From Acaryochloris sp. IP29b_bin.176 (GTDB lineage: Bacteria; Cyanobacteriota; Cyanobacteriia; Thermosynechococcales; Thermosynechococcaceae): DNA of 43,041 nt. Under the pieces are notes generated by a model that was not told the DNA's origin, did no database searches, and was given only the letters and a program-made list of their open reading frames with translations. The position numbers were made by a program, and so were the translations under genes. Positions 1 to 43,041 of this stretch are shown piece by piece; positions within the stretch are counted from its first letter, which is position 1; every line of letters begins with the position of its first letter. The stretch covers positions 1 through 43,041 of the forward strand of contig JANQPU010000304.1 of NCBI GenBank assembly GCA_028285315.1, in the 5' to 3' direction.

Positions 1-1
1 T

Positions 2-1312
2 GGCTTTGGTGTCTATGAAGCGATTGATCATGCCCATCGAACGGCTGCGGATCGAGAATTGCAAGCGATCGCAGGTCGGTTACACGACAATATAGAGCCT
101 ATGCTCAAGCAACCTGGTGAACTCCCTACCAGTGCCCAGCGGTATTTACCAAATTCTTGCATCAGCTCAGAACCCTGCATAACATCTGCTAGAGATGCTA
201 ATCATGCACCAGGAGAGATGTTCCAGGGCAGCTATTACATTCGGCTTTTAGATACCTCCCGAAACCTGATTGCTCTGGCTGGGCTGAGACCCAATGGTCT
301 AGCATCCTCTTCGTCTACGACGGCATGGCAGTATCTTCAGGACGAAGACAATATTCGCTACCGCCAAATTACCATTCCTTTGCAAAATCCTGATGCGCCT
401 CCTTGGGGATATCTGCAAGTCGGTAGTTCTCTCAAGCATTCTGATCAGTATCTCTCCTCAGTCAGATTGGTTCTATTTGCTGGCTTGCCCTTAGCTCTGT
501 TTTTTATCGGTGTTGCAGGCTGGTGGCTTGCTGGACGAGCGATGCAACCGATTCGTCAGTCCTACCAGCAGATGCAGCAGTTCACGGCAGATGCAGCCCA
601 CGAGTTACGCACTCCCATCGCTGCAGCCCAAGCTACAGTGGAATCCGTCTTGGACATACCTCAACTATCGGCAACCGAGGCCCGAGCAACGCTCCAAACG
701 CTGGATCGCCAGCATCAACGTTTGTCCCAACTGATTCAGGACTTGCTGTTGTTGACCCGATTGGACCGCCAAAAACCACTGAAGCAGAATGATTCTTGCT
801 GCCTTCAGGATTTAGTGAGCGACATTGCCGAAGAGTTAGCGGCTCTGGCCTTAAACAAAAAGATCCAGCTCCAAACCGATGTTCAAATTGATCAGCCCTT
901 ATGGGTCAGCGGGGATGAAGCACAGCTTTATCGACTCGTGTTTAACCTCGTGATCAATGCGATTCAGTACACCCCTGAAGTAGGTAAAGTCACTCTTGCG
1001 TTAAGTCAGCAGGACCAACAGGCAGTGATTCAGGTGCGAGATACGGGGGTAGGGATTGCACCAGAGTATCAAGCCAAGATCTTTGATCGGTTTTATCGGG
1101 TGGATTGCGATCGCAACCGACAAACGGGCGGTTCAGGGTTAGGACTAGCGATTGCGAGTGCGATCGCTAAGGCTCATCAAGGCAAGATCCAGCTTCGAAG
1201 TCAACTGGGTCAGGGCAGTACTTTTACTGTTCATCTTCCTCAAACAGCGGAGAAAATGCCCACTGTGCTAGGATTCGGTCATGACTCGGCAAGAGACGCT
1301 ACAAACCATTAG
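2..1312 (+). CDS. Sensor histidine kinase (RppB/NrsS-like), 5' end outside window
   Basis: This is the C-terminal 436 codons of a membrane sensor kinase; the frame is open to the window edge, so the start lies upstream. It shows an extracytoplasmic sensor part with two Cys, one transmembrane helix near bases 455-530, and an H-box (FTADAAHELRTP) with the phospho-accepting His codon at 599-601. These are followed by N-box (NLVINAIQYTP), DTGVGIAPE and GSGLGLAIA ATP-binding motifs. The short linker after the helix (GRAMQPIRQSYQQMQQ) is typical of cyanobacterial RppB/NrsS-type kinases, some of which sense nickel or redox state. Its response regulator should lie just upstream of the window. By position it probably controls the metal-resistance genes downstream, where direct-repeat regulator sites are visible. 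The last 32 bases overlap the antitoxin gene. Kinase assignment is secure; the signal sensed is inferred. Confidence 0.9.
   Translation, partial: GFGVYEAIDHAHRTAADRELQAIAGRLHDNIEPMLKQPGELPTSAQRYLPNSCISSEPCITSARDANHAPGEMFQGSYYIRLLDTSRNLIALAGLRPNGLASSSSTTAWQYLQDEDNIRYRQITIPLQNPDAPPWGYLQVGSSLKHSDQYLSSVRLVLFAGLPLALFFIGVAGWWLAGRAMQPIRQSYQQMQQFTADAAHELRTPIAAAQATVESVLDIPQLSATEARATLQTLDRQHQRLSQLIQDLLLLTRLDRQKPLKQNDSCCLQDLVSDIAEELAALALNKKIQLQTDVQIDQPLWVSGDEAQLYRLVFNLVINAIQYTPEVGKVTLALSQQDQQAVIQVRDTGVGIAPEYQAKIFDRFYRVDCDRNRQTGGSGLGLAIASAIAKAHQGKIQLRSQLGQGSTFTVHLPQTAEKMPTVLGFGHDSARDATNH
65..72. repeat. HIP1 octamer GCGATCGC (first of many copies)
   Basis: This is the highly iterated palindrome of cyanobacterial genomes, and this is its first copy in the window. 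I read about two dozen perfect copies, for example near 1108, 1161, 5273, 9813, 10087, 12489, 14024, 19472, 22357, 24775, 30999, 33332, 34740, 36319, 37666, 40320 and 41887. They lie almost entirely inside genes. They support a cyanobacterial origin. Confidence 0.9.
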
Positions 1313-1523
1313 TCACTTACTGCAGCAACAGCCTCAGGAAAAACTGGAGGCGCTTTTAGGTTGGCTAGAACAAGGCGATGATGATTTTGAACAGCGGCTG
1401 CGTGCTGATGCAGAAGCAGGAAAGTTCGATCAGCTTATTGCTGACGTGATTGCCGAAGACGAAGCAGGAGAGACAATAGATCTTGAAGCATCGTGCGACA
1501 AGGACTTTTTGGAAGCTGTATAA
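1281..1523 (+). CDS. Orphan antitoxin-like protein of a RelE-type toxin-antitoxin pair
   Basis: An 80-residue acidic protein whose ATG lies inside the end of the kinase gene in another frame. The middle (ADAEAGKFDQLIADVIAEDEAGE) is the acidic 'AGKFDxL' segment commonly seen near the C-terminus of short cyanobacterial antitoxins encoded before RelE-like toxins; the N-terminal half is helical. In such pairs the antitoxin binds and neutralises an mRNA-cleaving toxin and represses the operon. Here the toxin frame that starts inside its 3' end closes after 27 codons, so the antitoxin is probably orphaned. The last 13 or so residues are encoded by DNA that also encodes the toxin start and may be an extension. 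The family call rests on motif recognition only. Confidence 0.6.
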   Translation: MTRQETLQTISHLLQQQPQEKLEALLGWLEQGDDDFEQRLRADAEAGKFDQLIADVIAEDEAGETIDLEASCDKDFLEAV

Positions 1524-1566
1524 CAAGCTGTCACCTGATCTGCAGTGCCAAGCTAGCAAACGGTAG
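1483..1566 (+). pseudogene. Truncated RelE/ParE-like toxin remnant
   Basis: In the frame +1 to the antitoxin end, a TTG at 1483 opens a 27-codon frame beginning MKHRATRTFWKLYNKLSPDL, followed by QCQASKR and a TAG at 1564. The FWKLYNKLSPDLQ segment closely resembles the first helix of cyanobacterial RelE-like toxins, which normally run about 90-110 residues. I found no matching continuation (central strands, catalytic Arg/Tyr region) in the next 60 bases in any frame. The body of the toxin therefore appears deleted, perhaps at the junction with the leftward tcmP gene. The overlap of antitoxin end and toxin start is the usual arrangement for these pairs. Short length limits certainty. Confidence 0.5.
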
Positions 1567-1625
1567 TATTATTTTGAGATAGAAGCTGGAGAGGGATATC
1601 AATAACATTGGATTGATTTTCCCTG

Positions 1626-2506
1626 TTATCTCTGTGAATTTCTTAATCTTTCGTATTTCTTGAAAATGTCATTCGTAATCTTAGTAGCTGCCTGATTGTG
1701 GCTTGCTAAACACAAAGCGTATAGTGCCGAATTAGTGGAGTTCCTCATTAAAACAGGTCTACTTACGTGAGGAAAAAGCGATTTTAGTTGCTCTGTATAA
1801 AGACTCGCCAACCATTCTGCTGGTATTGTCTCACGGCTTAGGCCAGTTTCTGTTGGATTGCCAAACAGATCCAGTTGTATTTCTGAATGCTCACGATATA
1901 TCTGCGTAATCCAATCTGTACTCCCCATCACTTTATTTAATTGTTCTATCACTTCTGGCATTGGAGTCTGATTTCTGGGTAGAAGACGAGTAACACCCAT
2001 GACCGAAAAATTGACGAAAATATCACAAGTTTTAGTGTCAGCTAGTTCTCGCACCGTTTCCCAGTCTACCTGTAAACCATAGGGGTCTAGGAAGACAAAT
2101 GCCCGTTGTTTAGAGAAATAAGGCAGTTTTGGAACTACTATTTGACACAAGATTTCATTGCAATCACCGAGGTGAACGTCAATTACACAGCCTGGAAACT
2201 CTTCGCGAAGCTCTTGTACACGTTCTACACGTCGAGAAGAGACATCAATAAACCAGTATCCGTCAAATTGTGGTTCTGTTTGCAGCGCTCTCAAGGGTGA
2301 GCCATCAATGTAACGCTGTTCATCTTGTTTTGCCCTAGGTCTAACAGAACCAGCAAAGGCATCAATGTAGTAGTATGCTCTCAGCCAACTTTTTTTTGCG
2401 CATTCATGATAACGGAATAGGCTTTGAGATATTTCGCTAGCAGATCTAACTTCTCTTCAGACCAGCTTCCGATGATATCTTCTCCTTCGTTACCTCGCCG
2501 ACTCAT
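1626..2506 (-). pseudogene. tcmP: Three-Cys-motif partner protein TcmP, frameshifted at an A8 run
   Basis: Two frames together give one TcmP protein. The ATG at 2506 starts MSRRGNEGEDIIGSW and runs about 40 codons to a poly-A run (T8 on the + strand, 2390-2397), after which the frame closes. The other frame continues with SWLRAYYYIDAFAGS and runs intact to 1626, including FIDVSSRRVERVQ and AFVFLDPYGLQVDW. One extra A (nine instead of eight) would join them as QKKSWLRAYYYIDAFAGS. The remaining open part (TTG at 2294) would lack the YIDAFAGS motif. TcmP is a known partner of DUF5131 proteins and its biochemical role is not established. The DAFAGS / FIDVS / FLDPYG series resembles motifs I, II and IV of class I methyltransferases (inference). 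It is the second gene of a two-gene operon, 13 bases after the DUF5131 stop. Confidence 0.65.
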
Positions 2507-2519
2507 GGTTTGACTCTCT

Positions 2520-3314
2520 TTAGCTCACAGAGGCTGAGTACTTGCGTTCTGGAGTACCTGTTTTTTGACGCCTAGAAACAATTTTTCGTTTTTCCCATCT
2601 ATGTACATGCTCGTACCAGGCTGATGGCATCTCATCCCAGATCTGGCCATCAAACACTCTGCCACCAGTCTTTGAATGGTAACCTCCCCATTGCTTAAAG
2701 AAAAACGCAGCTTCAGCCTCCCGCGTTTGGTAGTAAATCTCTCTGACCCATTTTGGACTTATCGGACGATGATGATGTCCAGACTCACCACCAACAATTA
2801 CCCAATCAATGCCTTCAAGATTCAGAGTCAGTTCTCCCAACAAAGGCTCACATGACAGGAATCTGATTTTTGCTGGTACTTGTCTGAGTGTATCAATTCT
2901 AGAAGTGTATTGTTGACTCTCTACAGATACACCCGCCCAAATGTTGTCACCCCACTCAAGTTGAGGTGCAAGCCTTGCTAGATTTTGATCACGCTTAGTC
3001 AGAATTTGATAAATATGCCACGGAGTTTCACGCATCACAGCAAAAACTTTTCGCAGGTATTCCAATGGCACATCTTGATGGAAAAGGTCGCTCATCGAGT
3101 TCACAAACACTCGGCTAGGAGAGCGCCATTTTTTCGGTTGCTCCAACCGATCAGGATGAAGTGTCAAATTGAAGCCTTGTGGGAAACTCTTCGGAAACCG
3201 TTTTGTGAGAGCTTCTGCATAGCAGTACCGACAGCCAGGACTCACCCTACTACAACCAGTGGTTGGGTTCCAAGTCTTGTCAGTCCATTCAATACCAGTT
3301 TTGCTGCTTGACAT
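2520..3314 (-). CDS. DUF5131 / phage Gp37-Gp68 family three-Cys protein
   Basis: A 264-residue protein of the DUF5131 (phage Gp37/Gp68) family. The N-terminus IEWTDKTWNPTTGC begins the hallmark three-cysteine motif with Cys21, Cys28 and Cys31 (CX6CX2C, ending GCRYCYAE), which resembles an iron-sulfur or radical-SAM type cluster site. Further recognisable segments are FVNSMSDLFH, LTKRDQN, WAGVSVE, FLSCEPLLG and VIVGGESG, then FFFKQWGG near the C-terminus. The family is encoded next to TcmP in many bacteria and some phages; the function of the pair is unknown to me. Length is normal and the frame intact, so this partner looks functional while the next gene is frameshifted. It appears to be transcribed from a promoter directly abutting its ATG. 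The cluster and radical-SAM comparison is inference. Confidence 0.85.
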   Translation of the reverse strand: MSSSKTGIEWTDKTWNPTTGCSRVSPGCRYCYAEALTKRFPKSFPQGFNLTLHPDRLEQPKKWRSPSRVFVNSMSDLFHQDVPLEYLRKVFAVMRETPWHIYQILTKRDQNLARLAPQLEWGDNIWAGVSVESQQYTSRIDTLRQVPAKIRFLSCEPLLGELTLNLEGIDWVIVGGESGHHHRPISPKWVREIYYQTREAEAAFFFKQWGGYHSKTGGRVFDGQIWDEMPSAWYEHVHRWEKRKIVSRRQKTGTPERKYSASVS

Positions 3315-3320
3315 TGCGAC

Positions 3321-3348
3321 AGTATATATCTTTTTGGACTGATGGCAA
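3321..3348 (-). promoter_or_regulatory. Promoter of the DUF5131-tcmP operon, probably giving a leaderless mRNA
   Basis: On the minus strand a -35 TTGCCA (3348-3343) is followed by 16 bases and a -10 TATACT (3326-3321). Only six bases (GTCGCA) separate the -10 from the ATG at 3314, so transcription should start at or next to the start codon. No Shine-Dalgarno sequence precedes the ATG. Confidence 0.5.
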
Positions 3349-3486
3349 TATCCTATTTTAGTTCATGTGTACTAAAGCGCCAAGTTTTTACATGAATCTT
3401 CTAAGATGCCTAGCATTTCAATAGATAGTGAGGCAGCGCAACAAGCCAGCTTCAATGAGTTCAGGGAAGAGGATTAAGCTGTATAG

Positions 3487-4740
3487 CTAAACCTGCATCT
3501 CAATCATCCCCATCATTCCCAGCTCTTCATGGTCGAGAATGTGACAGTGGTAAACCGTTTTGCCGGGATAGTCCCTGAACGGAATCCGAATCCGAACTGT
3601 CTCTCCTGTCGGGACTAGCACCGTATCTTTCCAGGCTTGATAGGTCGTAGGCTGACCATTTCGGGCCACAACTTGAAACGGATTCGTATGCAAATGAAAG
3701 GGATGATCCATCACCCCAGTATTTGAAATCTCCCAATCTTCTATAGTGTCCAGTGACACTTCCGTATCAATGCGCTGCGGATCAAAAGACTTGCCATTGA
3801 TTAAAAACACCATTCCCTGTCCCGGTACCATGCCATGATTGAGGGCGAATTTGCGTTCAGTCGTTGGGGCTGTCAGGGCATCGACAGGCAGCAGTTTTTG
3901 GGGTAAAGATTGCAGTTCAACCTGGCCTGAGTAGGACAATGTTGCCAAGGTCTGAGGGGAACCTTGATCGCTTTGGTGCATCATGCCAGGTCTTCTGCGG
4001 CGACGCCCCATCATGCTACCCATCATCCCCATCTCTCCCCGACTGTAGGGTAGATCCAATAATCGATATTCGTCTGGTTCCTGCTCTCCACGCACAAGGA
4101 CTTCAGCTCGTTCACCCGGCGATAAAAGGAGTTCCGACATCTCAACAGGAACTGATAAGGGATGACCATCGGTCGCAATCAGATAAAACGGATGCTTTTC
4201 CAGCGCTAAACGATAAAATCGGGCATTGGACGCATTGACCAACCTCAGCCGCGCCAACCCACCTGCGGGAATTGAAAATGAAGGATTGACCTGACCATTG
4301 ACCGTCACAAGATCCCCCTCCCGACCCGCCATGCGACCCATCATGGGGCGATGTTGTTCAACCACAAAGTCTTTTAGAAACAGAAAAATCTCTTCTGCTG
4401 CCTGAATTTCAAGTATCTCATCTAGTGGACCTCGGACGATGAAAATACCGCCTAACCCTCCTAGAATTTGGTCCGCGACATAGCCATGTAAATGGGGATG
4501 GTAGTAGGCTAATCCCCCGGAATGAGTCTGAGGAATTGAGAACTCGTAGGTGACCTGTTCCCCACTGCCAACCCTGAGAAAAACGTTGTCTGCATTGCCT
4601 GTGGGCGGAATATGCAGGCCATGGTAATGCAGGTTAGTCGGGTCTGGCAGGTTATTTTGAAACCGGATCCGCACGGTATCACCTGGTTTTGCTTCCAGTC
4701 GTGGACCCGGAATTTGACCGTTATAGGCCAGTAAATTCAT
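3487..4740 (-). CDS. Multicopper oxidase (CueO-like), catalytic part
   Basis: 417 residues carrying all four copper-ligand clusters: HYH (His38/His40), HPHLH (His81/His83), HPFHLH near residue 346, and HCHILDHEELGMM (His398, Cys399, His400, His404, probable axial Met409). These bind the type 1 and the type 2/3 trinuclear copper sites of laccase/cuprous-oxidase enzymes, which oxidise substrates with reduction of oxygen to water. A Met/His-rich insert with an Arg run (MGMMGSMMGRRRRRPGMMHQ), around residues 235-255, suggests Cu(I) binding as in CueO. The ATG at 4740 is internal to the ancestral gene: the Tat leader lies upstream in another frame. Translation from here, with an AGGTGG about 10 bases upstream, would give an enzyme without an export signal. 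The neighbouring DUF411 and RND genes support a copper detoxification role. Confidence 0.85.
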   Translation of the reverse strand: MNLLAYNGQIPGPRLEAKPGDTVRIRFQNNLPDPTNLHYHGLHIPPTGNADNVFLRVGSGEQVTYEFSIPQTHSGGLAYYHPHLHGYVADQILGGLGGIFIVRGPLDEILEIQAAEEIFLFLKDFVVEQHRPMMGRMAGREGDLVTVNGQVNPSFSIPAGGLARLRLVNASNARFYRLALEKHPFYLIATDGHPLSVPVEMSELLLSPGERAEVLVRGEQEPDEYRLLDLPYSRGEMGMMGSMMGRRRRRPGMMHQSDQGSPQTLATLSYSGQVELQSLPQKLLPVDALTAPTTERKFALNHGMVPGQGMVFLINGKSFDPQRIDTEVSLDTIEDWEISNTGVMDHPFHLHTNPFQVVARNGQPTTYQAWKDTVLVPTGETVRIRIPFRDYPGKTVYHCHILDHEELGMMGMIEMQV

Positions 4741-4751
4741 GGTTTCGCCAC

Positions 4752-4934
4752 CTAAGTCAAGTCTCCGAAAGCTGGCCTCAGGTCAAGCTCCAACACCCCA
4801 TTACGGCTTGTGTGTAGCTTTGGACGCTTGACCTGAGGCTTAGGGGCTGTTTGGGTTTGACCACGACCGCATCTTGAAAGCAGTACAGAACCCGCACTAC
4901 TGCTGCACAAGGCTAGAAATTGCCTACGTCGCAT
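4752..4934 (-). pseudogene. Tat leader and N-terminus of the multicopper oxidase, separated by a one-base deletion
   Basis: Sixty codons start MRRRQFLALCSSSAGSVLLS, a twin-arginine export signal (RRRQFL), with a possible lipobox-like LLSRC, then a linker and NGVLELDLRPAFGDLT before a TAG. Adding one T in the minus-strand run before the stop changes ACT TAG to ACT TTA and reads GDLTLGGETMNLLAYNGQIP, straight into the oxidase. The break is thus a single-base loss near 4752-4755, or a sequencing error. A strong AGGAGGGG lies about 7 bases before the ATG. Family knowledge: such oxidases are exported folded by Tat, so the break should strand the enzyme in the cytoplasm. Confidence 0.75.
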
Positions 4935-4955
4935 CCCTTTCCCCTCCTAATGTTG

Positions 4956-4973
4956 GGGCTGTCCTAGCAGCCC
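4956..4973 (-). other. Hairpin in the oxidase mRNA leader
   Basis: GGGCTG (4956-4961) and CAGCCC (4968-4973) form a perfect 6-bp stem with a six-base loop. On the minus strand it lies between the predicted start of the oxidase mRNA and its AGGAGGGG ribosome site. It has no following T run, so it is more likely a 5' stabilising or translation-tuning element than a terminator. Confidence 0.4.
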
Positions 4974-4984
4974 TCTTAATCTCA

Positions 4985-5018
4985 ATTAGGGCACAAGATT
5001 ATGAGATTAGGATGATAT
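4985..5018 (-). promoter_or_regulatory. Response-regulator box and promoter of the multicopper oxidase
   Basis: Minus strand: ATATCAT (5018-5012), four bases, ATCTCAT (5007-5001), ten bases, then a -10-like CCTAAT (4990-4985). The two heptamers are 11 bp apart, one helical turn, as expected for a tandem OmpR-family response-regulator dimer replacing a -35 box. The same arrangement, with the shared string ATCTCATAAT, precedes the RND operon at 5759-5792. From memory it also resembles the TTTCAT-N5-TTTCAT site described for cyanobacterial CopR. Confidence 0.55.
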
Positions 5019-5066
5019 CTCTTCGTGCAGCAAGCACTTTGTGCCAAGCCAGGGTGGATAGTAGCC

Positions 5067-5588
5067 TTAGGAATAATGTTCTGCAAATACGGTAGTCTGC
5101 CCTGCCTCATCAAATGTGAATACAGAATAGGGTTCTTTGATATTCCCTGACTCCACCCCCGGTGATCCAATGGGCATTCCAGGGACGGCTATACCTGCGA
5201 CATCAGACTTCTTAGCTAGTAACCGTTTAACATCAGCAGCGGGAATATGGCCTTCAATTACGTAACCATTTGCGATCGCAGTATGGCAAGACGCTAAATC
5301 ATCCGGTACATTATGCTCCCGCTTTACACCTTCTAGATCCTCAGTGATATTATCTTGAACCTGGAATCCGTGAGCCTTCATATGCTCTATCCAAACCCCG
5401 CAACAACCACAGGTGGGGCTACGAAAGGCCGTGATTTTCAATGCTTCAGGGGGAAGGTTTTCTGCGATTGCAGGGTGATGCATTGGTTTGGGAGCAACCG
5501 CAGAATAGACGCCTACACCGACGCCGCCTGTCACTAGAATTGCAGCTCCGATACGCAACCAAGACTGTTGGAAAAGAGTTTTTATCAT
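5067..5588 (-). CDS. DUF411 metal-binding protein, membrane-anchored or exported
   Basis: 173 residues with an N-terminal hydrophobic helix (about residues 11-31, LRIGAAILVTGGVGVGVYSA) acting as a signal peptide or anchor, followed by PKPMHHPAIAENLP and a DUF411 domain. The domain carries the hallmark SPTCGCCGVWIEHM (the CGCC pair likely coordinates metal), then ASCHTAIANGYVIEGHIPA and AVPGMPIGSPGVE, both typical of the family. DUF411 proteins are encoded next to copper and other metal-resistance genes; a precise biochemical role is not settled. It is transcribed toward the oxidase, but the oxidase has its own box downstream of this stop. It diverges from the RND operon across a 254-base promoter region. 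Confidence 0.88.
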   Translation of the reverse strand: MIKTLFQQSWLRIGAAILVTGGVGVGVYSAVAPKPMHHPAIAENLPPEALKITAFRSPTCGCCGVWIEHMKAHGFQVQDNITEDLEGVKREHNVPDDLASCHTAIANGYVIEGHIPAADVKRLLAKKSDVAGIAVPGMPIGSPGVESGNIKEPYSVFTFDEAGQTTVFAEHYS

Positions 5589-5652
5589 TGTTTAATTTGT
5601 CGAATATTTGATTGACATCGAGATTGAATCGGTTGCGATGTCTGTTAGCTCT

Positions 5653-5684
5653 AGTATAGCCACATCCACCCCCAAAAGTGTCAA
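5653..5684 (-). promoter_or_regulatory. Candidate long-spacer promoter for the DUF411 gene
   Basis: Minus strand: a perfect -35 TTGACA (5684-5679) and a good -10 TATACT (5658-5653) separated by 20 bases. Spacers of 19-20 bp are characteristic of MerR/CueR-activated metal promoters. However, the spacer here (G-rich, no inverted repeat) does not show the usual dyad. The predicted leader is about 58 bases. Confidence 0.35.
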
Positions 5685-5758
5685 GCTTCTTCAGTCAGAA
5701 TATATTTCTGCTATGGGTTTCAAGAAATTCAGCACTGTTAAAAAAGATGAATATTCCT

Positions 5759-5792
5759 ATCTCATTCTGATCTCATAATTGCTATTTATAAT
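5759..5792 (+). promoter_or_regulatory. Response-regulator box and promoter of the RND efflux operon
   Basis: ATCTCAT (5759-5765), TCTG, ATCTCAT (5770-5776), ten bases, then a consensus -10 TATAAT (5787-5792). There is no good -35 and the repeats occupy its place, which is the layout of an activator-dependent OmpR-family promoter. The element matches the one before the multicopper oxidase in repeat sequence, 11-bp phasing and distance to the -10. Confidence 0.6.
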
Positions 5793-5842
5793 CAGTTGAG
5801 AAAGCATGTATCAAGTGCTACACACTCAGCGACGCTAAACGA

Positions 5843-7627
5843 ATGGATCACGATAATGTTGAATCTAACCCTACGGAATCAGAACGCTTCAATTCCTTAT
5901 TAGCTAACGTCGAGGAGACCGAGGAATCTAAGAGCAGTGGAGATGCTCCCCAAATGAGTCATCGCTCTAGTTTTCGTCCCTTTCAGAGCCTATTGGCCTT
6001 GGGTATTTTCATCGTGCTTTCAGGTGGTATTTGGATAGCTGTTAAACACTTTGGTGGAACAGCAATGGCGGGCATGGACCATGGCACCATGGGCGACGGT
6101 TCTATGGATCATAGCAACATGTCCATGGAAGACATGATGGCGGTCAAGGGGGACCATAATGCTGTTCCCGTGCAGGTGGAAAAAATTCGTCCCAGCGTGT
6201 TGCAGGAGACCGTTAACTATACCGGGACGGTCTATCCCTACCTAGAAGTCACCGTTTATCCTCGCATTGCAGGGCAACTCAGAGACTATTCCATCTATCC
6301 GGGTGATCGCGTTCAGCAGGGCCAACTCATTGCCCAACTTGACGCATTAGAGCGGCGGACAGAACTAGAAGAGGCTCGGGCCGAGCGGAATGTTATGCAG
6401 GAAGTGCTGGCCGCCAACAAAGTTCAATTAGTAGAGCAACAACGCGAAATTGACCGTATGGTTGCTGAACTAGATTATATGAAGCTCAAGGCCAAGCGAT
6501 ACAAGGACTTGGTCGCTGGAGGAGCCTTAGCTCAAAATGATTATGATGCGGTTGCAGCGGAGGTTTCAGCCAAAGAATCTGCAATCTCTGGGGCTAAAAC
6601 GAGGCTAGTGCGGATGACAGCAGAGCTAGGGAGAGACCAGGCCATGATTAGCCAATCTCAAGCAAAAGCAAACACAGCAGTTGTCATGGCCCGCTACACA
6701 GCGATTACTGCACCTATCAGCGGGATTGTTCAGTCCCGTATGGCTGATCCAGGGGTGGTGGTCCAACCAGGCATGGGGGTGCTCAAAATTGGCGACTATA
6801 GCCGAGTGCGGTTGCGGGCGAACGTCGCCCAAGCTGATGCAGTTGGCATAGGTAAAGGGACCCGTGTCAAAGCCATGATTCCAGGCACGAAGATGAAGCC
6901 GATTACAGGTGAAATTACCAGTATTTTCCCCAGCACTGATCCCCAAACGCGCACAGTCACTGTTGAGGCCGTCGTTAACAATCCTGAGGATCAATTGCTC
7001 TCAGGACAGTTTCTAGAGATGCAGATTATCAAGGCCACCAAACCTGCAACATTGTCAGTTCCCCAGACCGCTTTGCATCAGTTTCAGGGAAAACCAGCGG
7101 TGTGGGTAATACAAGGCAGTGGTGAAGCCGCAACTGCTGAGCGTCGCATGGTAAAGCAAGGTGTAGTAAGTGGCGATCGCGTAGAAATCCTGCAAGGCTT
7201 AAGACCTAATGATCTTGTTATCGTCACAGGTTTTTCGCGTGTGCAAAACGGCTCGAAAATTGCCATGGTCGATGGGAAGGGAGAGTCTGTTGTTTCCTTG
7301 TCAGCTCCAACGGAGAGGACGGCGACCATTAAGCTGATCAATCCCAAGACGAAAGCAGTGAAGGCGGGGACTGCCGAGCTGATTCTGCAAGTACTCGATC
7401 CCAGGTCTCAATCTCCCTTAGCGGTCGATCAGTTGGTGGTAGATGTCACTATGCCAATGAAAAACATGGCTCCTATGACCACCATGGTAGACCTCAAAGC
7501 CTTACCAAAACCTGGTCAGTTCCGAGTGAAGACCCACTTTGGAATGAAGGGAGATTGGGTGATTAAAGCCCAAGTCAAGGATGCAAAGCATAAGGGACGT
7601 GCCCAGTTCAAGCTCACGGCTCAATAG
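5843..7627 (+). CDS. RND efflux periplasmic adaptor (CusB/HlyD family) with C-terminal FixH-like domain
   Basis: 594 residues. A cytoplasmic N-terminal tail of about 45 residues is unusual for adaptors. It is followed by one membrane helix (about 50-68), a Met/His segment (GMDHGTMGDGSMDHSNMSME, about 77-98) likely to bind Cu(I), a lipoyl/barrel-sandwich half, a long helical hairpin (about 175-290), the second lipoyl half (ITAPISGIVQSRM) and beta-barrel domains. A C-terminal domain (about 505-594) contains DVTMPMKNMAPM and KTHFGMKGDW. That last domain is the same fold type (FixH/YtkA-like) as the next gene product. The adaptor bridges the RND pump to an outer-membrane channel, which is not encoded here. 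No clear Shine-Dalgarno precedes the ATG. Metal specificity for copper is inferred from the motif and neighbours. Confidence 0.88.
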   Translation: MDHDNVESNPTESERFNSLLANVEETEESKSSGDAPQMSHRSSFRPFQSLLALGIFIVLSGGIWIAVKHFGGTAMAGMDHGTMGDGSMDHSNMSMEDMMAVKGDHNAVPVQVEKIRPSVLQETVNYTGTVYPYLEVTVYPRIAGQLRDYSIYPGDRVQQGQLIAQLDALERRTELEEARAERNVMQEVLAANKVQLVEQQREIDRMVAELDYMKLKAKRYKDLVAGGALAQNDYDAVAAEVSAKESAISGAKTRLVRMTAELGRDQAMISQSQAKANTAVVMARYTAITAPISGIVQSRMADPGVVVQPGMGVLKIGDYSRVRLRANVAQADAVGIGKGTRVKAMIPGTKMKPITGEITSIFPSTDPQTRTVTVEAVVNNPEDQLLSGQFLEMQIIKATKPATLSVPQTALHQFQGKPAVWVIQGSGEAATAERRMVKQGVVSGDRVEILQGLRPNDLVIVTGFSRVQNGSKIAMVDGKGESVVSLSAPTERTATIKLINPKTKAVKAGTAELILQVLDPRSQSPLAVDQLVVDVTMPMKNMAPMTTMVDLKALPKPGQFRVKTHFGMKGDWVIKAQVKDAKHKGRAQFKLTAQ

Positions 7628-7686
7628 AGAGTCAATAAATCTACTGCAATTCCCCAAACAAGACCAACATCTATGTGAGGACAGAC

Positions 7687-8166
7687 ATGAAGAACATTTT
7701 TGTGCCCCTCTCCCTGATCAGTATGCTGTTATTTGCCTGTAGTTCTCCATCAGGAGAACAAACTGCCAAGACATCGGATCATGCAGACGCTTTGCCAGAG
7801 AAGGCTGAGACTCCTGCCAATAGTAAAACGGACGGCATGGACCACAGCAAAATGCCAGATACAGAGCAGGCAAAGTCATCTAAGGATATTCATCTGGTGA
7901 GCCCAGAATCGGGTGAAGTGCCCATGGGCGATGCCGAAATTGTGGTTCACGTCGACAGGGAAAATCTTACACCAGATGATGTCTCCGTCGAAGTGTCAAT
8001 GCCGATGGAAGGCCAAGAAGATATGACATCTCTAGCACTAGTTGAATCCGGTGATCAAGCCCAAGAGTTCAAAATTAAAACTAACTTTGGTATGGCAGGT
8101 CCATGGATGGTTTCAGTGAAAGCTAAGGATGCTGAACCTGCAACCCTAGCCTTTAATGTCAAATAA
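7687..8166 (+). CDS. FixH/YtkA-like domain lipoprotein
   Basis: 159 residues from the ATG at 7687, chosen over the GTG at 7675 because GAGG lies 7 bases before the ATG and the protein then begins directly with a lipoprotein signal (MKNIFVPLSLISMLLFACSS; lipobox LFAC). A charged linker carries DGMDHSKMPD, echoing the Met/His motif of the adaptor. The C-terminal domain (about 75-159) has VEVSMPMEGQEDMT and KTNFGMAGPWMVSVKAKD. It aligns by eye with the C-terminal domain of the preceding adaptor. It likely sits at the membrane facing the periplasm and hands metal to, or tunes, the RND pump. This is inference from context; the domain family itself has no settled reaction. Confidence 0.8.
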   Translation: MKNIFVPLSLISMLLFACSSPSGEQTAKTSDHADALPEKAETPANSKTDGMDHSKMPDTEQAKSSKDIHLVSPESGEVPMGDAEIVVHVDRENLTPDDVSVEVSMPMEGQEDMTSLALVESGDQAQEFKIKTNFGMAGPWMVSVKAKDAEPATLAFNVK

Positions 8167-8171
8167 ACTGG

Positions 8172-11100
8172 ATGAAAGAGTTTCTCACCCGCTGGTCCAT
8201 TAAGCATCCGGTCATTGTCGCCGCGCTCTATATCGGCATCTTAATCCTGTCTCTTTTGGTCTTGCTGGGTCTGTCAGTGAGAATGATGCCCTATGTGGAA
8301 AGTCCATTAGTGGCCGTGATTACTCAAGCCCCTGGCACCCCACCAGAGGAGGTAGAAGCCTACATCACAAAGCCTCTTGAACAGCGGATGTCAGTGCTGG
8401 AGGATGTGCGTTTTGTTCGCTCAACGTCGCAGCAGAATTTATCCCTGATAACGGTGCAGTTTGGCTGGGGTGGCAACCTTGATAAGGCGGTCCAGTCTGT
8501 CCAAAGTCTGATGAACGCGGCGGAAGGCGACACGGAGCTGCAAGGTCTAAATGCCCGTTCCTATTGGGTATTGCCCATTGACCCATTAAATCGCCCGGTG
8601 TTGACTTTGGCACTGACGGGAGACCAGTGGGATCCAGTGAAATTGCGGGAGTTTGCTGATAATACCTTGGTGGATCGGCTCACCCAGGTGGATCAAGTAC
8701 AAGCGGTTTCGATTCTAGGAGGCTATCGTCGTCAGCTCCAGGTGATCGTGGATCGGCAAAAATTGGGAGCCTATGGTCTATCTATTGTCCAAGTGCGTGA
8801 TGCCCTTGACCGCAACAATCTCAGCCAAGGCTCTGGCATTCTCACACAAGGGGATAGCGAAATCCTAGTGCGTACCGACGAGCGAGTCCAAAATGCTGAG
8901 GTATTACTGGCCTATCCCCTGCTAGAGCAACAGGGTCAAGTCGTATACTTGCGGGATGTTGCCACAGTTCGAGATACCTTTGAAGAACGCCGCAGTGGTT
9001 ATCGCTACAACGGCCAAGCGGCTCTAGCCGTAAATGTGATTCAAAAACCGGATTCGAGTTCTCCGGCGGTGATTAAGCGGGTACGAGCCGAGCTAGAAAA
9101 AATCCAACAGGAATATCCAGGATTGGAATTTCAAGAAGCTTACGATAACTCCTTCTTGGTCAATATTATTTTGCAGAGCACATTTAAGGAGTTACTGATC
9201 AGTGTTCTTTTAGCGGGTGGAGTAATCTTAATTTTTTTAGAGGATTTCCGTGCCACGGCACTGATCATGATTTCCATCCCTACCTCGTTGGCGTTATCCA
9301 CGCTACCCTTTGGCCCCCTACACATGTCTCTCAACTCCTCCACGTTGATTGGTATGACAATGGCCATCGGTAAGTTGGTCGATGATTCCATCATTGTGAT
9401 CGATGCCATTGAACAAAAACTGCGTCAGGGTTTACGCCCTCTCCAAGCTGCTATTAAAGGCACAGGAGAGGTGTTTTTAGCCAGTGTTGCCGCTAGTTGT
9501 GTCATGGTGGCAGCGTTGCTGCCCACTATGCTATCGGGAGGACTGACAGGGCTGATGTTTGTGGGCCTGGTGTGGCCGATGGTTTTTGCCTTTGTGGCAT
9601 CAGTACTCGTATCAGTGACGCTGGTACCGTTGCTAGCGGTCGTGTTCTATCACGCTCGCCCCTCTACCAATCGCCGCACCTGGCTGCAAAAATTACTCTC
9701 TCCGGTAAACTATGGTTTTCGGCAACTCGTGCGGGGTTATAGTTGGCTGCTGCATTTGGCCCTCTGCAACCGGGAAATTGCGTTGGCAGTCCTGGCTTCT
9801 ACGATGGTATTGGCGATCGCCCTCTATCCCCTCGTCCCCCAAGAAATGATGCCTCTAGGCGATTCGGGGCAGTTTATGGTCACTTTAGAAATGGAGGCAG
9901 GCAGTTCCTTTGCCAAGACCGATTCCAGTACTGCTCAACTTGAAGTGCTGTTGCTCCAGCAGCCAGAGGTGGAAAAGATCTCATCTCAGGTGGGCTACGA
10001 GCTAACCCGCAACAGTACGTATTTCACTGGGTACAGTATGGGCAATGCTTATACTGCCTCGCTGATTGTGACCTTGAAACTAGCGCGCGATCGCGACATT
10101 TGGCAAGTCATGGATGCAGTTCATAATGATTCGCTGGCAACGATTCCAGGCATTCGGCGGCTGGCGCTCAAGGAAATGGGGGTGGATGTAATGGCAACCT
10201 CTGCGGCCCCGATTCAGCTAGCAGTCTATGGTGAGGATCTCGACACGCTCCATCATCTTGCCAACGATGTACTGCGAATTGCCGAAGATACGCCAGGGTT
10301 GATGATGGCCCAAACCAGTGCGGCCATGACTCAACCGGAGTTAATGCTCAATATTGATCGCCGCCGTGCCCAAGAATTGGGTCTGAATGTGGAAGCAATT
10401 GCCACCCAAGCTCGGTTTGCCCTTAATGGTGGCCTGACCCAGCGCTCCTATAATCGTCCTAATTTGCGCCAGAACTCCATTTTAATCCGCTACAACGAGG
10501 CAGATCGGGAGACGACTGCTGATTTAGAGAGTATCTACCTGACAACTCCGAATGGTGAACAGATTCCGCTGAATACGCTGGTGCAGCTTGAGTATCGCCA
10601 AGGTCCAACCCTAATTGAGCATATCAACGGTAAACGGGTGGTCTATGTGAATGGCTACTATCGGCGCAATGGACCAGCATCTATGGATTTAAGTATGGCC
10701 GTTGCGATGCGTGCTGGCGCGGAACTAGAGGTGCCGCCCGGCTATGGCATCGACTCCATGGGTGACATGACAGACATGATGATTGAGTTCGAGCGTTTAC
10801 TCAAAGGTCTCCTCGTTTCCCTAGTGTTGATCTATATCATCTTGGTCATTCAGTTCAACTCCTTTATTCACCCCTTGGTGATGATGTTATCGGTGCCGCT
10901 ACAGCTTGTGGGCGTGTTTGGAGGATTGATCCTCGCTAATCAAACCCTATCCACAGTTTCAATCTTGGGCATTATTATTCTGTCTGGTTTGTCTTTATCC
11001 GCCTCGATTTTACTTCTGGAGTTGATTCTTACAAAGCGACAAGAAGGCGTTCCTCGGGCAGAAGCGATCGCCCAGGCAGGACCTGTTCGACTTAAGGCGA

Positions 11101-11345
11101 TTGTGATGACGACGTTTACAACGTTAATTGTGGTAGTGCGGTTGGCATTCTTCCCAGAGATTGGTTCTGATGCCTATTCTTCAATCGCAACAGTAATTTT
11201 AGGTGGGCTAGTAATTTCAACTTTATTGACACTGATTGTGGTGCCGATTGTCTATACATTTGTGGATGATGCCATCATATTGATTCAAAAGTTATCGCGT
11301 ACTCAGCGACGACAACGAAAGTTACCTCAAGTGGATAAGCCCTAA
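8172..11345 (+). CDS. RND efflux transporter permease, heavy-metal type by context
   Basis: 1057 residues, normal RND length, starting five bases after the lipoprotein stop. The architecture is complete: N-terminal helix (VIVAALYIGILILSLLVLLG), porter domain with AVITQAPGTPPEEVE, and a first helix bundle including ISIPTSLALSTLPFG. Helix 4 carries GKLVDDSIIVIDAIEQ with the paired Asp of the proton relay. A second periplasmic half contains VDVMATSAAPIQLAVYG, and a second helix bundle follows. The trimeric inner-membrane pump expels substrates by proton antiport. The DVMATSAAPI segment resembles the Met-bearing porter segment of CusA, favouring a copper-type substrate. The VDD of helix 4 resembles drug-type pumps more than the CzcA pattern, so the substrate is not certain. 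Confidence 0.9.
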   Translation: MKEFLTRWSIKHPVIVAALYIGILILSLLVLLGLSVRMMPYVESPLVAVITQAPGTPPEEVEAYITKPLEQRMSVLEDVRFVRSTSQQNLSLITVQFGWGGNLDKAVQSVQSLMNAAEGDTELQGLNARSYWVLPIDPLNRPVLTLALTGDQWDPVKLREFADNTLVDRLTQVDQVQAVSILGGYRRQLQVIVDRQKLGAYGLSIVQVRDALDRNNLSQGSGILTQGDSEILVRTDERVQNAEVLLAYPLLEQQGQVVYLRDVATVRDTFEERRSGYRYNGQAALAVNVIQKPDSSSPAVIKRVRAELEKIQQEYPGLEFQEAYDNSFLVNIILQSTFKELLISVLLAGGVILIFLEDFRATALIMISIPTSLALSTLPFGPLHMSLNSSTLIGMTMAIGKLVDDSIIVIDAIEQKLRQGLRPLQAAIKGTGEVFLASVAASCVMVAALLPTMLSGGLTGLMFVGLVWPMVFAFVASVLVSVTLVPLLAVVFYHARPSTNRRTWLQKLLSPVNYGFRQLVRGYSWLLHLALCNREIALAVLASTMVLAIALYPLVPQEMMPLGDSGQFMVTLEMEAGSSFAKTDSSTAQLEVLLLQQPEVEKISSQVGYELTRNSTYFTGYSMGNAYTASLIVTLKLARDRDIWQVMDAVHNDSLATIPGIRRLALKEMGVDVMATSAAPIQLAVYGEDLDTLHHLANDVLRIAEDTPGLMMAQTSAAMTQPELMLNIDRRRAQELGLNVEAIATQARFALNGGLTQRSYNRPNLRQNSILIRYNEADRETTADLESIYLTTPNGEQIPLNTLVQLEYRQGPTLIEHINGKRVVYVNGYYRRNGPASMDLSMAVAMRAGAELEVPPGYGIDSMGDMTDMMIEFERLLKGLLVSLVLIYIILVIQFNSFIHPLVMMLSVPLQLVGVFGGLILANQTLSTVSILGIIILSGLSLSASILLLELILTKRQEGVPRAEAIAQAGPVRLKAIVMTTFTTLIVVVRLAFFPEIGSDAYSSIATVILGGLVISTLLTLIVVPIVYTFVDDAIILIQKLSRTQRRQRKLPQVDKP

Positions 11346-11496
11346 GCGTTAGATATTCACAGTATTTCTGTGGAGTTAGGTTCAACAAATGACTCTCCTG
11401 ATATGCACATGACAATAGGAATTCAACGATCTCTGTTGCAGTCTTGGAGGTATATGTTGGCCTCCTATCAAAATCTTTTTTTGAAAGCTGAATACC

Positions 11497-11832
11497 ATGT
11501 TTTTTCCCTACTCCTCCGATCTTGAAAAATCATCTGCCCAACCCCAGGTATTGGCGCACGGTGGTAGCCATACTGTGCGTGATCAACAGCAACCAAAACA
11601 GACGAAAGCGCCAATAATCAATCAAGAAAAGCCCACGTCCAAAACTTATGAACAGAAGCCAAAAGTCTCTCCCCCGACTGTGAAAACGGATCCTGCACCA
11701 GTGATGATGCAGCCCGAACAGATGATGGAGTCAGTGCTGGGACTGCCGTTTGGTTTGGGGGAATTGTCGTTAGCTGCAATTTTGGTCATGCCTCTGAGCT
11801 TGATAGCCCTTAAACGGATTGTGCAATCATGA
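11497..11832 (+). CDS. Hypothetical Pro/Gln/Lys-rich protein with C-terminal membrane helix
   Basis: 111 residues, not assigned to a family. The first 70 residues are low-complexity and rich in Gln, Lys and Pro (QQQPKQTKAP, KPKVSPPTVKTDP). A short Met-rich segment (VMMQPEQMMES) follows, then a hydrophobic helix (about 85-105, LAAILVMPLSLIALKRI). It may be a tethered periplasmic or cytoplasmic arm with a Met cluster at the membrane. It lies 151 bases after the RND gene, and its stop overlaps the next gene by 4 bases (ATGA), so the two are translationally coupled. The GTG codons are not better placed than the ATG at 11497. Confidence 0.6.
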   Translation: MFFPYSSDLEKSSAQPQVLAHGGSHTVRDQQQPKQTKAPIINQEKPTSKTYEQKPKVSPPTVKTDPAPVMMQPEQMMESVLGLPFGLGELSLAAILVMPLSLIALKRIVQS

Positions 11833-12113
11833 CTTCCATAAAACTCAATTTACGCCGTCTACACAGAGCCATTGCACCGTTAATGTGTGTACCCCTACTG
11901 TTAACGGTGACCACTGGCATGCTCTTTCAGATGGCGGCCACGAATCAGCAAGGAGACCAATTTCTCTGGCTCCTCGATTTGCACCGAGGGAAGTTTGGCC
12001 GCTTTAACCTAGAAACCGTTTATCCCTACCTCAACGGGCTAGGACTATTGACACTACTTTTGACGGGAACGTTGATGTGGTTTCAAATGCCATCGAAGCG
12101 GGGTAGGTTGTAG
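11829..12113 (+). CDS. Small PepSY-associated transmembrane protein
   Basis: 94 residues with two membrane helices: LHRAIAPLMCVPLLLTVTTGMLF (about 10-33) and YLNGLGLLTLLLTGTLMWFQM (about 65-86). The opening LHRxxAPL...TG and the LLDLHRGKFG stretch between the helices match PepSY-associated TM proteins, which are usually larger and associated with metal or iron reductases. This is a minimal two-helix version. It is coupled by ATGA overlap to the preceding gene and closes the metal-efflux operon. Its role in electron transfer or metal handling is a guess. Confidence 0.7.
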   Translation: MTSIKLNLRRLHRAIAPLMCVPLLLTVTTGMLFQMAATNQQGDQFLWLLDLHRGKFGRFNLETVYPYLNGLGLLTLLLTGTLMWFQMPSKRGRL

Positions 12114-12254
12114 GCATTAAAAATAGAAACTGCTCACGTTGAACCTTTGCGCAAGATAGGCCAATTCAACTCTCGCTACAGTCCCACCCCCTCATCTCAG
12201 AGGTTGCTTGTTACGATGACAGTAGTGGAGAGTGATCCGTTAAATTAAGACATT

Positions 12255-14651
12255 GTGATTGTTGAGAAAACCTTAGAACTGCTGGAGTGGGAGCGATTAT
12301 GCCAGCATCTGTCTACCTTTGCAGCCACCAAGTTAGGGGTTGCTGCAGCGGTTGATCTGTCTATTCCTAAAACCGTTGAGGCCAGTGAAACCTTACTGCA
12401 GCAGACGCAAGAGGTATATGACCTAGAAACTCAACTGCTGACTGCACTAACTTTTGAAGGAATTTATGATGTTCGGGCAGCACTGGTGCGATCGCACCGC
12501 CAAGGCATCCTCAGCGGTGAAGAACTGCTGCAAGTTGCCACCACCCTGGCGGGCAGCCGCAACCTCCGTCGCATCATCAACCGTTATCCCGAATTAGCCA
12601 GCCTTAACCAGCTCGTTGCCGACCTACGAACCTATCCCGAATTAGAGCAAGAAATCCGCCACTGCATCGATGAGCAAGGGGAAGTCGCCGACCGGGCCAG
12701 CGATAAGTTACTGGGCATTCGCGAACGTCAGCGGCAGGTGCGTAGCGACGTCCAAACCATTTTGCAACGGATTTTGCAGCGCAAGGGAGCGGCATTGCAG
12801 GAACGCCTGATTACCCAACGTAGCGATCGCTTTGTGGTGCCCGTCAAAGCCCCCCAAAAAGATGCTGTCCCCGGCATTGTCCATGATGCCTCCACCAGTG
12901 GGGCGACCCTCTACATCGAACCGAAAGCCACAGTAGAGCTAAATAATCGGCTCCGCCAACTCACTCGCCAAGAGCAGGCAGAAGCCGAAGCCATTCGCCA
13001 AGCCCTCACTGCAAAAATTGCTGAGGTGCATGAAGACTTAGAAGCGCTCCTTCAGATCGTGACAGCAGTGGATCTGGCCACCGCCCGAGCCCGTTACAGC
13101 TATTGGTTAGGCGCAAACCGCCCTCGCTTTGTCAACCGTGCAGAGGAAACACTGACGTTACGACGCTTGCGGCATCCGCTATTAGTCTGGCAGCAGCAGC
13201 ATGAGCAAGGCCCCGAGGTGGTTGCCATTGATGTGACGATTCAACCCCAGATCCACGTCGTGGCGATTACGGGTCCGAATACTGGCGGCAAAACCGTTAC
13301 CCTGAAAACTCTGGGATTGGCGACCTTAATGGCGAAGGTGGGGTTATTCGTTCCCGCCCAAGAACCTGTGGAATTACCTTGGTTTGATCAGGTGTTGGCT
13401 GATATTGGTGATGAACAGTCGTTGCAACAAAGTTTGTCTACCTTTTCTGGTCATATTCGGCGGATTCAAGAGATTATTGCAGCTCTTAGTGATCAGTCCC
13501 TGGTACTGCTGGATGAAGTAGGGGCGGGTACTGATCCACTCGAAGGGAGTGCTCTTGCCATTGCCCTGCTCCGATATTTAGCCGATCAGGCTCAGCTGAC
13601 GGTTGCCACTACCCACTTCGGCGAACTCAAGGCCCTTAAATACACAGATAACCGATTTGAAAATGCCTCGGTGGAATTTGATGATGAAACATTGCAGCCC
13701 ACTTATCGGTTGCTGTGGGGGATTCCGGGGCGTTCCAATGCCTTGATTATCGCCCAGCGGTTAGGGCTTAACGAGCAGGTGATCGCCCAAGCCCAAGCTC
13801 AACTGGAGGGTGAAACAGATGATGTCAATCAGGTGATTGCTGGCTTAGAAACCGAGCGTCGTCAGCAGGAAACTAAAGCTCAGGCTGCCGCCAAGCTGCT
13901 GCAAAGTACGGAGCAGCTTCATGAACAAGTGGCGAAAAAAGCCTCCGATCTAAAGCGTCAGGAACAAAAGCTGAGGCAAGAACAGGAAAAAGCGATTCAA
14001 GAAGAAATTCGGCGGGCCAAACAAGCGATCGCACAAGTGATCCGCGACCTCCAGCAGCAGCCCAAATCAGCCCCCGCTGCTCAGGTCGCTACCGAGCGTC
14101 TAGAAAAAATCGCCAATCAGCGCTTACCCTCGCGGCAAAAATCGCCAACGCCGCCCCCTCCCAAAGGCTTTCAACCTCAGGTAGGCGATCGGGTCCGTAT
14201 TCCCAGTATTGGTCAGAAGGCAGACGTCATTAAGATAACCCCCACCCAAGAACTGGTGGTCCAGTTTGGGATGATGAAAATGACCGTCAAACCCTCTGAG
14301 GTCGAGTCTTTAACGGGGGAAAAGGTCGCCCCGCTTCAGAAAATGGAAGTTGCACCTAAAAAAGACGTTGCGCCTAAGGACAATACACCTAAAAATTCTC
14401 AACCTATGATTCGCACCTCGGCAAACACCCTAGATTTGCGCGGCTCTAGAGTGACTGATGCGGAGGTCGTGATTGAAGATGCGATCACCAAAACCCACGG
14501 CCCCCTCTGGATTATTCATGGTCACGGCACGGGCAAACTCCGAAAAGGGGTACAAGCCTACTTGGACCAACATCCGCAAGTGGTACGGTATGAATTTGCG
14601 GAACAAGCTGATGGGGGAACGGGGGTGACGATTGCCTATTGTCATGCCTAA
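12255..14651 (+). CDS. mutS2: MutS2-family endonuclease/ATPase
   Basis: 798 residues from a GTG. N-terminal core and lever region, then the ATPase with Walker A ITGPNTGGKTVTLKTLG (about 338-355) and Walker B LVLLDEVGAGTDP (about 415). These are followed by a long Gln/Lys-rich coiled coil (about 520-620), a KOW-like segment (VGDRVRIPSIGQKADVI, about 642) and a C-terminal Smr nuclease domain (about 722-798) with LDLRG and HGHGTGKLR. MutS2 proteins lack the mismatch-recognition domain of MutS. They have been linked to suppression of recombination and, in some bacteria, to splitting collided ribosomes. The length and all motifs are normal. It starts 141 bases after the metal operon and is probably independently transcribed. 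Confidence 0.95.
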   Translation: MIVEKTLELLEWERLCQHLSTFAATKLGVAAAVDLSIPKTVEASETLLQQTQEVYDLETQLLTALTFEGIYDVRAALVRSHRQGILSGEELLQVATTLAGSRNLRRIINRYPELASLNQLVADLRTYPELEQEIRHCIDEQGEVADRASDKLLGIRERQRQVRSDVQTILQRILQRKGAALQERLITQRSDRFVVPVKAPQKDAVPGIVHDASTSGATLYIEPKATVELNNRLRQLTRQEQAEAEAIRQALTAKIAEVHEDLEALLQIVTAVDLATARARYSYWLGANRPRFVNRAEETLTLRRLRHPLLVWQQQHEQGPEVVAIDVTIQPQIHVVAITGPNTGGKTVTLKTLGLATLMAKVGLFVPAQEPVELPWFDQVLADIGDEQSLQQSLSTFSGHIRRIQEIIAALSDQSLVLLDEVGAGTDPLEGSALAIALLRYLADQAQLTVATTHFGELKALKYTDNRFENASVEFDDETLQPTYRLLWGIPGRSNALIIAQRLGLNEQVIAQAQAQLEGETDDVNQVIAGLETERRQQETKAQAAAKLLQSTEQLHEQVAKKASDLKRQEQKLRQEQEKAIQEEIRRAKQAIAQVIRDLQQQPKSAPAAQVATERLEKIANQRLPSRQKSPTPPPPKGFQPQVGDRVRIPSIGQKADVIKITPTQELVVQFGMMKMTVKPSEVESLTGEKVAPLQKMEVAPKKDVAPKDNTPKNSQPMIRTSANTLDLRGSRVTDAEVVIEDAITKTHGPLWIIHGHGTGKLRKGVQAYLDQHPQVVRYEFAEQADGGTGVTIAYCHA

Positions 14652-14777
14652 TAGTTGTGTTTCGACGTCCTCCTGTTCGTTCATCCTGGACGGATTGCTG
14701 GGCCTCTGTCTTTCTTTTTTTGCAAAGAAATGTTAGTGCTATTACAGCACCAGAGGGTCACCATAATGGCTGAAAAT

Positions 14778-14805
14778 TTGCCATTAACCAAAACTCTATT
14801 ACTAT
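14778..14805 (+). promoter_or_regulatory. Candidate promoter for the PAS-GGDEF-EAL gene
   Basis: TTGCCA (14778-14783), 16 bases, TACTAT (14800-14805), about 31 bases before the chosen ATG. An upstream hairpin-forming stretch (GTGCT / AGCAC around 14731-14745) may belong to the end of the mutS2 transcript. Confidence 0.35.
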
Positions 14806-14836
14806 CAGACATCATTTTTGCTGAGGATTGCTGCGT

Positions 14837-17800
14837 ATGATAGACCGGCCGAGCACCCAGCCCCCAGTAAACCAAAATCCCAGCTTATTTAGGTCCTCTA
14901 CCTTGACAACCGCTGCCAACCGCCCACTCAGTTGGTCCGATGCTCATCCAGATTGCTTTCGAGTCATGTTTGAGCAAGCAGCCATGGGGATTGCCTATAT
15001 TGATGGGCAAGGACAATTTTTGCTCGCTAATCCGTGCTTCTGCCAAATTCTAGGGTGGACGCATCGACAGCTTCATCAACACCAATTGAGTGATCTGGTT
15101 TATACTGACGTTCCAGAACAGGACTGGGTACAACGCCTGCTGCAGTCGCCACAGCCTTCCCTACAGTTTGAACAGCGCTATCAACATGCCGATGGCCATT
15201 GGAGATGGGGCAAACTAACGCTCTCACTGGTAACGACAATCGCGGGACAGCCCGATTATTGCCTTGTCATCCTGCAAGATCTGAGCGATTGCAAACCGGT
15301 TGAGCTAGATCTCCAACCTCTGAATCAAGACCTAGAAGCCAAAATCACACTGGAAACCCCTGCCTTGCGAGCCAGTGAGCAACGCTTTCATACGCTCTTT
15401 AATGCTGCCCCCGATGCTTTATTTGTGCTTGATCTACAAGGGACGATCCGCAGAGTCAATCAGGTGGCCGTTGACCAATCTGGATTTAGGGCGTCAGAAT
15501 TGCTAGGCCGCTCGATTAAAGACTTCTTTAGCTCCATAACTCAAGCGCATTGTGATCGGTATTTAGCTCAATTAATGGAGCATGGCAAGCATCGGCAGAC
15601 GATGGAGTTTGTGGTCAAGGGTGGCACTCCGTTAATCGTTGACTGTTCTTGTAACATCGTCCCTGCTCCAGCGAACCAGGATCCCTATATCCTCATGATC
15701 CAACGAGATATTAGCGATCGCGTCCGCGCAGAGACGGCATTACGAGAAAGTGAAGAACGGTTTCGGGTCATGGCTGATTGTGCGCCCGTCCTATTATGGA
15801 TGTCTGGCCTCAATCAGCAATACACCTTCATTAATCAAAGGTGGCTACAGTTTACAGGGCAAACGATGGCCCATGAACTAAAGGGGGGGTGGACGCAGGG
15901 GGTCCACCCTGATGATTTACAGTCTTGTTTACAGACCTATGCAATGGCCTTTGAGGTTCGTGAACCCTTTCATCGGGAATATCGACTGCGACGTCATGAT
16001 GGAGAATATCGGTGGCTCCTGGATCTGGGGACGCCGCGATTTTTGCCGGATGGACAATTTATTGGCTACATTGGCTCCTGCGTCGATATTACAGAGCGCA
16101 AAATTCTAGAAGACAAGGTGCGCTCCAGTGAGGCTCAGATTCGGGCGATTTTTGATGGCATGACGGACATCGTCTTTGTCTTTGATGTCCAGACCCAACA
16201 AATTAATGCCATACCGCCCTCCCTAATTTCTCCAGACATTGTGGAGACGATTAATCAAACTGCGGCAGTCCTATTACGGGATCATGAGCCATCTCCCCTC
16301 TTTCATCGGCATATCCAACGGGCCTTTGCTAGCCAGGAAACGGTTACGTTTGAATATCAACTGACATCGGCTGAGTCCTCGAATTGGTTTGTTGCCAGCA
16401 TTACCCCCCTCTCTAAGACCGCTGTGATTTGGATTGCCCACGATATCACAGACCGTAAGCATATGGAACAAGAACTCTTTCAAGAAAAAGAGTTGGCCCA
16501 AGTGACGCTGCAATCCATTGGTGATGCGGTCATTACGACGGATGCTCAGGGTTGTATCCGCCATCTCAATCCCGTCGCGGAACAGTTAACGGGTTGGTCC
16601 TCTGCTGAAGCTCAAGGTTGTGCGGTATATGAGGTCTTTAGGGTCGTGAATGAGTCTACTCGCCAGACAGAAATTAAGCTGATTGATACGGTGCTCACGA
16701 CGGGGCAAATTGCAATTTCCGATCAACAGGCGATGTTGATTGCGCAAAATGGCAGGGAATGTGCCATTGATCACTCCGCTGCCCCCATTCGCGATCGCAA
16801 TAGCCAGATCTTGGGTGCCGTGATGGTATTTCGGGATGTGAGCCAATCCCGCCAACTAACGCAGCAGATGTCTTGGCAAGCCAGCCATGATGCTCTCACG
16901 GGACTCGTCAATCGCTATCAGTTCGAAAAACTGCTCCAACAAGCCCTGAAGACAGCTCAGCAAGACCATCAGCAACATGTGCTCTGCTACCTTGATCTAG
17001 ATCAATTCAAAATTGTCAATGATACCTGTGGACATGCCGCAGGAGATGAACTCTTGCGGCAAGTAGCCCAGCTTCTGCAACAGCCGCTTCGTAGCACCGA
17101 TACCATTGCCCGCTTAGGGGGGGATGAGTTTAGTGTGTTGCTTCACCAATGCTCCCTGGATCGGGCCCAAGTGATTGCTCAACAGCTTTGCCAGCATCTG
17201 CAATCGTTTCGATTTACCTGGAATCAGCAGACCTTCAGTATTGGGGTTAGCATTGGTCTAGTGGCCATTCATTATGACAGCCAGAATATTACCAGTCTGC
17301 TGAGTGCCGCAGATGCAGCCTGTTATGCGGCTAAAGCCCGAGGACACAATCGCATTCATATCTACCAATTAGATGATTTAGACCTGGTTCAGCAGCGAGG
17401 AACGCAGCGATGGAGTCGTCGCATCAAGCAGGCCCTAGAAGAAGATCGCTTTCGGCTCTATGGCCAAGCAATTGTGCCAACCACACCAGCATATCAAGGC
17501 AAACGGCAATGCTGTGAAATTTTGCTGCGGATGGTGGATGAGCAGGATCAAGTGGTCAATGCTGCGTCCTTTATTCCTGCGGCTGAACGCTATAACCTGA
17601 TGCCCGAAATTGATCGATGGGTCATTCGTCAATTTTTAGCAGATCACTTTAAACCACCCCAAATGCCCCAACCGGGGGCGACTCAACCCTCTCGCTATAT
17701 GATTAATTTATCAGGGGCTAGTATCGGAGATGAGCAGTTTCTACGCTTTTTACAAGAGCAATTCCAACAGTATCCCTATGCAGCTCGTCAGATCTGCTTT

Positions 17801-18166
17801 GAGATTACAGAAACAGCTGCTATTTCTAATCTCAATCAGGCCATTCTGTTTATCCAAGATCTCAAACAGTTAGGCTGTAAGTTTGCCCTAGATGACTTTG
17901 GCAGTGGCCTATCTTCCTTTGCCTATCTCAAAACCCTACCCGTCGATTACCTGAAAATAGATGGCCATTTTATTAAAGATATGGCCCATGATCCGGCAAC
18001 CCAGGCCATCGTTGAGTCCATCAATCATATTGGTCATGTGATGGGCTTGCAGACGATTGCTGAATCCGTAGGGGATTCATCTACCCGAAAGCAGCTCCAA
18101 GATATGGGAATTGATTATGTCCAGGGGTTTGGGATCGCCTTGCCCTGTTCGATGACCTATCCATAA
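14837..18166 (+). CDS. Multi-PAS GGDEF-EAL cyclic-di-GMP enzyme
   Basis: 1109 residues from the ATG at 14837; a GAGG ten bases upstream favours it over the TTG at 14828. No membrane helix is visible, so the protein is probably soluble. Four or five PAS/PAC units can be seen (about 40-150, 180-300, 305-425, 430-545 and 550-680), the third ending in the classic DITERK. A GGDEF domain (about 690-850) has intact GGDEF and an RSTD inhibitory site five residues before it. The EAL domain (about 865-1105) begins EILLR instead of EALLR but keeps the metal and base residues (INLSG, EITET, DDFGSG, LKIDG, AES, QGFG). It could therefore make and degrade cyclic-di-GMP in response to signals sensed by PAS domains. 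It is monocistronic and converges on the NYN gene. Confidence 0.93.
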   Translation: MIDRPSTQPPVNQNPSLFRSSTLTTAANRPLSWSDAHPDCFRVMFEQAAMGIAYIDGQGQFLLANPCFCQILGWTHRQLHQHQLSDLVYTDVPEQDWVQRLLQSPQPSLQFEQRYQHADGHWRWGKLTLSLVTTIAGQPDYCLVILQDLSDCKPVELDLQPLNQDLEAKITLETPALRASEQRFHTLFNAAPDALFVLDLQGTIRRVNQVAVDQSGFRASELLGRSIKDFFSSITQAHCDRYLAQLMEHGKHRQTMEFVVKGGTPLIVDCSCNIVPAPANQDPYILMIQRDISDRVRAETALRESEERFRVMADCAPVLLWMSGLNQQYTFINQRWLQFTGQTMAHELKGGWTQGVHPDDLQSCLQTYAMAFEVREPFHREYRLRRHDGEYRWLLDLGTPRFLPDGQFIGYIGSCVDITERKILEDKVRSSEAQIRAIFDGMTDIVFVFDVQTQQINAIPPSLISPDIVETINQTAAVLLRDHEPSPLFHRHIQRAFASQETVTFEYQLTSAESSNWFVASITPLSKTAVIWIAHDITDRKHMEQELFQEKELAQVTLQSIGDAVITTDAQGCIRHLNPVAEQLTGWSSAEAQGCAVYEVFRVVNESTRQTEIKLIDTVLTTGQIAISDQQAMLIAQNGRECAIDHSAAPIRDRNSQILGAVMVFRDVSQSRQLTQQMSWQASHDALTGLVNRYQFEKLLQQALKTAQQDHQQHVLCYLDLDQFKIVNDTCGHAAGDELLRQVAQLLQQPLRSTDTIARLGGDEFSVLLHQCSLDRAQVIAQQLCQHLQSFRFTWNQQTFSIGVSIGLVAIHYDSQNITSLLSAADAACYAAKARGHNRIHIYQLDDLDLVQQRGTQRWSRRIKQALEEDRFRLYGQAIVPTTPAYQGKRQCCEILLRMVDEQDQVVNAASFIPAAERYNLMPEIDRWVIRQFLADHFKPPQMPQPGATQPSRYMINLSGASIGDEQFLRFLQEQFQQYPYAARQICFEITETAAISNLNQAILFIQDLKQLGCKFALDDFGSGLSSFAYLKTLPVDYLKIDGHFIKDMAHDPATQAIVESINHIGHVMGLQTIAESVGDSSTRKQLQDMGIDYVQGFGIALPCSMTYP

Positions 18167-18189
18167 GGAGACGATTCGCTGGTGCTGCC

Positions 18190-19533
18190 TTAAGGTGACT
18201 CGACTATCATTAACCGATCCAAATAGGCATCGATTTTCTCGTCCAAATTGGCGATCAGGCGAAAACTACGATTGTCTTGCTCCAAGAGAATACCTAAATC
18301 GACGAGGCGGCTAAGCGACTGCTTGAGCTTTTCATTGCTATGGGGTAAGCGGCCGTCTTTTTTGGCTAGGCGGACATAAAAGAACAAAGACATAAATCGA
18401 CCATAGCTATTGTGGTCAAGATGGGCTTCTTGGAAGGCGGTTTTCACCTGATCTAAGAGAATTTGCCATTGTTCACGGGTCAGGGGGCCAGAATCTTGGG
18501 AACTAAACTCGGATTCAGCTTCAGGATCTTCTTCCGGCAAAAACAGTTCTTTAAATCCCGCTAAGGTTTTGATTTGCACCTGTCCGGCTGTCGCAGCCGC
18601 ATCAACAAAAGCACTAAAGTTAGTGAACGGCGGTGCATCAGGACGAGTAATTGAAGCCACACCCCCATAGGTATATTGGACATTGGCCCGCATCAGTCGA
18701 TCAATGGCTCCGAAGCGGGTGCTTTTGCCTTGATCGCGGGCCAAATTAATGGCTGCTAACAGACAGGCTACGGCATCCTCATAGCTAATGGTTGGAGTCA
18801 GTCGCTTGCTGGGAGTGGCGTCTTCAGAGTCTCCTGTTCCAAGTTTTTCTAAATCAATAAATTCATCAGCACTGAGTAAGAGCTGATTACTAGCGACTTC
18901 GGCCCGCCCAATCAGCGTAACCCGCTTCTCTAGGGTTTTTAAGGCGTTAACCAAGGGGACAAAATCACGATCACCCGTGACGATAATAAAATGCTCGACA
19001 TCAGGATATTGATAAGCTGTATTTAAGCAATCGACCGTTAATTTGACATCCACGGCATTTTCTTTGCCCGTCGAAACATGAATCGGCTCAAAACCAAGAC
19101 TATACAAGGCTTGGACTAAGGACTCTTTTTCCCGTCGCCAGTTGGAGTAGACAATTTTCAGTCGAGGATGACCTTGGGATTGGGAATAGTCCACTAACGA
19201 TTCAGCCAGGGGAGCCTGGATCCCTTGGGCCGCAATTTTGACATTTTCGTAATCCCAAAAAACGGCAACTTCACCGGATGCCGATTTTGCAGGGGGTGCT
19301 GGGGATGCGAGCGATGCGTTGAGCTGAGGATAGCGTGCTTCCGAAAGGGCTGAATGGTGGCGATGCTCCTCAGTGGAAATCAATCCAGTGGCATAAGTTG
19401 CTGAGAGGGCAGCTAATCCCGTAACCGAGGCCCGCCGCGCATCGCGGTCTGAGAGATAGGTGACACCGAATGCGATCGCAAAGGCCAGGGGACCCAATCC
19501 CAGAATCAATCCCTGTTTGCTAAGTTGAACCAT
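18190..19533 (-). CDS. NYN-domain (LabA-like) nuclease-fold protein with OST-HTH-like regions
   Basis: 447 residues. The N-terminus has one or two hydrophobic segments (LILGLGPLAFAIAFGVTYL, about 9-27, and about 36-52) and is followed by a NYN/PIN-like domain (about 88-235). That domain has conserved acidic residues in FWDYENV, NAVDVKLTVDCL and IVTGDRDFVPLV, as in LabA/MARF1-type ribonucleases. Residues of about 245-330 and 350-440 (YTYGGVASITRPDAPPF, LVDLGILLEQDNRSFRL) look like winged-helix OST-HTH/LOTUS modules that bind RNA. Together this suggests RNA cleavage or binding, possibly membrane-associated. It is the last gene of the leftward cluster, six bases after mutL. The enzymatic activity is inferred from residues only. 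Confidence 0.85.
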   Translation of the reverse strand: MVQLSKQGLILGLGPLAFAIAFGVTYLSDRDARRASVTGLAALSATYATGLISTEEHRHHSALSEARYPQLNASLASPAPPAKSASGEVAVFWDYENVKIAAQGIQAPLAESLVDYSQSQGHPRLKIVYSNWRREKESLVQALYSLGFEPIHVSTGKENAVDVKLTVDCLNTAYQYPDVEHFIIVTGDRDFVPLVNALKTLEKRVTLIGRAEVASNQLLLSADEFIDLEKLGTGDSEDATPSKRLTPTISYEDAVACLLAAINLARDQGKSTRFGAIDRLMRANVQYTYGGVASITRPDAPPFTNFSAFVDAAATAGQVQIKTLAGFKELFLPEEDPEAESEFSSQDSGPLTREQWQILLDQVKTAFQEAHLDHNSYGRFMSLFFYVRLAKKDGRLPHSNEKLKQSLSRLVDLGILLEQDNRSFRLIANLDEKIDAYLDRLMIVESP

Positions 19534-19539
19534 TGAGGC

Positions 19540-21261
19540 TTAAATTCCATGACTTTTACCAATTACCCAGTGCCGACGGAAAAATCGAGACAAGTCTGCT
19601 TCTTCCATCGATAAATAAATCGGTCGTCCATGGGGGCAGGTGCGGGGATGGCGCGTTTGCTGCCATTGATCTAACAAATTTTGCATCTCCAGCAGGTTAA
19701 GGGCCATGCCATTGCGAATAGCACTTCGACAGGCAGTTGCCGCTAAGGCTGCTTCAATACTCTCACATTGACTGAGTTCAATCAGCGCCGCTTCGCAGTC
19801 GGGGCGTTCTGCCAGGCGTTGAGGAGCCGAACGAATCGCCCAGAGCTGATGGCCAAATTCTGCAATATCGATGCCAATCTCTGTCAGTTGCTCCACCTGT
19901 CGCTCCGTTAAATCCCGCAGCATCAGCGGTGGGGTCAAGGGCACAAACTGCCAGTCTTGGCCGAGCTGTTCGTAGAGAACGCGCTCATGGGCGATATGTT
20001 GTTCCACCAGCCATACGCCCGTGGGATGTTCAGCCACAATATAGGTGCGATGCAGTTGAGCAATGGCTTGCAGGACATTAAAGCCCGAGTCACTCGTCGT
20101 TGTGTCGGACTTCGGAGATAACAAGGAGGGCTGCTGGAGGTGGTAGACGCCCTTAGCTTCTGCCACTTTCATCAATTGGCGAATCTTTTGGGTATGGCCC
20201 GTATCCCTAACATCAGCGGGAATTTGGAGGGCTTCCTGAATGGTGGTAGTAATGGCGGGCCGCCACTGGTCTAAATGCCGCAGATAAATCTCCGTTTTGG
20301 CGGGATGCCGATGCCAGTCCACATGCTGGGGGTCGGCATGGAGATGAATAAAGCAGAGAGGGTGGCGATGCCGAGGCAAGGTTTGGCGAAACGCGGACAG
20401 GATGGTCTGCTCCACAGGATGGGATTGACCCGCATCTTCCCCGCTGACTTTTACACAGCGACCATTAACAGCCACCTTCACCCAGTCGGGACGATGACGG
20501 TGACAGCGATCGGGTAAGCCCAGCACCACTTCTACGCTGTTATCACCTGGCAGATCGGGAATCGGGAAGCAATGATGACATAAATCACCGGGCTGCAGCG
20601 TTGCCAAGAGCTGGGGCAGGATATCCTGAGCCACTTTAGCGGGGGCAATACTAAACCACGGGCGATTGTTTTGCTGGACTTGCCAGGTGACCTGGGGGTG
20701 ACAGAGGGCATGGTCATGGATGATCGTTTGCACACCCCGCATTTGCCGGGTCGGATCAGGGAGGGCTTGCTTGCGGGTGGGCCAGTCCTGGAATAACTCA
20801 GAAACGGTGACGACGGTGCCGGGTGCGATCGCAACCGTCTCTTGCGCCACCACATGACCTTGGTGATCGTACTGAACCCGACAGCCCTGAGCCGCTCCCA
20901 GCAGTCGGCTGCAAATCTCTAAGCGCCCCATTTGGGCCACACTATGCAGAGCTTCTCCCCGAAAACCCAGGGTATGGATATCCCACAAATCTTCTTCCCG
21001 CTGTAGCTTGCTGGTGGTGTGGGGGGTGGCAGCCTGAGCTAAATCAGTAGGGTGGAGACCTTGACCATTATCCACTACCTGAACACGCCAGTCTTGGGGC
21101 CACAGGGAAATACTAATGCGATCGGCTCCGGCATCCAGGGCATTATCCAGTAGCTCTCGCACCACCGCTCCAAGGGAATCGATGACCTCCCCAGCGGCAA
21201 TCCGGTGAACCAGATCGGTCCCCAGCATCTGAATCTGGACATCGGAAGCACACTCTACCAT
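19540..21261 (-). CDS. mutL: DNA mismatch repair protein MutL
   Basis: 573 residues. The GHKL ATPase N-terminus shows IAAGEVIDSLGAVVRELLDNALDAGA, DNGQG and TLGFRGEAL. The C-terminal domain holds the endonuclease-type sequence as EQHIAHERVLYEQ (canonical DQHAAHERxxYE), with ACRSAI and CPHGRP, so this is the nicking type of MutL. It couples mismatch recognition to strand removal. The Asp-to-Glu and Ala-to-Ile changes in the endonuclease motif recur in cyanobacterial MutL as I recall them. The gene begins one base after the hydrolase stop, so it is likely co-transcribed with it. Coupling of mutL to clpX through a hydrolase reflects gene packing rather than shared function. Confidence 0.95.
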   Translation of the reverse strand: MVECASDVQIQMLGTDLVHRIAAGEVIDSLGAVVRELLDNALDAGADRISISLWPQDWRVQVVDNGQGLHPTDLAQAATPHTTSKLQREEDLWDIHTLGFRGEALHSVAQMGRLEICSRLLGAAQGCRVQYDHQGHVVAQETVAIAPGTVVTVSELFQDWPTRKQALPDPTRQMRGVQTIIHDHALCHPQVTWQVQQNNRPWFSIAPAKVAQDILPQLLATLQPGDLCHHCFPIPDLPGDNSVEVVLGLPDRCHRHRPDWVKVAVNGRCVKVSGEDAGQSHPVEQTILSAFRQTLPRHRHPLCFIHLHADPQHVDWHRHPAKTEIYLRHLDQWRPAITTTIQEALQIPADVRDTGHTQKIRQLMKVAEAKGVYHLQQPSLLSPKSDTTTSDSGFNVLQAIAQLHRTYIVAEHPTGVWLVEQHIAHERVLYEQLGQDWQFVPLTPPLMLRDLTERQVEQLTEIGIDIAEFGHQLWAIRSAPQRLAERPDCEAALIELSQCESIEAALAATACRSAIRNGMALNLLEMQNLLDQWQQTRHPRTCPHGRPIYLSMEEADLSRFFRRHWVIGKSHGI

Positions 21262-21262
21262 C

Positions 21263-22120
21263 TCAACAGGGTACTGGAGTCAGAAAGTGGTGGATATGCT
21301 GAAGATAGGTAGCGGTGTCTTCCAGCATGGGGAAATGTCCTGTTTGGGCCATCCGCACATAGTCAATATTGGGATTTAAGGCTGCAGCCTCTTCCCCCGA
21401 GTCAGCCGGGACAATCTGATCTTTGTCTCCAGACACAATTAGGGTAGGGATTTGGAGCTGGGCAAATTCTGCTGCCATGGCCGTTGCCACCGACTCACTC
21501 ACAGCCGATAATAGGGTCCCCAAGGCAGCGACGGCATCGGCGCTCACATAGTCCGATACAAACCCTCGACGTTGGTCGGCAGCGATGGGGCGATGCAGGA
21601 AGCGAGCCATAAACAATCGATCCAACAGGGGCACTTGGGCTAGCCAACGAGGTCGTAACCGCACCACCCACTCTCCCACCTGATGAAACTGGCGGAATTC
21701 CTGCTCATCATACTCAAACAAGCCGCTACAGGCCAAAATAGCTTGCTGGACCCGCTGAGGGTACTGATTGAGAAACAAGGCACCAACCGTAGATCCCATG
21801 GAATGAGCCTGGAGAAACACTTGCGGAATCTCCAAAGCATCCAATAGAGTGGCTAAATCCTCAACATAGGACTGGATAGTATAGGCCTCTACTGCTCTAG
21901 AAGCCCGAATGGGATCTTGGGATTGTCCAAAGCCACGCAGGTCATAGAGCAAGCAATCAAAGTCAGCGGTCAGCGATTGCGCTACAGGCCGCCAATAACG
22001 ACTGGACCCTCCCCAGCCATGCAGAAATACCATGACTGGCTTCTTTGATCTCAACTGACGAGGCGCTTGACTTACCCATTCATAGTAGTGATCATGACCG
22101 CAAATTTGGATCTGGGGCAT
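21263..22120 (-). CDS. Alpha/beta-hydrolase fold protein
   Basis: 285 residues from the ATG at 22120 (MPQIQICGHDHYYEWV). The frame is open about 40 codons further upstream, but those overlap the end of clpX and are unlike the family. Motifs: MVFLHGWGGSSRYW (oxyanion hole HG), LYDLRGFGQS, nucleophile elbow QAHSMGSTVGA with Ser, and a late VSGDKDQIVP (Asp) and TGHFPMLE (His), completing a Ser-Asp-His triad. It is an intracellular esterase/lipase-type hydrolase; the substrate cannot be told from sequence. It sits 29 bases after clpX and one base before mutL, so it is part of a leftward operon. Confidence 0.9.
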   Translation of the reverse strand: MPQIQICGHDHYYEWVSQAPRQLRSKKPVMVFLHGWGGSSRYWRPVAQSLTADFDCLLYDLRGFGQSQDPIRASRAVEAYTIQSYVEDLATLLDALEIPQVFLQAHSMGSTVGALFLNQYPQRVQQAILACSGLFEYDEQEFRQFHQVGEWVVRLRPRWLAQVPLLDRLFMARFLHRPIAADQRRGFVSDYVSADAVAALGTLLSAVSESVATAMAAEFAQLQIPTLIVSGDKDQIVPADSGEEAAALNPNIDYVRMAQTGHFPMLEDTATYLQHIHHFLTPVPC

Positions 22121-22149
22121 AGAGTTGTAAACGCTAAGACGAAACGAAC

Positions 22150-23493
22150 TTATGCAGATTCTGGGGTTGAAATCGCTGAAGGATGCATCAGCAGCTCTGC
22201 TGTAGACCGCTGCTCTACCATAGAGCGGGTGATCAAGCATTGCGTCAGTTCTTTGCGAGATTGGGATGGTAGCTCATACATGACATCCAACATAATCTCT
22301 TCGACGATGGCTCGCAGAGCACGGGCTCCCGTTTTGCGTCGGTAGGCTTCCTGTGCGATCGCACGGATGGCATCGGGTTGAAACTCCAGCTCTACATGAT
22401 CCATTCGCAAGAGTTTTTGGTATTGCTTCACCAAGGCATTGCGAGGTTCAGTCAGGATTTGGCATAGAACATCTTCATCCAGAGCATCAATCACAGACAT
22501 GACTGGAATCCGACCTGTAAATTCAGGAATCATGCCAAACTTGACTAAGTCTTCAGCCTCTAAATCCCTTAGCATATCGGCAGTGCGCTGCTCTTTCGCC
22601 CGTGGTTCGCCATCTTGAATAAACCCCATGGCTTTTTTGCCTGTACGCTGCTCAATAATCTTGTCGAGCCCCACAAACGCGCCACCACAGATGAACAAAA
22701 TGTTGGTGGTATCGATTTGGATGCAATCTTGATAGGGATGCTTGCGTCCTCCTTGAGGGGGCACATTCGCCACGGTCCCTTCTAGCATTTTCAGTAAGGC
22801 TTGCTGGACCCCTTCACCAGACACATCTCGAGTAATCGATGGATTTTCGCTCTTACGGGCAACCTTATCAATTTCATCAATATAGATAATGCCTCTTTGG
22901 GCCTCTTCCACATCTAAATCAGCTACCTGTAGGAGGCGCAAGAGGATATTTTCAACATCTTCACCGACATAGCCCGCTTCCGTCAGAGTCGTCGCATCTG
23001 CTACCGCAAACGGCACATCTAGCATTTGAGCTAACGTCTGAGCCAATAGGGTTTTGCCGCAACCAGTGGGGCCAATTAACAAAATATTGGATTTTTGTAA
23101 TTCAATTGCATCATCCAGTTCTGCTATGGACTCTCCAGATGTTTGGCTGAGGCTAAGGCGCTTGTAGTGGTTATAAACAGCAACGGACAAGACTTTCTTT
23201 GCTTCGTCTTGTCCGATGACATGTTCGTCTAAATATGATTTGATATCCCGAGGCTTAGGGATTTGATTGAGTGACAAAGGAGCTGCCTGGGAGCGCTTTC
23301 GCTCTGTCACTGGTACCCGACTAGCGGCTGGCATGCTACTCGCCGTATCAAACAGCTCTTCGTCTAGAATTTCGTTGCATAAATCAACGCATTCGTCGCA
23401 GATATAGACCCCCGGTCCAGCAATCAGTTTACGAACCTGCTCTTGAGACTTACCACAAAAGGAACATTTGAGATGGGAGTCATATTTAGACAT
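22150..23493 (-). CDS. clpX: ATP-dependent Clp protease ATPase subunit ClpX
   Basis: 447 residues. A zinc-binding domain has Cys10, Cys13, Cys32 and Cys35. The AAA+ domain shows Walker A GPTGCGKT, Walker [22 protein letters not shown] (pore loop) and a sensor/small domain ending [16 protein letters not shown]. The loop that docks on ClpP reads MGF ([10 protein letters not shown]), where IGF is usual. ClpX unfolds tagged proteins and feeds them to the ClpP chamber. It is encoded nine bases after clpP, in the conserved cyanobacterial order tig-clpP-clpX. An acidic/Ser-rich C-terminal tail of about 20 residues ([20 protein letters not shown]) extends past the core. Confidence 0.97.
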
Positions 23494-23502
23494 GGCTTTC
23501 TC

Positions 23503-24219
23503 TTAGTTGACTTCACTGACGACTTCAGAGTGGTTGGGAAGATTTTGTCTAGTGAGGACTTGATCAATCAAACCATATTTTTGGGCTTCTTCTGCGGACA
23601 TGAAGAAATCTCTCTCTGTATCTGCCTCAATGCGCTCAAAAGGCTGACCCGTATGGCCTGCCATCAGGTGATTGAGGTTGTTCTTTAAGTACAAAATTTC
23701 TTTTGCCCGAATTTCAATATCCACGGCTTGGCCTTGGGCACCCCCTAAAGGCTGGTGAATCATGATTCGCGCATTCGGCAAGGCCATTCGTTTACCCGCA
23801 GTGCCTGCGCATAAAAGGAACGCACCCATACTAGCTGCTAAACCAAAGCAAATGGTACAAACATCGGGACGAATATGCTGGATTGTGTCGTAAATAGCCA
23901 TCCCTGCTGTGATTGAGCCGCCAGGTGAATTAATGTAAAGGTAAATATCCTGCTCGGGATTCTCTGATTCTAAAAAGAGCAGTTGAGCGACAATGGCATC
24001 AGCAACGGCATCATCAATTCCCCCACCGTTTGCAGATCCACCGCCTCCTAAGAAGACAATTCGCTCCCGTAACAACCGAGAATAGATATCAAAAGCCCGT
24101 TCCCCTCGCCCAGACTGCTCAACCACCATCGGTACAATATTGCGAGGCGGCATATAGGTTGGACTGGACTCGCCAGACAGACCAGAGTAGAAGTGATCAG
24201 AAGAATGAGACAAGATCAT
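23503..24219 (-). CDS. clpP: ATP-dependent Clp protease proteolytic subunit ClpP, with Gly-rich insertion
   Basis: 238 residues from the ATG at 24219 ([12 protein letters not shown]); an in-frame TTG lies nine bases upstream. The Ser-His-Asp triad is present in [23 protein letters not shown] and EADTERDF. The N-terminus has about 30 extra residues, rich in Ser, Pro and Tyr, before [24 protein letters not shown]. This is typical of the cyanobacterial ClpP encoded with ClpX. After RIVFLG a Gly-rich segment (GGGSANGGG) replaces the usual two residues before the IDD...[11 protein letters not shown] helix, adding about seven residues. ClpP tetradecamers degrade proteins delivered by ClpX. Probably expressed from its own promoter in the 150-base gap after tig, or as tig-clpP-clpX. 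Confidence 0.96.
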
Positions 24220-24378
24220 GAACCTCAACGTTTATCGTATCAATGCTTAGTGTCGGCGATATTTAGGTGTAGCGGCAGTGACCTAAGATGACTACCAACT
24301 CACGATATTTGCCAATTCTATTATGCCTTAACTGCCTTGGAAAAAGCTGCTCTAGTCGCTGAACCGTCTAGTAACAAA

Positions 24379-26028
24379 CTATTCAGCATCAGATGGATCT
24401 TCTGCTTTCGGCTTTGTAGGTGATTTTTTCGCCTTAGAGGGAGCTTTCTTGGTCGTTTTTGAGGTTGAGCGCTTAGTTTTAGTACTAGCCGCTTTCTTTG
24501 CAGCTGGTTCATCTTTTACATCCTTGGCAGCCTCATTAGCCTCTTTGGCTGGTTTCTCCTTTTTGGTAGATGTCTTTTTCGTAGCTGCCTTGGCTGATTT
24601 TGCTACAGGTGGCTTTGTTCCCTCTGAGGGCGAATCATCTTTGTCAGTCTTAGCAGTGTCTGTTTCAGCCTCTTCATCTGATTTCGGCTCAACGAGTTCT
24701 ACGCTTGAGTGCTCTGTTAACCAGGCAATAACTTGCTTGTGTAACAACTCATCTTCAACCACCGCTTCTAAGCGATCGCGATCAATGTCTTGCCCTTGCA
24801 GATCTTGTAAGATCTCTTGACATCGCTTCTCAATGGCATCGGCATCTACCTCAATCGATTCAGCCTTAGCGACTTCAGCTAAGGCCAGGGTTCGCTTCAA
24901 GCGAGGTATGGCATCAGAGCGCATCCGCTCTTTCATCTCGCCTAGCATTTCCTTAGTCACCAACTTATTGATGTCTAAACCATTGGCCTGCAAGCGACTA
25001 AGAGTCTCTCGAACCATGACATTCAGCTCATCGTCAATCATACTTTCAGGCAGATCAACTTCTAGCTCTGCAATTAATGCCTCTAAGAGGACCGCTTCCA
25101 CATTGGCATCTGTACTATCTTGCGCTTCTTGCTGATATTGCTCTTCTAAGAACTGACGCAATTCTGTCAGTGTGGAGAACTCGCTCACATCTTGGGCAAA
25201 ATCATCGTCTAAAGGCGGCAACTCTTTCGCTTTGATGTCCTTGAGACTGACTGTAAATTCGGCTGAACGACCTGCCAACTCATCTTGAAAATACTCTTGA
25301 GGAAGCGTGACGGCAATTTCTTTGGTTTCCCCAATTTGCATGCCAATGATGCCGTCAATTAAATCGTCAATAAACTTCCCTTTCACCAGCTCTAATTGGA
25401 AGTCCTTAACAGACTCCCCTTCTGGTTCTTCACTCTCTGCATCAGCGTCGCCTGACTCACTTGGTAAGAAATGACTCTCAAAATCGACAAGGGTGACATC
25501 GCCGACTGCTGCCGCTCGATCCTCCACGGGCACTAAGGTCGCATTAGACGATCGGTGTTCTTCTAAAATTTCATCTACCTTAGCGGCATCATACTCTACT
25601 TTCTCAGCTGTAACTTTAAAATCCTGATATTTCTTGAGTGTGACTTCAGGGGGAACATCAACACTAACGGTAAACACAATCGGTTTACCCGGTTCGAATT
25701 GAGCGGCTAGTTCGTCAAATGAAGAGCGAAACTGAACGTTGCCCAGCGCTTCAATATCTTCTTGTTTGACCGCAGCTTCAAAATTCTTCTGGACCAGATC
25801 TTCCAAAGCAGACGCTTTTAACTGATCCGCTCCAAATCGCTGGAGAATGACTTGTCTTGGCACTTTGCCTTTGCGAAAGCCAGGAATATTGGCAGATCGC
25901 ATGAACTTGATAATGACTTGTTCATAAGCTTGACGCGATTGCTCAGGAGAAATTTCTATTTCCAGACTGATTTGACTGCCAGGGAGCTTTTCCTGTTGTA
26001 CCTTAATCAGTTCTTTAGTTTTAGACAA
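24379..26028 (-). CDS. tig: Trigger factor with long lysine-rich tail
   Basis: 549 residues. The TTG start at 26028 has GAGGG eight bases upstream and there is no better ATG. Ribosome-binding N-domain with GFRKGKVPRQVI (about 53-64), an FKBP-type isomerase insert (about 165-250, VTLVDFESHF to LAGRSAEF), then the helical chaperone body (about 250-450). The last 95 residues are a low-complexity Lys/Ala/Ser/Thr/Pro tail resembling histone H1 tails (KKAPSKAKKSPTKPK), ending DPSDAE. Trigger factor binds nascent chains at the ribosome exit tunnel. Usual length is about 430-490, so the tail is unusually long. It is the first gene of the leftward tig-clpP-clpX cluster and divergent from asd. Confidence 0.96.
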   Translation of the reverse strand: MSKTKELIKVQQEKLPGSQISLEIEISPEQSRQAYEQVIIKFMRSANIPGFRKGKVPRQVILQRFGADQLKASALEDLVQKNFEAAVKQEDIEALGNVQFRSSFDELAAQFEPGKPIVFTVSVDVPPEVTLKKYQDFKVTAEKVEYDAAKVDEILEEHRSSNATLVPVEDRAAAVGDVTLVDFESHFLPSESGDADAESEEPEGESVKDFQLELVKGKFIDDLIDGIIGMQIGETKEIAVTLPQEYFQDELAGRSAEFTVSLKDIKAKELPPLDDDFAQDVSEFSTLTELRQFLEEQYQQEAQDSTDANVEAVLLEALIAELEVDLPESMIDDELNVMVRETLSRLQANGLDINKLVTKEMLGEMKERMRSDAIPRLKRTLALAEVAKAESIEVDADAIEKRCQEILQDLQGQDIDRDRLEAVVEDELLHKQVIAWLTEHSSVELVEPKSDEEAETDTAKTDKDDSPSEGTKPPVAKSAKAATKKTSTKKEKPAKEANEAAKDVKDEPAAKKAASTKTKRSTSKTTKKAPSKAKKSPTKPKAEDPSDAE

Positions 26029-26565
26029 ATCGATTCCCTCTCCCAGCGGACCAAAAATAAAATGTGAGTGCTCAGTTACTAATCAACCCTTCACGATACA
26101 GATTAGTAGAGTTATTCTAATTCAAGTTGTGGATGCAGCTAAACCTAGATTAGCGAATTTTTAGAATCAGTATCATGCCCAAAAGGCGCTTTAGTGCAAG
26201 ATATTATTAGACTTAACTTGAGGCTCTGTGGGTGGACAAGGTCCTCCGTCTCCATCACAGGATATTGAGAGAACTCTGTTAGAATTGGCTGACCTGAGGA
26301 TGCAAAATGCATCATAAATTTCGAAGTCCGTAGGTTGATGCTCTAAACTGGAGGAGTAGGTTACGGCTAAAATGACGCAACGCAACAGTAACCGTTCAAC
26401 TGCTCAGAGCCTTAAGGACATTATTTAGAGCCTAGTGGCTCAATCGCTATTTTTTTCAATACAAGACTCTCTAATTTCAACTTATTTCGATAATTATTCT
26501 TACCTTACACATTGAACGAGTTATTTCATTTAGCCCTTTAATCACAGACGTTGGAGGAATTAAAT
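26029..26565. other. Divergent intergenic region between tig and asd
   Basis: About 537 bases without a convincing gene. It must hold both promoters; a GATAAT (around 26489) and a TAGAAT on the minus strand (around 26117) are candidate -10 boxes without good -35 partners. A hairpin GAGCC-TAGT-GGCTC (26428-26441) followed nine bases later by T7 could end a short rightward RNA, but no promoter for one is evident. A 64-codon minus-strand frame (26191-26385) has no Shine-Dalgarno sequence and no recognisable motif. Confidence 0.5.
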
Positions 26566-27612
26566 TTGGGTCAAGCACATAGAGTGGCCATTTTAGGGGC
26601 CACTGGAGCAGTCGGCGCAGAGCTTATAGCCTTATTAGAAGAACGCGATTTTCCAGTATCATCCCTAAAACTGCTAGCCTCCCCTCGCTCGGCTGGACAA
26701 ACCCGCACTTTTCAGGGAGAAGCCTTAAAAGTTGATGTGGTCAGCGAAACAGCATTTCAGGACGTAGACTTAGTCCTTGCATCAGCAGGCGGAAGCGTCT
26801 CTAAGACCTGGGCTCCCAAAGCAGTTAAGGCTGGGGCTGTCGTAATCGATAACTCTAGTGCATATCGGATGGACCCCAAGGTCCCCTTGATTGTGCCTGA
26901 GGTAAATCCTGATGCAGTGACTCAACATCAAGGAATTATTGCTAATCCTAATTGCACAACCATTTTGATGAATGTCGTAGTGTGGCCGTTACATCAGCGC
27001 CAACCCGTGCAACGAATGATTGCGTCTACCTATCAATCTGCCAGTGGGGCCGGGGCACGGGCCATGGAAGAAGTAAAGATACAGGCCCAAGCAGTGTTGA
27101 ATGGTGATCCCCCACCCACAGAAATTTTCCCTTATCCGTTGGCGTTCAATTTATTTCCACATAATTCGGACCTGAATTCTCAAGGGTATTGCACAGAGGA
27201 GATGAAAATGGTGCAAGAAACCCGAAAGATTTTTAGCGTGCCTGATATGAGAATATCGGTTACCTGTGTGCGGGTGCCAGTCCTCAGAGCCCATTCAGAA
27301 GCCATCAATCTTGAGTTTACCCAACCCTTTGAGGTCGCCCAAGCTCGATCCATCCTTCAGCAAGCACCAGGTGTCAAGTTAGTGGAAGATTGGCAAGCAA
27401 ATTATTTCCCCATGCCGATTGATGCGAGTGGGCGTGATGAAGTATTGGTTGGCCGTATTCGTCAGGATATTTCCCATGCCAATGGCTTAGAGCTGTGGTT
27501 GAGCGGTGACCAGATTCGGAAAGGAGCTGCCTTGAATGCTGTGCAAATTGCAGAATTACTAGTTGAGCGGCAATTGTTGAAACCTGCTACTGTCACCATG
27601 GCATCGGCATAA
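26566..27612 (+). CDS. asd: Aspartate-semialdehyde dehydrogenase
   Basis: 348 residues from the TTG at 26566, chosen because GGAGG (26553-26557) lies eight bases before it. The protein then starts MGQAHRVAILGATGAVG, directly at the NADP-binding Gly motif. Catalytic Cys in IIANPNCTTI, and VPEVNPDA and ASTYQSASGAGARAM are family signatures. It reduces aspartyl phosphate to aspartate semialdehyde, feeding lysine/diaminopimelate, threonine and methionine synthesis. dapA, acting next in the lysine branch, follows 268 bases downstream. The order asd-dapA-RNase J opposite tig-clpP-clpX is conserved in cyanobacteria such as Synechocystis (from memory). Confidence 0.96.
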   Translation: MGQAHRVAILGATGAVGAELIALLEERDFPVSSLKLLASPRSAGQTRTFQGEALKVDVVSETAFQDVDLVLASAGGSVSKTWAPKAVKAGAVVIDNSSAYRMDPKVPLIVPEVNPDAVTQHQGIIANPNCTTILMNVVVWPLHQRQPVQRMIASTYQSASGAGARAMEEVKIQAQAVLNGDPPPTEIFPYPLAFNLFPHNSDLNSQGYCTEEMKMVQETRKIFSVPDMRISVTCVRVPVLRAHSEAINLEFTQPFEVAQARSILQQAPGVKLVEDWQANYFPMPIDASGRDEVLVGRIRQDISHANGLELWLSGDQIRKGAALNAVQIAELLVERQLLKPATVTMASA

Positions 27613-27880
27613 TCATGTCGGTACTGGTGCTGATGCGAGTTGTGAATACCTGGTAAACACCTGCTTATTGTTATTAGTACTCCATCCATTGAAAGACTTG
27701 CAATACCACCCTCTAGTTTTGTGTTGATGAAACGGCAGTTATCATTACCTATTAGGAAGTCAGTTTTTAAACAAGTTTGAATCGATAGAGCTTGTTCCAC
27801 CTAATCAATTATGAAATGGGAGTATGCCATTTTCCAATGAACCAGTTAACCTTTGAGACTAATGACGGAGCGGACAGCGC

Positions 27881-28765
27881 GTGACCTTCTTCGGACATAT
27901 TCTGACAGCCATGGTTACCCCTTTTACAAAGACTGGGGATATGAACTTCCCAGTGGCTGAAGCCTTAGCCGTGCATTTGGCAGAACATGGTACGGATACT
28001 CTCGTGGTGTGTGGAACAACGGGTGAATCTCCTACCTTAACTTGGCATGAAGAATATGAGCTCTTTCAAGTGGTGCATAAAGCGGTTACTAAGAAAGCCA
28101 AAGTAATGGCGGGAACGGGCTCTAATTCGACCCGCGAGGCCATTGAAGCAACTCAACAAGCTGCAAAGTTAGGGTTAGATGGTGCATTGCTGGTTGTGCC
28201 ATACTATAACAAGCCACCTCAAGCTGGTTTATATGAGCACTTTCGCGCTATAGCCACAGCTGTACCTGATTTTCCGCTAATGTTGTACAACGTTCCTGGC
28301 CGAACAGGACGAAATTTAGAAGCAGAAACAGTTGCTCGTCTGGCAGAAATTGATAACATTGTGGCGATTAAGGAAGCTAGTGGCAACCTTGATCAAGTCA
28401 GCCAAATCCGACGTTTAACGTCACCTAATTTTTCCATTTACTCTGGAGATGACTCCCTGACCTTACCGTATTTATCTGTCGGTGCTGCTGGGGTGGTGAG
28501 TGTGGCAAGCCATCTAGTCGGTGAATTACTCCAAAAAATGGTTGCTACATTTTCATCTGGGCAACCGCAAGTGGCAACAGAAATTCACCTCCAGTTACTT
28601 CCTCTGTGTAAGGCATTGTTTGCAACTACTAACCCAATTCCGATCAAAGCAGCTCTTCGGTTACAAGGATGGCAAGTAGGCTCTACTAGATTGCCTCTCT
28701 CCAATGCTTCTGATCAAGTTACTCAGCTGTTAAAAAACACCTTAAAAGATCTGGCTCTGCTCTAA
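27881..28765 (+). CDS. dapA: 4-hydroxy-tetrahydrodipicolinate synthase
   Basis: 294 residues from a GTG ([16 protein letters not shown]), with GGAG about ten bases upstream. The Schiff-base lysine is in [13 protein letters not shown]; the catalytic Tyr is in [19 protein letters not shown] and [15 protein letters not shown] bind pyruvate and semialdehyde. It condenses pyruvate with aspartate semialdehyde, the first committed step to diaminopimelate and lysine, and is cytosolic. It follows asd and precedes RNase J by 115 bases. Length and motifs are ordinary. Confidence 0.97.
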
Positions 28766-28880
28766 GCAATCGGCACAGCTTTTGTCTTGAAAGATCTACA
28801 AAAACCAATAGTACTGATTGCAGACAATTCATACCACTGTCTGCCCCTGCACCATAAGAGACTTTATATCAAGGAAACAT

Positions 28881-30632
28881 ATGACGGAAACTGATGCTAA
28901 ACAAGCCCTCAAAATTATTCCTCTGGGTGGCCTCCATGAAATCGGCAAAAACACCTGTGTTTTTGAATTTGAAGATGAAATTATCTTGGTAGATGCTGGG
29001 CTGGCATTTCCCACTGATGGTATGCATGGTGTCAATATCGTGTTGCCAGACATGACCTATTTACGGGAGAATCGCCACAAAATTAAGGGCATGATTGTGA
29101 CCCATGGCCATGAAGACCATATTGGAGGCATTGCATTTCATCTCAAACAAATCGATATTCCGGTGATTCATGGCCCACGGCTAGCGATGGCTTTATTGCA
29201 GCGCAAACTAGAAGAAGCTGGGGTTGCGGGGAAGACAGAGCTAAAAATGGTTGCTCCCAGAGATATTGTTCGCTTAGGTACTCACTTCTTCGTGGAGTTT
29301 ATTCGTAACACTCACTCCATGGCTGATAGTTTCACCGTAGCTATTCATACGCCTATTGGTGTGGTGATTTTTACAGGCGATTTCAAAATCGATCACACTC
29401 CTGTGGATGGCGAAAACTTCGATTTACAGCGGTTGGCTGAACATGGGGAACGGGGCGTATTGTGCCTGGTCAGTGATTCTACCAATTCGGAAGTCCCAGG
29501 CTTTACACCGTCTGAACGATCAGTCTATCCCAATTTGGAGCGGGTATTTTCCCAGGCTAAGGGACGCTTATTAGTCACGACCTTTGCCTCATCAGTGCAT
29601 CGGATCAACATGATTTTGGATATTGCTCAAAAGCAAGGGAGAACGGTTTCAGTCGTAGGCCGCTCCATGTTAAATGTGATTGCCCATGCTCGCACTCTAG
29701 GGTACATCAAATGCTCAGATAGCCTCTTTGCACCCTTAAAAGCAATTCGGAATCTACCTGATCATAAGATTTTGATCCTAACCACAGGGTCACAAGGGGA
29801 AGCGATGGCAGCCCTCTCTCGGATTGCTCGTAAAGAGCATCGTCAGATTCAAATTCGGCAAGGTGATACGGTCGTATTCTCTGCAAATCCCATTCCAGGC
29901 AACACAATTGCGGTCGTCAACACGATTGATCAATTGATGATCCAAGGGGCGAACGTTATTTATGGTCGGCATCATGGCATTCATGTCTCGGGTCATGGTT
30001 GCCAAGAAGATCAAAAACTCATGTTGAATTTAACTCGGCCAAAATTCTTTTTGCCAGTGCATGGCGAGCATCGCATGTTGATTAAGCATGCCCAAACGGC
30101 TCAGAGCATGGGAATCCCAGAAGAAAATATGGTGATTATTAATAATGGAGATATGGTTGCTTTAACGCCAGACTCTATTCAGATTGATGGTCAGGTTCCG
30201 TCTGGGATTGAGTTAATGGATCGAGCGGGTATCTTGAAGGCTCACGTCCTTGAAGAACGTCAACGTTTAGCCGAAGATGGAATAGTAACCGTGGCAGCAA
30301 CGATAGGACTGGATGGTCAACTATTGACGGCCCCTGAAGTTCATTTAAGAGGAGTTGTAACCACAATTGCAATTGATAAATGGCAGAAGTGGGTACAGAG
30401 TGCAATTGAATTAGCCTTGAGAAACCGTTGGGATCAGTTTAGCCAGTTGGCTGATCACTCAGTGGACTGGGATGGTCTCAAGAGCTACATTGAACGGGAA
30501 CTCCAAGGGTTATTAAGGCGAGAGCTACAAACGAATGCCACCTTGCTACTACTCTTACAGCATCCACAGCAGCGAGTAGATTTTAACGCAGATTATGCAG
30601 CGAAGAGAAGTAAAGCAACAGTTGCTACCTGA
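28881..30632 (+). CDS. rnj: Ribonuclease J
   Basis: 583 residues from the ATG at 28881 (MTETDAKQALKIIPLGGLHE), preceded by AAGGAA; an upstream in-frame start at 28818 adds residues unlike the family. Metallo-beta-lactamase/beta-CASP fold with VTHGHEDHIGG (zinc ligands), FTGDFKID, SDSTN and the beta-CASP/late motifs SANPIPGN, VSGHG and PVHGEHR. RNase J has endo- and 5'-3' exonuclease activity in RNA maturation and decay, and coexists with RNase E in cyanobacteria. It ends just before a symmetrical hairpin facing a convergent gene. Confidence 0.95.
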   Translation: MTETDAKQALKIIPLGGLHEIGKNTCVFEFEDEIILVDAGLAFPTDGMHGVNIVLPDMTYLRENRHKIKGMIVTHGHEDHIGGIAFHLKQIDIPVIHGPRLAMALLQRKLEEAGVAGKTELKMVAPRDIVRLGTHFFVEFIRNTHSMADSFTVAIHTPIGVVIFTGDFKIDHTPVDGENFDLQRLAEHGERGVLCLVSDSTNSEVPGFTPSERSVYPNLERVFSQAKGRLLVTTFASSVHRINMILDIAQKQGRTVSVVGRSMLNVIAHARTLGYIKCSDSLFAPLKAIRNLPDHKILILTTGSQGEAMAALSRIARKEHRQIQIRQGDTVVFSANPIPGNTIAVVNTIDQLMIQGANVIYGRHHGIHVSGHGCQEDQKLMLNLTRPKFFLPVHGEHRMLIKHAQTAQSMGIPEENMVIINNGDMVALTPDSIQIDGQVPSGIELMDRAGILKAHVLEERQRLAEDGIVTVAATIGLDGQLLTAPEVHLRGVVTTIAIDKWQKWVQSAIELALRNRWDQFSQLADHSVDWDGLKSYIERELQGLLRRELQTNATLLLLLQHPQQRVDFNADYAAKRSKATVAT

Positions 30633-30647
30633 GTTGCGGGCTAACTG

Positions 30648-30677
30648 GGTTAGGCAGAACGGTGTTCTTGTCTAACC
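30648..30677. terminator. Hairpin between convergent RNase J and acyltransferase genes
   Basis: GGTTAG (30648-30653) pairs with CTAACC (30672-30677), and inside it AGAAC (30656-30660) pairs with GTTCT (30664-30668) around a GGT loop. It lies 15 bases after the RNase J stop, so it could stop transcription from both sides. No T run follows. An imperfect direct repeat (CTAGCTGCATCAAT / CTAGCTGCGTCAAT) lies next to it. Confidence 0.4.
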
Positions 30678-30703
30678 TAGCTGCATCAATCTAGCTGCGT
30701 CAA

Positions 30704-31417
30704 TTATGACGATACGGAAGTTGTAATTTCTGAATTGAGAGCAGAATTCCCAATTAAGCCATTCAGAGCAATCTTCAAGTCGCCGCTGAGAGTTGCTGCT
30801 GCTTTTTTGGTTGGGCCTTGATAGTCAGTAATGTTGAGGGGTAAACCAATTTTGATGGTGAGACCACAACCTTGTTTAGGAACCGAGCATCCGTAGTCAA
30901 GTACGACGGGCACAACTTTGATATCTGGGCCAGCTTTTTGTGTTTTCTGGGCTTGAATAGCGAGGCGAGCAAAACCAGGTTTGAGATATTTGACGTAGCG
31001 ATCGCGCATTACATCCCCTTCAGGAAAAATCACCAGCACTTGGTTGGCTTGTAATAAATCAATGCCGTGTCGCAGTGCTGCAATGGAAGGTTGGTCTGGA
31101 TCAATGGGAAACCCACCGAATTGACGGATAAACCATCCCTGGAAACCGTTCATTTCATTGACCGTGACCATAAAGCGAGGGTCACGACCTATAATGGGTC
31201 GGCCAAAAGCATAACCAACCATAATTCCATCCCATCGCGAACGATGGGTCGGCGCAATCACAACAGGTCCTTCTTGAGGAAAATATTCTAGACCTGAAAC
31301 TTGGATACTGCCAAAATATGCAGGTAGGACAATTGACCGGCCAAAGAAATAAATGAATGAAGTAAAGGGATAGGAAACGCGGGATGTTATTGTCTCAACG
31401 TTTGCTGATGGTAACAC
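30704..31417 (-). CDS. 1-acyl-glycerol-3-phosphate acyltransferase-like protein (PlsC family)
   Basis: 237 residues from a GTG. It has the acyltransferase HX4D motif (APTHRSRWDGI), then GRDPRFMVTVNEMN and the FPEG motif (LVIFPEGDVMRD), with VVPVVLDYG following. These define the PlsC/LPLAT superfamily, which transfers fatty acyl groups to lysophospholipids at the membrane. A hydrophobic stretch near the N-terminus (FTSFIYFFGRSIVLPAYFG) suggests membrane association. The precise acceptor (lysophosphatidate or another) cannot be told. It stands alone and converges on RNase J. Confidence 0.85.
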   Translation of the reverse strand: MLPSANVETITSRVSYPFTSFIYFFGRSIVLPAYFGSIQVSGLEYFPQEGPVVIAPTHRSRWDGIMVGYAFGRPIIGRDPRFMVTVNEMNGFQGWFIRQFGGFPIDPDQPSIAALRHGIDLLQANQVLVIFPEGDVMRDRYVKYLKPGFARLAIQAQKTQKAGPDIKVVPVVLDYGCSVPKQGCGLTIKIGLPLNITDYQGPTKKAAATLSGDLKIALNGLIGNSALNSEITTSVSS

Positions 31418-31653
31418 AGCAGTATCTCAGGCCAGAATTTAACTAAAAAGCGCTAAATACTAAGTAAGAAAACTCATTTGACCATAAAATGAATTTTCTG
31501 CGTATCTCCTAACTGTATATAGAGATTGTATGCCTGTGACGATGGGCAAGGACAGTTAAAGAATCGTCACAATTTTTGGATAAACCAATTCCCCCTTTCC
31601 TCGCAAGATGGACATAGCAATGGGCAGGGGGTGGATGGCTAACGTATTTTGAT

Positions 31654-31704
31654 GAATTCTTGGATTAGATGGATTCTTGGATTAGATGGATTCTTGGATT
31701 AATT
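31654..31704. repeat. Three tandem copies of a 17-bp repeat
   Basis: Unit GGATTCTTGGATTAGAT. Copy 1 (31654-31670) has one mismatch, copy 2 (31671-31687) is perfect, and copy 3 (31688-31704) diverges in its last two bases. The third copy runs over the stop codon of the DUF2808 gene. The sequence is not phased to codons after the stop. It is a slippage-prone minisatellite. Confidence 0.85.
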
Positions 31705-32268
31705 GCGATAAATGCTAACAATCCAAGTCCCGACATAGCGCATGAGACCCACATCTCCGGGAGAGGAAATCCGACAATTGAAAAAGTAAGTGCCACCGGA
31801 CCTGGGATTTCTGACATTTGACGCGACAACTTCTATGGGCGTATCGGCTGGAATGACTTCAGTTGGGATGATTTCAATAACACCATTGTCTGGATCGACC
31901 GTGACAGAATCTAAAGGGATATCTTTGCCCTTTTTCAGATTGAAAATTCGACTTTTAGGGGCATGGCGAAGCTCAATTTTCTTTTCTTTGAATTTGCCAT
32001 CAAAATAGTCTGGGTAGGTAATATTGATCCGATCAATGGCTACGCTCTGGCGTTTAATTTTCAGTCGCCAGCGATCGCTCAAATGTCTTGGCGTTCCATA
32101 GCTAAGCACGTAGCCCAACTGTTGCTTTTGGGAAGGACCATCACCCCATACAAAACTAAAACCAGGGTTGGTTTGTGCCTCACTGATCAAAGGGATTCCA
32201 ACTGCTAGAGACCCTGCACAGAGGGCAATGCTGGCGAAACGTCTAAGGGAGTGTTTTATGGTAGACAT
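31699..32268 (-). CDS. DUF2808 family exported protein
   Basis: 189 residues from the ATG at 32268 (MSTIKHSLRRF); an in-frame TTG 33 bases upstream would add an atypical leader. A Sec signal (FASIALCAGSLAVGIPLISEAQT, cleavage near the Ala) is followed by a DUF2808 domain. The domain shows TYPDYFDGKF, IDRINITYP, VTVDPDNGVIEIIP and a closing GTYFFNCRISSPGD...GTWIVSIY. DUF2808 is a cyanobacterial family of unknown function, often in multiple copies, probably periplasmic or cell-surface. It is monocistronic, and its 3' end carries the 17-bp tandem repeats. Confidence 0.85.
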   Translation of the reverse strand: MSTIKHSLRRFASIALCAGSLAVGIPLISEAQTNPGFSFVWGDGPSQKQQLGYVLSYGTPRHLSDRWRLKIKRQSVAIDRINITYPDYFDGKFKEKKIELRHAPKSRIFNLKKGKDIPLDSVTVDPDNGVIEIIPTEVIPADTPIEVVASNVRNPRSGGTYFFNCRISSPGDVGLMRYVGTWIVSIYRN

Positions 32269-32498
32269 GGGTAGATTGAACCAAGACTTGAAGGTGAACA
32301 AAGAGAGAGGAGATAATATTACTTAATAAAATCTTTTCTTTTAGAATATCGTAGCAGCCAGCATTATGGGACTTCAGTGGAATTGTGACAATTTGAGAGC
32401 TGGGTTTACTTTAGGGTGATGTACAGATAGTGTTTCAGCTTTGGTGTAGACCTGAAGACGTACACAACGGGTCAAAGTGCCCAAGACAGCGCAAAATT

Positions 32499-33149
32499 AT
32501 GTCCAATCTGGATCAACGGCAGTATGCTCCTGCTTTTCAGCGAAATTGTCAGCCCATTTTGGCTGTCCTCGAACAGAGTTTGCCTCAGCAAGGAGTGGTT
32601 GTGGAAATTGCGAGCGGAACGGGAGAACATGCTGCTTTTTTTGCTCAACATTTTCCCTATCTAGGATGGTTACCCAGTGATCAAGCGCAGCCTCAACTTA
32701 ACAGTATTGCGGCTTGGCGGAATCATACTCATCCTGCCAATCTCTATGAGCCCATTCCTGTCGACGTGTTACAACCCAATTGGCCTGAGATCGTCACCCT
32801 TGCATTATCTCAATATGGCTTAGCGAGTTCTGACGTTGTGGCTATTGTGAATATCAATATGATCCATATTGCCCCTTGGCGAGTAACAGAGGGCTTAATG
32901 GCAGGAGCAGCCCGGCTTTTACCCCCACAAGGACTGTTGTATCTGTATGGGCCGTTTATACAAGCTAGTCAAACCACTGCTCCTAGTAATTTGGCCTTTG
33001 ATCAATCCTTGAGGAGTCGAGATCCTGAATGGGGAATTCGGCAACTGGAGGATGTCGTGAATGTTGCTGCCCAAAACGGGCTGATTCTCCAGAAAACAGT
33101 GGTGATGCCTGCCAACAATCTATCTGTGACTTGGCGACGGTCTGCATAG
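32499..33149 (+). CDS. DUF938 family SAM-dependent methyltransferase-like protein
   Basis: 216 residues from the ATG at 32499 (MSNLDQRQYAPAFQRNCQPIL), where the DUF938 family begins; the frame is open 23 codons further upstream, but those residues look random. The motif VVVEIASGTGEHAAFFAQHFP is a class I methyltransferase SAM-binding loop. Next come LGWLPSDQ, and INMIHIAPWRVTEGLMAGAARLLPPQGLLYLYGPF, which matches the family signature. The substrate is unknown. No good Shine-Dalgarno sequence is visible. It converges on the copper-chaperone gene. Confidence 0.88.
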   Translation: MSNLDQRQYAPAFQRNCQPILAVLEQSLPQQGVVVEIASGTGEHAAFFAQHFPYLGWLPSDQAQPQLNSIAAWRNHTHPANLYEPIPVDVLQPNWPEIVTLALSQYGLASSDVVAIVNINMIHIAPWRVTEGLMAGAARLLPPQGLLYLYGPFIQASQTTAPSNLAFDQSLRSRDPEWGIRQLEDVVNVAAQNGLILQKTVVMPANNLSVTWRRSA

Positions 33150-33151
33150 AT

Positions 33152-33187
33152 AGCCCTCCCACTAGCAATTTTGTGATGATGAGGGCT
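33152..33187. terminator. Inverted repeat between convergent DUF938 and HMA genes
   Basis: AGCCCTC (33152-33158) and GAGGGCT (33181-33187) form a perfect 7-bp stem with a 22-base loop, three bases after the DUF938 stop and 20 bases before the end of the HMA gene. No T tract follows, so bidirectional termination is only plausible. Confidence 0.35.
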
Positions 33188-33207
33188 GGGTTGAGTCTTC
33201 CAAAACA

Positions 33208-33399
33208 CTAGGTTGGCGTATAGCCTGCTGATGAAATCGCTTGTCGAATATCCGCTTCTGAGGACTGAGACGATACTTGGACTTGTTTCGTATCCAGATT
33301 GGCTTCAATGGTGGCTTGTGTATCTAAGGCTGCGATCGCAGCCTCAATTTTTTCAACACATGCCGAACAAGCCATATCAGGAATAGTTAGCTGAATCAT
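33208..33399 (-). CDS. Heavy-metal-associated (Atx1/CopZ-like) copper chaperone
   Basis: 63 residues forming a single HMA ferredoxin-fold domain: MIQLTIPDMACSACVEKIEAA with the metal-binding MXCXXC, then DTKQVQVSSQ and SEADIRQAISSAGY. Such proteins carry Cu(I) in the cytosol to copper P-type ATPases (in cyanobacteria toward the thylakoid and plastocyanin). The metal ligand pair and length match the family. Transcribed leftward 75 bases after a 55-residue small protein gene with which it may form an operon. Confidence 0.92.
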   Translation of the reverse strand: MIQLTIPDMACSACVEKIEAAIAALDTQATIEANLDTKQVQVSSQSSEADIRQAISSAGYTPT

Positions 33400-33474
33400 C
33401 TCTTCCAGACTCCAATTCTAGACTGAACTATAAACGAAGACGAGGCATCTCTCATAGTTCAAATCCTACGAGAG

Positions 33475-33642
33475 TTAAGCCGCTTTTTGTCGCTTGGGCA
33501 TGGAAAGGGGCTGATCCATGTTTTCTGTAGAGGCTAAAAGTGGTTGCCACTGACAAACGAGTTGTCCATCGACGAGGGTCCACTCTGCTTGAACTTGAGG
33601 CTGTTCTGGCTCTTCCTGAAAACGATTGTGGTGCATCAACAT
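33475..33642 (-). CDS. Small conserved-looking protein, 55 residues
   Basis: A short frame starting MLMHHNRFQEEPEQPQVQ, with AEWTLVDGQLVCQWQP in the middle and a basic C-terminus (MPKRQKAA). An AGGGAG about 6-7 bases before the ATG is a good ribosome site. The protein is acidic in the first third, with one Cys and two adjacent His. I do not recognise a family, though the WTxxDGQLVCQWQ part looks like a folded beta motif rather than random translation. It precedes the HMA chaperone on the same strand, which hints at a link to metal handling (inference). Confidence 0.6.
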   Translation of the reverse strand: MLMHHNRFQEEPEQPQVQAEWTLVDGQLVCQWQPLLASTENMDQPLSMPKRQKAA

Positions 33643-33771
33643 GGTCTGCTCCCTGACTCCTGTAATTACTGAAGTTAGTTTCCAGCTAACACAGCGATAG
33701 CACAGTGATCTCAGATGATGGCAGATGTGATGGTTATCACGTAGTCTTTATGGACAGGCCGGAAGTCTCTA

Positions 33772-35469
33772 CTAGGTCGTTGACAGAACAGCATAGTCAA
33801 TTAATTCCAACAGCTTTTGTCGGAGTGTGTTCAATCCTAGACGCTCTTGAGCTGAGATAAAGACAGCTTGAGGAAATTGATCTTGAGCAAGCGCTAGGGC
33901 TTCACTGCTAACTTGATCCATTTTGTTAAAGGCAATTAATCCTGGTCCTGGTGTGAGCGGCATTGTGGCTAGCAGATCCACCACCGATCGCAAATGATGT
34001 TCCCAATCGGGATGGGACAGATCAACAACGTGCAGTAAGGCATCGGCATCCGTCACCTCTTCCAAAGTGGCTCGAAAGGCATCCATCAGCGGTGGCGGCA
34101 AATTATGGATAAATCCCACCGTATCCGTTAACACCAAAGTACGCATCTGGTGGGTTTCAGGATCGGGAATGCTGAGACGGCGGGTAGTAGGATCTAACGT
34201 AGCAAACAGTTGATCCGCCGTATAGGCTTCGGCATTAGTCAGCACATTCAAGAGGGTAGACTTGCCGGCATTGGTATAACCCACCACGGCCACGGAAGGG
34301 ACACGCTGATGCTGGCGACGTTGACGCAGGCGAGAGCGATGGGCTTGCAACTGATTGACCGCCTGTTGTAGGGTATTGATCCGGCGTTGAATGGCCCGCC
34401 GTTCCGTCTCCAGCTTGGTTTCCCCAGGACCCCGCGTGCCAATCCCACCCCCTAATCGGGACATGGCTTGTCCTCGACCCGCCAATCGAGGCAGCATATA
34501 CTCCAGTTGGGCGAGTTCCACTTGTAATTTCCCGGCCTGGGATTGAGCCCGTTGGGCAAAGATATCCAAAATGACTTCGGTGCGATCGACGATACGAACG
34601 CCAATTTGAGTTTCTAAATTGCGGACTTGAGAAGGCGATAGATCCTGATTAAACACAATTAGGGTCGCACCTGATGTTTGGGCTCGCAGGGCAATCTCTT
34701 TGACTTTACCGGCACCGACTACGGTTTGGGGATGGGGGTGCGATCGCTTCTGATGAATCGTCTCCACCACCACTCCCCCAGCACTCTCGACCAACAGCGT
34801 CACCTCCGCTAAATTCGCATCCATCTCTTGTTGAGTGCTGTTTTGAGGAATCACCCCAACCATTAAAACCTGCTCAGCGGCCGTCGGTGCGGTGGATGAG
34901 CGAGTGGGCAGTGAACGACTAAATTCGGATTCTAGGGCTTCGACCAAATCCATCAAATTCTGTTGAGCCAATTGTTCGAGGCTCAATGGAGACGAAATCG
35001 TCCAAGGGGTCGTTGAATCGGGAACAAGATGAGCGAGATAGGTGGATCGCACATATCCGGTCGCCCCACCCCCTCGTCGCTCAAAACCAGACCCCGTCAT
35101 GGTGAGTACCGCCAAAGCATCTAGGCGTTGTAAGGCCATTGCCGTTAATGCCGATTCTTTCGGAACTTCTTGCTTAAGGGTTGTGGCGACACAGCGAATG
35201 CCACTCAAGCGATCTGCACCATATCGGGGTAATTCCAAAGGAGGGATTTGGGTTTGCCGAGGGGAGCCGACGCCGACTCGGATCACTTGGCCGCGACGAT
35301 TGAGGTAGGTACTAATGGGTTGATGAATATCCGTACTGATGGCGGCCAACCGTTGGGCAAACTCAGAAGTCGTGATCCGATCGCTCGGGAGTCTCTGGTG
35401 ATAGAGTCGCCGAAGCTGTTTGAGCTGACTGGACTTTAAGCCTTTGAGATTGCCGTGAATCGTTTCGAT
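33772..35469 (-). CDS. hflX: GTPase HflX, full-length form starting at a non-standard codon
   Basis: GTP-binding protein that associates with the ribosome and rescues stalled 70S. Conserved: GGGIGTRGPGETKLETERR, G1 VGYTNAGKSTLLN, G3 TDTVGFIHNLPP and G4 FNKMDQV. Cyanobacterial extras include GGGATGYVRSTYLAHLVP near residue 135 of this form. The first standard codon in this frame is a TTG at 35349 (MAAISTDI). However, family-like sequence continues 40 codons upstream (ETIHGNLKGLKSSQLKQL, then RRLYHQRLP), bounded by a TGA at 35514-35512, with no ATG, GTG or TTG in between. I set the end at the ATC codon (35469), just after AAGG; the nearby ATT (35460) is an alternative. If only the TTG is used, the protein lacks about 40 conserved residues. 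Confidence 0.85.
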   Translation of the reverse strand: METIHGNLKGLKSSQLKQLRRLYHQRLPSDRITTSEFAQRLAAISTDIHQPISTYLNRRGQVIRVGVGSPRQTQIPPLELPRYGADRLSGIRCVATTLKQEVPKESALTAMALQRLDALAVLTMTGSGFERRGGGATGYVRSTYLAHLVPDSTTPWTISSPLSLEQLAQQNLMDLVEALESEFSRSLPTRSSTAPTAAEQVLMVGVIPQNSTQQEMDANLAEVTLLVESAGGVVVETIHQKRSHPHPQTVVGAGKVKEIALRAQTSGATLIVFNQDLSPSQVRNLETQIGVRIVDRTEVILDIFAQRAQSQAGKLQVELAQLEYMLPRLAGRGQAMSRLGGGIGTRGPGETKLETERRAIQRRINTLQQAVNQLQAHRSRLRQRRQHQRVPSVAVVGYTNAGKSTLLNVLTNAEAYTADQLFATLDPTTRRLSIPDPETHQMRTLVLTDTVGFIHNLPPPLMDAFRATLEEVTDADALLHVVDLSHPDWEHHLRSVVDLLATMPLTPGPGLIAFNKMDQVSSEALALAQDQFPQAVFISAQERLGLNTLRQKLLELIDYAVLSTT

Positions 35470-35569
35470 AAGCCTTACTTCTCCTGCGTTGGCAAGCCGG
35501 AATTCTTGATTTCATTGTAGAGTTGCCGAAAAAAAACTGGCAATGACCGTCAACGATCCTTAATGGGCG

Positions 35570-37339
35570 TCATTTTTTCTGGGTCTTAAAGTAAGCTTCA
35601 AGGACTTTAAGGGCAATAGGACCTGCTGTGGAGCCCCCGCCACCTCCCGTATTTTCGCCAAAGGCCACCACTACAATTTCTGGGTTATTAAACGGGGCAT
35701 AGGCCCCAAACCAGGTATGAGATGAGCGCGGTGGATCTTCCGCCGTCCCACTTTTGCCCGCAGCGGGAGGAATGCTAGGCACATTCAATGCCTGCCCTGT
35801 CCCGCTGGTAACGACTGCCCGCAAACCGGATCGAATGGTATTTAAAGTTTGCGGTTTTAAGTTGAGCGGAGTCCGCCACTGGTCATTGGGTTGATCAGAA
35901 TGGATGAGGTGGGGTTTGATTTTGTAGCCACCGTTAGCAATCGCAGCAAAAATCAGCGACACCTGGAGGGGACTGAGTTGGACGGCCCCTTGACCAATGG
36001 AAACCATCACGGTATCGGCCGGATACCAGGTATCCTTAAACACCTCTTTTTTCCAGGCGGGATCAGGAATAAACCCGGAGGATTCTCCGGGAATATCAAT
36101 GCCCGTTTTCTCGCCTACCCCCAACCGTTTGGCCCATTCAATCAAAATTTTGGGACTGGTACCCACCCCTACTCGGCCAAAAAAGGTATTGCTACTCCAC
36201 TGCAATGCCGTTTGAAAACCAATGACCCCAAACCCGGCTCCATTCCAGTCGCCAACCCCATGAATGGAGGCTGAGGTTGCCACCAGAGAACCTGGAGCAT
36301 ATTTACCCGATTCCAGACCTGCGATCGCAGTCGCAATCTTAAACGTACTCGCAGGTGGAAAGGCTTGCATCGCCCGATTCACAAAGGGAAATTTGCGGTT
36401 TTGTAACTCCTGCCATTGCTGTTTTGTCACCCGCTTGGCAAACCAGTTGGGATTAAATCTTGGATAGCTGGCCATAGCAATAATCGCGCCATTCTTCGGA
36501 TTGATGGCCACAACCGCTCCTTGCCGTTTCCCCAACGCTTGTTCCGCTGCCTTTTGCACATCTAAATCAAGGGTGAGTTTCACATCCTCCCCAGCAATCG
36601 GTAATTTTTGACCTAAAATTTGGATAATCCGGCCGGCACCATCCACCTCAATTTGGTTGCCCCCCCAGGTTCCCCGCAGCTTTTGCTCGTAGGAGGCTTC
36701 AATTCCCAATTGACCAACAACATCCCCAAGTCGGTAGGGTTGTTCTTGTTCGCGGGCCAACTCTGCCTCACTAATTTCACCGATATAACCAATCACTTGA
36801 GAGGCGAGTTCACCGTGGGGATAATACCGAATCGCTTCTTTATCGATTTCGACACCAACGATATCGCTGGTACGTTCAGATAAAGCGACAACTTGAGCAA
36901 AAGTCAGCCCTTGAGCAATGCGTACTAATGACGTTGCATTCTGCCCTTCCTGGTCCACCCGCTCTTGAATTTCAGATTCAGAAAGGTTGAGAATGGAAGA
37001 CAAGACTTCGAGGGTTTGGGACCACTTTTGATCTTTTTGGGCAATAGGCCAAACAAAGACTGAGTAAGTATAGGTACTGTTGGCTAGAATCCGACCTTTG
37101 CGATCTAAAATTTTCCCTCGTTCGGGACGTTTGGGGATCAGACGAACCCGATTTTCCTCAGCTCGCTGCAGATTAAGAGCCCCTTCAGTAATTTGTAAAA
37201 AACTCAATCGCGGAACAATTGCGCCAAACAGCAAAAGGGTAATAAAGCCGCCAAAAACGAACTTTCGGGCACCCGATCCCACATGCCGCTGAGAACGCTG
37301 ACGCCGTTGCAAGGAAAAAGAATAGTTGGAGCGCGACAT
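35570..37339 (-). CDS. mrdA: Penicillin-binding protein 2
   Basis: 589 residues. N-terminal cytoplasmic tail, one membrane helix (about 26-46, FVFGGFITLLLFGAIVPRL), dimerisation/pedestal region (RVRLIPKRPERGKILDRKG), then transpeptidase with SXXK PASTFK, SXN SSN, and KSGTAE (KTG-type box). It cross-links lateral-wall peptidoglycan and partners RodA in the elongasome. The Gly-rich stretch near the C-terminus (FGENTGGGGGSTAGP) is typical. Transcribed leftward into hflX, 100 bases apart. The length and order of motifs are ordinary. Confidence 0.95.
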   Translation of the reverse strand: MSRSNYSFSLQRRQRSQRHVGSGARKFVFGGFITLLLFGAIVPRLSFLQITEGALNLQRAEENRVRLIPKRPERGKILDRKGRILANSTYTYSVFVWPIAQKDQKWSQTLEVLSSILNLSESEIQERVDQEGQNATSLVRIAQGLTFAQVVALSERTSDIVGVEIDKEAIRYYPHGELASQVIGYIGEISEAELAREQEQPYRLGDVVGQLGIEASYEQKLRGTWGGNQIEVDGAGRIIQILGQKLPIAGEDVKLTLDLDVQKAAEQALGKRQGAVVAINPKNGAIIAMASYPRFNPNWFAKRVTKQQWQELQNRKFPFVNRAMQAFPPASTFKIATAIAGLESGKYAPGSLVATSASIHGVGDWNGAGFGVIGFQTALQWSSNTFFGRVGVGTSPKILIEWAKRLGVGEKTGIDIPGESSGFIPDPAWKKEVFKDTWYPADTVMVSIGQGAVQLSPLQVSLIFAAIANGGYKIKPHLIHSDQPNDQWRTPLNLKPQTLNTIRSGLRAVVTSGTGQALNVPSIPPAAGKSGTAEDPPRSSHTWFGAYAPFNNPEIVVVAFGENTGGGGGSTAGPIALKVLEAYFKTQKK

Positions 37340-37621
37340 TAGACTTGGCGTAAGAGAGCTGACTTAAATTGACTATGGGGGACCGAGATGAGGGGCCTAA
37401 TTTTGAAAAAGCTCTAGCTTTGGCTATCGCGATATTCTAGCCTATGGAACCCTAGAGATATACAGCAACCTATGCCATGGACATGCTATTTTCTATCCTA
37501 AGTGTTAAGCTGACGAACGTCCAAGCAGACAGCTCCAGTGCATATCCATAAAAATAGATGATGCTTTACGCTGCTGGATCGTCTTTGGACCCGTACAGCC
37601 TTTGGTGTGGAGTGTTATCAA

Positions 37622-39073
37622 ATGTCTGTTACATCTCAATCTAAGCGAAAAAATATTCCTAAAAGCGATCGCACGGTTCAGCCCGCCAAACTAGCGCGGA
37701 AAGTGGCGGCAGTAGCCAAGGATGTCAATTTATTTGGAACCGATGGTATTCGAGGCCATGTCGGCCAGCATCTGACTCCCCAGTTAGCCTTACAGGTCGG
37801 CTTTTGTGCGGGACTGGAACTGGGACAACACTCGTCTCCTCATCAGCCTTTTATTCTAGGTCAAGACTCTCGCAACTCCAGCGATATGTTAGCGATGGCA
37901 CTGTCAGCTGGTTTGACGGCAGCCGGGTTAGACGTTTGGTATGTGGGATTATGCCCAACGCCGACCGTTGCCTACTTGACCCATCACACCGAAGCCGTCG
38001 GCGGGGTGATGGTCTCTGCTAGCCATAATCCGCCTGCAGATAATGGCATCAAATTTTTTCAAGACAATGGCACAAAGCTGCCTCCCTCGATTCAAGGGCA
38101 GATTGAACAGCGCCTTCGAGCCTATCGCCAACAGCAGCCATCCGTTGCTTGGGGACACCATTTCTACCGTCCTGAACTCACGCAGTCCTATACGGATGCC
38201 ATTCAAGTTCCCCTTCAGTCTCAAGTTGATTTTCGGGGCCTGAAGGTAGTGCTCGATCTGGCTTGGGGGGCAGCAACTCGGTTGGCTCCTGCAGTCTTTG
38301 AGGCGATGGGAGCAGAGGTTATTTGCTTACACGATCAGCCCAATGGTGATCGCATTAACGTCAATTGCGGCTCCACCCATCTAGAGCCTCTGAGAGCTGC
38401 CGTTGACTTACATCATGCAGATGTAGGATTTGCCTTCGACGGTGATGCCGATCGCGTCCTGGCAATTGACTGCCAAGGTCGGACGGTTGATGGTGACTAT
38501 ATTCTCTACTTGTGGGGCAAAGCGTTGCAGCAGCAAAAACAATTGCCCAATAATCTTATTGTGGCGACTGTGATGTCCAATTTAGGATTTGAACTGGCTT
38601 GGCAACAGCAAGGGGGGACCCTAATTCGCGCGGCTGTTGGGGACCAAAATGTCCATGCCGAAATGCTGAATCACGGCTCCATGTTAGGGGGCGAGCAGTC
38701 TGGTCATATTTTATGTCCGCACTATGGGGTCAGCGGTGATGGTCTGTTAACCGCTTTGCATCTGGCAACCATTATTTGCCAAAACAAAACCCGTCTATCC
38801 TGCTTAGTGGATGATAGTTTTCAAACTTACCCTCAAATCCTCAAAAATGTGCGGGTAGAAGACCGCGATCGTAGACGGAATTGGCAAAAGTGCGCTCTCC
38901 TGCAAACCCTGATTGATCAAGCTAATGACGCTATGGGTGATCAAGGTCGAATTCTAGTGAGAGCCTCAGGTACAGAGCCCCTGATTCGGGTGATGGTTGA
39001 AGCCTGCGAGATGGAGATGGCAACTCAGTGGACGAACCGCTTAGTCGAAGCGGTTGAAACCCATTTGGCCTAA
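37622..39073 (+). CDS. glmM: Phosphoglucosamine mutase
   Basis: 483 residues from the ATG at 37622; GGAG nine bases upstream favours it over the GTG at 37607. A basic Lys/Ser/Arg-rich N-terminal extension of about 35 residues precedes [12 protein letters not shown]. The active phosphoserine loop is [20 protein letters not shown], and the metal-binding loop is FDGDADRVL. The sugar loop GGEQSGHI and C-terminal [16 protein letters not shown] complete the family. It interconverts glucosamine-6- and -1-phosphate for peptidoglycan precursor synthesis. It is monocistronic and followed by a hairpin shared with the convergent asparaginase gene. Confidence 0.95.
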
Positions 39074-39089
39074 GAGGCTTTTGTGCCTC
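39074..39089. terminator. Short hairpin between convergent glmM and asparaginase genes
   Basis: GAGGC (39074-39078) and GCCTC (39085-39089) form a 5-bp perfect stem around a TTTTGT loop, immediately after the glmM TAA and touching the asparaginase stop. Only 14 bases separate the two genes, so this compact element may serve both. No long T tail is present. Confidence 0.45.
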
Positions 39090-40041
39090 ATATCATCACC
39101 AATTCACCATTGACCTCCAATCGCTTATAATCGCTCAGACTTAAATAACGATCTGCCAGAGTATCTGCATGACTGGGTTCTAGCCAGCCTAGCTCCCGTA
39201 GTAAATGGATGGCAACTGCATATTTGGCGCGCTTGGCACCGTCCTTGACTTTAATGGCTAAGCCTAACCCTTCTCCAATGCGACCCACGCATTGAACCCC
39301 TTCAGCCCCAGATTTGCTGACTAATTCTCCTGCAGCCAAGGTCATTAAGTCTGTATCAAATTTCCCTTGCCCTGCCACCAAGGTGGGGTGGTGAATCATG
39401 GCCCGCACAACGCGCTCCATATTCAGATTATGACCCGCGCTGATGTGGGCATAGAGCGTCGCAATTTGCTCCAGATGCATGTAGTAGGTGGGAACCCCAC
39501 AGTCATCATGGGTCCTCATAAATTCTGCTGCTGGCATTTTCAGCAATTCAGCCATCTGGTTCAGAATCAGTTGTTGAATGGGATGACCAGCATCCATATA
39601 AGTGTGTAAGGGCCACTGACATTGCTGACAAACAGCCAGCATTCCCGCATGCTTCCCGGAACAATTATGTTCTAAGGGACTATCTAGCCCTTCTGGAGTA
39701 GGACACTGGAGGGCCGTCGGATCAATATCGCAGTGCCAGAGAATATTAAAAACTTGCCGCACTTGCTCTACGGTATGGTGATGTGACCCACACATGACCG
39801 CTAGATCTCGATCATTGAGATCAAAATGCGCCATTGTGCCGCTGGTGACGACGGCTAATGCCTGAACTGGCTTGAGGGCAGAGCGAATAAAGCAAGAGGT
39901 ATCTGGCTGCCCAGCGATAGAGAGCATTCTACCTCTGGTATCGCAGACAACGGCTTCAGCTTGATGCTTGGATTCAATAATCCCTTCCCGCAGCAAGTGG
40001 ATCTCAAGGGCAGGGCTGTGATTGCGTTTTCCCATAGTCAT
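39088..40041 (-). CDS. Asparaginase II-family amidohydrolase
   Basis: 317 residues of the Asparaginase_II family (Rhizobium etli type, distinct from the E. coli enzyme). FIRSALKPVQALAVV (with SxxK), MCGSHHHT, HNCSGKHAGM, DDCGVPTYYM, and GRIGEGLGLAIKVKDG are family signatures. The Ser, Lys and Cys in those motifs form the catalytic and metal site in characterised members. It hydrolyses L-asparagine to aspartate and ammonia and is cytosolic. It is a single leftward gene convergent with glmM. A second in-frame Met lies two codons in. Confidence 0.9.
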   Translation of the reverse strand: MTMGKRNHSPALEIHLLREGIIESKHQAEAVVCDTRGRMLSIAGQPDTSCFIRSALKPVQALAVVTSGTMAHFDLNDRDLAVMCGSHHHTVEQVRQVFNILWHCDIDPTALQCPTPEGLDSPLEHNCSGKHAGMLAVCQQCQWPLHTYMDAGHPIQQLILNQMAELLKMPAAEFMRTHDDCGVPTYYMHLEQIATLYAHISAGHNLNMERVVRAMIHHPTLVAGQGKFDTDLMTLAAGELVSKSGAEGVQCVGRIGEGLGLAIKVKDGAKRAKYAVAIHLLRELGWLEPSHADTLADRYLSLSDYKRLEVNGELVMI

Positions 40042-40110
40042 GCGTAAGACTCTAGCATTTGATGCCTATTGGGTAAATATATCGGTCAATGGGGTTACTG
40101 TTTATTAGGA

Positions 40111-40620
40111 TCATGAGGGGGCTATCAAGAGCCAAAGACCGACTTCCCCCAGTAAGGTGATCCCCAAGAGCACCAAACTCCGACGCAATCGCTGCAAAAT
40201 GGGCTGCACTTCGTACGTACCGATTAAACGCTCTCGGTCCAGCACTTCTGAGGGCTTGGTCCAATATTGGCCGTCATACCAGCCGGTTTCTTCGTAAAAG
40301 ATTTTGTCTTTCAAGAGGCGATCGCACACATAAGACCATCCTAGATAGAGACGCAATATCAGCAGCACAAGAATCCCAGTGGCTGAAACAGTTAGGGTTA
40401 AAACAAACTGACTGAAGGACTCTGTCAGTGAAAAACTGGTGGCTGCAAAGGGAGCGGCCATGAGACTGGCAATGCTTCCTAACCGAACCCCTTTGTTGAG
40501 ATATGCCGAGTCTTCTAAAGTTGCCCAGCGAAAAAAACAGGATTCTTTCAGGCTTTGATACTCATTTAGAGGCTGCTGCTCAAGGGGAACGGGGCAGTTG
40601 GAAACGGGAGCGTTCATCAT
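40111..40620 (-). CDS. CGLD27 family membrane protein (DUF1230)
   Basis: 169 residues with CPVPLEQQPLNEYQSLKESCFFRW, the family's hallmark opening. Two membrane helices follow (about 46-65 and 74-97), then YEETGWYDGQYWTKPSEVLDRERLIGTYEVQPIL and a final helix (about 147-167, LVLLGITLLGEVGLWLLIA). CGLD27 is conserved in cyanobacteria, green lineage plastids and diatoms; it has been linked in plants to iron or light stress responses, but the mechanism is unknown. It has no close neighbour on its strand within 69 bases and is probably independent. Confidence 0.88.
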   Translation of the reverse strand: MMNAPVSNCPVPLEQQPLNEYQSLKESCFFRWATLEDSAYLNKGVRLGSIASLMAAPFAATSFSLTESFSQFVLTLTVSATGILVLLILRLYLGWSYVCDRLLKDKIFYEETGWYDGQYWTKPSEVLDRERLIGTYEVQPILQRLRRSLVLLGITLLGEVGLWLLIAPS

Positions 40621-40782
40621 TTACGCAAATCCAGATGGGGAGTGGTGAACCTGAAACTAACCTACATTACTAAACGATCCATCCTTCAAGTCACCTATTT
40701 ATCCTAGATCAACTTGTTAGGGAAACTCATAAGAGTCCGTTCGCTCACTTGACCCACTACTCTTTATATCATCGATGCTCTC

Positions 40783-41847
40783 TTATGCTTGGGATTTAAG
40801 CATCGCTAAGCTGCTATAGAGATGGAAAGCCTGATCCCATTTGCTATCTTCTCGGCGCAACAAATTGATATAGGACTCAAAGGCTCCAAGAAGTTCCAAC
40901 TGTTCAACAGCAGTCTCTGCAAAAGAGGTAAAGTCTGCCCAAGTGGTTGCATGGGGTAAGTTTTGGGTGAGTAAGGTGGTTAAACCCCGCCAATTTGCCC
41001 ACGAGGTTTCCCGATCTACCTCCGTTAGGGGAATTCCTTGGTTAAATTGATAGGCTGCATCATAGAATCGCAAGATGCAACCTTTGTTGGGGAAGTGCAG
41101 ATCACAAAACTGAGCATGGTCTTGCATTTTTTCTTTGCGCTGCAGTTTGCCACGAGGATCGCGATCCACCACCTCTTCAAAAATGGGCACTAAACCTTCA
41201 ACCCGCTGTACCACATCGGACCACTTAAATTGGAAGGAACTGTTTTTTTGGGAGTGATGGTCAGACACCACAACTTCCGGTGACGGCTGCAAGGTTTGGA
41301 AATAGCAAACTTGATGAACCTTCAGCTTTTGGACCTGGGCCAAGGTAATGGAAAAGTTAGGAATTCCTGCCGCTTCTAATTCTTGACCATACATCGCTAA
41401 TTCACCAATGGGGCCAATCCGATAGAGACGCCACCCCCGACTTGGAATTAACAAGCGGGCCGTATAAGGGTCGACCTGCATGATTTTGGAAAACTTCAGG
41501 GCAGCATCGTGCTTAGCATTTGGAGGTAACGCTTCTAAAATGAGTGCCCCTGTTTGGGTCTGCTCTGGACTAGCTGTGGCTTCGCTCAGTTTTTGTTGGC
41601 GAACAGCCTTGGCATGATCTTGAATTTGTTTGAGTCCTTGACGGGCTGCTTGGGCAATTTTGGGACCGTAATCCTGTTGAAGTAAAGACCGAAAGACACT
41701 CTCAGCCTGCTCATAGTTGGATTGAGCGGCTTGCAATTGGCCCTCGTAGAGCTTGCCCCACGGATCATTAGCAGGTATGGCCTGAATGAGTTGTGATGCA
41801 GTCTGATAGTCTTGGCGCTCGAGTGCCATGGCAATATCTGGGTGCAT
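40783..41847 (-). CDS. TPR-containing conserved hypothetical protein
   Basis: 354 residues. The first 75 residues form about two TPR-like helical repeats (MALERQDYQTASQLIQAIP, WGKLYEGQLQAAQSNYEQAE and FRSLLQQDYG). The rest (about 110-350) is a globular region with PYTARLLIPSRGWRLYR, GIPNFSITLAQVQKL, VYFQTLQPSP and FCDLHFPNKGCILRFYDAAYQF. I recognise it as a cyanobacterial hypothetical type but cannot give a function. It lies two bases after the rsmE stop, so it is almost certainly co-transcribed with it. Confidence 0.8.
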   Translation of the reverse strand: MHPDIAMALERQDYQTASQLIQAIPANDPWGKLYEGQLQAAQSNYEQAESVFRSLLQQDYGPKIAQAARQGLKQIQDHAKAVRQQKLSEATASPEQTQTGALILEALPPNAKHDAALKFSKIMQVDPYTARLLIPSRGWRLYRIGPIGELAMYGQELEAAGIPNFSITLAQVQKLKVHQVCYFQTLQPSPEVVVSDHHSQKNSSFQFKWSDVVQRVEGLVPIFEEVVDRDPRGKLQRKEKMQDHAQFCDLHFPNKGCILRFYDAAYQFNQGIPLTEVDRETSWANWRGLTTLLTQNLPHATTWADFTSFAETAVEQLELLGAFESYINLLRREDSKWDQAFHLYSSLAMLKSQA

Positions 41848-41849
41848 AC

Positions 41850-42626
41850 TTATCCCCCTTTGTACGCAGTTTGTAATTCTATTTGTGCGATCGCAACTGA
41901 TACCGCCATATAAGTTGCGGTCACTGCTCTTAACGTTCTCCGCCCCAGGGTTACAGCCTGATATCCCGCAGATTGGGCCTGTTTTTTCTCAGTGTCTGTC
42001 CATCCACCTTCTGGGCCAACCATGATCGCGATACCTGCACCATTCCCTTGCTCCGCAACTTGACTAAGACACTTGAGAAAATTGGGGGCTGAGGCATCGA
42101 CAATACAGATGTATTTTTGCCAAAGACGGCTATCGTATATCTGATCGTCTGCGACAACTTCTGCGAACGAAACGGGTTCAAAAATTGTGGGAATCATTTG
42201 TCGGTGGGACTGCTCTGCGGCTTCTGTCGCAATCCGTCGCCAGCGTTGGATTTTGTGGGGACTGGGGTTAAGGAGCGTCCGTTGGCTGATCAAGGGCACA
42301 ACATGGCTGACGCCCAATTCAGTACTACTCCGCACCACTTGATCGAAATAATTGCCCTTAGGAGGAGCTGCCAGCAGCATCACTGGCAATGCTAGCTCTG
42401 TGTGTTCTGTTAGGGATTGAAGCAATTGGGCTTGTGCCGAGGTCGTTAAAAGTTCAGCTAGCCAGAGTTGCCCCTGCCCATTGATAGCAATAAATTGGTC
42501 ACCGTGCCCTAGTCGTAAGACATCATGCAGATAATGTTGCTGATCAACGGTCAGGCAAATTTGTTGGTCCTGAAGCTGCTCAGGTGCTATTGCTAATCGC
42601 TGTAATTGGCCCGGAGACTTTTTCAC
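41850..42626 (-). CDS. rsmE: 16S rRNA (uracil-1498-N3) methyltransferase
   Basis: 258 residues from a GTG (MKKSPGQLQRL). PUA-like N-terminus with QQHYLHDVLRLGHGD. The SPOUT knot C-terminal domain has IMVGPEGGWTDTEKK and VTLGRRTLRAVTATY. It methylates U1498 (N3) of 16S rRNA in assembled 30S subunits. The final SAM loop RxLRAVTA differs from the bacterial RILRTETA, as I recall it doing in other cyanobacteria. It is divergent from rpsB, a fitting ribosome partner, and operonic with the TPR gene. Confidence 0.94.
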   Translation of the reverse strand: MKKSPGQLQRLAIAPEQLQDQQICLTVDQQHYLHDVLRLGHGDQFIAINGQGQLWLAELLTTSAQAQLLQSLTEHTELALPVMLLAAPPKGNYFDQVVRSSTELGVSHVVPLISQRTLLNPSPHKIQRWRRIATEAAEQSHRQMIPTIFEPVSFAEVVADDQIYDSRLWQKYICIVDASAPNFLKCLSQVAEQGNGAGIAIMVGPEGGWTDTEKKQAQSAGYQAVTLGRRTLRAVTATYMAVSVAIAQIELQTAYKGG

Positions 42627-42664
42627 AGATTTGAGCCTTGAGGTGAGTAAATATTGCTACTGGT

Positions 42665-42693
42665 ATAAAAGTATTAAACCCAAAAAGTGGCAA
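42665..42693 (-). promoter_or_regulatory. Candidate promoter of rsmE
   Basis: Minus strand TTGCCA (42693-42688), 17 bases, TTTTAT (42670-42665), about 38 bases before the GTG start. The rest of the 357-base intergenic region to rpsB holds no gene; it contains the rpsB leader and presumably its promoter. Confidence 0.4.
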
Positions 42694-42906
42694 TCAGTGA
42701 TCCTTAGGCTTAAGCAAACGCTATGTTGGCAAATTTCGCCCACTTCCCTCATCCTAAGGCGCTAACAAATCAGCTTATTCCTATTGGGATATTGTGTCTC
42801 TAAATCCTGGGCTCAAGACAGTCTGCTGGGCCTGGTGAAAAAGGCATGTAGGGCCCCTTGAGTTGTGCTATTTTGTAAAGGCTGTTAACACTTCACACAT
42901 CTGAGA

Positions 42907-42972
42907 ATTCGGGTGTTTCTGAGCAGCAGTTGCTCTCTAGAAATGCACTCAGATGGAGGTTGAAACCCGAAT
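42907..42972 (+). promoter_or_regulatory. Structured rpsB leader hairpin ending at the ribosome site
   Basis: ATTCGGGT plus TTT (42907-42918) pairs with AAACCCGAAT (42963-42972), with a one-base bulge. An inner CTGAG (42919-42923) pairs with CTCAG (42948-42952). The stem ends exactly one base before AGGAG (42973-42977), so the structure abuts the ribosome binding site. A competing small hairpin, GAGCA (42921-42925) with TGCTC (42931-42935), uses the inner strand. This is compatible with translational autoregulation by S2. Confidence 0.5.
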
Positions 42973-42983
42973 AGGAGAACAAT

Positions 42984-43041
42984 ATGCCCGTTATTAGTTT
43001 GGCTCAAATGCTTGAGTCAGGAGTTCACTTCGGCCACCAAG
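42984..43041 (+). CDS. rpsB: 30S ribosomal protein S2, 3' part outside window
   Basis: The first 19 codons read MPVISLAQMLESGVHFGHQ, the characteristic start of bacterial and plastid S2 (xxLLxAGVHFGHQ). AGGAG lies six bases upstream. S2 is a 30S subunit protein usually cotranscribed with tsf, which would follow outside the window. Only the N-terminus is seen, but the motif is decisive. Confidence 0.93.
   Translation, partial: MPVISLAQMLESGVHFGHQ

Follow-up and report, generated by a model that had tools for sequence, protein, structure and literature searches.

Candidate RppA/CopR-type promoters and a lineage-specific operator variant in a metal island of Acaryochloris

Why should a multicopper oxidase gene and an RND efflux operon, read from opposite strands of one island, carry the same promoter design, and which regulator would read it? 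The question is posed by a 43,041-nt stretch of DNA (the window), which is the whole of one contig (C229) in the 5.35-Mb draft genome of Acaryochloris sp. IP29b_bin.176 (438 contigs). A preliminary description had proposed that two copper-type transcription units share a tandem OmpR-family site that replaces a -35 box. The explanation reached here, with a probability of roughly four in five, is that the sites are RppA operators through which an RppB-RppA pair would activate both units, and that operator and recognition helix have changed together in this lineage.

Two promoters and the genes around them

From left to right the region holds a fragment of an RppB kinase, a multicopper oxidase gene and a DUF411 gene on the minus strand, and genes for an adaptor, a YtkA-like protein and an RND pump on the plus strand. 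The features are as follows.

1 to 1312, plus: RppB-type sensor histidine kinase (NF041735, 608 bits; cut-off 400), cut by the left edge of the window, the 5' end being on contig C285
3487 to 4740, minus: multicopper oxidase body, 417 aa (Pfam Cu-oxidase_2, Cu-oxidase_3 and Cu-oxidase)
4752 to 4934, minus: oxidase leader reading frame (MRRRQFL...), out of frame with the body
4985 to 4990, minus: oxidase -10-like hexamer CCTAAT, after AATCTTGTGC, with the TG of an extended -10 upstream
5001 to 5018, minus: candidate oxidase operator, ATATCAT (5018-5012) and ATCTCAT (5007-5001), spacer CCTA
5067 to 5588, minus: DUF411 protein (PF04214, 8.3e-26), between the two operators
5759 to 5776, plus: candidate RND operon operator, ATCTCAT (5759-5765) and ATCTCAT (5770-5776), spacer TCTG
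5787 to 5792, plus: RND operon -10 box TATAAT, separated from the second heptamer by the 10 nt AATTGCTATT
5843 to 7627, plus: RND periplasmic adaptor with a Met/His-rich N-terminus and a YtkA domain
7675 to 8166, plus: YtkA/FixH-like protein (PF13115)
8172 to 11345, plus: RND pump, 1057 aa (PF00873; CusA/CzcA model 345 bits, cut-off 701)

Reading the sequence confirmed both sites at the positions and on the strands first given for them, and in both copies the heptamers repeat every 11 bp, with 10 nt from the second heptamer to the hexamer and an AAT within those ten bases. With start codons at 4934 for the oxidase leader and 5843 for the adaptor, the distance from the end of the hexamer to the start codon is 50 nt in both promoters. 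Of the two -10 boxes originally proposed, TATAAT stands, and the RND promoter has the pattern.A...T 10 nt downstream; the oxidase hexamer CCTAAT occupies the right position and is preceded by the extended -10 TG, but has C in second place, where A is usual. The exact pattern ATMTCATN4ATCTCAT occurs twice in the window as against none in 100 shuffles, and a scan of the whole 5.35-Mb genome for the spaced repeat returned just these two copies, with none for the reversed pattern. When two mismatches are allowed a window count of two is not unusual, being reached by 20 of 100 shuffles, and a search for the repeat plus -10 box with three mismatches was discarded as swamped (122 matches against 96 in the control). 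By eye, no upstream block is better conserved among three Acaryochloris-type sequences than that of the RND promoter, and orthologous blocks occur in Acaryochloris sp. 'Moss Beach' and in another Acaryochloris genome, G001. The 40-nt oxidase promoter is identical in both island copies of G001, which is weak evidence since the whole region averages 98% identity.

The oxidase gene is frame-shifted, its leader and body lying in different frames; one G001 copy is intact (492 aa, L236 6224-7702), and the second is also split. Pfam multicopper oxidase domains are present in the body; that frame alone scores 208 bits on the CueO model NF008205, below the cut-off of 525. The pump likewise falls below the cut-off of the CusA/CzcA heavy-metal RND model TIGR00914, and below those of all RND models among the matches listed, multidrug models included. 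For the pump, the earlier label of copper-type thus rests on context; copper is the likely metal, given the oxidase and the kinship to CopRS discussed below. The closest named match of the adaptor is that of the Moss Beach plasmid pMB03, at 75% identity, and the G001 adaptor is 76% identical.

Other features of the island can be noted in passing. Two minus-strand ORFs at 1626-3314, between kinase and oxidase, which are taken to resemble a TcmP and Gp37/Gp68-type pair, form an apparent insertion. Upstream of the DUF411 gene lies TTGACA-N20-TATACT (5653-5684, minus), conserved in both G001 islands, and its long spacer is reminiscent of MerR-type promoters. In the presumed periplasmic part of RppB/CopS kinases, two cysteines are invariant in all nine compared, the window kinase (1-1312) included, and are possible metal ligands.

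The proposed regulator and its promoter type across the phylum

The left-edge kinase, which the preliminary description had singled out as the obvious controller, passes the curated RppB cut-off, and the regulator that it had placed just upstream of the window was found on contig C285. That contig ends in the same 63 bases with which the window begins, an identity established by script for 60 of them and visually for the other three. On it a MerR-type gene, assigned by look, is followed by rppA and the start of the kinase.

L098 843 to 1259, minus: MerR-type gene (by look), directly before rppA on C285
L098 142 to 837, minus: rppA on C285, 231 aa

On this evidence of sequence and gene order, the predicted RppA partner of the window RppB is the gene on C285. 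Its product shares 86% identity with its Moss Beach counterpart and scores 383.9 bits against a cut-off of 250, the sole gene above 340 bits among the matches listed for this genome; a second RppA-like gene, on C388, reaches 269 bits, above the family cut-off. The matrix scan described below found no repeat operator before the merR-rppA genes of this genome, unlike the G001 copies.

Among relatives found by protein rather than by motif, the commonest form of the site is TTTCATCYTRATTTCAT, here called canonical, of which there are 90 exact copies in 54 of 386 cyanobacterial genomes as against 1 for the reversed control, and none in the strict form in the genome analysed here. At 83 of 89 canonical sites the second repeat is followed at exactly 10 nt by the pattern.A...T, which at the other spacings of 4-19 nt is present in 0-19% of them, so that the 10-nt distance seen in the window is itself conserved. 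Offsets 24 and 25 are T (73/89) and G (75/89), corresponding to an extended -10, and offsets 28 and 32 are A (86/89) and T (84/89); the search pattern placed no constraint on the -10 box or its TG, yet both are conserved. The promoter design, with its repeat spacing and its -10 box at exactly 10 nt, thus recurs across the phylum.

Genes for a strong RppA (above 340 bits; 90 such genes in 72 genomes) occur in 48 of the 54 site-bearing genomes versus 24 of the 332 others, leaving six of the 54 scanned with the motif and no strong RppA, and one lies within 10 kb of 59 of the 90 canonical sites; both sets of counts ignore shared ancestry. Of the remaining 31 sites, 7 are farther off on the contig of the RppA gene and 24 are on contigs without a strong RppA. 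Reading frames of 60 aa or longer begin 21-414 nt downstream of 81 of 89 canonical sites, and the 79 different ones include 20 DUF305 proteins, 16 RND adaptors, 7 DUF2808 proteins, 6 response regulators, 6 PALP matches, 5 RND pumps, 3 DUF411 proteins and 1 multicopper oxidase. PALP would be a surprising component of a metal regulon. In three genomes (loci L177, L192 and L195) canonical sites stand 21 nt before ORFs of 369 aa, which are probably among the six matches to this PLP-enzyme family.

A weight matrix built from 128 non-Acaryochloris sites ranked the two window sites first and second, at 26.0 and 19.9, with the next at 13.4. Among the loci of this genome that were examined, however, three others score at least as high as the RND site, so the matrix score alone does not single it out; a random-genome control that gave 0 sites in 5.35 Mb is too lenient, since three real loci match the RND score. 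A third candidate from this genome, TTTAATCTTGATCTCAT on C393, with.A...T at 10 nt and a matrix score of 17.5, was dropped, the downstream gene not looking metal-related. Both window sites are missed by a strict model trained on canonical sites (R1), whether it is run on the genome or on the window, probably because it has learned an invariant T at the position where C or A stands in this lineage.

Taken on their sequence, the two window sites are RppA/CopR-type promoters of cyanobacteria with putative regulator binding sites, and a promoter known from the cyanobacterial copper response is extended to Acaryochloris. The letters M and C in ATMTCAT and ATCTCAT are a lineage variant of ATTTCAT.

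Operator variant and recognition helix in the Acaryochloris lineage

G001 holds 16 exact sites of the variant form ATMTCATYCTRATYTCAT, with none in the control, and the other 385 genomes of the phylum sample together hold 1 versus 4 in the control. Three of the G001 sites precede MerR-type genes with rppA next in line; rppB was read behind one of these rppA genes, and another is broken. Further sites lie before genes that by look are DUF2808-like or code for a multicopper oxidase of a second kind, and before the window-type oxidase and the RND operon. When sites were counted with the third heptamer bases left free, the first heptamer of 20 Acaryochloris-type sites had C in 14, A in 6 and T in none, and the second had C in 9 and T in 11; in 49 sites from 21 loci of other cyanobacteria, the third bases were T,T in 48 and T,G in one, so that T stood in the first heptamer of all 49. 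Most of these 21 loci had been chosen on the strength of their proteins (a canonical site was already known in L224 and L353), and the count excludes relatives that lack sites, L051, L052, L215 and L216 for example. Some of the Acaryochloris loci were fetched by the variant pattern with one mismatch, and ATTTCAT would therefore have appeared as well. The pattern.A...T at 10 nt is present in 15 of the 20 Acaryochloris-type sites. The genome G003 has a near-site and no strong RppA; G005 has an RppA of the Acaryochloris type described next, yet no variant site with up to one mismatch.

The helix SNVVAALMRQLRRKL is found in 7 of 107 RppA rows, namely in the RppA of this genome, that of Moss Beach, three from G001 and one each from G002 and G005. 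Position 199 of the other 100 is Gln (98) or Arg (2), and position 202 is Leu (99) or Arg (1). Conservation among the 100 reaches 95% or more in 74 columns, and the seven depart from it at exactly two of these, Gln199Leu and Leu202Gln, both in the recognition helix; if two changes fell randomly among the 74 columns, the chance of both lying in the helix would be 0.017. Eight further columns mark the clade of seven, at positions where the other RppAs vary more. The Leu199/Gln202 proteins form one clade (100/100, from a bootstrap that is not fully settled). Tree and column counts use 107 rows selected by the helix start (SN.V.A/P) and the receiver motif, with a few genes present twice (e.g. L223/L300, L224/L344); the first table gave no helix for weak paralogs, short loci, L339, L345 (partly unreadable) and L346, of which L339 was later found to be Gln/Leu and L346 to have a different helix.

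Regulators of the same family with the Gln/Leu helix offer a comparison close at hand. At four of five such loci (G007, G008, G009 and contig C111 of G010) there are ATTTCAT-type sites with matrix scores above 17; the fifth, on G010 C17, has no such site on the matrix, and a Gln/Leu paralog in G001 has ATTTCATTCGTATTTTAT, a weak match, about 1 kb upstream. These patterns suggest, at the level of sequence, that the third base of the operator and the RppA helix co-evolved, and because the helix change is a single evolutionary event, the co-variation amounts to one data point. That an OmpR-family regulator altered its DNA code, Gln199Leu and Leu202Gln going with a shift from T to C or A across the whole metal regulon, the G001 regulator promoter included, is a claim for which the odds stand about even.

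Alignment with E. coli K-12 PhoB and BasR, with residue numbers as counted by the authors, sets residue 202 opposite PhoB Arg201 and residue 199 opposite PhoB His198 and BasR His193. According to PMC3973317, PhoB Arg201 makes a bond to a guanine, and PmrA His193 and His195 are put forward as base readers. At the position of T or C/A in the heptamers of this study, the pho box CTGTCAT carries G, and it may be this third-position G that Arg201 bonds. One RppA (L298, from G055) has Arg at 202, as PhoB does. If the co-variation is causal, RppAs with Arg202, of which L298 is the one found, are predicted to read an operator whose third base is G, like the pho box, and the change would be a natural two-residue alteration of DNA specificity in a large response-regulator family, with both helix versions in G001. 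The new code, if real, would insulate the metal island, which is plasmid-borne in Moss Beach, from the other RppAs of the cell. Among the titles listed by literature searches outside most subscription journals, none dealt with a specificity change of RppA in Acaryochloris, a result of little weight.

A proposed mechanism, its rivals and known systems

Site anatomy, conservation, co-location in genomes, regulator identity and co-variation are direct results, and they can be assembled into a provisional sequence of events. Under metal stress, presumably sensed by RppB, the kinase would phosphorylate RppA, two monomers of which would bind head to tail on the 11-bp repeat. The repeat would take the place of a -35 box, as first proposed, and the RppA dimer would contact RNA polymerase at a -10 box 10 nt farther downstream, thereby activating the efflux operon and the oxidase gene. 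In this lineage the third base has shifted from T to C or A in the first repeat and to C or T in the second, together with Gln199Leu and Leu202Gln, and the helix changes may have caused the operator change.

Could another OmpR-family regulator read these sites, the adjacent RppA acting elsewhere? The genome has 71 matches to an RppA query, some to the receiver part only, and the regulator on C388 passes the family cut-off; the Synechocystis RppA motif, given as AAMAWCTCYYWCCCC in a 2026 review (PMC13421787), also differs from the window motif. The proximity of strong RppA genes to most canonical sites, the three G001 variant sites before merR-type genes and rppA, and the control of promoters of this design by CopR, itself an RppA by annotation, nevertheless make that arrangement improbable. 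A chance resemblance of two AT-rich promoter sites deserves far less credence still: the loose search, in which a fifth of shuffles reached two sites, would allow it, but the exact pattern appeared in no shuffle and nowhere else in the genome, and the RND block is conserved in orthologues.

Parts of the RppA explanation face stronger challenges. The operator shift might reflect neutral drift or base composition, unrelated to the helix, as only one clade displays it and T persists at the third base of the second heptamer in 11 of 20 sites. Against this, the first heptamer carries C or A in all 20, so the shift is not a gain of GC only, and the two conserved columns that changed, of 74, both lie in the helix; drift is therefore considered possible and rather doubtful. 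A similarly unlikely reading is that the oxidase site is a relic, promoter and gene decaying together without function: the leader is frame-shifted, the -10 hexamer lacks its A, and one of the two G001 oxidase copies is also split, whereas the same 40-nt promoter precedes the intact G001 copy, an argument weakened by the high identity of the whole region.

Set beside known systems, the RppA operators proposed here share the 7-4-7 layout of the PhoB box and the PhoP sites of Mycobacterium tuberculosis, where a tandem dimer binds 7-bp direct repeats separated by a 4-bp spacer (PMC4832192). The repeats of those systems are CTGTCAT or TCACAGC, unlike the window heptamers, and PhoB reads with Arg201 where RppA of the window lineage has Gln202. 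The nickel system NrsR/RppA (sll0797) of Synechocystis bears the same family name, RppA, as the window-lineage regulator, and PMC4182526 reports a site resembling that of CopR in the interval between nrsRS and nrsBACD; the RppA motif given in the 2026 review (PMC13421787) is a different one.

The closest relation is to CopRS of Synechocystis PCC 6803, which the preliminary description had already likened to the window sites from the CopR motif, and whose genes on pSYSX are annotated rppA and rppB. A study of the copper response describes the CopR site as TTCATN4-5TTCAT and concludes that control by CopRS is limited to copMRS and copBAC (PMC4182526). The copM promoter, TTTCATCCTGATTTCAT-N10-CAGACT, is an exact canonical match, and the copB promoter, TTTCATCTTGGTTTCAT-N10-AACACT, is canonical with one mismatch; in both, as in the window promoters, the tandem hexamers recur at an 11-bp interval and a -10-like hexamer follows after 10 nt. 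The Synechocystis repeats read TTTCAT where those of the window read TMTCAT/TYTCAT, and CopR carries Gln199 and Leu202, unlike RppA of the window lineage. In Synechocystis copM, a DUF305 gene, heads the regulator operon, whereas in Acaryochloris a MerR-type gene precedes rppA on C285. In both, an RppA/RppB-type two-component system stands beside RND efflux genes.
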